From NCBI GenBank assembly GCA_011050015.1, contig DRGP01000102.1:1-64000 (forward strand): a DNA stretch of 64,000 nt. The letters are read 5' to 3'. Source of the DNA: Leeuwenhoekiella sp. Lineage in GTDB: Bacteria > Bacteroidota > Bacteroidia > Flavobacteriales > Flavobacteriaceae. The position numbers and the translations under genes are program-made. The notes beneath the pieces are model-generated. The model did no database searches and was not told the DNA's origin. It saw nothing but the letters and a program-made list of their open reading frames with translations. This document shows positions 1 through 64,000 of this stretch, piece by piece. The number at the start of each line of letters is the position of its first letter. Within the stretch, counting starts at the first letter, position 1.

Positions 1-146
1 GGTTTGAAAATGGTCATTTTGAGTGATTTTTGCAAAAAATCGTATCGAAAAAGGCCATTTTCAACCGAAAAATACTGATCTCGATACAAAATTCTTTCAG
101 AATTTCACTCGATCTGACACATTTTTCTTAGGTCGAACTCAGGTTA
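1..146 (+). repeat. Dispersed ~170-bp imperfect palindromic repeat, copy A (5' truncated by the window edge), subfamily 1
   Basis: Ends ...tcactcgatctgacacatttttcttaggtcgaactcaggtta; nearly identical to the right part of copy B (14167-14340). Confidence 0.8.
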
Positions 147-362
147 AAATGAAAAACGGAAATATTTTAAATCTCAAAATAAGCGTCATCCCGATGTAGA
201 TCGGGATCAATTCAGCAGATCGAGTGTTGCAAGATCAAAAAAGATTGCTTTTTTCAGATATTTAGAAGAAGTTTGGAAGTATTCAATTCGAGTTACTTTT
301 ATATTTAAAGTATTTGATGCTTTAAATTCATCTATTTTTGAAACCCCCTTCATGTAAGAAAT

Positions 363-1436
363 TTGAAATTAAAAAAACCCCTACTCTATTCCTTAATTTT
401 TCTATTGCAACTCGTTGGTCTGCGTATTCTTCGGGGGAATCCTGAGTTTGTGGAACGCTATTATTCCACCGGCATCTATCCTTATATTGGCAAAGCATTG
501 CGCTATCTGTTGGGGTGGATTTCTTTTTCTATGGGCGATCTGCTTTATGCGGTTTTGATTGTTTGGCTATTGTTTTCACTTTATAAACTGATCAAAAAAC
601 GCTTCGGTAATTGGTTGAAATTTATTACCGAAATGCTGCTGATATTGAATATCATCTACATCTGTTTTCACCTGCTCTGGGGCTTTAATTATTACCGCCT
701 GCCCCTACACCAGGCCTTGCAGATAGGTAACGATTATGACACAGAAGAACTTGGTGATCTCACGCGACGGCTAATAGATCGTGCTAACCAGCTCCATACC
801 CAACTACAGCCCGATGATTCGGCCGCAGTGGTATTTCCCTTTAAAATTCAAGAAGTATTTGATAAAACGCCGCAGGGCTATACTGAAATTGAAGAAAGCT
901 TCCCCAAACTCGATTATCCTCCAAAAAGCATTAAAAATTCGCTTTTTCGGTATCCACTTTCGGTGATGGGTTTTGGCGGTTATCTAAATCCAATCACTAA
1001 CGAAGCGCAGGTCAATGGACTTATACCAGGGCACCGCTGGCCACTGGTGAGTTGTCATGAGCAGGGGCATCAGCTGGGATTTGCTAAAGAAAACGAAGCC
1101 AATTTTATTGGTGTCCTGGCCAGTACCAATAATTCTGACCCCTATTTTAAATATTCGGGCTATATTTTCGCCCTGCGCTACTGCCTTAACGAATTCTACA
1201 TACGCGATCCCGAGGCCGCGGAAAAACTAAAACCTATAATTAAATTTGGGATATTGGCCAATTACAAGGAATCGTATGATTTCTGGGCACGTTTTGAAAA
1301 TCCGCTGGAACCTATAATCGAAGCCATTTACGGAAATTATCTAGTGGCAAATAATCAACCAGCGGGTATGCAAAGTTATAATTATGTAGTCGCACTACTG
1401 GTTAATTATTATAAAGACAAAAAATCGCTTCCTTAG
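363..1436 (+). CDS. DUF3810-like membrane protein with a Zn-protease-like motif (CHEQGHQLGFAKENEAN)
   Basis: Full ORF (TTG start), N-terminal TM helices, HEQGH motif typical of DUF3810 proteins. Confidence 0.8.
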   Translation: MKLKKPLLYSLIFLLQLVGLRILRGNPEFVERYYSTGIYPYIGKALRYLLGWISFSMGDLLYAVLIVWLLFSLYKLIKKRFGNWLKFITEMLLILNIIYICFHLLWGFNYYRLPLHQALQIGNDYDTEELGDLTRRLIDRANQLHTQLQPDDSAAVVFPFKIQEVFDKTPQGYTEIEESFPKLDYPPKSIKNSLFRYPLSVMGFGGYLNPITNEAQVNGLIPGHRWPLVSCHEQGHQLGFAKENEANFIGVLASTNNSDPYFKYSGYIFALRYCLNEFYIRDPEAAEKLKPIIKFGILANYKESYDFWARFENPLEPIIEAIYGNYLVANNQPAGMQSYNYVVALLVNYYKDKKSLP

Positions 1437-1512
1437 TGTTAAAAATAGCATTTGAAGCTGTTAATTTTAATGCATCTTTTACCTTTAAAACGTTTAATTA
1501 ATTCAACTTTTT

Positions 1513-4503
1513 ATGTTAAAAAAACTATTCCTTTCGGGGAGTTTTCTTTTGTGCGGTTTTTTGCTCCAGGCACAGGATTACTTTCCTAAAAATGATGGTG
1601 TGATTACAGAAAACAACAATTACACTGTGTTTAAAAACGCCACCCTGCATCTCAATCCTTCAGAAACTGTAGAAAACGGTATGCTCGTTGTTCAGCAAGG
1701 TAAGATCACCGCAGTAGGAAAATCGGTCTCGATGCCTGATCACGCTGTGGTAATCGACTTGCAGGGAAAGCACATCTATCCTTCGTTTATTGAAACCTAT
1801 TCAGATTTTGGTATTGAAAAGCCCAAAAGAAAAAGTAATGGTCGCAGCCCTCAATACCAACCCACACGCGAAGGCTATTACTGGAACGATCACATTAGGC
1901 CAGAAACCAATGCCTTAGATGACTTTAAGTATGATAACAAAACAGCTGAAGCGATGCTAAAAGCCGGTTTTGGTACTGTACAGACGCATAAAGCAGACGG
2001 TATCGCCCGGGGCACCGGTATGATAATCGCGCTCAACGAACAAGGCACTGCCGCAGACCGTTTGCTCAATGTAAAATCCGCTCAGTTTTTCTCTTTTGAA
2101 AAAAGCAACCTTTCAGACCAGTCTTATCCTACTTCCATTATGGGTGCCACGGCACTTATCAGACAAGTATTTGTAGATGCAAACTGGTACAAAGAAGGTA
2201 ATGAACCCACACGTGACCTTTCGCTGGAAGCCTTGAATAACAATATGAATATGCCTCAGATCTTTAAAGGAGATGGCGTTTATGACGATTTACGTATCGC
2301 AAGCTTATCTAAAGAAACCGATGTGCCTTTTATCATTGTGGGCGGTGGTGATGAGTATCTGCGGATGAACGAGGTTAAAGAAACAGGAGCATCATATATT
2401 TTGCCCCTTAATTTTCCCGATGCCTATGATGTAGAAGACCCTTTCCAAGCCAGTTATGTCTCGCTAAGCCAAATGCTGGAGTGGAACCAATCTCCTGCCA
2501 ATCCCGCAAAATTGCAGGAAGCCGGTCTTACATTTGCCCTCACTGCAAATGGACTCAAATCTCCCGATAAATTTATGGAAATGCTTCAAAAGGCCATGAA
2601 ATATGGTCTTACGGAAGAGCAAGCCTTAGCCTCCTTAACCACCATTCCAGCGCAACTACTGAGACAGGAAGGTAAAATAGGGAGTCTCAAAAATGGCGCT
2701 TGGGCCAATTTTTTGGTCACTTCAGGGCCTATTTTTGATAAGGAAACCGTACTCTACGAAAACTGGGTGCAGGGCAATAAAAATATTATTAAGGATGCTG
2801 ATGTAAAAGATATTGACGGGATGTACACGCTCAATATTTCTGGCACATCATACTCCATGGAAATCTCAAAATCTACCGAAAAACCCAGTGTAACCATAAA
2901 ACAGGGCGATACCAAACTGGGCTCTAAAATCACTTATGACGATGGCTGGCTCAATGTCACGTTTAATACATCCAAAACCAAAGAAAAACAATATATAAGG
3001 ATCATTGCACAAACTGATAAGAAGCCTTTAATAGGAAAAGCAATTCTGGAAGATGGGACAGAAAGCCAGTTTACCGCTACCCGTACCTCTTCTACTACAG
3101 AAAACAAGAATGACGAGAACGATGATGAGGATGAGGATGAAGATGATAAAGACACCGAAATACCAACGGTCATGCCACTCACATATCCTGATGTAGCCTA
3201 CGGTTTTGATAGCCAACCAAAAGCAGAAACCATTCTTTTTCAAAATGCCACCGTATGGACGGGCGAAGATGACGAAGCTCTTGAGGATACTGATGTACTC
3301 ATCAAAAACGGAAAAATAAGTGCCATTGGCCAAAATTTATCAGCTAGTGGAGCACGCGTAATTGATGCAACAGACAAATACCTTACAGCCGGAATTATAG
3401 ATGAACACTCACACATCGCTGCTTTTGATATTAATGAATCTGGTCAGAATTCTTCCGCAGAAGTACGTATGAAAGATGCGGTAGATCCAGATGATATTGA
3501 TATTTATCGCGACCTTGCTGGTGGGGTAACCACGATTCAGTTATTGCACGGTTCGGCCAATCCCATTGGTGGTCAATCTGCTGTAATGAAGCTTAAATGG
3601 GGATCGTCTATTGACGATATGGTCATGGATGACGTGAAATTTATCAAATTTGCCCTCGGTGAAAATGTGAAGCAATCCAACTGGGGCAGTTTCAACCGTT
3701 TTCCGCAGACGCGTATGGGCGTACAGCAAATGTATACTGATTATTTTCAGCGCGCCAAAGAATATGAGGCACGGAAAAAAAGTGGAAAACCCTACCGCAA
3801 GGATTATGAGATGGAAACTTTAGTAGACATACTCAATGGAGAGCGTTTTGTTACTTCCCACAGTTATGTACAGAGCGAGATCAATATGCTTATGAAAGTG
3901 GCCGAAGATTTCGGTTTCCGCATCAATACCTTTACCCACATTCTAGAAGGCTATAAAGTAGCCGATAAAATGAAAGAGCATGGTGTGGCCGGATCGACTT
4001 TTAGTGACTGGTGGGCGTACAAATATGAAGTTAACGACGCGATTCCTTATAATGCCGCCATTATGTGGAGCGAGGGCGTACTTACCGGCATAAACAGTGA
4101 TGATGCAGAGATGTCTCGAAGGTTGAACCAGGAAGCCGCAAAAACCATGAAATATGGAGGCGTTCCAGAAATGGAAGCCTGGAAATTTGTCACTCTCAAC
4201 CCTGCTAAAATGCTACATATAGACGATCGCGTAGGCAGTATCAAAAAAGGAAAAGATGCCGATGTTGTGCTGTGGTCTACAAACCCTATGTCTGTAAGTG
4301 CGGTAGCCGAAAAAACACTTATAGAAGGTGTGGTTTATTTTGATATAGAACGGGACAGGCAACTTCAAAAAGAAGTTAAGCAGAAAAAGAACGAATTAAT
4401 TACCATGATGCTCGCAGCGAAGAACAAAGGCCTCAAGACGCAACCGGCCAAAAAAGAAGAAAAGCAGCGCATGCAATGCGAAACCCTAGAAACCATTAAG
4501 TAA
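1513..4503 (+). CDS. Amidohydrolase family protein with two amidohydrolase-like modules
   Basis: Signal peptide; second module DEHSHIAAFD, TFTHILEG, INSDDAEMSRRL; acidic linker between modules. Confidence 0.85.
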   Translation: MLKKLFLSGSFLLCGFLLQAQDYFPKNDGVITENNNYTVFKNATLHLNPSETVENGMLVVQQGKITAVGKSVSMPDHAVVIDLQGKHIYPSFIETYSDFGIEKPKRKSNGRSPQYQPTREGYYWNDHIRPETNALDDFKYDNKTAEAMLKAGFGTVQTHKADGIARGTGMIIALNEQGTAADRLLNVKSAQFFSFEKSNLSDQSYPTSIMGATALIRQVFVDANWYKEGNEPTRDLSLEALNNNMNMPQIFKGDGVYDDLRIASLSKETDVPFIIVGGGDEYLRMNEVKETGASYILPLNFPDAYDVEDPFQASYVSLSQMLEWNQSPANPAKLQEAGLTFALTANGLKSPDKFMEMLQKAMKYGLTEEQALASLTTIPAQLLRQEGKIGSLKNGAWANFLVTSGPIFDKETVLYENWVQGNKNIIKDADVKDIDGMYTLNISGTSYSMEISKSTEKPSVTIKQGDTKLGSKITYDDGWLNVTFNTSKTKEKQYIRIIAQTDKKPLIGKAILEDGTESQFTATRTSSTTENKNDENDDEDEDEDDKDTEIPTVMPLTYPDVAYGFDSQPKAETILFQNATVWTGEDDEALEDTDVLIKNGKISAIGQNLSASGARVIDATDKYLTAGIIDEHSHIAAFDINESGQNSSAEVRMKDAVDPDDIDIYRDLAGGVTTIQLLHGSANPIGGQSAVMKLKWGSSIDDMVMDDVKFIKFALGENVKQSNWGSFNRFPQTRMGVQQMYTDYFQRAKEYEARKKSGKPYRKDYEMETLVDILNGERFVTSHSYVQSEINMLMKVAEDFGFRINTFTHILEGYKVADKMKEHGVAGSTFSDWWAYKYEVNDAIPYNAAIMWSEGVLTGINSDDAEMSRRLNQEAAKTMKYGGVPEMEAWKFVTLNPAKMLHIDDRVGSIKKGKDADVVLWSTNPMSVSAVAEKTLIEGVVYFDIERDRQLQKEVKQKKNELITMMLAAKNKGLKTQPAKKEEKQRMQCETLETIK

Positions 4504-4504
4504 T

Positions 4505-5794
4505 ATGAAAAAATTTAAAATACTAGTATTTGCTTTCCTAATCACTCTAACTGCTGTGGCGCAGCAAACCCCAGCACCTAAGCAAAGTGGGGAAATCACC
4601 CTAAAAGGTGGAACTGCCCATATAGGAAATGGAAAAGTGATTGAGAATAGTATCATTTTTATAAAGGATGGAAAAATTACCGGCGTTTATGATGCACAGA
4701 ACAATACCATAGAACCTAAAGGAGAGGTCATTGATGTAACTAGCAAGCATATTTACCCTGGTTTCATAGCCCCGGACACCACTCTGGGACTCGTTGAGAT
4801 CAGTGCCGTTCGCGCTACCGAAGATCAGGATGAAATAGGTGAATTCAACCCACATATTGAAGCCATTGTAGCTTACAATGCCGAGTCAAAAGTAGTTGAA
4901 AGTATGCGGCCCAATGGGGTACTTCTCGCACAGACGGTTCCGCAGGGCGGGACCATAAGTGGCACTTCTTCTGTCGTGCAACTTGATGCATGGAACTGGG
5001 AAGACGCTGTAGTAAAGCGCGGTGATGGCGTACACCTCAACTGGCCCAATAGTTTTCGCCGTGGGCGCTGGTGGCTGGGCGAAGAACCCGGTTACAGTCC
5101 CAATAAAAGTTATGCTGAAGATGTGACTAAGATAAAGGATTTCATAAACCAATCCAGCGCTTATACCGGAGGGGACAATGCTATTAAAAACCTGCCCTAC
5201 GCTTCTATGAAATCCATTTTAGACGGTGATAGTAATCTTTATATTCACGTGGATGGAGAAAAGGAAATTCTGGACGTATTGCGATTTAAAACAGCAATGA
5301 ACCTTGATCATGTAGTGCTTGTGGGCGCTTACCGTGCCTATACCATTGCCGATCAGGTAGCTAAGGCCAATGTTCCTGTCATTCTTGCACGGGTACACAG
5401 TTTACCTGAAACTGAAGATGATGATTATGATATTTCTTATAAAATGGCCAAAATTCTGGATGATGCTGGTGTACTCGTCGCGCTAGGCAATAGCGGCGAA
5501 TACTGGCAAGCCCGGAATATTCCATTTTATGCAGGTCAGGTAACCGCCCACGGAATGTCTTTTGAAGATGCGTTAAGCCTAATCACACTCAATACTGCAA
5601 AAATATTAGGTATTGACTCCGAAATGGGTTCCCTTGAAGAAGGAAAAGATGCCACTTTGTTTGTGAGCACAGGAAACGCTTTGGAAATGAAAGGTAATAA
5701 TGTAGAAAAAGCCATGATTAAAGGCCGAGACATCAGTCTGGAAACCCACCAGACCGAACTTTGGAAACGCTATATGGAAAAATATAGCCGGTAA
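4505..5794 (+). CDS. Amidohydrolase/imidazolonepropionase-like secreted protein
   Basis: Signal peptide, C-terminal LITLNTAKILGIDSEMGSLEEGKDATLFV typical of amidohydrolases; adjacent to related 996-aa ORF. Confidence 0.8.
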   Translation: MKKFKILVFAFLITLTAVAQQTPAPKQSGEITLKGGTAHIGNGKVIENSIIFIKDGKITGVYDAQNNTIEPKGEVIDVTSKHIYPGFIAPDTTLGLVEISAVRATEDQDEIGEFNPHIEAIVAYNAESKVVESMRPNGVLLAQTVPQGGTISGTSSVVQLDAWNWEDAVVKRGDGVHLNWPNSFRRGRWWLGEEPGYSPNKSYAEDVTKIKDFINQSSAYTGGDNAIKNLPYASMKSILDGDSNLYIHVDGEKEILDVLRFKTAMNLDHVVLVGAYRAYTIADQVAKANVPVILARVHSLPETEDDDYDISYKMAKILDDAGVLVALGNSGEYWQARNIPFYAGQVTAHGMSFEDALSLITLNTAKILGIDSEMGSLEEGKDATLFVSTGNALEMKGNNVEKAMIKGRDISLETHQTELWKRYMEKYSR

Positions 5795-5819
5795 ATTTTA
5801 AAAAATCACTTTAAAAAAG

Positions 5820-5861
5820 TCGGTATAAAGTCTGTATTTTCAGGTTTTATACCGATTTTTT
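5820..5861 (+). terminator. Rho-independent terminator
   Basis: Perfect 10-bp stem tcggtataaa/tttataccga followed by tttttt. Confidence 0.8.
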
Positions 5862-6023
5862 ATTGGTCATTATCCACTCTTCTATTTTTGAAAAATTATT
5901 ACAGATTTTGAATTGAAAAAAGCAATTTTAACCAAAAAACAACCATTTTTAAGTGAAAAATATGAGATTCGAGTGTTCCCTTTGGGGGCTAGGGGGATGA
6001 GATAAATTCGTAATTTTACGTCC

Positions 6024-7439
6024 ATGCAAATTCAAGATACCATTACAGCACTGGCCACCGCATCTGGTGCGGGGGCAATTGCCATTATTCGCGTTTCCGG
6101 AGAAAATTCCATTGCGATCGTCAATTCCATTTTTAAAGCCAAAAGTGGGAAGCGATTGATTGATCAGGATTCCCACACATTACATCTGGGAAACATCTAC
6201 GACAACCAGCGCATTATTGACGAGGTATTAGTTTCTCTTTTTAAAGGTACCCGTTCCTACACCGGTGAACCCACGGTAGAAATATCCTGTCATGGCAGTC
6301 CGTACATTCAACAGGAAATCCTGCAATTATTACTTCGGAAAGGATGTCGAGCCGCAAAAGCAGGCGAATTTACCTTACGCGCATTCATTAATGGAAAAAT
6401 GGATCTCAGCCAAGCGGAAGCGGTTGCAGACCTCATTGCCAGTGACAATGCCGGCGCCCACCAGATCGCCATGCAGCAAATGCGGGGTGGTTTTAGTGCC
6501 GAAATTGCCGGTTTACGGCAAGAATTGCTCGATTTTGCCTCACTTATTGAACTCGAACTCGATTTTTCAGAAGAAGACGTGGAATTTGCCAACCGGGAGC
6601 ATTTTCAACAATTGATCACAAAAATCACCCGTGTACTCAAACGCCTCATAGATTCCTTTGCCACGGGCAATGTGATCAAAAATGGCATTCCGGTCGCCAT
6701 TGTGGGCGAACCCAACGTGGGCAAATCAACACTGCTCAACGTCCTTCTTAATGAAGAGCGTGCCATTGTAAGCGAAATCGCGGGCACAACCCGTGATACT
6801 ATTGAGGACGAACTTTCCATTGGTGGAATTGGATTTCGTTTCATCGACACCGCGGGAATACGGGAGACCGTTGATGTGATTGAAGGTCTGGGCATCAAAA
6901 AGACCTTTGAAAAAATAGGTCAGGCGCAGGTGGTTTTATACCTCATTAATGCGGAAAAATTCAAAAAACAAGCGGAGCCTTTTAAGGTTGAAATAGAGAA
7001 AATAAAAAATCAATTTCCAGGAAAATCTCTCGTTATTGTTGCTAATAAAATTGATTTTTTAAGTAAAAAAGAGCAGGAAAAGATCAAAAATGAATTGGGA
7101 ATTCTTGTGAAAAACAATGAGAAATCAGCAGCCCTTTTGATATCAGCAAAGACTGGCGCTGGGGTTGATGGCCTTAAAGAACAGCTTCTTCAATTTATCA
7201 ACACCGGTGCCCTTCGCAATAATGAAACACTGGTTACTAATTCCCGTCATTATGATGCCCTCCTAAAAGCTTTGGAAGAAATTGAAAAAATACAAGAAGG
7301 AATAAATGCTGGTCTCACCGGCGACCTTCTCGCTATAGATATTCGGGAGGCACTGTATCACTTTGGGGAGATTACTGGTCAAGTTACGAATGATGAGCTT
7401 TTGGGGAATATATTTGCTAATTTTTGTATTGGGAAATAG
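6024..7439 (+). CDS. mnmE: tRNA uridine-5-carboxymethylaminomethyl(34) synthesis GTPase MnmE
   Basis: GTPase motifs GEPNVGKSTLLN, DTAGIRET; C-terminal FCIGK. Confidence 0.97.
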   Translation: MQIQDTITALATASGAGAIAIIRVSGENSIAIVNSIFKAKSGKRLIDQDSHTLHLGNIYDNQRIIDEVLVSLFKGTRSYTGEPTVEISCHGSPYIQQEILQLLLRKGCRAAKAGEFTLRAFINGKMDLSQAEAVADLIASDNAGAHQIAMQQMRGGFSAEIAGLRQELLDFASLIELELDFSEEDVEFANREHFQQLITKITRVLKRLIDSFATGNVIKNGIPVAIVGEPNVGKSTLLNVLLNEERAIVSEIAGTTRDTIEDELSIGGIGFRFIDTAGIRETVDVIEGLGIKKTFEKIGQAQVVLYLINAEKFKKQAEPFKVEIEKIKNQFPGKSLVIVANKIDFLSKKEQEKIKNELGILVKNNEKSAALLISAKTGAGVDGLKEQLLQFINTGALRNNETLVTNSRHYDALLKALEEIEKIQEGINAGLTGDLLAIDIREALYHFGEITGQVTNDELLGNIFANFCIGK

Positions 7440-7536
7440 GCCTGTAAATACGAAGGATGATAGATAATCTTTGAATGTACCGCCTTCAGACATGAGAACC
7501 CGTTATCGGACAACGTAATGAGCCTGGTTTTCATTT

Positions 7537-7635
7537 CTATTTAAACATTTCATCTACAACTGTTTCAACGACCTTAATAATCTCACCTTTAATAGCTAAA
7601 TCTTTAGCAGCAAATTCTAAAACTTAGACATTCAT
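7537..7635 (-). pseudogene. Possible short gene remnant with an in-frame stop
   Basis: Minus strand reads MNV*VLEFAAKDLAIKGEIIKVVETVVDEMFK*; protein-like composition. Confidence 0.3.
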
Positions 7636-7769
7636 AAAAATAGATATGCACCTTATTTTTGAAAACTGTGTAATCTTAACATTTTTTCGGCTTAAATATT
7701 CCATTTTTATTGCTTCGCTCCATAGGTTTGTGTAATTTTCATCATCCTTAATTATGATGAATTAAAAAT

Positions 7770-8315
7770 ATGCATAGAAGAGAAGCAGTAAAGCGCATCG
7801 CATTGGCATCAATAGCCGCTATGGTGATGACCCGATGCGATTTTGGTGAGGAAGAAGTAACCGAGTTTTTATCAGAAGGCAAACTTCAGTTAAACCAAAA
7901 GCACAAAAAATATCTTGCTCAGATAAGTGAGACCTTTCTTCCTATCAAAGGAAAATCTGATAGAATAGACCCTGCGGCAGATTTTATAATGACCATGGTG
8001 AATGACTGCAAAAGTCCTGCAGATATTCAAAAATTTGCCGTTGGCTTCAACGATTATAAAAATTTAATGAACCAAAGCAGTCTTGAAATCGATACAGATG
8101 AACCTGAAGAAGTTCTTACTGTGGTTGAAGGAGTGCTGGATAAAAAGGAATCAAAAGAGGAATTGACTTACTTTATTTTAACCGTACGAGAACTTTCTCT
8201 TAAAAATCTAACATCTTCAGCTTTTTTCATGGAGGATTACCTGGATTACCAATTAATCCCTTCTGAATATATAGCCTGTTACGATATTACAAAAAGCCAG
8301 AATGAACGAATCTAA
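7770..8315 (+). CDS. Gluconate 2-dehydrogenase subunit 3-like protein
   Basis: Tat/lipoprotein-like N-terminus (MHRREAVKRIALAS), position immediately upstream of a GMC oxidoreductase with 14-nt overlap. Confidence 0.75.
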   Translation: MHRREAVKRIALASIAAMVMTRCDFGEEEVTEFLSEGKLQLNQKHKKYLAQISETFLPIKGKSDRIDPAADFIMTMVNDCKSPADIQKFAVGFNDYKNLMNQSSLEIDTDEPEEVLTVVEGVLDKKESKEELTYFILTVRELSLKNLTSSAFFMEDYLDYQLIPSEYIACYDITKSQNERI

Positions 8316-9999
8316 TTATGATGCTATCATTATAGGCGCCGGCATGAGCGGCGGTTGGGTAGCGAAAGAACTTTGTGAACAGGGATTAAAAACACTATTA
8401 CTAGAGCGCGGGCCCGATGTAAAACACATACAGGATTACCCCACCACAAATATGCAGCCCTGGGAATTTAAACACCGGGGTGAAATGCCATACGATGTTC
8501 AAAAAGAAAACCCTATTGTCTCCCGCTGTTATGCTTTTAAGGAAGACAATGCCCACTTTATGGTCAAGGATAAGGAACACCCATATAAACAGGACAAGCC
8601 TTTCGACTGGATCAGAGGATATCAGGTAGGTGGCAAATCGCTGCTCTGGGCAAGACAGACGCAACGATGGAGTGATTTTGATTTTGAAGGACCTGCAAGG
8701 GACGGCTTTTCTGTAGATTGGCCCATACGGTATAAGGATCTTGCCCCCTGGTATAGCAAAGTTGAAAAATTTGCGGGTATTACCGGAAATAAAGATGGCC
8801 TGGAAACACTTCCCGATGGGGAATTTTTGCCTGCCTGGCAACTCAATTGCGTACAGGACTATTTTACAGATGTTATAGCAAAGAATTATAAAGACCGGCA
8901 TGTTATTTTTGGCAGATGTGCACATTTAGCCGAAGCCAAAGACATTCACCGAGAACAGGGAAGGACGCAGTGTATGAAAAGAACCGAATGTGAACGAGGT
9001 TGCCCTTTTGGTGGGTATTTCAGTTCCGTTTCTTCTACCATTCCCTGGGCGTTAAAATCAGGAAATCTAACACTAAAACCTTATTCTGTTGTAGAATCTG
9101 TAATGTATGATGAAGAAAGTGGTAAAGCCTCTGGTGTGCGGGTCATCGATTCCAATACGAAAGAAGTCACTGAGTATACGTCTAAAATAGTATTCCTAAA
9201 TGCCGGATCTATAAATACAGTAAGTATCCTATTAAATTCTAAATCTGATAGATTTCCGAATGGCCTGGGAAATGATACTGGACTCCTAGGTAAATATGTA
9301 GGATTTCATAATTACCGCGGAAAAGTAAATGCGATTCACGATGGGCATATAAATACTGCAGTTAAAGGTAGGATCCCTACTGGTGCATACATCCCCCGTT
9401 TTCAAAACATACATCGTCAGGAAACGGATTTCCTAAGAGGTTATGCGGCTACATTTTTTGCAGGAAGGTCTAAGCAGGTGGAGATGGGCGAAGGTTTTGG
9501 TCATGCACTGAGTAGCCAGATTCTGGATAATCAACCTGAATATGGCCCTTGGCATGTAGGCTCTGGAATTATGGGGGCGACCATACCAAAAGAAACTAAT
9601 TATATTAAGCTGGACGAAACCGAAACGGATGAATGGGGAAATCCCCTTATTCGCATTTCTATGGAGTATGATGACAACGACGAGAAAATGCTTAAACATT
9701 TCTTTGGGCAGTTTACCGAAATGTTTGAAAAAGCAGGCTTTGAAAACATCACACAGGCAGACAGTAAGCAAGCACCCGGTCTTGACATACATGAAATGGG
9801 TGGTGCCCGTATGGGTAAAGATGCAAAAACTTCGGTTTTAAATAAATGGAATCAATTGCATAATTGTAAGAATGTCTTTGTGACAGATGGAGCTTGCATG
9901 ACATCCACCTCTACACAAAACCCTTCACTCACTTATATGGCTATATCAGCGCGCGCTGCTAATTATGCTGTTGAAGCTTTAAAAAAGGGCGAAATTTAG
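8302..9999 (+). CDS. GMC family oxidoreductase
   Basis: N-terminal IIGAGMSGGWVAKEL dinucleotide-binding motif; C-terminal HEMGGARMG...VFVTDGACMTSTSTQNPSLTYMA. Confidence 0.93.
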   Translation: MNESNYDAIIIGAGMSGGWVAKELCEQGLKTLLLERGPDVKHIQDYPTTNMQPWEFKHRGEMPYDVQKENPIVSRCYAFKEDNAHFMVKDKEHPYKQDKPFDWIRGYQVGGKSLLWARQTQRWSDFDFEGPARDGFSVDWPIRYKDLAPWYSKVEKFAGITGNKDGLETLPDGEFLPAWQLNCVQDYFTDVIAKNYKDRHVIFGRCAHLAEAKDIHREQGRTQCMKRTECERGCPFGGYFSSVSSTIPWALKSGNLTLKPYSVVESVMYDEESGKASGVRVIDSNTKEVTEYTSKIVFLNAGSINTVSILLNSKSDRFPNGLGNDTGLLGKYVGFHNYRGKVNAIHDGHINTAVKGRIPTGAYIPRFQNIHRQETDFLRGYAATFFAGRSKQVEMGEGFGHALSSQILDNQPEYGPWHVGSGIMGATIPKETNYIKLDETETDEWGNPLIRISMEYDDNDEKMLKHFFGQFTEMFEKAGFENITQADSKQAPGLDIHEMGGARMGKDAKTSVLNKWNQLHNCKNVFVTDGACMTSTSTQNPSLTYMAISARAANYAVEALKKGEI

Positions 10000-10020
10000 A
10001 ATAATCAACTCTTATACATA

Positions 10021-10052
10021 AAATCCGCTTTTTTAGGCGGATTTTTTTTTAA
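10021..10052 (+). terminator. Rho-independent terminator
   Basis: aaatccgc-tttttta-gcggattttttttt hairpin with T tract. Confidence 0.8.
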
Positions 10053-10678
10053 TCCAGTCCTCACTTTGGAAGGTATTTTGCTTTGCTCTATTTGATCTTC
10101 GCCAAATAAAAAAAATGTAAAATTAGATGATAAATATTACCTTCAATCTTATGTACAATGGCTTTCGAGTATCAAACAAGCAGTATTGATCGGTAGGGCG
10201 CTGTGTACTAAATGCCTACCATTCGATTTCTAGAAATGTCCACTTGTGCAAAGTAATTGGGTAAGAAAGCATTCCTAATTATAATAAACCGGCGTTCCTT
10301 GATACCGATCAGATGAATCAATTGACCTGCTCGTAGGAGTAATAAAAATATTTCATAAATTAAATGAGAGTATATTCATAGGATTTCATGCGACTTGATT
10401 TATTCTGTTGTGAATGGAAGTAAGCAAAAAAAATTATAGATTAGCGCATCTTGGACTAATTTCAGACTTATGTTATAATACCTCGATTCCCCCTGAGGCA
10501 AATCAGGATTTATAGTCAAAAATCGAATCTACCAAAGAGAGACTATCAATAAGACGCTCCCTCAACCCCAAACTTACGAAAAAGGCTACAAAAAGAGTAA
10601 TACCACGCTCTGAACAATCTGTAAAACAAATACTTATAGATAATTTTCTTAACTTCCATGATATTTAAAGCATAGGTC

Positions 10679-12703
10679 ATGGCAAACTCAAAAGATTCTA
10701 CCGGCAGTTCGTTTCTAGGTTCTGGCGATAGAACCTTAGTTTCCAAACTATGTGAACATATTCAAACCAACCTGAATAACGACCAATTCGGGGTCGATAG
10801 TCTTGCTCAAATGGCCGGTATGAGCAGATCCAGTCTACACCGAAAGTTAAATAAAGCCTTGGGCATATCAACAAGCCGATTTATTAGAGAATATCGATTA
10901 AAAAGGGCTTTGGAAATGTTGAGGGCGGAGGACATTACGGCTTCGGAAGTTGCTTATCGGGTAGGCTTCAGCAGCGCCACCTATTTTAGTACCTCTTTCC
11001 ATAAATTTTATGGGATTACCCCAGGGGAAGTTAAATCTAAAATGAGTAATGAAGTCGAGAAAGATGATGAACTGCCCATACCAAGAACGACAAGCAAGTT
11101 CTCAACCGATTCGGGAAATTCAATAGAAAAAAAAAACAGGGTTAAAAAAAACCTGCTCCTTACCGCTTTATTTATAACAGTAGTATTAATGGCTTTATTT
11201 TTTCAAAATACTTCTTCGAAAGAAAGCAGTGAAAACAAAGTAATCGAGAACCCAATTACTGAAAAATCAATTGCGGTACTGCCTTTTAAAAATTGGACAG
11301 GAAACCCCGATCTGGAGTATGTTAGTGATGGTATGACCGATGCCGTAATCTCAAGACTCACAAAAATTGGTGCTATTCCAAAAGTAATTCCATTTACATC
11401 GACATTACAGTATAAAGAAACCAAAAAGAGTATCAAAGAAATTGCGGCCGAACTGGGTGTTGAGAATTTACTACAGGGTAATCTTCAGATTTCGGGGAAA
11501 AAGATCAAAATCAACCTGCAATTGATTAATGGTAAAACAAATAACCATTTATGGTCTGAAGAATATAAGAGAGATTGGAAAAGTGACGAAATTTTTGAAA
11601 TACAGACAGAGGTGGTGCAAACTATTGCCAAGAATATGAAAGTTGCCATCGCCGAAAACGAATTAGCAGATATTCAAAAAGCACCTACTAAAAGTAAACA
11701 AGCCTATTCCTACTTTCTTCAAGCAGAATTTCAGAAGCATAAATCAAATAAATTGACATATGCCAATGCCATTCCCTTATACGAAAAAGCCATTGCAATT
11801 GATTCGAATTTTGTGAAGGCATACGTAGGACTAGCCAATATTTGGAGTTTTGGAGGATTGGTCTGGGGTATTTATAATCAACGATTAGCCTGGAAAAATG
11901 CTAAAGGTTTATTGCAAAAAGCATTAGAAATCGATCCTAACAATGAAGCGGTGGAGGAAGAATTATATTCCGGTTATTTTTATTATGACTGGAATTTTAC
12001 CGCGGTAGAAAAATACTATCAAAGCAAGCTAGATCAATTTTTTATTGACAAAACCCCTGCAATTATGGCGGACTATCCTATAAAAACCGGAAGGTACAAA
12101 GAAGCCATCTTGAAGTTGGATCAGCTTATTTTAAACGATCCCACTGTCGGAATCTATTTTCTTTTTAAGGCAGAAGCACTAATGTTCCTTAATAAGACCG
12201 ATGAGGCGAAAGATTTGGCGACAAATGTCGATTCCCTGTATAGTGATAACTGGTTCTATTTGAGGGAATCCACAAAACTGTATTATTATCTTGCAGAATA
12301 TGGAAAATCAAAGAGACAATTGCATAAATTGTTAACTAATTTTCAAGATTACCCTCCACTTTTGATGTGGCTAAATGCCGTATATGCACAAATGGATGGT
12401 AATTCTACGGATGCGGCCAAATATTTGGCGGAACTGCAAATTGAGTATAGCAACGGCTCATCTGGCAGCCCCGCATGGTTTATTGCATTGTATAACTGCA
12501 GATTAAAAGATTATGAACAGACTTTTGAATGGCTACAAAAGTCGTATGAAAACCATGAAGTAGAAATGACCTGGCTACGGGAAGAACCCTTATTGGCTCC
12601 AATAAGAACCGATCCGCGCTACAAAAATCTTTATGAAAAAGTGGGGTTTTCAAGTATTGGATTACCGATTAAAAGATCTTCAGAAAATCAATCAATTAAG
12701 TAA
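10679..12703 (+). CDS. AraC-type HTH regulator fused to TM segment, FlgO/adenylate-cyclase-associated-like domain and TPRs
   Basis: N-terminal AraC HTH (MAGMSRSSLHRKLNKALGISTSRFIREYRLKRALEML); TM LLLTALFITVVLMALFF; SIAVLPFKNWTGNPDLEYVSDGMTDAV. Confidence 0.85.
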   Translation: MANSKDSTGSSFLGSGDRTLVSKLCEHIQTNLNNDQFGVDSLAQMAGMSRSSLHRKLNKALGISTSRFIREYRLKRALEMLRAEDITASEVAYRVGFSSATYFSTSFHKFYGITPGEVKSKMSNEVEKDDELPIPRTTSKFSTDSGNSIEKKNRVKKNLLLTALFITVVLMALFFQNTSSKESSENKVIENPITEKSIAVLPFKNWTGNPDLEYVSDGMTDAVISRLTKIGAIPKVIPFTSTLQYKETKKSIKEIAAELGVENLLQGNLQISGKKIKINLQLINGKTNNHLWSEEYKRDWKSDEIFEIQTEVVQTIAKNMKVAIAENELADIQKAPTKSKQAYSYFLQAEFQKHKSNKLTYANAIPLYEKAIAIDSNFVKAYVGLANIWSFGGLVWGIYNQRLAWKNAKGLLQKALEIDPNNEAVEEELYSGYFYYDWNFTAVEKYYQSKLDQFFIDKTPAIMADYPIKTGRYKEAILKLDQLILNDPTVGIYFLFKAEALMFLNKTDEAKDLATNVDSLYSDNWFYLRESTKLYYYLAEYGKSKRQLHKLLTNFQDYPPLLMWLNAVYAQMDGNSTDAAKYLAELQIEYSNGSSGSPAWFIALYNCRLKDYEQTFEWLQKSYENHEVEMTWLREEPLLAPIRTDPRYKNLYEKVGFSSIGLPIKRSSENQSIK

Positions 12704-12956
12704 TCATTTCAACATCATTTAAAGGTTCTGCATCATAAGTTGAAAGCCTTTCCAAAAACTTAATGATATTGAGACATATCTGTTATTCAGTTATTTAGGT
12801 TTCTTTTATCTTTGATACTATCAATTTTAAGTATGAGTCAAATAAGTCCGTTGAACTGAAATATTGAAAATTCTTTCCATACAATCACCATAATCTTACA
12901 ATAAAATTCAGTTCCCCTTTTATAAGAATATTAATTATTCACTTAAATATAGAACC

Positions 12957-14012
12957 ATGGAATTAAATGAAGAAAAATTAAATGAACTGTTGGGCAAAGT
13001 AGTCACGGAAATGGGTGCCGCCGCTAATGGGCCATTAGTAGTTTTAGGGGACAAACTGGGCCTTTACAAATGCCTAGCGCAATCGGGCCCAATAAATTCT
13101 ACAGAACTGGCCGATGAAACAAATACTGCTGAAAGATACGTACGCGAATGGTTGTCTGCTCAAGCCGCGTCTGGGTATATCTCGTATGAAGGCGAGACCA
13201 AAAGATTTTCAATGACCCCGGAACAGGCTGCTGTTTTTGGCGATGAAGAAAGTCCGGTGTTTATGAACGGGGCATTCTACGCCATTTCCTCGGTCTATAA
13301 CGATGCGCCCAAAATGGAAAAAGCCTTTACTTCTGGAGAAGGTGTCGCTTGGGGCGATCACAGCACCTGTTTGTTCTGTGGAACGGAAAAATTTTTTAGC
13401 CCTTCCTATGAAAGTAACCTTGTAAACAATTGGATTCCATCCTTGGATGGGGTCGAGGCCAAGTTAAAGCAGGGAGCAAAAGTAGCGGATATCGGCTGTG
13501 GTCATGCAGCCTCTACCATCATTATGGCAAAGGCATATCCGAATTCTACGTTTATGGGCTATGACTACCATGATAAATCCATAACGCAGGCTCGGGAAAG
13601 GGCTAAAAATGCTAATGTCAACAACGTTTCCTTTGATGTTGCTACGGCCAAGGATTTTCCCGGGAACGACTACGATTTTATTGCCTTCTTTGACTGTTTG
13701 CACGATATGGGCGATCCTGTTGGGGCCTGTGCACATGTGAAAAAAGCATTGAAGCCAGATGGTACCTGTATGATTGTGGAACCTTTTGCGCATGATACTT
13801 TGGAGGAAAACTTAAATCCGGTCGGAAGGGCATTTTATGCTCTTTCTACAACACTCTGCACACCATGTTCGCTTAACCAAGAAGTAGGTCTTGCCCTTGG
13901 AGCACAGGCCGGCGAAAAGCGTTTGAGGGATGTAGTGAACTCCGGTGGTTTTACACGTTTTAGAAGGGCTACAGAAACTCCTTTTAATTTGATATTAGAG
14001 GCGCGGGCATAG
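12957..14012 (+). CDS. SAM-dependent methyltransferase with N-terminal winged-helix (Rv2258c-like)
   Basis: VADIGCGHAAS SAM motif I; N-terminal wHTH (INSTELADETNTAERYVREWL). Confidence 0.85.
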   Translation: MELNEEKLNELLGKVVTEMGAAANGPLVVLGDKLGLYKCLAQSGPINSTELADETNTAERYVREWLSAQAASGYISYEGETKRFSMTPEQAAVFGDEESPVFMNGAFYAISSVYNDAPKMEKAFTSGEGVAWGDHSTCLFCGTEKFFSPSYESNLVNNWIPSLDGVEAKLKQGAKVADIGCGHAASTIIMAKAYPNSTFMGYDYHDKSITQARERAKNANVNNVSFDVATAKDFPGNDYDFIAFFDCLHDMGDPVGACAHVKKALKPDGTCMIVEPFAHDTLEENLNPVGRAFYALSTTLCTPCSLNQEVGLALGAQAGEKRLRDVVNSGGFTRFRRATETPFNLILEARA

Positions 14013-14166
14013 ATTTTAAGCGTCCCCTTCAAAATTCGATATGAAATTCCCTGGTGCGTGTAACAAAGCCAAGAGCATATTTTTGCCTTGCAACAATTAT
14101 ACTGTAAGCACTATGGGAATTTCTAACATTATACTATGATACCCATATTGAATTATTTTGGTCTAT

Positions 14167-14340
14167 TAACCTGAGTTCGATGTGCAATTTTAGAGTTTTG
14201 AAAATTGTCATTTCGAGTGATTTTTGCAAAAAATCGTATCGAGAAAGGCTATTTTCGTTCGAAAAATGCTGATCTCGATACAAAATTCTTTCAGAATTTC
14301 ACTCGATCTGACACATTTTTCTTACATCGAACTCAGGTTA
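14167..14340 (+). repeat. Dispersed palindromic repeat, copy B (subfamily 1)
   Basis: taacctgagttcgat...atcgaactcaggtta terminal inverted repeats; internal tcgagtga...tatcgaga / tctcgata...tcactcga inverted pair. Confidence 0.85.
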
Positions 14341-14770
14341 TTGATATCCCTCTTACTTTCGCCTGCCCTATTCTTTGGGTTTTTAATTTAAAAAATACCA
14401 AAATTTTAGCGCTGACTTCGGCAGGACCCATAATTTTTAACAACAAGTGGAAAATGTGGAACATCGATGGCTTATCTGAGTTATAATAAATATCTCTAAT
14501 AATATCATTTCGTGTCTATTAGAGTTGATTCTCAATAAAAACAATATCTATTATTTGCCTTTTTATGAAAATGGATTTTATAGTTCAAAATTGAATTAAA
14601 CTCAGCATAAATTAGATTTTTCAAAATAATCTTTATTATTTTTAGCTACTCTATATTCTATTCGGATATAACTCATCACACAAACGCTCAACAAAAAAAC
14701 TTAGCCATGCGAATCTATTTGAGTAAATTTCCTTTTGAAATGCACTGCGGAAGTTCCAAAATGATAAGCA

Positions 14771-15397
14771 ATGATTGAAAAGCTCAAACAAGCATATGGT
14801 TCACAGTTTGAACCATCACTTATAGAAGAAATAGACCACGTGGGTACCTTTTTGGAAGTTCCGGAAGGTGAAGATTTGATTCGGCCGGGACAATATATCA
14901 AAGCGATGCCCCTCCTACTTTCCGGAAGTATAAAAATAATGCGCCCCGATACCGAAGGAGACGAGCTCCTCCTCTACCATCTTGAGAAGGGTGACACCTG
15001 TGCGATGACAATGAGCTGTTGCCTGGGAAATACAAAAAGTGAAATTCACGCAGTAACCGAAACCCCCGTAGAGTTGTTGATGATACCCATAGGTAAAATG
15101 GAAGAATGGTCAGGGCAATATAAGACCTGGCGAAATTTTGTGTTTAATAGCTATCATACCCGTATGATGGAAATGCTGGAGAGTATAGACAATATTGCTT
15201 TCAATAAAATGGATGAGCGACTGGAAAACCATTTACAGAATAAGATTAAAATCTTCAATAGCAAACATATTTATACGACCCACAAAGAGATAGCGAGCGA
15301 TCTACACACAAGTCGTGTTGTAATCTCAAGATTGCTCAAAAAAATGGAAAATGATGATAAAATAAAATTACACCGCAGTTTTATTGAAGTCCTGTAA
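14771..15397 (+). CDS. Crp/Fnr family transcriptional regulator
   Basis: cNMP-binding-like domain; C-terminal HTH THKEIASDLHTSRVVISRLLKKME. Confidence 0.9.
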   Translation: MIEKLKQAYGSQFEPSLIEEIDHVGTFLEVPEGEDLIRPGQYIKAMPLLLSGSIKIMRPDTEGDELLLYHLEKGDTCAMTMSCCLGNTKSEIHAVTETPVELLMIPIGKMEEWSGQYKTWRNFVFNSYHTRMMEMLESIDNIAFNKMDERLENHLQNKIKIFNSKHIYTTHKEIASDLHTSRVVISRLLKKMENDDKIKLHRSFIEVL

Positions 15398-15407
15398 CAA
15401 AGGTTAC
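15394..15407. promoter_or_regulatory. Putative Crp/Fnr operator GTAACaaagGTTAC
   Basis: Perfect 5-4-5 palindrome between the regulator and the TauE-like gene; same motif at 17793-17806. Confidence 0.55.
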
Positions 15408-15457
15408 CAAAAGTATTCGTCAATCCAAATACTTTTACTTTGTAAATTATCAAGGTA

Positions 15458-16258
15458 ATGGAAGTTATGGAAATCCTGGGTTATACAGGAGCACTGTTTA
15501 TAGGACTTGTACTAGGGCTAATAGGGGGCGGCGGATCTATCCTTACCGTTCCTATTTTAGTATATGTACTTGCATTCAATCCAGTGATTGCTACCGCTTA
15601 TTCTTTATTTGTGGTCGGAACCACAGCGCTCGTAGGAGCAGTCAAAAACACAATAAAGGGAAAAGTTGAATTTAAAACCGCTATTATTTTTGCGGTCCCC
15701 GCCTTTATAACGGTTTATCTTACCCGGGCTTTGCTTATCCCTGCTATACCTCATGAAATTTTTAAGCTGGATGGTTTTATAGTCACTAAGAATTTGGTGA
15801 TAATGCTCTTTTTTGCCAGCATCATGCTACTGGCTTCCATACGCATGATTCGTGACCAAAAAATTAAAGCTAAAACCACAGCTTATAGTCAGCCCACTAC
15901 ATTGTACCTGGTTCTTTATGCAATAATTATAGGTATGGTAACGGGTATAGTAGGAGCCGGAGGTGGGTTTCTAATCGTGCCTGCATTAGTTATTTTCGCC
16001 AAAATTTCTATGAAAAAAGCCGTCGCAACATCCCTGTTCATCATTGCGGTAAATTCATTAATAGGATTTATGGGAGACTTGCAGCATACCGATATCAATT
16101 GGGTCTTTCTGTTACCATTCACAGCAATTTCGGTGTCAGGGATTTTTATCGGGATTTGGCTCAATACATTTATCAATGAAAAGAAACTAAAGAAAGCTTT
16201 TGGATGGTTTGTACTCGTAATGGGGATTTTTATCATTTTAAAAGAACTCTTTACATAG
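15458..16258 (+). CDS. Sulfite exporter TauE/SafE family protein
   Basis: Multi-TM protein, two GLIGGGGSILTVP / GIVGAGGGFLIVPAL repeats. Confidence 0.92.
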   Translation: MEVMEILGYTGALFIGLVLGLIGGGGSILTVPILVYVLAFNPVIATAYSLFVVGTTALVGAVKNTIKGKVEFKTAIIFAVPAFITVYLTRALLIPAIPHEIFKLDGFIVTKNLVIMLFFASIMLLASIRMIRDQKIKAKTTAYSQPTTLYLVLYAIIIGMVTGIVGAGGGFLIVPALVIFAKISMKKAVATSLFIIAVNSLIGFMGDLQHTDINWVFLLPFTAISVSGIFIGIWLNTFINEKKLKKAFGWFVLVMGIFIILKELFT

Positions 16259-16319
16259 GGCAACAAAATAACAGAACAATACATTTTAAATTACTGCCAA
16301 TTTCGATTTTAGAAAGTAA

Positions 16320-17762
16320 ATGGCGTTACTAAAGCATAACATGATGAACATAGAACAGATTTATACTGGTTGTTTGGCACAAGGAGCCTATTATATTGAA
16401 AGCAAGGGTGAAGTAGCCATAATAGACCCACTGCGAGAGGTGCAGTCTTATATTGACAAGGCAGATTCGGTAGGTGCAACAATTAAATACATTTTTGAAA
16501 CCCACTTTCACGCAGACTTTGTTTCGGGACATGTGACACTTTCAAAAAAAACGGGGGCACCCATCATTTATGGTCCAAATGCAAATCCAGATTTTGAGGC
16601 GATCATCGCTAAAGATGGGCAGCAATTTCAACTGGGCGAATTAACCTTTATAGTGCTTCACACCCCAGGACATACGATGGAAAGCAGCACCTATCTTTTA
16701 CGTGATAAAAATGGTAAAGATCACGCATTGTTTACAGGGGACACCTTGTTTTTAGGAGATGTAGGCCGTCCAGACCTTGCGCAGAAAGCAGCACATATTA
16801 CCCAAGAAGAGCTTGCCGGAAAATTGTATGACAGTTTGCGAAACAAGATCATTCCCCTTGCTGATGAAATCATGGTCTATCCGGCGCACGGTGCAGGTTC
16901 GGCATGTGGTAAAAATATGATGAAGGAAACCATGGACCCATTAGGTCACCAAAAAGAAATAAATTATGCCTTACGCGCCGATATGACCAAGGAGGAATTT
17001 ATAAACGAAGTGACTGATGGTCTTTTACCACCACCCGCGTATTTCCCTATGAACGTAAAAATGAACAAAGAGGGTTACAAAGATATTGAAATAGTGATTA
17101 CGCAAGGCTCCAATCCGCTTTCCCCGGATGCTTTTGAAACCGCAGCAAACGAAACTGGTGCTGTAATGCTTGATGTGAGACATCAAAACGATTTTGGCAA
17201 AGGGCATATTCCTGGATCTATCTTTATCGGTATCGATGGAAGTTTTGCGCCTTGGGTAGGTGCCTTGATCAAAGATATACAACAGCCTATCCTCTTAATA
17301 GCCGATAAGGATCGCATTAAAGAAGCCATCACCCGACTTTCCCGCGTAGGATTTGATAATACTATTGGATATCTTGAGGGTGGGTTTTCGGCTTGGAAAA
17401 AAGTATCAAAAGCCTATGATACGGTAACCTCCATTACCGCAGAAGAATTCAAGGTAGCTTTAAAAAACAGCAAGAAAAAAGCTCAGGTATTTGATGTACG
17501 GAAGCCAAGTGAATTTCAATCAGAACACGTGGTCAACGCATATCATACCCCACTTACGACATTGAACGATCATTTATCCGAATTTCCAGAGAAAGAAACC
17601 TTCTTTGTACATTGTGCCAGTGGTTATCGTAGCATGATAGCTTCCTCGATATTAAAGAGCCGTGGGATTCATAATTTGATTGATATTCAGGGTGGATATA
17701 CAGCCCTTAAGAGAGCTGGGATTAAAACCACAAATTATGTGTGCCCTTCGACGTTAAAATAA
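16320..17762 (+). CDS. MBL-fold hydrolase (persulfide dioxygenase-like) with two rhodanese domains
   Basis: THFHADFVSGH, HTPGHTMESSTY, FTGDTLFLGDVGRPD; rhodanese CASGYRS active loop. Confidence 0.93.
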   Translation: MALLKHNMMNIEQIYTGCLAQGAYYIESKGEVAIIDPLREVQSYIDKADSVGATIKYIFETHFHADFVSGHVTLSKKTGAPIIYGPNANPDFEAIIAKDGQQFQLGELTFIVLHTPGHTMESSTYLLRDKNGKDHALFTGDTLFLGDVGRPDLAQKAAHITQEELAGKLYDSLRNKIIPLADEIMVYPAHGAGSACGKNMMKETMDPLGHQKEINYALRADMTKEEFINEVTDGLLPPPAYFPMNVKMNKEGYKDIEIVITQGSNPLSPDAFETAANETGAVMLDVRHQNDFGKGHIPGSIFIGIDGSFAPWVGALIKDIQQPILLIADKDRIKEAITRLSRVGFDNTIGYLEGGFSAWKKVSKAYDTVTSITAEEFKVALKNSKKKAQVFDVRKPSEFQSEHVVNAYHTPLTTLNDHLSEFPEKETFFVHCASGYRSMIASSILKSRGIHNLIDIQGGYTALKRAGIKTTNYVCPSTLK

Positions 17763-17792
17763 TATGAAGAAAGGTCTACGTTATAAGGCAAT

Positions 17793-17806
17793 GTAACTTT
17801 TGTTAC
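17793..17806. promoter_or_regulatory. Putative Crp/Fnr operator GTAACttttGTTAC
   Basis: Perfect 5-4-5 palindrome upstream of YeeE/YedE-like gene. Confidence 0.55.
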
Positions 17807-17852
17807 CGTTTCAGTTTTGCGAAAGCGTTATTTTTACATTAAAATAAAAACC

Positions 17853-18410
17853 ATGAACTCCATTTACGAACCTTGGCCCTGGTATGTTTCGGGACCGCTT
17901 ATTGCCTTTGTGATGTTTCTTTTACTCTTTGTGGGTAAGCAATTTGGAATGTCGTCTAACCTACGTACCGCTTGTGCAGCGATGGGCGCAGGAAAAGCAG
18001 CAGACTTCTTCAAATTTGACTGGAAGGCTGAACGATGGAACTTAATGGTCGTTTTGGGAGCGGTTATCGGTGGCTTTATTGCGTCAAATTATATGTCTGA
18101 TAATACGGTAGAAATCAATCCCGAAATCTCCCAACAACTCGCCCAGGATTATCACATTGAAAGCGCCGGAAAAGCATATTTGCCCTCGGAAATTTTTGCA
18201 ACCGAAAATCTTAACCAACCCTCTAACATTCTCATATTATTGATTGGCGGTTTATTGGTCGGTTTTGGGGCTCGCTATGCGGGAGGTTGTACATCGGGCC
18301 ACGCCATCTCTGGCTTGAGTAATTTACAACTACCATCACTTATTGCCGTTATAGGCTTTTTCATAGGTGGTCTGGTGATGGTTCATTTTATATACCCTTT
18401 AATTTTTTAA
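17853..18410 (+). CDS. YeeE/YedE family (thiosulfate/sulfur transport) protein
   Basis: GGLLVGFGARYAGGCTSGHAISGLSNLQLPS motif; ATG at 17853 preferred to the upstream TTG of the ORF track. Confidence 0.88.
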   Translation: MNSIYEPWPWYVSGPLIAFVMFLLLFVGKQFGMSSNLRTACAAMGAGKAADFFKFDWKAERWNLMVVLGAVIGGFIASNYMSDNTVEINPEISQQLAQDYHIESAGKAYLPSEIFATENLNQPSNILILLIGGLLVGFGARYAGGCTSGHAISGLSNLQLPSLIAVIGFFIGGLVMVHFIYPLIF

Positions 18411-18827
18411 GTGATGAGATACATAACCTATTTGGCAATCGGTATTTTCTTTGGAATTGTTATGTTTAAATCTGAAGCTGCTTCCTGGTTTCGTATTTAT
18501 GAAATGTTCCACTTTGGGAGCTTTCATATGTACGGCATCATGGGTTCTGCATTGGTATTAGGCATTTTAGGGATTCAGATAATTAAAAGAAAAAAAATCA
18601 AACCCTTCCCTGGCGGTGAAATGAGTCTTCAGCCTAAAGAAAATGGTGTAGCGCGCTATCTGTTAGGTGGAATTATTTTTGGTTTGGGATGGGCTTTGGC
18701 GGGTGCATGCCCCGGTCCCATGTATGTTTTGGTGGGAGCAGGTTATCCTTCGATTTTGATCGTGATTTTTGGAGCTTTGACAGGAACTTTTCTGTATGGT
18801 TTGGTTAAAAAGTTTTTACCGCATTAG
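18411..18827 (+). CDS. YeeE/YedE-like (DUF6691-type) sulfur transport protein, second half
   Basis: GGIIFGLGWALAGACPGPMYVLVGAG motif; abuts the previous gene. Confidence 0.85.
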   Translation: MMRYITYLAIGIFFGIVMFKSEAASWFRIYEMFHFGSFHMYGIMGSALVLGILGIQIIKRKKIKPFPGGEMSLQPKENGVARYLLGGIIFGLGWALAGACPGPMYVLVGAGYPSILIVIFGALTGTFLYGLVKKFLPH

Positions 18828-18891
18828 CATCTCAAATAAAAAACTGCCTCGGCATGTCTTAAAATCAATTTATAATGTGCCGGGTTCATTA

Positions 18892-19065
18892 TAACCGGAG
18901 TTCGATATGAAATTTCTATTATTTGAAAATTGTCAATTTGAGTTATTTTTGTGTAAAATTGTATCGAAAATGACCATTTTCAATCGAAAAAAGCTGTTTT
19001 CTATAAAAAATCGTTTCAAAATTTTACTCAAACTGACGCATTTTTCTTAGGTCGAACTCAGATTT
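18892..19065 (+). repeat. Dispersed palindromic repeat, copy C (subfamily 2)
   Basis: taaccggagttcgat...ggtcgaactcagattta; internal sequence is the reverse complement of copy D at 25884-26051. Confidence 0.8.
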
Positions 19066-19160
19066 ATACTATTTTTATTGCTTTCAGCTTTTACAATCGT
19101 CCTCGTTCTTAAAACCTTAAATCCCTACACGGTGGCCTGTAATATAATCTTGAAATTTCC

Positions 19161-19190
19161 ATTGGTCGACACTTCTCTGCCATCCACCGA
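19161..19190 (+). promoter_or_regulatory. 30-bp regulatory motif, copy 1 (ATTGGTCGACA-N14-ACCGA)
   Basis: Shared with 25406, 26585 and 27502 at constant N14 spacing. Confidence 0.55.
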
Positions 19191-19239
19191 CGGTAAATAC
19201 AGACTTAACGATTAAATATGTCCTCGCTATTTATTAGTG

Positions 19240-19247
19240 TACTTTTG
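19240..19247 (+). promoter_or_regulatory. Bacteroidota -7 element TACTTTTG
   Basis: Exact TAnnTTTG upstream of the 19281 CDS. Confidence 0.5.
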
Positions 19248-19280
19248 AAAACCCACTAACAATTTACAGGAGTACATATT

Positions 19281-19694
19281 ATGACGAATAGTTTATCAAT
19301 TCTTCTCATAGACGATGATATGATCGAAATTATGAAGGTAAACCGAACGATTAAAAGTTTAGGCCTATCTCATAAAATTATAGAGGCTCACAATGGCGAG
19401 GAAGCTTTAGAAATACTAAGTAAAAAAGACCGTTTGCCCGATCTTATTTTATTAGATCTCAACATGCCGAAACTTAATGGTATTGAGTTCTTAACCATCT
19501 TAAAAGAAGATGATGTATTGCAATACATTCCTACGGTAATTCTAACCACTTCAATGGATTACAAGGATGTCATGGCCTGTTATAAAATTGGGATTGCGGG
19601 GTACATTTTAAAACCCTTAAAATACGAAATGTATATGCAAAAACTAAAAAGTGTTCTGGAATACTGGAGTATCAATGAACTTATCAAAGCTTGA
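19281..19694 (+). CDS. Single-domain (CheY-like) response regulator
   Basis: LLIDDD, PDLILLDLNMPKLNG, KPLKYEMY. Confidence 0.9.
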   Translation: MTNSLSILLIDDDMIEIMKVNRTIKSLGLSHKIIEAHNGEEALEILSKKDRLPDLILLDLNMPKLNGIEFLTILKEDDVLQYIPTVILTTSMDYKDVMACYKIGIAGYILKPLKYEMYMQKLKSVLEYWSINELIKA

Positions 19695-19787
19695 AAAATA
19701 CAATGCATCCAATAAAAGTTTGTAAGATGAAAATCTTATAAATCCAACCCATATCCCCCAAAATCATCTTATTATTTCAATCATCGT

Positions 19788-22130
19788 ATGGAACTAAGTA
19801 AAACAGAGCTTTTAGAACGCACTTTAGCTAAGGAGAAAGCAGCACGTGAGCAGGCTGAAAAAACGCTAAATGAAAAAACCAGCACTTTTACCCATTTATC
19901 TCAAGAACTGCAAAAAGAAAATACCCGGTTAAAAAATCTTTTAGATAAAAAAGCGCTGGAATTGAAAGGGGTTTTCTCAACCATCCTCGACGCCCATATT
20001 GTTATGGATATTGAAGGCAATGTGCTTAAAATGAATCATGCCGCTACAAAGCTCCTGGGCTACACATTGAAAGACAAACCTTTCAACCTTTTACAATTGC
20101 TGGCCGAAGAATACCGTGACTATACCTTTGAAGCATTTGGGGATTTATACAAAACAGGGGCCTATAAAAATTATCAGGCTGTAATTATTACAAAAAATAA
20201 GGAAAGGAAGAGAATTCAGGTAAATGCCAGTTTAATTTATGACCACGAAGGCAAGCCCATTGCTGCACAAGGAATTGCCCGGGACATTACCCGGGAAACC
20301 CAAATGAAAGCTTTACTGGAAGAGCAGAAAAAACAGTTAAATATAATTGTTGAAAACTCCCCTATAGGCATTGCACTTTCAGATCGTAAAAGTAAAGGTC
20401 TTTTATTAGTCAATAAGGCTTTTTGTACCATGCTGGAATACGAGCATGACGAGCTAAAATCTTTACAGATAAAAGACTTTACGCATCCCGATGATATGGC
20501 TGCGACTGTTGTAAAAATGCAGGAAATTCAAAAAGGGGAAATAGATCATTTCTTTCTGGAAAAAAGATACTTTACCAAATCAGGAAAAATAATTTGGGCA
20601 AAAACTTCTGTTACCGCAGTAAGGGAGGATTCTGGCGAGATTAAATATCAAATCGCGACCATAGAAGATATCACCCCACAAAAAAAGGCCAGCAACGCTC
20701 TTGAAGAATCCAATAACCGGCTATCTACGTTGATCCTTAATTTACAGAGCGGAATATTGCTGGAGGATGAAAATGGAAAAATTGTGTTGACCAATAAGCA
20801 GTTTTGTAAACAGTTTGGATTAGAGGAAAATTCAAATGCGCTTATTGGGTATGACTTTGCTGCTCTGGCGAAAAAATTAATAGACAAATTTGAAAATAAT
20901 CAAAATATAATAAGCCGTGTAGAAACTATTATTTCAGAAAAAAAACGGGTTTTAGGAGAAGAAATCGAATTAAAAGACGGTAAAATATTAGAACGTAATT
21001 TCATTCCCATATTTCAGGAAGATAGCTATAAAGGCCACTTGTGGAGTTATGAAGATATTACCCTAAAAAAGAAATATAAAGAGAACCTGCAGGCTCAAAA
21101 AGAGAAATACAGCAGGATGATTACCAATATGAATCTGGGCCTGGTAGAACTGGATACCGAAGAAGTCGTCTTATTTGCCAATCAAAGTTTTTGCGATATC
21201 ACAGGGTATTCTTTAGATGAATTACAGGGAAAAAAGGCTCGGGATTTTCTAGTTACAGATCCTACTTACCAATCCCCGTCAACTAGACTAACAGGGTCTT
21301 GGGAATTAAAAATCACCACGAAAAATAAAAAACAAAAATATTTACTGGTAACACGCACCGAAAATTATGACGTAAACAAAAACCTCATTGGGTATATTGG
21401 AATTACACTTGATATTACAGTGCAAAAAAACCTGGAGTTACAAAAAGAATCCCTACTTAAAAATCTGGAAAAACAAAACGAACAACTTAATGAGTATGCG
21501 CATATCGTTTCGCATGATTTAAAATCTCCGCTGCACAGTATTTCTGCTCTTATAAGCTGGACTAAAGAAGATTTTTCAGAACATATGAAAAAGGAAAGTT
21601 TAGTGAACTTGGAGCTTATTGAAGGAAAGGTAGAGAAAATGAACCTTTTGATAGAAAATATCCTGAAGTATTCCAGTATCGATAAAGATAACATTCAGAA
21701 TGCTCCCATAGATCTTAATAGTTTAGTGGAAGACGCTTTGGGAATGATCTTTATTCCAGAAAACATCCAGGTATCTGTTCTCAACACACTTCCCATTATT
21801 AACGCAGATGCAACGAGGATACAGCAGTTATTTCAAAATTTATTGAGCAATGCTGTAAACCATATAGAACAACCGAAGGGGCTCGTGGAAATAGATTATA
21901 TAGAAAAGGAGAACCACTTTCTTTTTTCTATACAAGATAATGGCATTGGGATTAAAAAAGAGTATTATAAAAAAATATTCACCATTTTTAATTCCCTGGG
22001 CAATAATGAAAAATCTACAGGGATTGGATTGAGTATTGTAAAAAAAGTAGTGGATTTATACGAAGGGGATATTTGGTTGGAAAGCGAAGTTGGAAAAGGG
22101 ACCACTTTCTTTTTCACTTTAAAAAAATGA
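19788..22130 (+). CDS. Multi-PAS sensor histidine kinase
   Basis: Several PAS/PAC segments; H-box YAHIVSHDLKSPLHS; DNGIGI and GIGLSIVKKVV HATPase motifs. Confidence 0.95.
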   Translation: MELSKTELLERTLAKEKAAREQAEKTLNEKTSTFTHLSQELQKENTRLKNLLDKKALELKGVFSTILDAHIVMDIEGNVLKMNHAATKLLGYTLKDKPFNLLQLLAEEYRDYTFEAFGDLYKTGAYKNYQAVIITKNKERKRIQVNASLIYDHEGKPIAAQGIARDITRETQMKALLEEQKKQLNIIVENSPIGIALSDRKSKGLLLVNKAFCTMLEYEHDELKSLQIKDFTHPDDMAATVVKMQEIQKGEIDHFFLEKRYFTKSGKIIWAKTSVTAVREDSGEIKYQIATIEDITPQKKASNALEESNNRLSTLILNLQSGILLEDENGKIVLTNKQFCKQFGLEENSNALIGYDFAALAKKLIDKFENNQNIISRVETIISEKKRVLGEEIELKDGKILERNFIPIFQEDSYKGHLWSYEDITLKKKYKENLQAQKEKYSRMITNMNLGLVELDTEEVVLFANQSFCDITGYSLDELQGKKARDFLVTDPTYQSPSTRLTGSWELKITTKNKKQKYLLVTRTENYDVNKNLIGYIGITLDITVQKNLELQKESLLKNLEKQNEQLNEYAHIVSHDLKSPLHSISALISWTKEDFSEHMKKESLVNLELIEGKVEKMNLLIENILKYSSIDKDNIQNAPIDLNSLVEDALGMIFIPENIQVSVLNTLPIINADATRIQQLFQNLLSNAVNHIEQPKGLVEIDYIEKENHFLFSIQDNGIGIKKEYYKKIFTIFNSLGNNEKSTGIGLSIVKKVVDLYEGDIWLESEVGKGTTFFFTLKK

Positions 22131-22134
22131 AAAA

Positions 22135-23265
22135 ATGAAAATAGTACAGGCAAAAAAAATAAAAAATAAAGACTGGGAATTTTCCGAAACATGTGATTTA
22201 AAAAATCCATTAGTCCTGATTTTTGCCAATAGGTTCTTACTTGAAGATCCTGAAGTCATTAAAGATATAAAAAAACAATTCCCTTATACTCATTTGGTTT
22301 TTGGTTCAACTGCCGGTGAAATTTCATCTGGTAATGTGCACGATGAATCGATAGTGGTGAGTGCTATAGATTTTGAAAAGAGCAGTTATTTGGTGAAAAG
22401 AACCAATATCCTCGATCATGAAAAAGATTCTAAAAAAGCGGGGATGCATTTAATTGAAGCCTTGCCAAAAGAAAATTTAAAACACGTTTTTGTGCTTTCC
22501 GAGGGAAGTTTTATTAATGGAAGTGCATTAATAAGTGGTATAGAAACTGGATTAGAAAATACTATTTCCGTTACGGGAGGGATGTGTGGTGATGATGCTC
22601 GTTTTGAAAAAACTCTGGCTTCCTATAACGAAAACCCCAAAGAAGGCGAAGTTATTGTGATTGGTTTTTATGGTGATAGCTTTGAAGTTTCTTTTGCAAG
22701 CTATGGTGGCTGGGTCCCTTTTGGCCCTGAACGACTTATAACGAAATCTGAAGGCAATATCCTTTATGAATTGGATGACGTACCGGCCTTGACGTTGTAT
22801 TCAAAATATCTGGGCGACAAAGCCTCTCAGCTTCCCAGAGCTTCTTTATTCTATCCCTTAAATGTGACTGCAAAGGGAAAAAGCCAACCGGTAGTACGAA
22901 CTATTCTTGGCATTGATACAGACAAAAATTCTATGACCCTCGCTGGTGATGCGCCCGTAGGTTCTAAAGTGCAGTTAATGATGGCATCGGTAGATGGGAT
23001 CGCTTCCGGGGCGTATGAAGCCGCAACTTTAGCAATGAAAGACCGAAAAACTGCACCGCAACTTGCCATTTTAGTAAGTTGTATAGGGCGAAAATTAGTG
23101 ATGGATCAACGCATTGAAGAAGAAATTGAACAGGTAATTGAGGTTATAGGTGACAAAACGAAGGTAACCGGTTTTTATTCCTATGGAGAGATGGCACCTT
23201 TTTATGGAGAACGTGCTTGTGAACTTCACAATCAAACCATGACATTAACTTTATTGAGCGAATAA
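22135..23265 (+). CDS. FIST N/C-domain sensory protein
   Basis: VFGSTAGEISSGNVHDESIVVSAI...; ILVSCIGRKLVM...VTGFYSYGEMAPF typical of FIST. Confidence 0.9.
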   Translation: MKIVQAKKIKNKDWEFSETCDLKNPLVLIFANRFLLEDPEVIKDIKKQFPYTHLVFGSTAGEISSGNVHDESIVVSAIDFEKSSYLVKRTNILDHEKDSKKAGMHLIEALPKENLKHVFVLSEGSFINGSALISGIETGLENTISVTGGMCGDDARFEKTLASYNENPKEGEVIVIGFYGDSFEVSFASYGGWVPFGPERLITKSEGNILYELDDVPALTLYSKYLGDKASQLPRASLFYPLNVTAKGKSQPVVRTILGIDTDKNSMTLAGDAPVGSKVQLMMASVDGIASGAYEAATLAMKDRKTAPQLAILVSCIGRKLVMDQRIEEEIEQVIEVIGDKTKVTGFYSYGEMAPFYGERACELHNQTMTLTLLSE

Positions 23266-24306
23266 ATGAATTCATTATTAAAAAGACAGTTGAATAAATA
23301 TCTTTCTAAAGAAGAAAGGGAAAGTGAAGGGATGCAAAATTTCCTGGAAGCCGTAAACCTGTCTTATCTTAATTATGAAGATCATATTGAGATGTCACAA
23401 CGGGCCATGAAAATTAGCTCCGATGAACTTTCTGAAGCCAATGCGAAGCTGAGAAAAGAAGGGAAAAGGCAACAAAAAATTATTGAAAACCTCAACCGGA
23501 TGATTTCAAATTTAAACTTAAAATCCCCCGGCGATAATGAAAAACTTCTATCTGTTTTAGAAATTAGTGATTTTATTGAAAAGCAATCTAAAGAGATCTC
23601 CCGCAAAAACAAACAACGGGCAGAACTTCTAAAAAGCCTGGAACAAAAAAACCAGGTGCTTTCAGATTATGCACACATGGTATCCCACGATCTTAAATCT
23701 CCATTGCGAAGTATAGATTCATTAATCAACTGGATAAAAGAAGATAACGAAGAGCTTATTAATGAAGAGTGTAGCGTTAAATTTGGGATGATCCTTCAAA
23801 ATGTTGAAAAAATGGATAGCCTTATCAGTGGTATCTTAAACTATTCAACCATTGATCAGGCCGAATTTGAAAATTATGAAGTAGATCTTCATCACCTTGT
23901 TTCAGAAATAAATCAAAGCCTTTATATTCCAAGCCATATACAAATTTCTATAAAAGAGACGCTACCGGCACTTCTGGGTGATAAATTCAGGTTGCAACAA
24001 TTGTTTCAGAATATAATACAAAATGCCATAAAAAGCATTGATAAAGAATCTGGAAAAATTGAAATAGGCGTACAGGAAAATAAAAAAGAATGGGAGTTTT
24101 ATATCAGGGACAACGGGAAAGGAATACTGCTGAAGCATCATCAAAAAATATTTCAGATTTTTGAAAAAATAGAAAATGACCAGACTGCAACAGGTATAGG
24201 GCTTTCAATAGTAAAAAAAATTGTTGATTTTTATAACGGCACTATTTGGCTTACCAGCGAGGAAGGAAAAGGAACCACTTTTTATTTCACCTTACCTAAA
24301 AAATAA
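23266..24306 (+). CDS. Cytoplasmic sensor histidine kinase
   Basis: YAHMVSHDLKSPLRS, DNGKGI, GIGLSIVKKIVDFY; no TM; paralogous to the C-terminus of the 19788 HK. Confidence 0.93.
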   Translation: MNSLLKRQLNKYLSKEERESEGMQNFLEAVNLSYLNYEDHIEMSQRAMKISSDELSEANAKLRKEGKRQQKIIENLNRMISNLNLKSPGDNEKLLSVLEISDFIEKQSKEISRKNKQRAELLKSLEQKNQVLSDYAHMVSHDLKSPLRSIDSLINWIKEDNEELINEECSVKFGMILQNVEKMDSLISGILNYSTIDQAEFENYEVDLHHLVSEINQSLYIPSHIQISIKETLPALLGDKFRLQQLFQNIIQNAIKSIDKESGKIEIGVQENKKEWEFYIRDNGKGILLKHHQKIFQIFEKIENDQTATGIGLSIVKKIVDFYNGTIWLTSEEGKGTTFYFTLPKK

Positions 24307-24307
24307 T

Positions 24308-24628
24308 ATGGAAGAACAACCCAATTTATCTGCCATACAAGAACTTTCAAGAGGGGATAAAGCTTTTGAAAATAAATTGCTGGGGGTCATAAAAAAAGAA
24401 CTTCCCCTGGAAATAGAAGCCTATAAAAAGAATCTAAAAGAAAGGGATTTTACGCAAACTGCAGAAATAGTACATAAGCTTAAGCATAAAATTAGTATTT
24501 TGGGCTTTGAAAAGGGGTATCAGACCGCTATAGATTACGAAGAAGGGATCTTACATAATGATTTTTTATTACAACATACCTTTGAACAGATTCTAGTGAA
24601 GATGCGTGCCTTTATTGAAAAGTTCTAA
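24308..24628 (+). CDS. Hpt (histidine phosphotransfer) domain protein
   Basis: AEIVHKLKHKISILG Hpt motif; ATG at 24308 right after the HK stop. Confidence 0.8.
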   Translation: MEEQPNLSAIQELSRGDKAFENKLLGVIKKELPLEIEAYKKNLKERDFTQTAEIVHKLKHKISILGFEKGYQTAIDYEEGILHNDFLLQHTFEQILVKMRAFIEKF

Positions 24629-24640
24629 TATTAATCCTGC

Positions 24641-25351
24641 ATGAACGCTATTATTATTGATGATGAAGAAATGGCCAGAACCATTCTTGAACAATTGGTA
24701 TCTCAAAATCCTGATGTTACTCTTATAGCAGACTTTTCTAATGCCATAGAAGCCATTAAGTATCTCAACCAAAATCCCATAGATCTTATTTTTCTCGATA
24801 TACACATGCCGGGTTTTACGGGATTTGATCTTATACAAACCATAAAAAACCCTCCCAAGGTAATTTTTACCACTTCCGATAAAAATTTTGCAATCGAAGC
24901 CTTTGAATACGATTGTATTGTGGATTATCTGCTTAAGCCACTTTCTGAAGAACGCTTTAATAAAGCGGTGAAAAAAGCACTTTTATTCGCACAACCTTCA
25001 AAAAACAGTCTTCCAGAAGAAAAACCAAAAGAAACTGTTCAGGATCTGTATGTAAATATAGACCGGCGCTTAATAAAAATCGCGATGGACAGTATACGAA
25101 TCATTGAAGCAAAAGGGGATTATATTCTTATAAAAACCGACTCAAAAAATTATACGGTTCATTCTACCTTAAAAAAAATAGAAGACAAGCTTCCCAACGA
25201 TATATTTTTAAAAGTTCACCGTTCCTTTATTATAAACACACAGAAAATTGTGGATATAGAGGATAACAGTGTTCTTATAGATAAAGACGTCATTCCCGTA
25301 AGCCGCTCTAACAGGGCAGAACTTATGAACCGACTCAACCTGCTTAAATAG
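24641..25351 (+). CDS. LytTR-family response regulator
   Basis: Receiver IIDDEE, LIFLDIHMPG; C-terminal LytTR (IEAKGDYILIKTDSKNYTVHSTLKKIEDKLPNDIFLKVHRSFIIN). Confidence 0.95.
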   Translation: MNAIIIDDEEMARTILEQLVSQNPDVTLIADFSNAIEAIKYLNQNPIDLIFLDIHMPGFTGFDLIQTIKNPPKVIFTTSDKNFAIEAFEYDCIVDYLLKPLSEERFNKAVKKALLFAQPSKNSLPEEKPKETVQDLYVNIDRRLIKIAMDSIRIIEAKGDYILIKTDSKNYTVHSTLKKIEDKLPNDIFLKVHRSFIINTQKIVDIEDNSVLIDKDVIPVSRSNRAELMNRLNLLK

Positions 25352-25405
25352 CAACTAGCTTCTTAGGCAATTTTCCCACAAACCTTTTATGGTTTTGCTT
25401 TGTTA

Positions 25406-25435
25406 ATTGGTCTACAGGAAACGACCACTTACCGA
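25406..25435 (+). promoter_or_regulatory. 30-bp regulatory motif, copy 2 (ATTGGTCTACA-N14-ACCGA)
   Basis: 66 bp between motif end and the STAS ATG; -7-like CATCTTTG 30 nt downstream. Confidence 0.55.
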
Positions 25436-25501
25436 AAAACCGACTTTTCTATTATCATAATCGATCATCTTTGTTGTAGTTCTAATTTAAACCAACAAAT
25501 T

Positions 25502-25798
25502 ATGTCTCTAATAAAACTAAGCAATCACGTCCTGGAAATAGAAGGAACACTATATAGCGGAAATGTTTCCGAAATGCAAAACCAAATCGAATTTGCCCTT
25601 ACAAAATCTGACTATCTCATTATAAATCTAAATCCTATAAATATGTTGGATATAGCCGGTGCGTTTATGTTATATATTCTTACTATAAATGCTCAGGAGC
25701 ATAATAAAGAAATCTTTTATATAGGAATGGAAAAAAAATCTATAAGAAATGCATTTCTCATGGCAGGACTCCAAAAACATATGCAAGGTGCCGCTTAA
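25502..25798 (+). CDS. STAS-domain protein
   Basis: SLIKLSNHVLEIEGTLYSGNVSEMQNQIEFAL...LNPINMLDIAGAFMLYIL; internal ATG at 25502. Confidence 0.75.
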   Translation: MSLIKLSNHVLEIEGTLYSGNVSEMQNQIEFALTKSDYLIINLNPINMLDIAGAFMLYILTINAQEHNKEIFYIGMEKKSIRNAFLMAGLQKHMQGAA

Positions 25799-25844
25799 TT
25801 TTACCATTCCAATAAAAGAACTACTTTCTCCTATTCTTTTAGTT

Positions 25845-25876
25845 AAACCTGATTTATTTCTAAATCAGGTTTTTTT
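25845..25876 (+). terminator. Rho-independent terminator
   Basis: 12-bp perfect stem aaacctgattta/taaatcaggttt followed by tttt. Confidence 0.85.
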
Positions 25877-25883
25877 ATGCTAT

Positions 25884-26051
25884 TAACCCGAGTTCGACCT
25901 AAAAAAAATGCATCAGTTTTTGAGATCCTGAAGGATTTGTATCGAAAACAGCTTTTTTCGATTGAAAATGGTCATTATAGATACATTTTTACGAAAATCA
26001 TTCAAATTGACAATTTTCAAATAACAGAAATATTATATCCAACTCTGGTTA
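25884..26051 (-). repeat. Dispersed palindromic repeat, copy D (subfamily 2, inverted relative to copy C)
   Basis: cagcttttttcgattgaaaatggtcat... is the reverse complement of copy C; ends taacccgagttcga / aactctggtta. Confidence 0.8.
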
Positions 26052-26584
26052 TTCGATAATTAAGGTTGGTCTCACACTAAAAAACACTAGGAGCGCTACC
26101 ACAATTGTTTTCATGAGGTAGTAAAAAATTCTAAAAACCTCCTTCAGAGCTCAGAAAATTCTTCAGATAGCATAGAAAACCCCCATTTTAGGTCGAAAAT
26201 TGGCATTTTTGATATGATTTTTGCCAATGGATCACCTCCCTTTCTATTCCCAACACCAGTTCCTTATAATTTCATTAACGACTACCAGCAGGAAAGCACA
26301 TAAGTTAAGTTTCAACTGCAAGTTGGTTAAAGAATCCCTCAGCGCTTTCTATAAAGAGAAGCATGCTGTGTTGCGGCTCCTTCCATTCATGCTGGATATA
26401 GCTTGGATCCCAATAACATATCTATAGTTACAAAACTAAAAGAGATTTCAATGATAGAAGTAATAATGCGCTTTTGTTTTTCTTCAACAGTACAGTATTT
26501 ATCAAAACCCTTTCTTCATAGGTAGTCCTGGGCGTAAAACCAATCCACACGATGTATAATATGGTTAAAAGTCAGAAAACTCCT

Positions 26585-26614
26585 ATTGACCTACACATAC
26601 CTGCAACCCATCGA
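26585..26614 (+). promoter_or_regulatory. 30-bp regulatory motif, copy 3 (ATTGACCTACA-N14-ATCGA)
   Basis: 77 bp between motif end and ATG of 26692; TACATTTA 30 nt downstream of the motif. Confidence 0.5.
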
Positions 26615-26691
26615 AAAACGTCCTGAGCACCTGCCTTAACCAAGTACATTTACACCATAATAATAAATATAAACCTTTAAATTTTTTAATC

Positions 26692-27336
26692 ATGAAGAAA
26701 CTTAATCTATCAATCGCCGCAATCGCCGTTTTACTTGCAAGTACCGCTATGGCTCAAGACAATGATGACACAAATATTGCAACACATCAATTGGATGTAA
26801 ATGTTCCAGAACTCGCTTTACTGGATATTTATGACAGCAACACCGGTACAGAAGCTGCTACTATTGCTATGGACATGCGATCTGGGTCATTTATTGACAA
26901 CAACAAAGAAGCTGGTCTGTTTAATTTCACAGGTGTTTCTTACGCTGGGCTGTATTTGAATTACACAAGTATTGTGGATAATGCTGCCAACACTAATGGG
27001 TATGATCTTTCCAGACAGATTGATGTGCAAATGGCGCCTACCAGTAGTTTTCCTGGAAGTGTAGATCTTAGAATTACACCTCAAAATCCCGTAATTACTA
27101 CAGATGGTGGTACGGCTGCTTCAGCGGGACAAATTACCAACGCTGGTGTTGCTTTAGGTGCAGAAACCCCCATTGGTTCTGATGCGCTATTGGTCAACAG
27201 TATTGAAAGTGTGTATACTGGTGATGAAGCATTTGGAGTACAACTGGCCTACACCCTGGAACAAAATGGAAACTTTGCAGCTTTTAATGCAGGTGATTAC
27301 CAGGCCACATTAATTTACACCTTGAGCGATAACTAA
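26692..27336 (+). CDS. Secreted structural/fibre-subunit-like protein (WxL/fimbrial-like C-terminal strand)
   Basis: Signal peptide (MKKLNLSIAAIAVLLASTAMAQ); C-terminus NAGDYQATLIYTLSDN resembles the terminal strand of WxL/fimbrial subunits. Confidence 0.6.
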   Translation: MKKLNLSIAAIAVLLASTAMAQDNDDTNIATHQLDVNVPELALLDIYDSNTGTEAATIAMDMRSGSFIDNNKEAGLFNFTGVSYAGLYLNYTSIVDNAANTNGYDLSRQIDVQMAPTSSFPGSVDLRITPQNPVITTDGGTAASAGQITNAGVALGAETPIGSDALLVNSIESVYTGDEAFGVQLAYTLEQNGNFAAFNAGDYQATLIYTLSDN

Positions 27337-27360
27337 AATTTCACCCCAAATTTAATTGAA

Positions 27361-27390
27361 AAAAAGTCCTTCCCCCCAGAAGGACTTTTT
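27361..27390 (+). terminator. Rho-independent terminator
   Basis: 11-bp perfect stem aaaaagtcctt/aaggacttttt with T tract. Confidence 0.85.
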
Positions 27391-27501
27391 CTTTTCTATC
27401 AAGTAAAAAGGCGTTCAAGTATTATGATTTTTCCAATCTATAATCGCTGTCCACAATGGAGTTCAAAGGCATTAAAAATCTTTTAAAGAGCGGATACTTC
27501 C

Positions 27502-27531
27502 ATTGGTCTACACCAAATCACCACCGAACGA
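27502..27531 (+). promoter_or_regulatory. 30-bp regulatory motif, copy 4 (ATTGGTCTACA-N14-AACGA)
   Basis: TAACTTTG (27561-27568), an exact TAnnTTTG, lies 29 nt downstream; ATG at 27618. Confidence 0.55.
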
Positions 27532-27617
27532 AATTTCTTACTGAAACCCCCACTTGAGGATAACTTTGTTTCAAGAAATCAACATAATACCATCGCTTAA
27601 CAATAAATAATTTTAAG

Positions 27618-28406
27618 ATGAAAAAAAATATCCTTTTTACCCTAGCTCTTTTACTTGCTATACATACAGCCCTTGCAAGTGTAGTTATCGTTAATGGTCT
27701 CACCCATGTGTATACAGGATCTATGGGCCAAACCATCCAGGGAGAGATTGTATTGGTAAATAGTTCTAATGAAGAACAACGGGTGACTTTTAGTTTAAGT
27801 GAAGCTATTTACTCCTGTACTACAAATAGGGTTTTTACCAATGAGGTTTCACATTCCAGATCTTCCATATCCTGGTTTGATGGGAGCTTGATGGATAGAG
27901 TGCTGGCGCCCAAAGAAGAATATGTATATCGTTTTTCTATAAAAATCCCCAAAGATGAAAGCTTAAAAGGATCGTTCTGGAGCAACCTGATGATAGGTAT
28001 TGAAAAACCAATACGAGAAGAAAAGCTAAACCAACACTTAGGCCTAAGCACAAAAATACGATACGCTGTGGGATTGCTCACCCACGTAAAAAGATTTGAA
28101 GAAGTACAATTGGATTTTAAAGACCTACAGGTAAATGAACTTACTGAAGAACATAAGGAATTACATGTGCAAATAGGAAATGAAACCCTTTTTGTGGAAG
28201 GTGTAAAACTATCCCTTGAAGTGTATAACACAGCAGGTGAAAAAATACTGGTCACCACTACTGACCGCAACATGGTTTTTCCAGGGTACTGCAGAGCATT
28301 TAAGATGAATATATCGGAATTGCCCAAAGGAGCATACGAATGTATCCTGATCGCGGAAGCCCGGGAAAAATTTATAGGGACCAACGTGAGCCTTACCATA
28401 GAATAA
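27618..28406 (+). CDS. Secreted periplasmic chaperone-like / DUF916-like protein
   Basis: Signal peptide; Ig-like GQTIQGEIVLVNSSNEEQRVTFSL...WFDGSLMDRVLAPKEEYVYRFSIKIPKDESLKGSFWSNLMIG. Confidence 0.55.
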   Translation: MKKNILFTLALLLAIHTALASVVIVNGLTHVYTGSMGQTIQGEIVLVNSSNEEQRVTFSLSEAIYSCTTNRVFTNEVSHSRSSISWFDGSLMDRVLAPKEEYVYRFSIKIPKDESLKGSFWSNLMIGIEKPIREEKLNQHLGLSTKIRYAVGLLTHVKRFEEVQLDFKDLQVNELTEEHKELHVQIGNETLFVEGVKLSLEVYNTAGEKILVTTTDRNMVFPGYCRAFKMNISELPKGAYECILIAEAREKFIGTNVSLTIE

Positions 28407-28440
28407 ACCGGTAAAACCAAAAAATTTAATTCAAGCTATT

Positions 28441-31248
28441 ATGAAAAAAGCATTACAACTTATCTGTCTTCTTCTTCCCGTTACTTTTATCTGGGCTGAA
28501 AATATGCCATTGAAAAGTGTTGATGCTGCTTCAAACATAGTTATGGGTGTGCGTGGTATAAACGCAACTTTTTCAGTAAAAAATACAAACGCTGATTTTG
28601 ATCAACTGAATATAAAAGTATTGAACAAAGCGGAAAGCTATGCAACCAATACCCATCATACGTTAACACTTCAAGTTGAAAATACAGGAAAAGGCCTTCA
28701 GAATATAAAACTGGAAACTGAACTTCCCACTACCTGGAAAAAAACAGCTATTAGTACGATAGAACGTTTTGAGGCAAATTCAAAAAAACTGGTGCTCTAT
28801 AGTTTTTTCATTCCTGCCAATGCAAACCCGGGTACAGCGACGATCACTATTTTTGTTAAAGATCTTAGCCATGATATTTTACTCCCTACCCCTATTGAAT
28901 TAAATGTTTCCACAAATTATGAATTGGAAGTTTTTAAAGTATCTTCATCACAAAAAATACAAGCTGGTGAGACCATAAAGGCCTCCTATATTGTCAAAAA
29001 CAAAGGGAATATCGCACAAAAAGTACTGCTCACCGGAAAAGGCTCTATTGATGGGGAAACCACCATTACATTAGTGCCTGGCGAAAGCAGGGAAGTAGCT
29101 TTACAACAAGCAACCAATGACAAAATCTATTCCTTCCGAAATATAAGCACACAGTTAACTATTTTTAGTGCTGCTTCCGAAAAGACCTATACCGCCTTTA
29201 GCAGTACGGAGGTTTTTCCTTCAAAAATCAAACGGAAAGATCCTTTTTTACGCTATTATATGCGTGCGAGTTTATACTATAACAGTTATACTACCAAAAA
29301 GGATCATTATTCCGCCCTTTCTTCAGAATTAATTGGAGATGGCTACTTAGATGTAGATAAAAACCATTACCTCAATTTTATTGTACGTGCTCCAGAACAG
29401 GATAGATTAAAGCGTTTTGGTGTAGCAGATCAGTATAGTTTAGTCTATAAATACAAGGAAAAAACAGCTGTTTTCCTTGGTGATCACGCGTATTACATTA
29501 ACCGGTTAGGGTTCAGCAGCAGATACGGGATGGGGTTCCGGGTGGATCATGCTATAAAGCAATGGACACTTTCCGCTTTTTACTCAAAGCCCAGGTTATA
29601 TACGTATAATGCGGAACCTTTATATTGTGCAAAAATACAATACAATATAAGTGATTCCCTTAATTTGGGATTAGCCGTAGAACGCTCTAAAGGAACCATT
29701 CAAGGTGCCAACCATAATATTGAAGCAAACCCTAATGAAGAGGGACAGATTGCAACATTCAGTTTTAATTATAAAAACAAAGGAACTTTTATTGAAGCGG
29801 AATCTTCCAGTAGCATTACCAATATGCATATGGATTATGCCAATTATATTAATGTAAGACAACAGTATAAAAATTTCGGATATACGGGAAGTTTTACAAT
29901 TGCCGGGGACAATTACTTCGGTTCTTTGCGAAACAGTCTTCAGTTTTCTAACGGATTGAATTATAACCTACGGAAAATCAATTTTTCTATAGGTCACACC
30001 CAATCTATGGTCAACAGACGTTTAGACCCTTTATTTTATTCTGCCGAACCTTTTTACGAAACATTTTTTGGAGCGATCACTTACCGTTTTAACCAGCGTT
30101 CTTCCGTAAGCATTCGTGCTGATAAAAGAATACGGGAAGACCAGTTAAACCCTAAAAATTATTTTTACAAAGAATACGGTGGGAATTATAGATATAGGTA
30201 CACCCAATCTGCTTTTTCTTTCAATTTCAACGGAAGGATAGCCCAGACCAAAAACCTTTTAATTGCCGGTGACGATTATAGGACCACCTTTGCGCATAGT
30301 TTGAGTACTTCCGTTCGCGTATTGAGAAATCTAACCTTAAGAGGAAGTGTAAACCATAATTACAGCAACCGGTATGGAAATACAGATAATGTCACCAATT
30401 ATTTTAGATATGGTTTTGGGGCAAATTATAACATGTCCAGAAACGTACGCTTCAATTTTAATTACAACAGTGGCTTTAGCCCAGAAGAAACCTATCTAAA
30501 ACGGGATTATATAAATGGGGCCATCGTTGTAAAAGCATCTAAAAACCATCAGTTTGAAATACGCGGCAGTTATTTTGAAACTCCTGGAACCCTTGATGAT
30601 AAAGAGTTCCTGGGTTTTGGAAAATATACCTACACTTTTGGAGCCCCTTTAAAAAGGGTTTTGGCCCAGGGAGGTTTAAAGGGTGTTATTTATTCAACAG
30701 ATTCCTCTATTTCTATGAAAGGAATAAAAATAATTGCTGCCGGAAAAACGCTTGCAGCAGATGAAAAAGGGACTTTTGAAATTAACAACCTTCCGCTGGG
30801 GAATAATTATATCTTTATTGATGAATCAACCTTGCCGTTGGGAACCGTGATTGCTGAAAAAGCCCCCTTTAAAGTAAACATTGAAAAACAAGGAAAAGCA
30901 GCCTTGGATATACAGCTTATGCGTTCTAGCACCATTGAAGGCGAATTGTACACTGCCAGTCCTAAAAATAATGTGTCTGATGTTTTAGAAGGGTATTTAC
31001 AAATTGCAAATGAAGAATTCACCTATTATGTGACCTCAGATAAAAAAGGCCAGTTTCAGTTTAAAAATATAGTTCCCGGAACCTATACTTTATCCCTGGT
31101 ACGCTATAGTGGTGAGGAGTATTTTGAGTTGGAAAAAGATATAAAAATCACGGTAGCAGCGGGAGGAATTATGCGTGCAAAGGTGCCGGTAAAAGGAAAA
31201 GACAGAATTATTGAGTTTAAAAATAAGAACTTTAAAATAGGAAATTAG
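28441..31248 (+). CDS. Large outer-membrane beta-barrel, divergent usher-like protein with CarboxypepD_reg/SdrD-like C-terminal repeats
   Basis: Signal peptide, N-terminal NEW1/CARDB-like Ig domain, long alternating aromatic beta-strands, C-terminal GVIYSTDSSISMKGIKIIAAGKTLAADEKGTFEINNLPLG. Confidence 0.6.
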   Translation: MKKALQLICLLLPVTFIWAENMPLKSVDAASNIVMGVRGINATFSVKNTNADFDQLNIKVLNKAESYATNTHHTLTLQVENTGKGLQNIKLETELPTTWKKTAISTIERFEANSKKLVLYSFFIPANANPGTATITIFVKDLSHDILLPTPIELNVSTNYELEVFKVSSSQKIQAGETIKASYIVKNKGNIAQKVLLTGKGSIDGETTITLVPGESREVALQQATNDKIYSFRNISTQLTIFSAASEKTYTAFSSTEVFPSKIKRKDPFLRYYMRASLYYNSYTTKKDHYSALSSELIGDGYLDVDKNHYLNFIVRAPEQDRLKRFGVADQYSLVYKYKEKTAVFLGDHAYYINRLGFSSRYGMGFRVDHAIKQWTLSAFYSKPRLYTYNAEPLYCAKIQYNISDSLNLGLAVERSKGTIQGANHNIEANPNEEGQIATFSFNYKNKGTFIEAESSSSITNMHMDYANYINVRQQYKNFGYTGSFTIAGDNYFGSLRNSLQFSNGLNYNLRKINFSIGHTQSMVNRRLDPLFYSAEPFYETFFGAITYRFNQRSSVSIRADKRIREDQLNPKNYFYKEYGGNYRYRYTQSAFSFNFNGRIAQTKNLLIAGDDYRTTFAHSLSTSVRVLRNLTLRGSVNHNYSNRYGNTDNVTNYFRYGFGANYNMSRNVRFNFNYNSGFSPEETYLKRDYINGAIVVKASKNHQFEIRGSYFETPGTLDDKEFLGFGKYTYTFGAPLKRVLAQGGLKGVIYSTDSSISMKGIKIIAAGKTLAADEKGTFEINNLPLGNNYIFIDESTLPLGTVIAEKAPFKVNIEKQGKAALDIQLMRSSTIEGELYTASPKNNVSDVLEGYLQIANEEFTYYVTSDKKGQFQFKNIVPGTYTLSLVRYSGEEYFELEKDIKITVAAGGIMRAKVPVKGKDRIIEFKNKNFKIGN

Positions 31249-31250
31249 CG

Positions 31251-31838
31251 ATGAAAAATAAGCAATTTATAATAGTAGCCCTAAGTATCGTTCAGGTTTT
31301 TTTTTGCAACGCTCAAGAAACCATTAACGCAAACGATCCTAATTCTTTCATTTTTGGGGGCGATAGTGATTTTAATACCGCTACACTGGAATTACAAGAA
31401 ATACTCCTCACAGATCTGGAACCCGATCCTGGAAACACCATAAGTTTTGGGGTAAATCCCAGTGATATGGAAGCGGGAAAACCGGTTACCGGAGCGGGAG
31501 GAACCTCAGTAAATGAAGACATTTGGTTAAATTTCACCTATAGGGGAATAAATTATAGAAATGCCCGAATCTTAGTATATGCCAACCAACCACTGCCTGC
31601 AGATTTGGAAATCAAGATACAGGTTATAGCTACAGCAAATACAGGTGGAAATTATAATCCAAATCCCAATTACAATCCCATAGTAGCGAGCACTTCTGAG
31701 CAAGTGCTGGTTTATGATTTTGCAAGCGGCTATACGGGGGATGGAGAAGGTACCGGCTACCAATTACGTTACACGATCGATAATCCGAACGGTGCTTCTT
31801 TGCCCACCGGTTTTGAAATTATTTATGAAATCAGATAA
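31251..31838 (+). CDS. Secreted subunit-like protein
   Basis: Signal peptide; beta-rich; C-terminal LPTGFEIIYEIR strand; immediately after usher-like gene. Confidence 0.5.
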   Translation: MKNKQFIIVALSIVQVFFCNAQETINANDPNSFIFGGDSDFNTATLELQEILLTDLEPDPGNTISFGVNPSDMEAGKPVTGAGGTSVNEDIWLNFTYRGINYRNARILVYANQPLPADLEIKIQVIATANTGGNYNPNPNYNPIVASTSEQVLVYDFASGYTGDGEGTGYQLRYTIDNPNGASLPTGFEIIYEIR

Positions 31839-31847
31839 AACAAAATC

Positions 31848-32450
31848 ATGAAAAAAGCACTTATATACAGCCTCGTTATCCTTTTTAATACTAGCATAGG
31901 GTATGCACAAATTTTACCGGGGACTTTAGATGTTTCGGGAATGCCAAGTTTTGTTCAATCTATAGAAGACACTGTTAAAGAAGCAGGTGCAGACGATAAT
32001 ACAGTGGGATTTGAAAGTGATTTTGACGCAACTGTCATTAGTTATGTGTTAGACCCTACTTCCATTCCTCTTATTGGAGGGGTCACTTCTTCTGAACAGA
32101 ATTGCAGTTTAAATATTTTTAGGTATACGGTGTATATGCATACCGATTATACGCCTCCGGGCTTACTTATAGAAGCTAAAACCACTTTTAATAGTGGAGT
32201 ACGATTCCCCCTTTCTAGCCCCTATGACAATTTACCTGTTCAACCTTTAGGACCCCGTGACCTCACACCAACTAGTGGAAGTAGTTATATAGCTATTCCA
32301 AACAATGGAGGTCAAGCAATAAAAGTATTTGAATTTGTGGGATGCCGTACAGATATCCCCATCCAGTTTAGAATAAAGGCAAGTGCCACAGTTCCTGGTG
32401 TAATTGCTACTTATAATATTCATTACACGGTTGTGGGTAGTTTATTGTGA
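31848..32450 (+). CDS. Secreted subunit-like (possible tip/adhesin) protein
   Basis: Signal peptide; C-terminal VIATYNIHYTVVGSLL strand; same operon. Confidence 0.5.
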   Translation: MKKALIYSLVILFNTSIGYAQILPGTLDVSGMPSFVQSIEDTVKEAGADDNTVGFESDFDATVISYVLDPTSIPLIGGVTSSEQNCSLNIFRYTVYMHTDYTPPGLLIEAKTTFNSGVRFPLSSPYDNLPVQPLGPRDLTPTSGSSYIAIPNNGGQAIKVFEFVGCRTDIPIQFRIKASATVPGVIATYNIHYTVVGSLL

Positions 32451-32533
32451 TTAAAAAGATGGCTTCATAAAGTAAGACATATTTGTAAGAACGATTATGT
32501 TTTCATCTTCATTTCAAATGAAATGCCCCCCTG

Positions 32534-32630
32534 CCCCTAAAAACCAGAAAACCACGCAGTTCCTAAGAACTGCGTGGTTTTGATGCTATTCAAAATAGCC
32601 GTTGGTGACCTTGCCAGGATTCAAACCTGG
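32534..32630. repeat. Left attachment-site direct repeat of the genomic island (97 bp; tRNA-Arg 3' end plus terminator hairpin)
   Basis: About 81/97 identical by hand alignment to 59361-59457; last 26 bp (gtgaccttgccaggattcaaacctgg) identical. Confidence 0.9.
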
Positions 32631-33180
32631 CTCGCATTCCTCAATGTTTATAGGGCTTTCGGATGCCAATGAGTCCAGGTAGCCGAATAGCTACCGTTTT
32701 GACTGATATCAAATAATGTCGTTTGATTTGCAATCTCAAAGTAAATTTAAGGTAAAAAGGGTTTCATTAAAAGCACAATAAAATTATATTCCATGTTTTT
32801 TGCATGCGGTTCCTATCAGTCGTACCGAGAGAAAAATAATAATTATAAAACTTAATTATCCAATTACCCAAAACTCCCAAAGGCATTGTAAAGACTGGCT
32901 TTAAGATGGGTAGATAGCATAAAATTGTAATTACCCAAATCTACCCCAATTGGTGGGTAATTGGTAATTAGAAAAATATAAAAATTAGACGATAAACCCT
33001 TGCTCTAACTGGGCTGGGTAATCGGGTAGATATTTTTAGAATTTTTGGATTATTTGCTGATGAAAGAGAAAAGCATAGAGAAGTATTCAAAGTGTTTTAA
33101 ACTTAAAAATAATCAGCATAAAGGACAATGAAAATTAGGTTAGTATGATCTTAATATAGAGAAGAATTCAAATTAAATAC

Positions 33181-33240
33181 CAAAGGGGGATAAGCAAGAG
33201 GGTAACACGCTGGCGCGATGTTACAGTGTTTATCCCTTTG
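33181..33240. other. 60-nt stem-loop at the left end of the island
   Basis: Caaagggggataa ... ttatccctttg outer arms and gtaacacgc-tgg-gcg(a)tgttac inner arms. Confidence 0.5.
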
Positions 33241-33567
33241 ACATTTAGATAATTAGTAATACACCTGACCTATAAAATTTATGGTTTTTGACGCAAAACC
33301 CGTTTCAGCCCAGTAAAACCGGTACATTTTTGACGCAAAAATGGATTTTGATTTAAAAAAGATACTTTTTTATTTCACCAGCTATTTGTTTTATAAAAAA
33401 TTTCACTAAGCACATCAAATTTTTTCTACTGAAAAGCCCACCTCAAAAAAATAAAAAGAGCTGTTTTCTAACAAAAATCAAAAAAACTTGAACAGATTGA
33501 GGAAAACCGTAAAAGAATTGTTTCATAAAGCTGTATTTTTAATTTTTTTAACCTTTTTTTTGAAAAT

Positions 33568-35229
33568 ATGGAGTTAATACAAAATAACCCTTATCGAATT
33601 GCAGGTATTCTTTCAAACGCAACGACAAAGGAACTTGAAAAGCAAAAAGGAAAAATCAAAGCCTACGCAAAGGTTGGAAAAGAGATCAAATCAGACTTTG
33701 ATTTTCAAATTCTGAGGAATATTAACAGAACTGAAGATACCGTAAACAAAGCATTTTCAAATATTGAGCAAAATCAAGACAAAGTCAATTACTCTTTATT
33801 TTGGTTTTTAAATGCTAGTCCATTTGATAAGACCGCAATTGAATATCTGAAAAATGGAGATGAAGAAAAAGCACTTGAAATTTGGGAAAAAGTAACCACC
33901 AATAAGAATGTCAATACCAAAAACTTCTCTGCATTAAACAATATAGGTACGTGCAAACTTTTAAGTAGGAATACATTCGATATAAAAACAGGGATTGAAG
34001 CCAAAATCAAGCTCATCGAATCTGAATACTTTGAAAACTTTGTCCATTCTGTCGCAGATGAAACATTCACAATTGACAATCAAAAACAATCTGAAAAATT
34101 GATTGATGAATTGCTTATACAATTCAAAAATCAATATGTAAGTTCAGAAATATTGCAATTGTTCAGCGGATGCAATAAAACCACGCAAAATTACCTTTCC
34201 AAAAAATTTACAGAAGAACCATTACACACAATCGAAAGCCAAATTGAAAGTTGTAAAAAGAAACGAAAAGCAGATAAAGACAATGCTTATGAATTTGGTT
34301 TAAAGCTGTTCACAAACACAAAAGACGATTTATCCTTTCTAAAATCATTAATTGGCACTAATGACCTAAAATACAAGACAGCTGCAGACCAATTGGCAAA
34401 TGAAATAATGCAATGTGGTATTGACTATTTCAATGAAAGCCAAGAAAAGAGTTCGAATGAAGATTACCTAACACAAGCCCAAGAACTCAATAAAAAAGCG
34501 TTATCAATTGCGGTAGGGAAGTTAACAAAAGACAGGGCAAATGACAGTCTTGCAACTCTTGAAGAAATGAAAGATCGGGAGGTTAATCAGGCCATTGCAT
34601 TATTACATTCTATTAAGTTGGCTTACGATAATGCTATTAGTAAAATTGAGGCTCAGGTATCTGCAATGAGAATGACTATGTCATATAATCAGTCCATCAA
34701 TTATTCGAAAGTGGATAAAATGAAGGCAAGCTGCTTAAACTGGGATAGAGTAGTAGAAGTTGTCAGTAATGGTATTAGTATTAACAATGTTGAAGCCATT
34801 CAACGTTGCTCAAATCAAAGCAAAATTTCGGAATATAAAAACCTTGTAGATTTCTTGTTTGGCAAACTTGGACCCATTCAAATAAATCAAGTAAAACATC
34901 TATGCTATTGGAAAGACGTAAGAGCAGCTCAAGCTATATCAACGGCAAAAAAAGTTGGATCAACTATGAGCAGTGCAGCTGATAAAGGAGGATGTTACAT
35001 TGCCACAATGGTTTATGGTGATTACGACCATCCACAAGTTTTGGAGTTGAGAAAATTCAGAGATGAATTTTTAAATAAGACAATAATTGGAAGAAGTTTT
35101 ATCAAATTCTACTACAGGTATTCTCCAAAACTAGTTGAAAAACTAGAAAACAAACAAGCAACCAATCTGATAATCAGAAAAGGATTAGATCAATTTATAT
35201 ATATATTCCAAGATGTCATTAAGAAATGA
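33568..35229 (+). CDS. CFI-box C-terminal domain protein with a degenerate J-like N-terminus and TPR-like middle
   Basis: C-terminal GCYIATMVYGDYDHPQVLELRKFRDEFLNKTIIGRSFIKFYYRYSPKL; N-terminal NPYRIAGILSNATTKELEKQKGKIKAYAKV. Confidence 0.6.
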   Translation: MELIQNNPYRIAGILSNATTKELEKQKGKIKAYAKVGKEIKSDFDFQILRNINRTEDTVNKAFSNIEQNQDKVNYSLFWFLNASPFDKTAIEYLKNGDEEKALEIWEKVTTNKNVNTKNFSALNNIGTCKLLSRNTFDIKTGIEAKIKLIESEYFENFVHSVADETFTIDNQKQSEKLIDELLIQFKNQYVSSEILQLFSGCNKTTQNYLSKKFTEEPLHTIESQIESCKKKRKADKDNAYEFGLKLFTNTKDDLSFLKSLIGTNDLKYKTAADQLANEIMQCGIDYFNESQEKSSNEDYLTQAQELNKKALSIAVGKLTKDRANDSLATLEEMKDREVNQAIALLHSIKLAYDNAISKIEAQVSAMRMTMSYNQSINYSKVDKMKASCLNWDRVVEVVSNGISINNVEAIQRCSNQSKISEYKNLVDFLFGKLGPIQINQVKHLCYWKDVRAAQAISTAKKVGSTMSSAADKGGCYIATMVYGDYDHPQVLELRKFRDEFLNKTIIGRSFIKFYYRYSPKLVEKLENKQATNLIIRKGLDQFIYIFQDVIKK

Positions 35230-35827
35230 AATTTTACAAGGCTTAAAAAGTGAGCTGAATAGTCAAGGGTTTCTATTATCACCAGATTTCACTATTAAAA
35301 TGTTTTTAATTTCATATAGTGAAAAGATTATTGAATCAAAAGAAAATAGTCATACAGAATTTATAAAAATAAAAAATGACATTATTGAAAGTTTTATAAA
35401 TCACATAGAGTCATACAAATCATTTTTAAAAAATCAAAATCATAATCACGAAATTCAAAAAATGAATGAAAAAATTTTCATTGCATTAGATTATAACAGA
35501 CAAGAAAATGATCACTTGAAAAATGATGTTTTAATTGAAATCATAGATTCTTTTAAATCAAAAATCAATACTAAAATTCGTGATAATAAACAGAAAACAG
35601 GTTGTTACATAGCCACAATGGCTTATGGTGATTATGACCATCCACAAGTTTTGGAGTTGAGAAAATTCAGAGATGACTTTTTGAACAAAACAATATTAGG
35701 TAGAAATTTTATCAAGCTCTATTATAGGTATTCACCAAGTTTGGCAGAAAGACTAAAAAATAAACAAGGAATCAATCCTATAATCCGTAAAGGGCTAGAC
35801 CTATTCATAAAAACAATCAGAAAATAA
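35213..35827 (+). CDS. CFI-box C-terminal domain protein, short paralog
   Basis: GCYIATMAYGDYDHPQVLELRKFRDDFLNKTILGRNFIKLYYRYSPSLAERL. Confidence 0.65.
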   Translation: MSLRNEILQGLKSELNSQGFLLSPDFTIKMFLISYSEKIIESKENSHTEFIKIKNDIIESFINHIESYKSFLKNQNHNHEIQKMNEKIFIALDYNRQENDHLKNDVLIEIIDSFKSKINTKIRDNKQKTGCYIATMAYGDYDHPQVLELRKFRDDFLNKTILGRNFIKLYYRYSPSLAERLKNKQGINPIIRKGLDLFIKTIRK

Positions 35828-36768
35828 TGAAGAAAATTTTACTCATAGCGCTCTTTTTTGGAGCAACTAATCTTTTTGCGCAACAGCAACAGGATTCAAT
35901 ATTGATAAAGGAAATACCGACCATAAAAAACAACGTATTTCAGCAACGGCAAGAGATTGATGCTTTAACTAAAAAGCTGAACAACCAAAGTTATACAATT
36001 GGAAAGCAAAGCCAGACTATTTCAGGTTTGCAGGAGCAGAATACTAGCCTAAATGCTTCAATTGATAGTTTAAGCCAACTAATCCAAACCAACAGCCAAA
36101 ACATTGTAACCAATTCCAAAGAGCTCGGCACTAAAATTCAAGAAACGGAACAGCAAGCTGAAACCAAGATTTCAGCGCTAGGCGGAGATGTAGAGAAAAA
36201 CCGATTGTATTGGATCATCGCCACATTGGCGACACTTTTATTGGGTGGCTTGATTTATTGGCTATTGGGCAAACGCATAAAATCAAGCAAGACAGATGTC
36301 GAAACCCAAATCAGAAATACCAAAGCTTCACTTGAAGAAGAAAGTGTGAAATTGGACAACAAATTGGTAGAAGTTTTGGAAACACAACTAAAACTTCAAC
36401 AAGAAACGGCTAAATCACAGCCAGTTGCTTCCAACGAAAAAGCCGACCACTCATTGGCTTTAAAAGTAGCCGATGAAATAGCAAGAATGCAAAAGAACAT
36501 ATCTAAAATGGGTAGTGATACTAAAGGGGTAAAACCTCTTTTGAAAGGTATCGAGCGTATCCAAAATAATTTTGCCGCTAACGGCTATGAAATGATAAAT
36601 CATCTTAATAAAGCTTATGATGAGCGATTTAATATTGACGTAATCAACTTTATCACAGATGAAAATTTAGATGAAGGCACAAGAATCATAACAGCAGTAA
36701 TAAAACCTCAAGTAAATTATAAAGGTGTACTCATTCAACGAGCACAAGTTGATGTTTCACAGAATTAA
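35827..36768 (+). CDS. Membrane-anchored coiled-coil protein with C-terminal GrpE-like region
   Basis: Signal peptide, coiled coil, TM (YWIIATLATLLLGGLIYWLLG), C-terminal GIERIQNNFAANGYEMINHLNKAYDERFNIDV...ITAVIKPQVNYKGVLIQRAQVDVSQ resembling GrpE head domain. Confidence 0.55.
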   Translation: MKKILLIALFFGATNLFAQQQQDSILIKEIPTIKNNVFQQRQEIDALTKKLNNQSYTIGKQSQTISGLQEQNTSLNASIDSLSQLIQTNSQNIVTNSKELGTKIQETEQQAETKISALGGDVEKNRLYWIIATLATLLLGGLIYWLLGKRIKSSKTDVETQIRNTKASLEEESVKLDNKLVEVLETQLKLQQETAKSQPVASNEKADHSLALKVADEIARMQKNISKMGSDTKGVKPLLKGIERIQNNFAANGYEMINHLNKAYDERFNIDVINFITDENLDEGTRIITAVIKPQVNYKGVLIQRAQVDVSQN

Positions 36769-36777
36769 AATATTAAT

Positions 36778-39282
36778 ATGGCACGAACAAAAATTGACTA
36801 CGGAATTGATTTAGGAACAACAAATTCCGCTATTTCTCGAATGGAAAATGGAGAGGCAACCATTAAAAAATTGCCTCATAAAGATACAATGGCTTCTTGC
36901 GTTGCATTTAATAAGAAAGGCATTCTTGTTGGAGATAAAGCACACGCTGCATACAGGAGCGAAAAAGAAGCTGCATTATCAAAAGAGGTTAAGCAAAATG
37001 CTTTTATTGAATTTAAGCGAACAATGGGTACTGATAAAAAATACTCGTCCGAATATGGAGGAGGTTTGAGTTCAGAAGAATTATCAGCAGAAATCCTAAA
37101 ATCCCTGAAGTCTTTCATAACTGATGAAAATTTTTCATCCATAGTAATTACTGTACCAGCTGCATTTAAAAACAACCAAAAAGAAGCCACAAGAGAAGCT
37201 GCTAAATTAGCAGGCTTTACCCATATTGAATTATTACAAGAACCCGTTGCCGCAGCAATGGCTTACGGCTTGGACACCGATAAAAAAGATGGTTTTTGGT
37301 TAGTATTCGATTTCGGTGGAGGAACTTTTGATGCGGCTCTTTTAAAAGTTGAAGAAGGCATAATGAAAGTCATCGACACTGAAGGTGATAATTACTTGGG
37401 CGGTAAAAATTTAGATTATGCTATAGTTGATGAGATCCTTATTCCACACATCAAGGAAAATTTCTCAATTGACAGCTATTTAAATGATGAAAGTAAGAAG
37501 AGTGGTTACAGAGATGCTCTCAAATCATTTGCAGAAGAATTAAAGAATGAGCTATCTTTTAAAGACTCTTACAATCTGTATAAAGAAGATAGATGTGGTA
37601 TCGATGACGATGATGAAGAAATTGAGATTGATGTAACAGTTAATCAATCACAAATAGAAGAAGTACTAAGACCTGTATTTCAAAAAGCAGTTAATTCTAG
37701 TCTCAGATTATTGGAAAGAAACAATCTTAAAGGCTCTTCCCTGGATTCTTTAATTCTTGTTGGTGGTCCAACGTTTTCACCAGTTTTGAGAAAAATGTTG
37801 GAAGAACAAATTTGTAAACCCGACACAAGTGCCGACCCAATGACGGTAGTTTCAAAAGGTGCTGCCTTGTATGCATCAACGGTAAATATTTCAGAAGAAG
37901 TAAGAGAACAAACCAGAGATAAAACAAAGATTCAATTGGAAATAGCCAATGAATCATCAACAGTTGAAACAGACGAATTTGTTCCTATCAAGATTTTAGC
38001 TGACAAAACAGAAGGAGAGATTCCTGAAAAAGTATTTGCAGAAGTGACCAGAGGCGACAAAGCTTGGTCAAGCGGAAAGGTTGAAATTAACACAATTGGT
38101 GAAGTTGTAGAAATACAACTCAATGAAGGAAAAACCAATGTTTTTGAAGTGGTTCTGTTTGACGACAAAGGAAATATTTTAGAAAGTGAGCCATCAAGTT
38201 TCAGTGTCATTCAGGGTTCTAAAATTGGAAGTGCGACATTGGCTTACAATTTTGGAATTGACCTTAAAGACAAATCAACAGGAAAAGTACGCTTTAAAAC
38301 AGTAAAGGGATTAGAAAAGAATCAATCTATTCCAGCCGTAGGCGCTTTGAATGATTTAAAAACACAAAAGCAGATTCGTCCAGGAATGGATTCAGATGAA
38401 ATCAAAATTCCATTGTATGAAGGAGAATATGGATCAGATGGGACTCGCGCTATTTATAATGAACACGTTAGCACAGTTAAAATAACAGGAGCTGATTTAC
38501 CGTCACTCTTACCTGAAAATAGCTCTGTAGATATTACAGTCAATATTGATAGGTCGGAAAAGATAACCTTAAAGGCTTATTTCCCTTATTTAGACTTTAC
38601 TTATGAGTCAGATGCTATAACATTTAAAGAATCTGTTGATAAAGAATGGCTTGCAAATGAAATAAGAATGGCAAAAGGCAGTATTCAAGAGTTAAAGCAA
38701 GAAGAAAGTGTTGATGAATATAAACTTCAACAAGTTGAAAATGAAATAGCAGAAATCGAAAAGACTTTTGAAAACAATAAAAACGAGATAGATAGCAAAA
38801 AAGAAGTTTTAACAAACTTGAGAAAAACCTTAAAAATAATTGATGACCTATCTATTCGTAACGAATGGCCAAAATTGGAAGAAACATTAAAAGAAGAGTT
38901 TTATCGCCTAGAAAAAGTTAATAATGATTTAGGCAATGAAAAAACCACACAAGTTGTCAATCAATTTCGTTCACAATTGGATGAAGTAATTCGTGCTAAA
39001 GATGTTAAACTTGGAAATGTTCTATTGGAGGAAATTGAGATGTTCTTCTTCAAATTGACTGAGATATATCAGTTTATCGGAATGATAAGAAACTTCAATG
39101 AGAATTTTGGCGATTACACTTGGAGTAATCCAACCAAAGCAAGGCAATTGGTTAATTCAGGTATGGAAAAAATCGCAAATGGTCCAGACAAAGAAGAATT
39201 AAGAGAAATTTTAATTCCATTATATGATATGATACCAACTATTGAAAGACCAGGTGATGATGGTGGTTTATTGGTTGGATAA
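36778..39282 (+). CDS. Hsp70 (DnaK-like) family protein with long C-terminal coiled-coil extension
   Basis: YGIDLGTTNSAISRMENG, VITVPAAFKNNQKEATREAAKLAGF, FDFGGGTFDAALL, LVGGPTFSPVLR. Confidence 0.95.
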   Translation: MARTKIDYGIDLGTTNSAISRMENGEATIKKLPHKDTMASCVAFNKKGILVGDKAHAAYRSEKEAALSKEVKQNAFIEFKRTMGTDKKYSSEYGGGLSSEELSAEILKSLKSFITDENFSSIVITVPAAFKNNQKEATREAAKLAGFTHIELLQEPVAAAMAYGLDTDKKDGFWLVFDFGGGTFDAALLKVEEGIMKVIDTEGDNYLGGKNLDYAIVDEILIPHIKENFSIDSYLNDESKKSGYRDALKSFAEELKNELSFKDSYNLYKEDRCGIDDDDEEIEIDVTVNQSQIEEVLRPVFQKAVNSSLRLLERNNLKGSSLDSLILVGGPTFSPVLRKMLEEQICKPDTSADPMTVVSKGAALYASTVNISEEVREQTRDKTKIQLEIANESSTVETDEFVPIKILADKTEGEIPEKVFAEVTRGDKAWSSGKVEINTIGEVVEIQLNEGKTNVFEVVLFDDKGNILESEPSSFSVIQGSKIGSATLAYNFGIDLKDKSTGKVRFKTVKGLEKNQSIPAVGALNDLKTQKQIRPGMDSDEIKIPLYEGEYGSDGTRAIYNEHVSTVKITGADLPSLLPENSSVDITVNIDRSEKITLKAYFPYLDFTYESDAITFKESVDKEWLANEIRMAKGSIQELKQEESVDEYKLQQVENEIAEIEKTFENNKNEIDSKKEVLTNLRKTLKIIDDLSIRNEWPKLEETLKEEFYRLEKVNNDLGNEKTTQVVNQFRSQLDEVIRAKDVKLGNVLLEEIEMFFFKLTEIYQFIGMIRNFNENFGDYTWSNPTKARQLVNSGMEKIANGPDKEELREILIPLYDMIPTIERPGDDGGLLVG

Positions 39283-39293
39283 AAGATAAGGAT

Positions 39294-39980
39294 ATGAGAT
39301 TAAGAACTAAATTACTTTTACCGCTCTTTTCTTTAGCTATAATTATTTCTTCCTGTGAAAGTGATGCAGAAAGAAAACAGCGTTTAGCAAAAGAAGAACA
39401 GCAAAGAATTGAATTGGAAGAAAAGCGAAAAGCAGAAGAAGCTGAACGTGCATTTCAATTAGAGCAGGCACGCGTTGAGCAAGAAAAACGTGAGGAAGGA
39501 GAGCGTATAGCCAGGATAGCTCGTCTTGAAAAGGAAAGACAAGAAAAAGCCATCTATGATAAGTACATCAACAATTCCTTAAGTACAGGTGATACGCCAT
39601 ATTCCCGTTATTATGGAGGCAATTCAACTTGTAATGATTACGGCTGTTCACAAATAAAAGTAAGGACGAGTAACTCTGATGTGATTGTTACCATAAAAAA
39701 TAATGATAAAGTTTTTAGACACGCCTACATTAATTCAGGAAGCAGTTTTACGTTCTCATTTCCAAATGGTATTTACCAAACATTTTTTTACTACGGTAAA
39801 GGTTGGAATCCTGAAAAAGAAATGAAAGGCGGTGAAATGAAAGGTGGTTTTATTACCAACGAAAGTTTTGGAAAGGATGACCCTCAATCTTTGAGCAATA
39901 ATATTTTAGAGTATGAGCTGATTTTACAAGAAAATGGAAACTTCAGTACTCGCCCTAGTAATTCAGAAGAAGCATTGTAA
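39294..39980 (+). CDS. Lipoprotein with charged coiled-coil
   Basis: Lipobox ISSC after signal segment; ERKQRLAKEEQQRIELEEKRKAEEAERA helix. Confidence 0.6.
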   Translation: MRLRTKLLLPLFSLAIIISSCESDAERKQRLAKEEQQRIELEEKRKAEEAERAFQLEQARVEQEKREEGERIARIARLEKERQEKAIYDKYINNSLSTGDTPYSRYYGGNSTCNDYGCSQIKVRTSNSDVIVTIKNNDKVFRHAYINSGSSFTFSFPNGIYQTFFYYGKGWNPEKEMKGGEMKGGFITNESFGKDDPQSLSNNILEYELILQENGNFSTRPSNSEEAL

Positions 39981-41753
39981 ATGAATAAGAATAATAACAT
40001 ATTATCCAAAGGGCAATCAATTAACGAGCAGTTCAAAGTGACCTTCTTTCTAAAAAAAGGGAGATATGCTGAAACTTATCGTGTAAAAGACCAAGAAGGC
40101 AAAACCAAACTTTTGAAGCTATTTGCTTACTCAAAATTACATAGAACTCAATTTGATAAAAATGGTGATGTATTAGAGATTGAGGTTTTAAAGAAAATTA
40201 AGCATCCAAATTTGGTTAAATACTGTGATAGTGGTGAACTTCTTTTAAATGGTCAAAAATATGCTTACGCAATTCTTGATTTCATAAGTGGTGAAACCTT
40301 GGCAGATAAATTAAAAAGAGAACAAACCATTAATCCTTATGAAGCTAAAGAGATCATTTCAGGCATTTTGAACGGATTGAACTATCTTCATTCTCTTCAA
40401 AATCCTATTATCCACAACGACATTACAAACCTGAATGTAATGTTAGATTTATCAGGTAAAGTTACGATTCCTAAAATCATTGATTTTGGCTATGCTCGTT
40501 TTTTAAGTCAATCAAACAAGGATTTTTTAAAGGAAGGTTTAAATCCATTTTACCAAGCCAATGAAGCCTTCAACAAAGTGTTTTCGGCTCAAAGTGATGT
40601 CTTTTCGGTTGGTGCATTGTATTATCATTTGTTAGAAGGTTTGCCGCCTTGGTTTGTGGAAATTTCAAAATACAAAGCAGATTCCATAAAGTTGGAAGAT
40701 GCTGTTATTGAAGAACGAAAAAAGCCTTTAAAGTTTTCATCAGTTACAGACCAACAAACCCAAAACATAATCAGCAACGCTTTACAATCAAATGCTGAAA
40801 ATCGGTTTAAGAGTATTAAAAGCTTCATAAAAGCGATAAACGGAGAAATGGAAGTGCAACAGCTTTCATCACCGCAAGAAATGTCTAAACCCAAACTAAA
40901 GGAAATAAAAAAAGGAAAAGGATTTTCAGCAATTGCAGGAATGCAGGAACTGAAAGACACAATCCAATTGGATGTAATTGATGCCTTAAACGAAAAAGAA
41001 CGTTATGCCGAATACGGTTTAACCATTCCAAACGGAATGTTATTGTATGGCCCACCAGGTTGTGGTAAAACGTTCTTCGCAGAACGAATGGCAGAAGAAA
41101 TAGGTTTTAATTTCTATCAGTTAAAGCCATCCGATATTCAGAGTAAGTATGTAAACGAATCACAGGAAAAAATCAAAAACCTTTTTGATGAAGCTCGTGA
41201 AAATGCACCAAGTATCATTTTCATTGATGAGTTAGATGCAGTTGTTCCCAATCGTAACAATTCAAATGTAAATCATATGAATACTAGTGCCGTAAACGAA
41301 TTTTTGGCACAAATGAATAATTGTGGGGATGATGGCATTTTTATAATTGGAGCAACTAACAGGCCCAATTCTATTGATCCTGCGATATTGAGAGCAGGTA
41401 GATTGGACAAACTAATTTATCTACCACCACCTGACCTTGAAGCTCGTGAGTTAATGTTTAAACTCTACTTGGAAAAAAGACCAAGAGAAGTTGGCTTAAA
41501 CTACTCTGAATTTGCAAAAGCAACAGAAAACTATGTTTCAAGCGATATAAAATTCCTTTGTGATGAAGCTTCAAGAAAAGCATTGAAAATGAAATCAAGA
41601 ATTTCAAAGAATATTTTATTAGATACCATAAACAACAATAAGCCTTCAATTAAACTAGATGAATTACACAGCTATATCGCTATAAGAGCTAAAATGGAAG
41701 GGTTGTCAGTAAATATTAACGACCGATCAAGAATCGGTTTTAAAAACAATTAG
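39981..41753 (+). CDS. Serine/threonine protein kinase fused to Cdc48/FtsH-type AAA+ ATPase
   Basis: Kinase: IIHNDITNLNVMLDLSGKVTIPKIIDFGYARF; AAA: GPPGCGKT, IIFIDELDAV, NRPNSIDPAILRAGRLD. Confidence 0.93.
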   Translation: MNKNNNILSKGQSINEQFKVTFFLKKGRYAETYRVKDQEGKTKLLKLFAYSKLHRTQFDKNGDVLEIEVLKKIKHPNLVKYCDSGELLLNGQKYAYAILDFISGETLADKLKREQTINPYEAKEIISGILNGLNYLHSLQNPIIHNDITNLNVMLDLSGKVTIPKIIDFGYARFLSQSNKDFLKEGLNPFYQANEAFNKVFSAQSDVFSVGALYYHLLEGLPPWFVEISKYKADSIKLEDAVIEERKKPLKFSSVTDQQTQNIISNALQSNAENRFKSIKSFIKAINGEMEVQQLSSPQEMSKPKLKEIKKGKGFSAIAGMQELKDTIQLDVIDALNEKERYAEYGLTIPNGMLLYGPPGCGKTFFAERMAEEIGFNFYQLKPSDIQSKYVNESQEKIKNLFDEARENAPSIIFIDELDAVVPNRNNSNVNHMNTSAVNEFLAQMNNCGDDGIFIIGATNRPNSIDPAILRAGRLDKLIYLPPPDLEARELMFKLYLEKRPREVGLNYSEFAKATENYVSSDIKFLCDEASRKALKMKSRISKNILLDTINNNKPSIKLDELHSYIAIRAKMEGLSVNINDRSRIGFKNN

Positions 41754-41755
41754 AT

Positions 41756-42295
41756 ATGGAAACAGTACATTTCAATAAATTATTGCTAAAGACAGCATTT
41801 TCGTGTATGGCTTGTGATGGCGATATTGACAAAAGAGAAATCAAATTAATTGAACGCTTACACAGAGACAATAATACATTCGGAGATATTGACATCAATA
41901 CCGATTTAGACACTTTTTTAAATGCTATCAATAAGGACGGTCATCAATTTTTAAAAGATTATTTCAATGAACTTACTACTACTGAACTAACAGAAGCAAA
42001 TGAATTGAAGTTAATTGAAGTCGCCATAGATACTATCAAAGCAGACGAAAAAGTGGAATACAGCGAAATCAAGTTTTTTAAAGTGATTCGTTCAAAACTG
42101 AAAATTGACAACGAGCCAATTCTTGAAAAACATCCTGATTTTGAAGACTACTTGGAACAGGATATTATTACTGATTCATACTTATCAAGATTACAAGACG
42201 ACTTTTTTGATACTCATATTTCAAATGAATTTGAGTTGATAAGTGAAATTGATGATGACATTTTGGATAACCTCAAACAAAAAAATGAAGAATAG
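41756..42295 (+). CDS. TerB-like protein
   Basis: LLLKTAFSCMACDGDIDKREIKLIERL ... LIEVAIDTIKADEKVEYSEIKFFKVI. Confidence 0.75.
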   Translation: METVHFNKLLLKTAFSCMACDGDIDKREIKLIERLHRDNNTFGDIDINTDLDTFLNAINKDGHQFLKDYFNELTTTELTEANELKLIEVAIDTIKADEKVEYSEIKFFKVIRSKLKIDNEPILEKHPDFEDYLEQDIITDSYLSRLQDDFFDTHISNEFELISEIDDDILDNLKQKNEE

Positions 42296-42593
42296 CGGAA
42301 CTTTTATAAAAATCGCGTTAATAATTCTGATGTTTTTGTGCCTGTTGGATATGCCTTACGGATTTTATCAATTTGTTCGATTTGTAGCTTTAATTGGATT
42401 CGGGATTTTAGCATACAAAGCAAAAGAACAAAATATGAAAACAGAAATGATTATTTACGGTGGGCTTGCCCTACTCTTTCAACCCTTTTTTAAAATAGCA
42501 CTTGGGAGAGAAATATGGAACATTGTAGACGTTATTGTCGGAATTGGACTAATTGGAAGTTTACTATTGAATAGAAATAAAAGCCAATACTAA
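42285..42593 (+). CDS. Small membrane protein (DUF6804-like)
   Basis: ATG at 42285 overlapping the TerB-like gene; three hydrophobic segments. Confidence 0.6.
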   Translation: MKNSGTFIKIALIILMFLCLLDMPYGFYQFVRFVALIGFGILAYKAKEQNMKTEMIIYGGLALLFQPFFKIALGREIWNIVDVIVGIGLIGSLLLNRNKSQY

Positions 42594-42660
42594 AATTTCA
42601 AAACACTATCTCTTGGCTTGCGATTTTACAATTATCGAAACCCTTCATTAATTTCTACCT

Positions 42661-43224
42661 TTATTCAGCGTATTTCTGGGTACCCACATTCAAAAAGAAA
42701 ACCCCATCTTTTAAAACTTCCTGCTCTGCCCTTTCATGTATATGTCCAAAAATATGATAGGTGGGTTTCACCTTTTCTACAAACTCGTAGAGCAATTTAC
42801 AGCCCGTTCCCATATCCAGAATTGAATACGGTGGCCCATGGGTTAATAAGAAATCAATAGGGTGTTTGGGTAGTTCCGGAAATTGATGCAACCATGGCCG
42901 CGCGGCTAAAGAATAAAATTGAATATCTTCTATTAGCCAGCCACTATTCTCCAATACATTGATATTGTCTGGAACAAGATTATGGGCCAATTCCGGCTCC
43001 AAATCAAAAATCAGATCGTGATTGCCGGGAATAAAAATCTTATGCCTGACCGGTAATTCGGTAAACCAGGAAAAGAAATCGGCTAGCTCTTCTAAATTTC
43101 CACCATTGCACGCGTCTCCACAATGTATCAGAATATCTGAAAATGGTATATCTAACCTGCGGTGCCCACCGTGCGTATCAGAGATAAGCGTAATCTGACT
43201 CTCTTTATAGAATAAATGCTTCAT
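42661..43224 (-). CDS. Metallophosphoesterase
   Basis: ISDTHGGHRRLDIP, IHCGDACNGG, IPGNHD, LLTHGPP, FGHIHE. Confidence 0.93.
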   Translation of the reverse strand: MKHLFYKESQITLISDTHGGHRRLDIPFSDILIHCGDACNGGNLEELADFFSWFTELPVRHKIFIPGNHDLIFDLEPELAHNLVPDNINVLENSGWLIEDIQFYSLAARPWLHQFPELPKHPIDFLLTHGPPYSILDMGTGCKLLYEFVEKVKPTYHIFGHIHERAEQEVLKDGVFFLNVGTQKYAE

Positions 43225-43305
43225 TTTTGCTCCATTTTGGCCTGTTTTTCTTCAATTTAAGCGGTTTTTAGACCTTTTTTGACTGTTTTTGGTTCTATTA
43301 ACCAA

Positions 43306-43503
43306 CTAATTAGTTCTCTTTTCAGAAGCAATAAGTTGGTCGCGTTTTTCCTGTAAGGTCTTTTCAATATTTCGCATGCTGGCTACCCGCTCGTACTTCT
43401 GCATTTTAGTATTGTGACTTTTTAGTTGGTCGATAAGCGTTAAGCATTCGTCCAGTTTTTCTTTTAGTGCGATCACCGTCAGGTTGTATTCGGTTTGTGT
43501 CAT
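43306..43503 (-). CDS. Small coiled-coil hypothetical protein
   Basis: 65-aa ORF with heptad-like pattern. Confidence 0.4.
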   Translation of the reverse strand: MTQTEYNLTVIALKEKLDECLTLIDQLKSHNTKMQKYERVASMRNIEKTLQEKRDQLIASEKRTN

Positions 43504-43585
43504 TTCCAGGTTTTTGACAAAGGTAATTTGCGACTCCGACAGATAATGTCGGTGTGTTCCTTTAGATTTACAAAAAAGTCAAAAT

Positions 43586-44503
43586 ATGGATAATTATAAA
43601 TTGATAGAACGGCTTAACCGCATCGTACACTATCTGAAGGATTATCCCGGAATCTCTAAAAAAGACCTGCTGACGAAACTGGCAGAAAATGACCGGGAAC
43701 AAATAACCATACGCACCTTAGAACGGGATATTAAAAACCTGCGGGAGCGTTTTTATCTCGAGATCAATTACAACCGTGCGGAAAATGGCTATTTTCTGGA
43801 TCCTGAATTTCAGCATGATGTAAACGAGTGGATTCGGTTTATGGAATTTGCAGAGTTGGGTCATTTTTTCCGATCCGGTTTAACCGATTTTAAAACTTTT
43901 GGCAAACTGGTGCAACTGCATCAAACCTCCTCCTTTCTGGGTATAGAACTGCTAAAACCTATCGTACTGGCCATTCGTCAAAAACAAAGTATTCAATTCC
44001 TCCACATCAATTATTGGGAAGAAACGCAAAAACCCTATACGATTGCGCCTTTAATGATCAGGGAGTACCTGAACCGCTGGTATGTTATTGGCGTTCCGCA
44101 AGGGAAAGAGGAAATCAGAACGTTTGGCCTAGACCGCATTAAAGCATTGAAAACCGCAGGTAACATAGAAATCAAGACGAGCGAATTTGAAAAGCAGCTG
44201 GAGCAGTTCCATAAAATCGTGGGACTCAATTTTAACGCTGGCGACGGAAAAATCAAAACGATAAGCCTGCGTGTTTACTACAAACATTTAAAATACCTGC
44301 AAAGCCTTCCCCTGCACCATTCTCAAAAGATCGATTGGGCTTCGGACGAGACACATGGAACAGTCACGTATCATCTTATTCCCAACTATGAATTTAAGGT
44401 GCAGATTCTAAAAATGGGAAGTCTGGCAGAGGTGATTTCTCCCGCTGAGCTCCGCCATGATATTAAAAAAATGCTGGAGGAAACGCTTCGGTTCTACCAA
44501 TAG
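43586..44503 (+). CDS. WYL-domain transcriptional regulator
   Basis: N-terminal HTH (LIERLNRIVHYLKDYPGISKKDLL); WYVIGVPQGKEEIRTFGLDRI. Confidence 0.85.
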   Translation: MDNYKLIERLNRIVHYLKDYPGISKKDLLTKLAENDREQITIRTLERDIKNLRERFYLEINYNRAENGYFLDPEFQHDVNEWIRFMEFAELGHFFRSGLTDFKTFGKLVQLHQTSSFLGIELLKPIVLAIRQKQSIQFLHINYWEETQKPYTIAPLMIREYLNRWYVIGVPQGKEEIRTFGLDRIKALKTAGNIEIKTSEFEKQLEQFHKIVGLNFNAGDGKIKTISLRVYYKHLKYLQSLPLHHSQKIDWASDETHGTVTYHLIPNYEFKVQILKMGSLAEVISPAELRHDIKKMLEETLRFYQ

Positions 44504-44577
44504 CTTGCCATTAAAACCAGACACCGACATATTCTGGCGGAGTTAATAGTGATCTTTGGCTTATAAAAGAAGAACGA

Positions 44578-45153
44578 ATGTATCAATATACACGTGCCCA
44601 ACCTGCATTGCATGAAACTCCGGTTCGCTTTAATACGGAACTCAGTGAAGATGTGGACTTCTGGCAATATGGACCAGATTGTTTTTCGCTATTTGCGCAT
44701 CAACGACCGCGCTATTTGGCCTGGCTCGGGTTTTTTGAACACTATCGAGCTGTTTTTGGCCATGACTATCCCCGCTATATACAAGCGCTTAATTTTTTAA
44801 TGAAACACAGTTTTTTGATCGCTACACAAGATGATTATGCACATGAATACAGCATACGGTTCATGACTATGATTGCCGAAGCAAATTTGATTCTGGATAA
44901 TGAGATCACCGCTCAGGCGATATTAAGTATAGCCAGTTTTTACAGCAATCACCGAACATTTAATACCGAAACTTTTCCATTAACGGGAAAAACAAATCTT
45001 AACGATTGTACCACCTTTTACAGAACTTGTTTCGATCCTCATTTTCAACTGCCCTTTTGTATTGCCTTAAATAAGTCAATTTGTAATGAAAAGCATAAGC
45101 AGATAATAGCGCTATTATTTGAAAAAGGAAATTTACAAAAGGATTTTTTCTAG
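44578..45153 (+). CDS. Hypothetical protein
   Basis: 191-aa ORF between WYL regulator and DUF2779 gene; no family recognised. Confidence 0.5.
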   Translation: MYQYTRAQPALHETPVRFNTELSEDVDFWQYGPDCFSLFAHQRPRYLAWLGFFEHYRAVFGHDYPRYIQALNFLMKHSFLIATQDDYAHEYSIRFMTMIAEANLILDNEITAQAILSIASFYSNHRTFNTETFPLTGKTNLNDCTTFYRTCFDPHFQLPFCIALNKSICNEKHKQIIALLFEKGNLQKDFF

Positions 45154-45351
45154 CTGGAGAATTTTAAAGAAAGGAACTACACTGATTATTGAATATAAAA
45201 TTTTGCTCATTGCTGCACTGGTTAGTGATTTTTAATAGGATATTTTTAAAGTCTGGAGTGTGAGAAATAAGTTGCAAATAAATCTTGAACCTGGAGGAAA
45301 ACCGTAAGGATATGTAAAATGAATTCAATTAATTTGAACTAATAATCAATT

Positions 45352-47313
45352 ATGGCCGAGATTAAGAAAAGATTAATGACCAAATCACGCTTTAAGTTAG
45401 CGCTAGACTGTCCCACAAAACTTTATTACACCCGCAAGCCGGAATATGAAAATCAAAGTAAAAGCGACACTTTTTTAGAAGCACTAGCCCAAGGAGGTTT
45501 TCAGGTTGAGGAACTCGCACGAATGGAATATCCTGATGGTATTGCCATTCTAGGAGATGATTTTAATTATGAAGCTCTTGCTTCACGCACACAGGAATTA
45601 TTAATGCGAGAGCAGGTTGTTATTTTTGAAGCTGCTTTTCTCTTTAACGGTCTTTTTATACGCACAGATATTTTAATAAAAAAAGGAAAGCAGATCCAGC
45701 TTCTTGAAGTAAAGGCAAAATCCGTAAGCGGTAGGGCGTATAATGGATTTTCTCTAACTAGTGGCTGGTCTGCTTATTTATATGATGTGGCTTTTCAGCA
45801 CTATGTGATCCAGCAGGTGCATCCGGATTTTACAATCACTCCATTTCTCAATTTAGTAGATAAAGATAAGACTGCCACCATAAATGGTCTTAATCAGAAA
45901 TTCAAACTTGTCTCTGATAGCAAATTGCGCACCGGTATTGCTGTTGAACCAGGTTTGAACAAAACTGATTTAGGTGAAAGCATTCTTGCTAAGATCAATA
46001 TAGAGACTGAAATTCATAAAATATTCAATGAAAACCCACTTTTTGAAGGATCATCTTTTCAAGAAACCATATCCTACTTTAAAAAGCATTATTCCGAAGA
46101 TATAAAGATTTATACGCCTATTGGAAATCACTGCAAAGGCTGTGAATTTTATACCGAAACACCTTCGGAATTTTCTAAAAGTGGTTTTCATGAGTGCTGG
46201 CAGGAACAATTAAACCTCCCCGTAAATGAAATTTCCAAACCCAAAACCTTTGAAGTTTGGAACTGGAGATCTTCAAAGAAAGTTATGGAGGAAGGGCGCT
46301 ATTTTATGCATCAACTCAGTGAAACTGATTTTAATATAAAGCCAGAAGCTGGAATGATAAGCAATTCAGAACGACGCTGGCTACAGGTAGAAAAAACGGT
46401 TCAGAAAGATCCTGTACCCCATTTCGAGATCGATGGGTTGAAAGATGAAATGAAATCCTGGGTGTATCCGCTGAACTGTATCGATTTTGAGACTACCGCA
46501 GTGGCGATCCCTTTTCTCGCAGGTATTCATCCCTACGAGCAATTAGCCTTTCAGTACAGTCATCATGTTATTTACGAGGATGGCCGGGTGGAGCACAGAG
46601 GGGAATATATAAATACTGAAATAGGTACCTTCCCAAACTTCGATTTCTTACGCGCCTTAAAAAGATCGTTGTCCCACAATTCTGGTAGTATTTTTAGGTA
46701 CCATAATCACGAAAACACCATTCTCAATATAATCTATAATCAATTAAAAGATGCTGATGAACCAGATAAGCAGGATTTAATAAATTTTATTCAGCAGATA
46801 AGTCATAATACAGGCAGCAATGCAGATCAATGGACTGGGGCGCGAGATATGATTGATCTCCATAAAGTAGTGCTCAATTATTATTATGACCCTGCAATGG
46901 CGGGTTCCAATTCCATTAAAGCAGTCTTGCCTGCCGCTCTTAATTCTAGTGCGTTTTTAAAAGATAAATATTCAAAACCCTTAGACCAAATTGGAGTAAG
47001 CAGCTTGAATTTTCCTGAAGATTACCGGTTCATTCATGTTGAAGACAACAACGTGGTAAGTCCATATAAAAAATTGCCTCCGCTGTTTGAGGATTGGGAC
47101 GCAGAAAGCTTAGATGCTGCGGTTACCCAAATAGAAGGTATTAGTGATGGTGGGGCGGCATTGGTTGCATATGCCAAATTGCAATTTCAAGATGTTACCC
47201 AGGAAGAACGTATGGAAATTGAAAATGGACTCCTGCGCTATTGTGAGTTGGACACTTTGGCAATGGTAATGATCCTTGAATATTTTAAAGATGTGACAGA
47301 GAACTTTCAATAA
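45352..47313 (+). CDS. DUF2779 protein: RecB-like PD-(D/E)XK nuclease-like N-terminus plus exonuclease-like C-terminus
   Basis: KSRFKLALDCPTKLYYTRKPEY; RTDILIKKGKQIQLLEVKAKS; CIDFETTAVAIPFLAG. Confidence 0.8.
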   Translation: MAEIKKRLMTKSRFKLALDCPTKLYYTRKPEYENQSKSDTFLEALAQGGFQVEELARMEYPDGIAILGDDFNYEALASRTQELLMREQVVIFEAAFLFNGLFIRTDILIKKGKQIQLLEVKAKSVSGRAYNGFSLTSGWSAYLYDVAFQHYVIQQVHPDFTITPFLNLVDKDKTATINGLNQKFKLVSDSKLRTGIAVEPGLNKTDLGESILAKINIETEIHKIFNENPLFEGSSFQETISYFKKHYSEDIKIYTPIGNHCKGCEFYTETPSEFSKSGFHECWQEQLNLPVNEISKPKTFEVWNWRSSKKVMEEGRYFMHQLSETDFNIKPEAGMISNSERRWLQVEKTVQKDPVPHFEIDGLKDEMKSWVYPLNCIDFETTAVAIPFLAGIHPYEQLAFQYSHHVIYEDGRVEHRGEYINTEIGTFPNFDFLRALKRSLSHNSGSIFRYHNHENTILNIIYNQLKDADEPDKQDLINFIQQISHNTGSNADQWTGARDMIDLHKVVLNYYYDPAMAGSNSIKAVLPAALNSSAFLKDKYSKPLDQIGVSSLNFPEDYRFIHVEDNNVVSPYKKLPPLFEDWDAESLDAAVTQIEGISDGGAALVAYAKLQFQDVTQEERMEIENGLLRYCELDTLAMVMILEYFKDVTENFQ

Positions 47314-47515
47314 GCAATAATTAAATATGAAAAACTAACACCTCCTATTAATTCTATTCAATGCAACTCTGCTCAAGATATAGGCTTTGGGCAAATATTC
47401 TATTTTAATACTTATTAATTACTCCATTTTGAAGGTGTTCATTAAACGACTTTTTATTCTTAAAGTTTTCTAAAACTTTAGTAATAGCTATCTTCGGAAA
47501 AATCAAAATCTACCA

Positions 47516-49972
47516 ATGGCCATAAAAAAATCAGATTTATACAGCTCACTCTGGGCAAGTTGTGACGAACTACGGGGCGGCATGGATGCCTCTCAATATA
47601 AAGATTACGTGCTTACCATGCTTTTTGTCAAGTATGTAAGTGATAAATACGCAGGTAAGAACGACCTAATCCTGGTGCCTGAGGGTGCTTCTTTTGAAGA
47701 TATGGTGGCTTTAAAAGGCAAGGATACCATAGGTGACGATATCAATAAGAAGATCCTAAGACCGCTGTTTGGGGCCAACGGACTCGAAGGTTCGATGGAA
47801 CTGGTAGATTTTAACGATGATGAAAAACTGGGCAGCGGTCAGGAGAAAATAGACCGACTTTCCAAATTGGTTGCCATCTTTGAAAACCCGGCACTCAACT
47901 TTAAAAACAACCGCGCTGAGGATGATGATATCTTAGGTGATGCCTATGAATACCTGATGCGTCACTTTGCTACCGAAAGCGGCAAGAGCAAAGGCCAGTT
48001 TTATACACCGGCAGAGGTTTCGCGCATTTTGGCAAAAGTGATTGATGTTCATAAAGCAGATGTCCCCTCCTATACCGCCTACGATCCTACCTGTGGCTCA
48101 GGATCTTTACTCCTAAAGGTGGCAGAAGAAGCCCCCAACGGACTTACCATTTACGGGCAGGAAAAGGACATTGCTACTAAAGGTCTGGCTATTATGAATA
48201 TGTGGCTGCACGGTTATCCCGAGGCGACTATTTACGGCAAGAATACCCTGGCAAACCCGCAAACCATTGAATCTGATCGCAGTCTTAAACGCTTTGATTT
48301 TGTGGTTGCTAATCCGCCGTTTTCGTTGAAGAACTGGAGCAACGGAATCGCACCGCTTCAGGATGAATATAAACGCTTTCAGGGCTATGGGGTGCCGCCC
48401 GATAAGAATGGGGATTATGCGTTTTTGCTGCATATTTTGGCTTCGATGAAAAGTACTGGTAAAGGCGCGGTTATTTTACCGCACGGGGTGTTGTTTCGCG
48501 GTAACGCAGAAGCAGGCATACGTCAGAACATCATCGAGCGCAAATGGATCAAGGGCATCATCGGCCTGCCAGCCAACTTGTTTTACGGCACAGGAATTCC
48601 CGCCTGTATTATTGTGGTGGATAAGGAAAACTCCGGAAGCCGTAAAGGCATTTTTATGATCGATGCCAGCAAGGGTTTTATTAAAGACGGAAACAAGAAC
48701 CGCCTGCGCGAGCAGGATCTTCATAAGATTGTAGATGTATTCAACAATGCGTGGGAGCTGGATAAATATTCCCGACTGGTTCCGTTTGAGGAAATAGAAA
48801 AGAATGAGTACAATCTCAATATTCCGCGGTATATCGACACGCAGGAAGAAGAAGATATACAGGATCTAAATGCGCACCTCAATGGCGGAATCCCACAGCG
48901 GGATATCGATGCGCTTGAGAACTATTGGGAAGTGTACCCCAATCTGAGAAAGGAATTGTTTACGCCTATCCGAGAGGGTTACTCTAAGCTTAATTTGAAA
49001 AAAGCAGCTATCAAAGAAACCATCTTTAACCATCCCGACTTTTTAAGCTACAACGCACAGCTGGATGCTTTGTTTGGGGAGTTTAAAGCCGCTAACCTGG
49101 AGCCGCTTCACGCCATAAACGCAGACACCAAGCCTAAGGCATTTATCAAACAAATAAGTGAAGACTTACTACAGCGCTACTCAAACAAGCCGCTGATTGT
49201 GCGGTATGATGTGTACCAGCATTTGATGAATTACTGGAAAGAAACACTTAAGGATGATGTGTATATGCTGGTAGAAGAAGGCTGGGTGTCCAAAGTAAAC
49301 CGCATCATCGAGAAGAACAAACGCGGTAAAGAGATTGATAAGGGGTGGACTTGCGAACTCATTCCAAAAGATCTGGTCATCAAAAACTATCTGGGCGCAG
49401 AACAGGAAGCGCTAGCCGGTTTACAAGCAGAACTGGAAACCACACAGGCCGCACGCGCTGCGCTTGAAGAGGAACATAGTGGTGATGAAGGCGCATTTTC
49501 GGAACTGGATAAAATTAATAAGGCAGAAGTAACCCGTTTAAATAAAGAATTGAAGGCGGAAAGCCAAGCAAAAGCGCTAGCCATGGCGGCAGAGCAGGCT
49601 GCAAGTTATGGAGAAAGCCAGACTACTGATTTTGAAATCACCCGGCAGTGGCTAAAGCTTTATACCAAAGAAGCCAGCTTAAAAAAAGACATCAAGGCTG
49701 CTGAAGCTAATCTGGATGCAAACACCTTAAAACAATACGGCAAACTTACCGAAGCCGAGGTACGCCAACTGGTAGTGGAAGACAAATGGTTGACGGATCT
49801 TTATACCGACATACAAACCGAAATAGATGCCATTTCCCAGCGCCTGGCCAACCGTATTAAAGAACTGGCAGCACGCTATGAACAGACTTTAACGGAACTG
49901 GATAAAGAAACTTATACTTTAGAAGAAAAGGTAAACACGCACCTCGAAAAAATGGGATTTGTATGGAGTTAG
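47516..49972 (+). CDS. hsdM: Type I restriction-modification DNA methyltransferase subunit
   Basis: YDPTCGSGSLLLKV, FDFVVANPPFSLKNW; long coiled-coil C-terminal extension. Confidence 0.95.
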   Translation: MAIKKSDLYSSLWASCDELRGGMDASQYKDYVLTMLFVKYVSDKYAGKNDLILVPEGASFEDMVALKGKDTIGDDINKKILRPLFGANGLEGSMELVDFNDDEKLGSGQEKIDRLSKLVAIFENPALNFKNNRAEDDDILGDAYEYLMRHFATESGKSKGQFYTPAEVSRILAKVIDVHKADVPSYTAYDPTCGSGSLLLKVAEEAPNGLTIYGQEKDIATKGLAIMNMWLHGYPEATIYGKNTLANPQTIESDRSLKRFDFVVANPPFSLKNWSNGIAPLQDEYKRFQGYGVPPDKNGDYAFLLHILASMKSTGKGAVILPHGVLFRGNAEAGIRQNIIERKWIKGIIGLPANLFYGTGIPACIIVVDKENSGSRKGIFMIDASKGFIKDGNKNRLREQDLHKIVDVFNNAWELDKYSRLVPFEEIEKNEYNLNIPRYIDTQEEEDIQDLNAHLNGGIPQRDIDALENYWEVYPNLRKELFTPIREGYSKLNLKKAAIKETIFNHPDFLSYNAQLDALFGEFKAANLEPLHAINADTKPKAFIKQISEDLLQRYSNKPLIVRYDVYQHLMNYWKETLKDDVYMLVEEGWVSKVNRIIEKNKRGKEIDKGWTCELIPKDLVIKNYLGAEQEALAGLQAELETTQAARAALEEEHSGDEGAFSELDKINKAEVTRLNKELKAESQAKALAMAAEQAASYGESQTTDFEITRQWLKLYTKEASLKKDIKAAEANLDANTLKQYGKLTEAEVRQLVVEDKWLTDLYTDIQTEIDAISQRLANRIKELAARYEQTLTELDKETYTLEEKVNTHLEKMGFVWS

Positions 49973-51195
49973 TGCAAAAGCGAGGATTTAAACAAACCGA
50001 AGTAGGCTTAATTCCTGAGGATTGGGAGGTTTTAAAGATTGCTGACTCATTAAATTTCAAAAATGGGTTAAATAAGGCTAGCGAGTTTTTTGGACATGGT
50101 ACACCCATAATAAATTATATGGATGTTTTTAATTATAATGGTATCACTAAGTCTGATGTTCAGGGTAAAGTATTTTTGACAAATGAAGAGATAAAAAACT
50201 TTTCAGCGAGAAAAGGCGATGTTTTTTTTACCAGAACATCCGAAACACAAGATGAAATAGGAATATCAGCGGTTTTGTTAGATGAAATTCCTGACTGTGT
50301 ATTCAGCGGCTTTGTTTTAAGGGGAAGACCTTGTAATAATCTCGTCCATAGTGATTACTATCAATATTGCTTTATACCTCAATATGTTCGAAAACAAATT
50401 ATTTCTAAAAGTTCATATACGACTAGAGCATTAACGAATGGGCGACATCTTTCTTCAATTAAATTAATTCTACCTAAAAGTCATAAAGAACAACAAGCCA
50501 TTGCCACGGCCTTAAGCGATGTCGATGCGTTGATCAGTTCGTTAGACGGGTTAATCGCCAAAAAGAAAGCCATCAAGCAAGGCGCGATGCAGCAGTTGTT
50601 GACTCCGCCGAGTAAAGGTGGAAGACGTTTGCCTGGTTTTGAGGGGGAGTGGGAGGAGAAGATGTTGGGGGATGTTTGCAGTATCAATATGGGCCAATCA
50701 CCGCTTTCGTCAAATTACAATACTGAAGGAAAAGGATTGCCATTAATTCAGGGTAATGCAGACATTAAAAAGCGCAAAACAATAATCCGAAACTATACTT
50801 CACAGATTACAAAGATAGCTGATGAAGGGGATATTATTATGTCTGTTCGTGCCCCAGTTGGAGAAATTGCTTACTCAGCTTTCAAATGTTGTATTGGTCG
50901 TGGAGTTTGTGCTATAAAATTTGATAATGACTTTCTATATCACTATTTGATTTTTAAAGAATCCTCTTGGGCCAAATTCTCTACAGGTTCAACTTTCGAC
51001 AGTATTAATTCAAGCCAGTTAAAAAGTCTTATAATCTCAATACCGAAAGACGATGCAGAACAAAAAGCAATTGCCCAAATCTTAAGCGATATGGATCTGG
51101 AAATCGAGCAGCTAGCGGCTAAAAAAGAAAAGTACACTCAGGTTAAGCAAGGGATGATGCAGGAGTTGTTAACGGGGAAAACAAGGTTGGTGTGA
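49963..51195 (+). CDS. hsdS: Type I restriction-modification specificity subunit
   Basis: Two TRD-like halves with conserved EQQAIATALSDVDALI / EQKAIAQILSDMDLEI helices. Confidence 0.95.
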   Translation: MELVQKRGFKQTEVGLIPEDWEVLKIADSLNFKNGLNKASEFFGHGTPIINYMDVFNYNGITKSDVQGKVFLTNEEIKNFSARKGDVFFTRTSETQDEIGISAVLLDEIPDCVFSGFVLRGRPCNNLVHSDYYQYCFIPQYVRKQIISKSSYTTRALTNGRHLSSIKLILPKSHKEQQAIATALSDVDALISSLDGLIAKKKAIKQGAMQQLLTPPSKGGRRLPGFEGEWEEKMLGDVCSINMGQSPLSSNYNTEGKGLPLIQGNADIKKRKTIIRNYTSQITKIADEGDIIMSVRAPVGEIAYSAFKCCIGRGVCAIKFDNDFLYHYLIFKESSWAKFSTGSTFDSINSSQLKSLIISIPKDDAEQKAIAQILSDMDLEIEQLAAKKEKYTQVKQGMMQELLTGKTRLV

Positions 51196-53009
51196 TGGGG
51201 GATAAAATTTTAGAATGCATCAGCTTTTTCAAAGAGTTAGAAATTTTTGAAATTGATGTTACCACAGAAATCGAGCTCTCAAATCATCAAAAGGTTGTTG
51301 AGGTTGAGTATTTATATAGAGGACAATCTTTTAAAACACAAAAACTTTATTATAAAAATATCCTTCGCCAAGAAAACATAAGAAATCCAAAAAATATAAT
51401 TAATTATTTTCAAGAGGAAGTGTATTGGTTAGATATTGAAAAACACGATTGGGCAAAAGGAACTGGCGAAGCAGAACTTGAAAAAATTGTTATAGAAGAA
51501 ATTGCTCACGATGATGATCACAATTTTAAAAGATTTTTAAGAAAACTAGCAAATAACCAAAAGACTGGATTTATACAACGCATAACTGCAGATGGTAAAC
51601 CTGGGCAGTACTATCACAATTTTGAGAACAATAATCATTGGCACGATATTATTCTACTTGTAAAGCAAATCATTGATAAAAAAGGGAGTAAAGTTAATAA
51701 AAAGTATTTTTCAAAATTAGTTTTTAGGTGGGATGGAAACAAGAATACATATAGAAGGCGTTCTTCTCTTGCTAAGGAAGTTGAATGGAAGTCTAGAGCA
51801 TTTGTTGATAGATTATATCATAATATTAGATCGGTACAAAATAGAGTTAGATATATGGAAATAACAGAAGTACTCAAACAAAAAAAACAAATAATTCTAC
51901 AAGGCCCACCTGGAACGGGGAAAACTAGAGAAGCAAAAGATATTGCTGAACAGTTAATTTTTGGCACTGTAACTGAAGATAAAAAGGAGCAGAAAGTAAA
52001 ATTAGAAGAAAACGAGCAATATAAATTGGTTCAATTTCATCCCGCTTACTCTTATGAAGATTTTGTGCGTGGTATCGTAGTTAAAACAGATGTCAGCACA
52101 ACACCAGAATATAAAACTGTAAATAAAACTTTAGGTGCATTTGCTAAAAAAGCTAATGAAAGCAATTTGACTGGTGGTGTAGATGATTTTGATAGAGCTT
52201 GGGAAGAGTTGATACAGGATATCAACGATGGCACGATTGGGAAGATAGGTAGCAGTAATGTTGATGTAAGCATCAATAGTCAAGGTAATATCCGATTCAA
52301 CTCACCAGTTGCTACCTATGAAAAGACGTATGAACTGTATAGAAAAGGAGCTACAGATTTAAAATATGAAACCTACCAAAAAATTGTTCTTAATTACTTA
52401 AAAAACCCAAACGGCAAGTATAAGCTGAAGAATTATGAGGCTCCTAAGACCGTAGATTCTAATACACCATATGTGCTTGTTATAGATGAAATAAACAGGG
52501 CAAACTTACCAGCAGTTTTGGGGGAATTAATTTACGCGTTAGAGTATCGGGGGGAGCAGGTAGAAAGTTTGTACTCAACACTGGATGAAGGCAATACGCT
52601 AATACTGCCAGAGAATTTATACATCATTGGTACGATGAATACTTCAGATCGTAGCGTAGGGCATATTGATTATGCTATAAGAAGGAGGTTTGCATTTGTA
52701 GATATGTTACCCAAAGTGTTGGCTATAGATAATTTTGAGTCAGTTATATTTGAAAAAGTAGCAGCATTATTTATCAAAAATTTCAAGGAGTATCAAGAAG
52801 ATAACACGGTTGTTTTACAACGTTCTGAATATTTGTCAGAAGAGTTTAGACCCGAAGATGTGTGGTTAGGTCACAGTTATTTTATTAAGACGGGTAGTGA
52901 TTTTTTAACAAGGAAAAAGTATGAAATCATCCCTATTTTAAAGGAATACATAAATGATGGTATTTTAAAAGAAACTGCAGAAGCTGAAATAAATTCGTTA
53001 TTAAAATGA
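51195..53009 (+). CDS. McrB-like AAA+ NTPase
   Basis: LQGPPGTGKTREAKDIA, VLVIDEINRANLPAVLGELIYALEYRG, IGTMNTSDRSVGHIDYAIRRRF. Confidence 0.93.
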   Translation: MGDKILECISFFKELEIFEIDVTTEIELSNHQKVVEVEYLYRGQSFKTQKLYYKNILRQENIRNPKNIINYFQEEVYWLDIEKHDWAKGTGEAELEKIVIEEIAHDDDHNFKRFLRKLANNQKTGFIQRITADGKPGQYYHNFENNNHWHDIILLVKQIIDKKGSKVNKKYFSKLVFRWDGNKNTYRRRSSLAKEVEWKSRAFVDRLYHNIRSVQNRVRYMEITEVLKQKKQIILQGPPGTGKTREAKDIAEQLIFGTVTEDKKEQKVKLEENEQYKLVQFHPAYSYEDFVRGIVVKTDVSTTPEYKTVNKTLGAFAKKANESNLTGGVDDFDRAWEELIQDINDGTIGKIGSSNVDVSINSQGNIRFNSPVATYEKTYELYRKGATDLKYETYQKIVLNYLKNPNGKYKLKNYEAPKTVDSNTPYVLVIDEINRANLPAVLGELIYALEYRGEQVESLYSTLDEGNTLILPENLYIIGTMNTSDRSVGHIDYAIRRRFAFVDMLPKVLAIDNFESVIFEKVAALFIKNFKEYQEDNTVVLQRSEYLSEEFRPEDVWLGHSYFIKTGSDFLTRKKYEIIPILKEYINDGILKETAEAEINSLLK

Positions 53010-54307
53010 TAAAACTTTGTGAGCAATATGGTTACAATAATCCAAGAACAATAGATAATATTGAGGAGTTTTCAGCCCTATTAGGAAATAAGTCTTACCA
53101 GAAATCAATACCTCGCGGTCAGGATAAAGCTTATTGCTATACTATTTATCATAATGAAAATGAAGAAAATAAGTTCAAGTTTGAAACATCCTATTTCGTA
53201 GGTGTAGATTGGATTGTTGAAAATAAGCTGCCCATTTATATTCATCCCAAATCAGATAATAACACTCACGAAGTAGATTATCTAAAAATGCTTTTTTCTT
53301 CATTTAAAGAACCGCAAAATTATAAACATTTTGACCAACTATTTGAAATCAATTTTAGTAAGCCGAGTATTCCTATACTTCAATCCCAAGATCTATTAAC
53401 GCCACTGCTTCTTATTCAATATTTAAATGTCTTAAAGAAGATAGTTCAAAAGGGATTGAAGAAATCATATTATCCAATTACAGAAAACCTAAATGCGAAA
53501 GTGAAAGGTAAAATTTTGGTAAATGATACAATAAGGAAAAATCATTTTAATGGCAAAATACTTAATAGTTATTGTAAATATAACGAGTTTGGCGTCAATA
53601 GTTTTGAAAACAAATTTTTAAAGAAGGCGCTGCATTTTACTATTTCGGCCGTTCAAAATACAAGAGGGTTGGATACATCTGCCCTAAATAACATTATTAA
53701 TTATGTCAAGACTGCTTTTTCAAATGTTAAGAGTGACGTTGATGTTAGAATGCTTAAAAGCGTTAAATCTAACGCATTATATAAAGAATATGATATTGCC
53801 TTAAAATTGGCTAAAATTATTTTAAAAAAATATGGTTTCAATATATCAAATACAAATGCTTCGGTTGTTAAAACTCCACCATTTTGGATTGATATGAGTA
53901 AACTCTTTGAGTTATTTGTTTATGCCAAGCTTAAAGAACGGTTTAAGGAACACAATGAGGTTACCTATCACAAAAAATTTAATTATTTAGAACCTGATTT
54001 TATAGTAAAAACAAATGATGGCCAAATTAAAATGGTTGTAGACGCTAAGTACAAACCACAATATCAAAAGGGTAGAATAAGTACTGATGATATAAGACAG
54101 ATAAGTGGTTATGCTAGATTAAAAAAAGTATATGAATTTCTGGGGTTAGAAAGTGACAGTGTCATAGATTGTTTGGTAATATATTCAAATCAAAATGCGA
54201 ATAGGGATAACTTTAAGGAAGGAAACTTTGAACTTGAAAGAGAATCAGAATATAATAAATTTTACAAAATAGGTATTGAATTACCAGTTAAGCAGTATCA
54301 AAATTGA
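53006..54307 (+). CDS. McrC-like nuclease subunit
   Basis: PD-(D/E)XK: LEPDFIVKTNDGQIKMVVDAKYKP; ATGA overlap with mcrB-like gene. Confidence 0.88.
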   Translation: MIKLCEQYGYNNPRTIDNIEEFSALLGNKSYQKSIPRGQDKAYCYTIYHNENEENKFKFETSYFVGVDWIVENKLPIYIHPKSDNNTHEVDYLKMLFSSFKEPQNYKHFDQLFEINFSKPSIPILQSQDLLTPLLLIQYLNVLKKIVQKGLKKSYYPITENLNAKVKGKILVNDTIRKNHFNGKILNSYCKYNEFGVNSFENKFLKKALHFTISAVQNTRGLDTSALNNIINYVKTAFSNVKSDVDVRMLKSVKSNALYKEYDIALKLAKIILKKYGFNISNTNASVVKTPPFWIDMSKLFELFVYAKLKERFKEHNEVTYHKKFNYLEPDFIVKTNDGQIKMVVDAKYKPQYQKGRISTDDIRQISGYARLKKVYEFLGLESDSVIDCLVIYSNQNANRDNFKEGNFELERESEYNKFYKIGIELPVKQYQN

Positions 54308-54347
54308 ATGCTATTATTATATATGGCGATAAAATAATCCTTTATAT

Positions 54348-57300
54348 ATGAACACTATAGGCAAAGCAGAACGTCCCTCTCAAGATCGTATTGTTCAGCT
54401 TTTTCAAAGCGAGTTGGGTTATCGGTATTTAGGCAACTGGCAGGACGAATTTCGTACCCAACCGGTAGAGGAAGACTTGCTTAGAAATTTCTTAAACAAG
54501 CAAGGTTATTCTGCTGCGCTTATAGACCGTGCTGTATCTAAGTTTTTAAAGTCTGTTACCAACATTGCTTCCGGTTTATATGATGCCAATAAGGAAGTTT
54601 ATAAACTCATACGCTATGGGGTTAATGTGCGGGAAGATTTAGGCGAAGCCAAAGAGTCTGTGTTGCTTATCGATTTTAAGAACCCCGAGAATAATGATTT
54701 CGCCATTGCAGAAGAAGTCAGTTTTAAAGGAAAGCACAACAAGCGACCGGATGTGGTTCTGTGTGTAAACGGTATTGCAATAGGTGTTTTAGAATTAAAA
54801 AGTTCACGGAAAGGTCTTGAAGAGGGCATACGTCAAAATCTGGATAATCAAAGCGATTATTTTATACCAAAATTCTTTACCACCATTCAGTTGGTATTGG
54901 CTGGTAACGATACCCAAGGCTTACGGTATGGTACGACCAGAACTTCAGAGCAGTATTATTTAAAATGGAAAGAAGCTTCTGATGCTTCGTATGAATATAT
55001 CATTGACAAGCACATCGTTCAGCTCTGTGAGAAGAAGCGTATGCTGGAGATCATTAAGGATTTCACCATATTTGACAAAGGCGTCAAGAAACTCTGTCGT
55101 CCCAATCAGTACTTTGGTATTAAGGCGGCCCAGCAACGCATACGAGATAAAGAGGGCGGTATTATTTGGCATACACAAGGTAGTGGTAAAAGTTTGACGA
55201 TGGTCTGGCTTACCAAGTGGATACGTCAAAATATTGATGATAGTCGGGTCTTGATCATTACAGATCGGGAAGAGTTAGATGACCAGATCGAGAAATTATT
55301 TATAGGGGTAGAAGAAAGCATCTACAGAACAAATTCCGGGAGGGATTTATTAAATGTACTTAACCACAAAACCCAAATGCTTATTTGCAGTTTGGTGCAT
55401 AAGTTTGGTAACCGTTCTGAGGAACCTGATTACGATAAATACATCAAAGAGCTCAAGGAAAGCCTGGGCTCAGATTTTAAAGCCAAAGGAAACCTGTATG
55501 TTTTTGTTGATGAATGCCACCGCACCCAAAACGGTAAATTGCACGAAGCGATGAAAGCCATTCTGCCTGAAGCTCTTTTTATTGGTTTTACAGGAACACC
55601 CTTGCTTAAAAAAGATAAGCAGAAGAGTATTGAAATTTTTGGACCATACATAGGAGAACCCTATAAGTTTGATGAGGCGGTAGAAGATGGGGTGGTACTT
55701 GACCTGTTATATGAAGCCAGAGATGTAGAGCAGTTTGTTACCGCACAGGATAAAATTGACGAGTGGTTTGATGCCAAGACTCAGGGTTTAACTGATGTCG
55801 CTAAAATAGAACTCAAGAGAAAGTGGGGTACCATGCAAAAAGTGCTTGGCTCTAAATCCAGGCTTGCAAAAATCGTAAATGATATCGTTCATGATTTTGA
55901 TACCAAACCACGCCTGTATACGGGCGAAGGTAATGCGATGCTGGTTTCCGGTAGTGTATATCAGGCTTGTAAATATTACGAACTCTTTCAGCAGGCAGGC
56001 TTTAAAGAATGCGCGATTATAACTTCCTATGAACCGCATCACGCAGATATAAAAGGGGAAGATTCAGGAGCATCCAATCCTACCGATAAGCTCTTGAAAT
56101 ATGAGGTGTACACAAAGATGCTCAAAGGAAAATCTACGGTGGTTTTTGAAAACGAAGCCAAGCAACAGTTCATCAATGAGCCCAGTAGAATGAAACTCCT
56201 TATCGTAGTTGATAAATTACTCACAGGCTTTGACGCACCCTCAGCAACCTATCTGTATATTGATAAAAGTATGCAGGATCACGGGCTTTTTCAGGCAATT
56301 TGCAGAGTCAACAGGATAGATACAGATGATAAAGAATACGGGTATATCATTGACTACAAAGATTTGTTTAAAAGCTTAGAGCGTTCTATTCAGGACTACA
56401 CTTCAGAGGTTTTTGATAATTATGATCAGGAGGATGTACAAGGGCTTCTTAAAGATAGACTTCAGGAGTCCAGAAACAGATTGGATACTGCTCTGGAAGC
56501 GGTGAGAGCGTTATGTGAGCCGGTACACCCTAAAGATGAGCCTAATTATATTCGATTCTTCTGTGGCAATACAGAAAATCCTGATGATATAAAGCAGACT
56601 GAGGAAAAGCGGGTTGCATTATATAAAGCTGTTGTTTCAGTCATACGCTCATATGCTAATGTGGCGAATGAAATGGGAGCGCTGGGGTATTCTAATACAG
56701 AAGCTGAAAAAATCAAAGAAGAAGTTAAGTTTTATTCCGATTTGCGGGATACCATCAAACAGGCCAGTGGTGATCACGTCGATCTAAAGCGTTTTGAGTC
56801 TGGTATGCGCCAATTGATGGATCGCTATATCGATGCGATGTCGAGTAAAAAAATATCAGACTTTGAAAATAAATCTATTGTCGAGTTGATCGTAAACCTG
56901 GCCAATGAACCGGAAGCCGAGTACAAGACTAAGCGGCAAGAAGCTGTTGCGGAAACTATTGAGAATAACGTGAGAAAAGTTATCATTGAAGAAACTCATG
57001 CCAACCCGAAGTATTATGAAAAAATGTCAAGGCTTCTTGATGAGATCATAGCGCAACGAAAAACAGAGGCACTTTCCTATCAGGAATACTTAAGAAGAAT
57101 TATAGAATTAGCTGAGTTAGTGACAGCTCCTCAAAAAACAAATGAATATCCACAGTCTTTAGATTCGCCGGCCAAGCGGGCTTTATACGATAATCTGGAG
57201 GCAAACGAAATTTTAGCTTTGGCTTTAGATAATATTATTAAAGCTAACAAACTAGACGGTTGGCGTGATGCAGGTATTAAGGAAAGAAAGTTGAGAATAG

Positions 57301-57377
57301 CGGTTCAAAACATCTTAAAAGATGATGAGAAAACAGATGTATTAATGGATATTATCAAAGCGCAACGTGACTACTAG
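54348..57377 (+). CDS. hsdR: Type I restriction endonuclease subunit R
   Basis: RPDVVLCVNGIAIGVLELKSS, WHTQGSGKSLTM, VDECHRTQ, GFTGTPLL. Confidence 0.96.
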   Translation: MNTIGKAERPSQDRIVQLFQSELGYRYLGNWQDEFRTQPVEEDLLRNFLNKQGYSAALIDRAVSKFLKSVTNIASGLYDANKEVYKLIRYGVNVREDLGEAKESVLLIDFKNPENNDFAIAEEVSFKGKHNKRPDVVLCVNGIAIGVLELKSSRKGLEEGIRQNLDNQSDYFIPKFFTTIQLVLAGNDTQGLRYGTTRTSEQYYLKWKEASDASYEYIIDKHIVQLCEKKRMLEIIKDFTIFDKGVKKLCRPNQYFGIKAAQQRIRDKEGGIIWHTQGSGKSLTMVWLTKWIRQNIDDSRVLIITDREELDDQIEKLFIGVEESIYRTNSGRDLLNVLNHKTQMLICSLVHKFGNRSEEPDYDKYIKELKESLGSDFKAKGNLYVFVDECHRTQNGKLHEAMKAILPEALFIGFTGTPLLKKDKQKSIEIFGPYIGEPYKFDEAVEDGVVLDLLYEARDVEQFVTAQDKIDEWFDAKTQGLTDVAKIELKRKWGTMQKVLGSKSRLAKIVNDIVHDFDTKPRLYTGEGNAMLVSGSVYQACKYYELFQQAGFKECAIITSYEPHHADIKGEDSGASNPTDKLLKYEVYTKMLKGKSTVVFENEAKQQFINEPSRMKLLIVVDKLLTGFDAPSATYLYIDKSMQDHGLFQAICRVNRIDTDDKEYGYIIDYKDLFKSLERSIQDYTSEVFDNYDQEDVQGLLKDRLQESRNRLDTALEAVRALCEPVHPKDEPNYIRFFCGNTENPDDIKQTEEKRVALYKAVVSVIRSYANVANEMGALGYSNTEAEKIKEEVKFYSDLRDTIKQASGDHVDLKRFESGMRQLMDRYIDAMSSKKISDFENKSIVELIVNLANEPEAEYKTKRQEAVAETIENNVRKVIIEETHANPKYYEKMSRLLDEIIAQRKTEALSYQEYLRRIIELAELVTAPQKTNEYPQSLDSPAKRALYDNLEANEILALALDNIIKANKLDGWRDAGIKERKLRIAVQNILKDDEKTDVLMDIIKAQRDY

Positions 57378-58095
57378 TAAAGATAAATTAGCCATAGCAA
57401 ATATTGAAATTGATATTATAAGAAAGGATATCAAAAATATGCATCTGGCCGTATATCCACCTACCGGAAGAATACGCTTATCTGCACCCGTTAAAACCGA
57501 TGATGAAGTACTACGCCTTTTTGCGATTTCTAAATTAGGCTGGATAAAAAGGCACGTTGAGAACTTTAAAAGTCAGCCCAGAGAATCTGAACGCGAGTTT
57601 GTAGATGGTGAAAGCCATTATGTGAAAGGCAAACGTTATTTATTAAAAGTAGTACCACAAACAGGATCACCAAATGTCAGTATTAAGGGAACTAAGGAGT
57701 TACTTCTAGAAGTGAAACCAGATGCCAGTAGAGCTGAAAAATCAAAAATACTCAAGGAGTGGTATCGTAAAAACCTCAAAGCTGAAATACCCGAACTTCT
57801 GACCATGTGGGAAAAACGTATCGGTGTAAAATCCAATGATTGGGGAGTTAAACAAATGCGAACCAAGTGGGGCACCTGTAATATCCAAGAAAAACGGATC
57901 TGGCTCAATCTAGAACTTGCAAAAAAACCAACTATCTGCTTAGAATATATTATAGTCCATGAACTCACCCACCTTCTTGAGCGTAACCATAATGAGCGTT
58001 TTATTCAATATATGGACATATTTATGCCCAAATGGAGGCTTCATCGTGATGAGCTAAATAGTCTTCCCGTTGCTCACAATGATTGGGTTTATTAA
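57367..58095 (+). CDS. YgjP-like/M48-type metallopeptidase
   Basis: HELTHLLERNHNERF; MRTKWGTCN; overlaps hsdR 3' end. Confidence 0.88.
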   Translation: MTTSKDKLAIANIEIDIIRKDIKNMHLAVYPPTGRIRLSAPVKTDDEVLRLFAISKLGWIKRHVENFKSQPRESEREFVDGESHYVKGKRYLLKVVPQTGSPNVSIKGTKELLLEVKPDASRAEKSKILKEWYRKNLKAEIPELLTMWEKRIGVKSNDWGVKQMRTKWGTCNIQEKRIWLNLELAKKPTICLEYIIVHELTHLLERNHNERFIQYMDIFMPKWRLHRDELNSLPVAHNDWVY

Positions 58096-58127
58096 AATCA
58101 TATTGACCTTAAATAATAATTTAAAAA

Positions 58128-58262
58128 ATGACAAAAAGAAGCAATCATCAGGCAGATATTAAAAACCCGAATAAAGGAACAGCCGGTACTAATAAAACTC
58201 ATGATAAGAATCAGGTTAACAGGGGTAAACAACTAAACCCAAATCAAAAAAATAAAAAGTAA
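58128..58262 (+). CDS. Very small basic Asn/Lys-rich ORF (44 aa)
   Basis: MTKRSNHQADIKNPNKGTAGTNKTHDKNQVNRGKQLNPNQKNKK*; 32 nt after preceding gene. Confidence 0.35.
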   Translation: MTKRSNHQADIKNPNKGTAGTNKTHDKNQVNRGKQLNPNQKNKK

Positions 58263-58265
58263 TAT

Positions 58266-59201
58266 TTATGGATGATTTGCATATTTTTGCAGTATGAGTT
58301 CAGCGGTATGGAGCAACGGAATCTTCACCTTTGTATTTGTTTTTTGCCGGTGCGTGACAATCCATTTTTTACTTTCATCCCTCCAGATATTCTTAGGGGT
58401 GAGGTTTTCTATGTCCACAAAACTGATCCCAGTATAGCAGCTAAAAAGAAAAACGTCACGAACCCGTTCCAGCCGCTCAATTCTAAACCTATGGGTTGCT
58501 AAATTTGAAAGTTCGTTATCCGAAAGAAATTCCCTTTCCTTCTTGCTGAAGGTGGTTTTCCATCGTCTAAATGGATCGTTCTCTACCCATTCCATATGAT
58601 AGGCCAAGGTCACCATTTTGCGTAACCGCTGAATGTGTTTCATTACTGTATTGTGGCTCATGGCTTTGGGGTGTCCTTTGGGATAATAGCCGCTAAGGTA
58701 ACTTTCAAAATCGCAGAGAAATTTATAGTTGAGTTTGGAAAGTAGTATATCTTTTATCTTCATAGACATCAGAAACCGGTTAATATAATTCTCGGTTACC
58801 CCAAAGTTTTTGATCGTGCCTTTGGTGAGTGTATTCTGAATTTTTTCTTTGTGGTATTTTAATAATTCCTGAAGTGTGGCTGTGGACTGATTTTCTTGAA
58901 GAAAATGACTTTTTATTAGATCACTGGTAAGCACTTCCCCCCTGCCCTTCAATTCCTGGTAGCTTTGAAAGAGTTGTGACTTCGCCAGTTCAAAATATTG
59001 GTTGATCTCCTTTGCATCTTTTGAATTTCCAAAAACCTTTTTGTTTTTAGAATCCCAAAGTTTAATTGAAACCTTTCGTTTGAGGCTAATGCTTAACCGT
59101 TTTTGATCCACGGTCACACGTGCATAAATTAAACCTTCGCCATTGATGGCTTTCTTCTGGTCCATCCAGAATTGAATGGAAAATGTCTTTGAAGTACGCA
59201 T
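58266..59201 (-). pseudogene. Tyrosine recombinase (Bacteroidota phage-integrase-like), C-terminally truncated
   Basis: SAM-like core-binding and start of catalytic domain present; ORF ends ...LLHTAELILQKYANHP without HxxR or Tyr motifs. Confidence 0.8.
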
Positions 59202-59360
59202 AATTGTCGTCTTTAATTAGTGAATTTTTTAGACGATTGTCAAACCAACGTAAACCCACGGTAAGCCTAAGTATTTTCAAAATGGTAGCTCAGCTACCAT
59301 TATGCCTTTTAGCTACCAAATAGCTACCATTTAATATCATATCATTTCAAATTAAACGAA

Positions 59361-59457
59361 CCCCTAAAAACCAGAAAACCACGCAATTCTTGAGAATTGC
59401 GTGGTTATTGTGCCGTTTTAAAGGGCTTTTAGTGACCTTGCCAGGATTCAAACCTGG
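59361..59457. repeat. Right attachment-site direct repeat of the genomic island
   Basis: 97 bp, paired with 32534-32630; overlaps 3' end of tRNA-Arg. Confidence 0.9.
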
Positions 59458-59506
59458 AACCTCCTGAGCCGTAATCAGGTGCGCTATTCAGTTGCGCCAC
59501 AAGGCC
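59433..59506 (-). tRNA. tRNA-Arg(ACG)
   Basis: GGCCTTGTGGCGCAACTGAATAGCGCACCTGATTACGGCTCAGGAGGTTCCAGGTTTGAATCCTGGCAAGGTCA folds to cloverleaf; acceptor GGCCTTG/CAAGGTC; anticodon ACG. Confidence 0.95.
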
Positions 59507-59663
59507 TTTTTTAATCCGCAAAAGCAGATATTTCAAGCTAAAAGTAAAGATTATTACTTTTAGCGGGTGCAAATATAAGGGTTATTTGCTTTTGACACAA
59601 ACTCTTTTATAAAAAAACCGACTAAATAGTAGTCAGTTTTTTATAAGCATCATCCCCCAAATA

Positions 59664-60527
59664 CTAATACATTGCGTTCAAGGCGATTATGTCATTATCA
59701 CCAAATTCTCCATCTTCACTGGCGCTAAAACAAGATAACATTATAGATGTAGGGTCGTAACCTGATGGCGTTCCGTTTATTAAAATGGCGTCACCCCCTT
59801 CATTAACGTTCTGGCCACAACTTTGTCTGCTAAAATAATCGGTGTGACGAAAACCTACAGAATGTCCTATCTCATGGGTGAGGACGTGTTCTATAACATT
59901 GGTGTCATAATTTTCTATATTATAGATCTGCACAAATTTGTTTGGTGCGCCATTGCTGGGAAAACCAGCGCTTCCTCCAGCGCCATCACTGTTGTTTACC
60001 GAATTGTTATAAACAACCATATCCTTATTGCCATAATTAGTTCCAAAAGTCAGTGTAAATCTAATAGAAATAGTATTCAATCTGTTATAGTTATCTATTG
60101 CCCACTGTAATGCGGTGCGTTCTTTGCTGGTCAAGGCTTGACTTCCTCCTGTAAAACCAATAATTGAGATGTTTCTGCCTTGGTTTACCAAATTAGAAGT
60201 TCGGTATTGTTTGGAGCTGCTTTCTTCTCCTTTAACCTTTTTATCAAGAGCATCCATTGCCGTTAGTTGTTCTTTGGTAAGCACCATATCATTTTCAACA
60301 AAAAGCCGTTTTTCCGAACTCCCGTCGGGGTAATAAAAGTCTCCCCATTCCACATAATTGGGATTCATACCCAGATTATTGATTTGAGTTAAGGTCTCTT
60401 GGGATACTTTTTGTTTTTCGGTTACAGTTTCTTTTTGATCTAATGAATCATTTTCCGTTGAGCAAGAACTCAAAAGTAACAAACTGGCACATACCGTAGC
60501 GCACCCTTTAAATGCATTCAGTTTCAT
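59664..60527 (-). CDS. M57-like zinc metalloprotease (lipoprotein)
   Basis: Lipobox LLSSC; VLTHEIGHSVGFRHTD. Confidence 0.88.
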   Translation of the reverse strand: MKLNAFKGCATVCASLLLLSSCSTENDSLDQKETVTEKQKVSQETLTQINNLGMNPNYVEWGDFYYPDGSSEKRLFVENDMVLTKEQLTAMDALDKKVKGEESSSKQYRTSNLVNQGRNISIIGFTGGSQALTSKERTALQWAIDNYNRLNTISIRFTLTFGTNYGNKDMVVYNNSVNNSDGAGGSAGFPSNGAPNKFVQIYNIENYDTNVIEHVLTHEIGHSVGFRHTDYFSRQSCGQNVNEGGDAILINGTPSGYDPTSIMLSCFSASEDGEFGDNDIIALNAMY

Positions 60528-60698
60528 AGAATTGAAATTTAGTTAGTGTAAGATTTATTTCAATATAATAATTAATATGTAAGAATAAAGGATGAAAGAC
60601 ATGTTATTTACGATATAATTCAATATCTGAGATCATATTGATAATTAACAAAAGTTTCCAAAACTTAACGCACTAGTCTATAAACATTTATGTCTTCC

Positions 60699-60732
60699 AA
60701 AAAAAAAGTTCCTTTAAAAGGAACTTTTTAAA
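60699..60732 (-). terminator. Rho-independent terminator of clpS
   Basis: aaaaagttccttt-taaaaggaacttttt hairpin. Confidence 0.75.
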
Positions 60733-60749
60733 TATCTATTTAATAAGTT

Positions 60750-61025
60750 TTAAATAATCTCAGCGCTCAGCCCCGCTTCTAATAATTTTGAACAGCGCGG
60801 TTCGAGTTCTTTATAATCGCCGGTCTTTACCGTACACTTCCCTTTATAATGTACTATCAATGAACATTGCTCTGCCTGAACGGGGGTATGATCACAAGCA
60901 AGAATCAGGTTTTCTATCACATGATCAAATGTATTCACCTCATCATTATAAAGTACAATCTCATTGTTACTCTGTTCCTTTTCTAAAACATCTACTTCTT
61001 CCTGAATTTTTTCTTTGGTGCTCAT
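60750..61025 (-). CDS. clpS: ATP-dependent Clp protease adaptor ClpS
   Basis: LYNDEVNTFDHVIENLI...CDHTPVQAEQCSLIVHYKGKCTVKTG; start codon at 61025. Confidence 0.92.
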   Translation of the reverse strand: MSTKEKIQEEVDVLEKEQSNNEIVLYNDEVNTFDHVIENLILACDHTPVQAEQCSLIVHYKGKCTVKTGDYKELEPRCSKLLEAGLSAEII

Positions 61026-61050
61026 TGCCTTAAATTTTAGTATCAATCAA

Positions 61051-61887
61051 CTAATTTTTTACAAATTTACATGCTACCCAGTTATTTTTTTCAAAATTCA
61101 TGATAAAATTAATACCTTGAGGATTACACACTTCGGTAATAGCTGGGATATCTTCTGTATAGAATCCGCTTAGGAGTAGAATACCTTTTTCGTTAAGGCA
61201 GTTAGCATAAGTGGGTATATCTTCTATAAGTATATTCCTGTTTATATTTGCCATGATCACATCATAACTTGTATTTCCCAATAGGGTGGCATCCCCATGT
61301 TGAATGGTGACGTTATTTATGCCATTGCGATCTACATTTTCTAGTGAATTCTCGTAACACCAGCGGTCATGATCTATGGCATCTACAGTTTTTGCGCCAC
61401 GTTTTGCGGCCAGAATAGCTAAAATACCAGTACCACATCCCATATCCAGTACTTTTTTATTTTCAAAATCGAGACGAAGCGCATGCTTAATCATTAAATG
61501 GGTGGTAGCATGATGCCCAGTACCAAAAGACATTTTTGGTTCTATCACAATATCATATTCCGCATCACTTTTCGGGTGAAATGGAGCCCTTACGGCGCAC
61601 TTTCCATCCACTTCAATAGGTTCAAAATTACGTTCCCATTCTGCATTCCAGTTTACGGGATCTATTTTTGACTTGATGTGGGTTATGGTAAATTCAGGAT
61701 GCTGAAGTATTTGTATTTCATCCAGCAAATCAGCCCTGTCATTAGTCTCTAAGATATAGGCTTGCAAACCATGATCAGTTTCAGCAAAGCTTTCAAAATC
61801 CAGCTCGCCGAGTTCCGCGATCAAAATATCAACCCCTGGTTGCAACGGTCTTACTTTAAACAAATATTCTATATAGGTATTTGCCAT
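61051..61887 (-). CDS. prmA: Ribosomal protein L11 methyltransferase
   Basis: PKMSFGTGHHATTHLMI, VLDMGCGTGILAI, MANINRNIL. Confidence 0.95.
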   Translation of the reverse strand: MANTYIEYLFKVRPLQPGVDILIAELGELDFESFAETDHGLQAYILETNDRADLLDEIQILQHPEFTITHIKSKIDPVNWNAEWERNFEPIEVDGKCAVRAPFHPKSDAEYDIVIEPKMSFGTGHHATTHLMIKHALRLDFENKKVLDMGCGTGILAILAAKRGAKTVDAIDHDRWCYENSLENVDRNGINNVTIQHGDATLLGNTSYDVIMANINRNILIEDIPTYANCLNEKGILLLSGFYTEDIPAITEVCNPQGINFIMNFEKNNWVACKFVKN

Positions 61888-61921
61888 TAAAAAACGTTAT
61901 GATTTCTAAAATGTACTGCTT

Positions 61922-62671
61922 TTAAAATGCATTTACGATAGCCATAAAATCTTCGGCTTTTAGGGACGCACCGCCTATAAGGCCACCATCTACATCTTCT
62001 TTGGAAAAAATTTCATTGGCATTAGCTGGTTTTACACTGCCTCCATATAAAATACTCAAGTTGTCTGCAACCTCTGCACCATATTCATGTTTCACTTCTT
62101 TTCGTACAAAAGAATGCATGTCCTGTGCTTGATCTGGTGTCGCGGTCTCCCCGGTGCCAATGGCCCATACCGGCTCATAGGCGAGCACGATATGCTTCCA
62201 CGCTTCTGCGTCGAGATGATACAGGGTGTTAGCGATCTGTTTTCCCACGACTTCGTGATGTTCCCCGTAATTACGGTCTTTAAGTTCTTCACCAAAGCAG
62301 TAGATGATACGCATATCATTTTTTAGGGCCATGTTCACCTTTTCGGTAAGTAGGTTTTCATCTTCGCCAAAAATAGCCCTACGCTCGCTATGTCCTAAAA
62401 TAACTGTATTTACACCAATACTTTTAAGCATTCCAGCAGAGATTTCGCCGGTAAAAGCGCCTTTTTCAGACTCGTGCATGTTCTGTGCCGCAAGGCTAAT
62501 ATTTGTATTCTTCAACGCTTCAAAGGCACTGAACAAATTCGTAAACGGAGGCGCAATAACCACCTCTGCGTCAGACGTTTTATTTATTTTTTTTAATCCC
62601 GAAATAAGGTCTTGCGTTTCATCAAGTCCAAAATTCATCTTCCAGTTACCGGCAACGATCTTTTTTCTCAT
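61922..62671 (-). CDS. tpiA: Triose-phosphate isomerase
   Basis: GNWKMN, ILGHSERR, LAYEPVWAIGTG, LYGGSVKPANA. Confidence 0.98.
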   Translation of the reverse strand: MRKKIVAGNWKMNFGLDETQDLISGLKKINKTSDAEVVIAPPFTNLFSAFEALKNTNISLAAQNMHESEKGAFTGEISAGMLKSIGVNTVILGHSERRAIFGEDENLLTEKVNMALKNDMRIIYCFGEELKDRNYGEHHEVVGKQIANTLYHLDAEAWKHIVLAYEPVWAIGTGETATPDQAQDMHSFVRKEVKHEYGAEVADNLSILYGGSVKPANANEIFSKEDVDGGLIGGASLKAEDFMAIVNAF

Positions 62672-62784
62672 GGTGTATAGTTGAATAGTTTTTAGTTGGT
62701 ATTTTTTAGTTTATTAAATGTTTGTCGGGATTTTTCAATCGGAAATAAGTCATAAAAATAGGACAGAGACAGCTATTCTACAAA

Positions 62785-63858
62785 TTATAGACGAACTTTA
62801 GGGTCTAGCCAACCATAAATAAGGTCTACCAGAATATTGATAATGATAAACATGGTAGCAATTACCAGAACAGCTCCCGTTATTATGGGAAGGTCTAAGG
62901 TATTTAAAGCATCTACGATTTCCTTTCCCAAACCATTCCAGCCAAATATATATTCCACAAAGACTGCTCCGGCCAGCATAGATGCAAACCAACCCGAAAC
63001 TGCGGTAACTACCGGGTTTAAGGCATTTTTTAAGGCATGACCCCGTACAATCTGAAAGGAACTGAGCCCTTTTGCCCGCGCGGTACGTATATAATCCTGA
63101 TTATAAACTTCCAGTAAGGAGTTGCGCATCAACTGAATGACTACTCCCAGAGGCCGTATCCCCAAAACAACTGCAGGAAGAATAATATTTTTCCATTGTA
63201 TGTGAATCCCTTCTCCAAAATCATCCATTGCATAGAGGCTACCGGTCATATTAAGACCCGTAAATTTATGCAGGACAAAACCAAACAGCCAGGCAAATAA
63301 AATGGCGCTAAAAAAACTGGGAACGCTCATGCCGAACGTACTGAGTACTTGTATGGCCCGGTCCAGCCAGGAATCTTGATAATTTGCTGATACCACGCCC
63401 AACACTATGCCCAAAAATACCGCGATGATGATCGCGCTTACCGCAAGTACAAGCGTATTGGGCAGGGTATCCCCTATAACCTGTGTAACAGGTTTACCCG
63501 ATTTTTGAAAAGATTCCCTTAAATAGGGCGCTTTAAGAACAATAATCACGCTTTTAAAATTGATAAGCGCCACATGGGTGTATTTCCCTTCTTCCAGAAA
63601 GGTATAATCATCCGCACTCGTACTGTGTAACGAAATGGGGGAAAGGTCATTGAGATAATAAAAATACTGGGTGATTAGCGGTTGATCAAAACCGTATTTT
63701 TGTTTGATAATGGCCAATTGTTCGGGATCTTCATTTTGATCAAGCATCATGCGTGCAGGATCACCCGGAAGCACCGTAAACAGAAAAAATATAACGGTCA
63801 CCACCCCAAAAAGCGTCAGGAGGGCGTAGCCCAATTTATAAAGTAGGTTTTTTAGCAA
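62785..63858 (-). CDS. ABC transporter permease (DppB/OppB-like)
   Basis: FLFTVLPGDPARMML; RTARAKGLSSFQIVRGHALKNAL EAA loop. Confidence 0.92.
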   Translation of the reverse strand: MLKNLLYKLGYALLTLFGVVTVIFFLFTVLPGDPARMMLDQNEDPEQLAIIKQKYGFDQPLITQYFYYLNDLSPISLHSTSADDYTFLEEGKYTHVALINFKSVIIVLKAPYLRESFQKSGKPVTQVIGDTLPNTLVLAVSAIIIAVFLGIVLGVVSANYQDSWLDRAIQVLSTFGMSVPSFFSAILFAWLFGFVLHKFTGLNMTGSLYAMDDFGEGIHIQWKNIILPAVVLGIRPLGVVIQLMRNSLLEVYNQDYIRTARAKGLSSFQIVRGHALKNALNPVVTAVSGWFASMLAGAVFVEYIFGWNGLGKEIVDALNTLDLPIITGAVLVIATMFIIINILVDLIYGWLDPKVRL

Positions 63859-63861
63859 TTC

Positions 63862-64000
63862 TTAAAGTTTTTCTATTTCAGCCACCGTCATATTTGTATA
63901 CTCATATTCAGGATCTATTAATTCTTTGGCATAATCGGCTATTGTACGTGTAAAACCGGCTTTTTTTCGGCGATTATTAACCGTATCAGCTTGTGTAATG
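63862..64000 (-). CDS. C-terminal part of an unidentified CDS (cut by window end)
   Basis: Reads ITQADTVNNRRKKAGFTRTIADYAKELIDPEYEYTNMTVAEIEKL*. Confidence 0.55.
   Translation of the reverse strand, partial: ITQADTVNNRRKKAGFTRTIADYAKELIDPEYEYTNMTVAEIEKL

Follow-up and report, generated by a model that had tools for sequence, protein, structure and literature searches.

Can a bacterium hold the nucleotide-exchange step of an Hsp70 cycle at its inner membrane? A 64,000-nucleotide stretch of Leeuwenhoekiella sp. DNA (contig DRGP01000102.1, positions 1 to 64,000, hereafter the window) raises this question through a 313-residue open reading frame with an ATG start, protein C (35827..36768; like all features below, on the + strand), whose stop codon ends at 36768, nine bases before the ATG of an Hsp70 gene at 36778. 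Overall, we favor the reading, with a probability of roughly 0.8, that protein C is a membrane-tethered GrpE-like exchange factor that recruits and recycles the adjacent Hsp70 at the inner membrane. Its computed basis consists of topology signals, a GrpE fold, operon conservation, and co-variation between the C-terminal domain (the head) and the Hsp70 nucleotide-binding domain (NBD) at the GrpE interface.

The architecture of protein C can be followed from its N-terminus. Residues 1-18 (35827..35880), MKKILLIALFFGATNLFA, form a signal peptide, seen in the relatives too as a hydrophobic stretch after MKK, with predicted cleavage after LFA. A predicted periplasmic coiled coil follows (residues 19-125, 35881..36201), which gives weak coiled-coil profile matches and is variable among relatives. 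Hydropathy then places a single transmembrane helix at about residues 127-148 (36205..36270), succeeded by KRIKSSK; the strongest hydrophobic 19-mer starts at residue 130, with a Kyte-Doolittle value of 2.05. Exactly one such segment is present in all 71 aligned sequences, and in 70 of these the C-terminal flank carries more lysine and arginine than the N-terminal one (means 4.0 versus 1.8). By the positive-inside rule, this excess should therefore orient the head toward the cytoplasm and the coil toward the periplasm, most likely making protein C a type I single-pass inner-membrane protein. A long cytoplasmic helix in the AF2 model (residues 153-200, 36283..36426) leads up to the GrpE-like domain itself (residues 202-313, 36430..36765), in which helices precede a six-stranded beta domain. 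The signal peptide, coiled coil, single transmembrane helix and GrpE-resembling C-terminal stretch (residues 241-312) described in an earlier note on this DNA are thus all present, as is the Hsp70 gene it placed immediately downstream.

Relatives of protein C were found in 80 loci of the genome contigs searched, nearly all from Bacteroidota, and an Hsp70 gene lies directly downstream in 78 of them. With this many relatives, a constant topology and such linkage, the features of protein C are not due to chance. Conservation is concentrated in the head, where mean identity across relatives is 63%, versus 27% in the N-terminal part. Two head types (..NIDVINF.. and ..EGMKVSANF.., split roughly, by a motif regular expression) are found on very similar N-terminal halves, as when the window's head (36430-36765) is compared with that of locus L016 and others.

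The resemblance to GrpE is clearest in structure. The AF2 model of residues 153-313, built from 71 sequences (pLDDT 90.1, pTM 0.81), comprises a long helix, two further helices and six strands, and in a Foldseek search of the PDB its first 12 matches were all GrpE or GrpEL1 chains (9a81, 1dkg, 9bls, 4ani, 3a6m, 9blt and 8gb3), with E-values of 2.3e-5 to 1.6e-3 and probabilities of 0.99-1.00 over about 160 columns. Rank 13 stood at E 0.66, more than a hundredfold above the last of the GrpE chains. The TM-scores to GrpE are modest (0.35-0.48); a different placement of the long helix is the probable cause. The earlier note had staked its proposal on structural similarity to the GrpE head; both the model and these 12 matches provide it.

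Sequence comparison points the same way at lower strength. Against Pfam, NCBIfam, PADLOC and the PDB, the full-length protein returned coiled-coil noise only, and GrpE emerged once the coil was removed. The isolated head then has GrpE (PF01025) as its top Pfam family (E 6e-4), at a score of 20.0 bits, which is below the cut-off of 25.8; the alignment carries residues 11-111 of the domain onto profile positions 68-165, the last of the profile, and 12 of 31 family members match the same model. A profile of the GrpE-like family run over 396 genomes of the phylum recovered, after its true members, canonical GrpEs encoded between hrcA and dnaJ (L131, L132, L134, L136 and L141; E 2e-4 to 6e-3). Alignment of the head with 26 canonical GrpEs by hhalign was collinear over 100 columns (E 0.0033), with a probability of 9.8 that is low because the profile is shallow, and a profile search of the PDB with the head gave weak coil and BAG matches only, GrpE being absent from them.

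These matches bear on a quite different account, in which protein C is a coiled-coil protein of the envelope or of cell division and its likeness to GrpE is accidental. Coiled-coil and DivIC/SH3-and-anchor profiles do weakly match the N-terminal half, and a relative on plasmid pHALHY02 (NC_015512.1) is annotated as 'septum formation initiator'. However, those profile matches are confined to the coil, while the conserved part of the protein is the C-terminal domain, with its GrpE fold and its linkage to Hsp70. We regard this account as very improbable, and as largely refuted already by the modelled head and its Foldseek matches.

If protein C is an exchange factor, its partner would be the neighboring 834-residue Hsp70 (36778..39282). 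The NBD of this protein is intact at about residues 4-377 (PF00012, 1.9e-60 on residues 9-377; PDB DnaK, 1e-48), complete and with its ATPase motifs present; in its C-terminal half, profile and PDB searches detected no DnaK substrate-binding domain. Distance matrices compared over 56 loci tie the head most closely to this NBD (correlation 0.81); the correlation is 0.64 with the Hsp70 C-terminus, 0.50 with protein A, 0.45 both with the kinase-AAA protein and with the N-terminal half of protein C itself, and 0.39 with the TerB-like protein. Each variable NBD column was then correlated with head distance after the other parts had been regressed out. The regions through which DnaK contacts GrpE (28-33, 51-61, 255-272 and 276-302; PMC10825016) hold 19 of the 30 top co-varying columns, where 6.7 were expected (AUC 0.76), with an entropy-matched permutation p of 2e-4, the floor of the test, and none of 241 circular label shifts reaching the result. 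The same regions score 0.33 for the coil half, 0.34 for the Hsp70 C-terminus and 0.52 for protein A; the kinase-AAA protein also yields a weak partial signal (0.60). Within one head type the AUC is 0.70 (8 of 240 shifts reach it), and it weakens to 0.63 in 24 dereplicated loci (4 of 248). Since the NBD columns depend on one another and the control for phylogeny is rough, the rank and specificity of the signal weigh more than its p-values. The occurrence of two head types on very similar N-terminal halves looks as if heads had been swapped along with matching residues of the NBD surface.

The co-variation may have another origin: head and NBD could co-vary as one recombined block of DNA spanning the gene junction, rather than through contact, and the true partner could then be another Hsp70. 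It is true that the head is encoded next to where the NBD begins, and head types differ between close relatives. Against this, columns 255-302 exceed columns 62-254, which lie nearer to the junction (AUC 0.70, p 1e-4), although this contrast is gone in the dereplicated set (AUC 0.56). On balance we consider a purely recombinational origin quite unlikely, and continue with the adjacent Hsp70 as the probable partner of the head.

At the same time, the head is not a canonical GrpE. In a merged alignment the two share L212/L96, V214/V98, D216/D100 and R220/R104, and further G253/G138, A306/A188 and V310/V192 (head/GrpE numbering), so that the GrpE helix motif LxVxD[DE]xxR is kept, as LKVADEIAR at residues 212-220 (36460..36486; LPVxD[DE]xxR in GrpE). 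Other signatures are lost: an H-x-A-type match occurs in 26 of 26 canonical GrpEs versus 5 of 75 sequences of the GrpE-like family, the canonical G-Y becomes Q-V, and the invariant Arg186 is replaced by an equally invariant Gln304. The full signature, which we take to be H-x-A, G-Y and an R-x-A near the C-terminus, fits just 14 of the 26 canonical sequences. Where GrpE has the functionally critical Gly122, whose mutation inactivates the E. coli protein (PMC10825016), the head has Q or P. Given the sub-threshold Pfam score, the membrane anchor and the lost signatures, protein C is therefore classed as a divergent GrpE-like branch. The GrpE-like reading of the earlier note is borne out by the fold, the top Pfam family and the co-variation with the NBD, and the unqualified name GrpE proves too strong. 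Pieces of a canonical GrpE and DnaK also occur in the host, at contig ends, and the protein C cassette is therefore an additional system.

The same substitutions could mean that the head no longer exchanges nucleotide and only holds the Hsp70 at the membrane, as a dock or as an allosteric clamp. The replacement of H-x-A, G-Y and Arg186, in part by other residues that are just as invariant, and the absence of glycine at the Gly122 position would fit such a role. Nonetheless, the helix motif and the fold are kept, and so is co-variation with both NBD lobes, IB and IIB, the contact pair needed for cleft opening; we consider a head without exchange activity unlikely.

The mechanism that we envisage for a membrane-tethered exchange factor is as follows. 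Protein C would cross the inner membrane once and present its GrpE-like head to the cytoplasm, where the head would bind the adjacent Hsp70 through the NBD surface that corresponds to the GrpE-binding face of DnaK. Binding would open the nucleotide cleft, so that ADP could leave and ATP be exchanged in, and the Hsp70 would thereby be concentrated and recycled at the inner membrane. The periplasmic coiled coil would probably hold a dimer together and, more speculatively, may relay a signal from the envelope to the head; any role of the kinase-AAA and TerB-like proteins in this machine is likewise speculative.

These two proteins belong to a recurrent cassette, whose usual order, with few exceptions, is protein A, the GrpE-like protein, Hsp70, an optional lipoprotein, a kinase-AAA fusion, a TerB-like protein and an optional DUF6804 protein. 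In the window, protein B, a second and shorter CFI-box protein (35213..35827; NF041770, 4.6e-22), precedes protein C, and the Hsp70 is followed by protein E, a predicted lipoprotein (39294..39980; lipobox ..ISSC) that is not in every cassette. Protein F (39981..41753) fuses a Ser/Thr kinase (PF00069, 5.9e-35) to a Cdc48-type AAA ATPase (PF00004, 1.5e-39); the fusion is kept in the cassette, and no model in the libraries searched covers it whole. Protein G (41756..42295) is TerB-like, by a PF05099 match that is below the cut-off (0.0051) and by its conserved position, and protein H (42243..42593; PF20619, 6.7e-36) is a DUF6804 membrane protein and a variable member. Departures from this plan include two tandem Hsp70 genes in each of two cassettes (L017 11078-16932 and L034 10955-15940), and a lone GrpE-like membrane protein, without Hsp70 or other members nearby, in two related Bacteroidales (L070 4799-5695 and L071 9995-10891). 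Open reading frames of about 95 residues, directly upstream of other Hsp70s, also match the head profile (L129 1438-1719, E 1.3e-5; L139 1447-1734, E 0.005), and judged by sequence these are possible soluble, head-only GrpE-like exchange factors.

Protein A (33568..35229), by profile, AF2 and Foldseek, combines a J-like N-terminal fold lacking HPD with a helical middle and a C-terminal CFI box. Its N-terminal 84-residue domain is modelled at pLDDT 89.5, and its best Foldseek matches are mostly J domains, none with an E-value better than 1.3; a profile search of the PDB gave two matches, both to J domains and both weak (E 0.14 and 0.52). The HPD motif occurs in 0 of 57 relatives. The domain is at most a degenerate J-like one, and its co-variation with what we take to be the J-binding face of the NBD was unsupported by the approach used for the head (AUC 0.43). 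At the C-terminus, 30 of the 57 relatives carry a transmembrane-type hydrophobic segment, 22 a CFI box instead, and none both. The transmembrane ends suggest, independently of protein C, a membrane setting for the cassette, and the mutual exclusion of the two features hints that the CFI box, too, may target the protein to the membrane.

The cassette is patchily distributed, with clear matches in 6 of 395 genomes of the class and 6 of 396 of the phylum, the window's own genome counted in each. Its flanks have almost nothing in common, and beyond the cassette itself no gene recurs widely in them. Relatives of protein C were found in no viral contig or phage and in one plasmid, the pHALHY02 mentioned above, where the BREX genes brxL and pglZ neighbor the cassette (L146 8001-16891). 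The window itself carries, 5 kb downstream of its own cassette, a complete type I restriction-modification system made up of HsdM, HsdS, an ATPase-like protein and HsdR (47516-57374). The cassette is mobile-looking, and a tie to defense is a lead only.

These data describe a GrpE-like protein that spans the membrane, comes in addition to GrpE and is paired with an Hsp70 of its own; the cassette encoding the two is found repeatedly across Bacteroidota and has gone unrecognized by annotation. If our reading is true, an exchange factor, and not J proteins alone, can position a bacterial Hsp70 cycle at the inner membrane and perhaps gate it, and the co-varying head/NBD pairs form a natural series for direct tests of nucleotide-exchange specificity. 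One can go further and imagine an Hsp70 machine of Bacteroidota that is membrane-based, self-contained and spread horizontally, with the coiled coil controlling exchange across the inner membrane, a degenerate J-like protein, also membrane-anchored, taking part, and the kinase-Cdc48-type ATPase acting downstream; this would amount to transmembrane signaling into the Hsp70 cycle, which might serve envelope-stress repair or phage defense. We offer this larger picture as a doubtful extension. The literature searched, which covered few subscription papers, describes no GrpE anchored in a membrane.

Protein C shares with GrpE (PF01025) the fold of its cytoplasmic domain, the LxVxD[DE]xxR helix motif, an Hsp70 partner and, by co-variation, the contact surface on the NBD. 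Canonical GrpE, however, is soluble with a disordered N-terminus, whereas protein C has a signal peptide, a periplasmic coiled coil and a transmembrane helix, along with replaced signature residues and a score below the Pfam cut-off. Among co-chaperones of bacterial Hsp70s, the inner-membrane J protein DjlA, which carries a TerB-like domain, is likewise membrane-anchored, but it is a J-domain activator of DnaK and not an exchange factor. As for exchange factors, a review holds that eubacterial genomes encode only one for Hsp70, namely GrpE (PMC4753570). The yeast protein Snl1, a BAG-domain exchange factor anchored in the ER membrane, offers a parallel in having its active domain in the cytoplasm, yet it is eukaryotic, its BAG domain is of unrelated fold, and it lacks an extracytoplasmic coiled coil (PMC3962485). 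A further parallel comes from GTPase-centric conflict systems of the GAP1-N2 type, reported mostly from actinobacteria and firmicutes: their Hsp70-GrpE-DnaJ modules likewise encode, away from the housekeeping locus, an additional Hsp70 together with an exchange factor and a J protein dedicated to it. Those systems contain GTPases and FNIII proteins, whereas the protein C cassette belongs to Bacteroidota, has no such GTPase among its conserved members, and carries the kinase-AAA and TerB-like proteins instead (PMC7159879).
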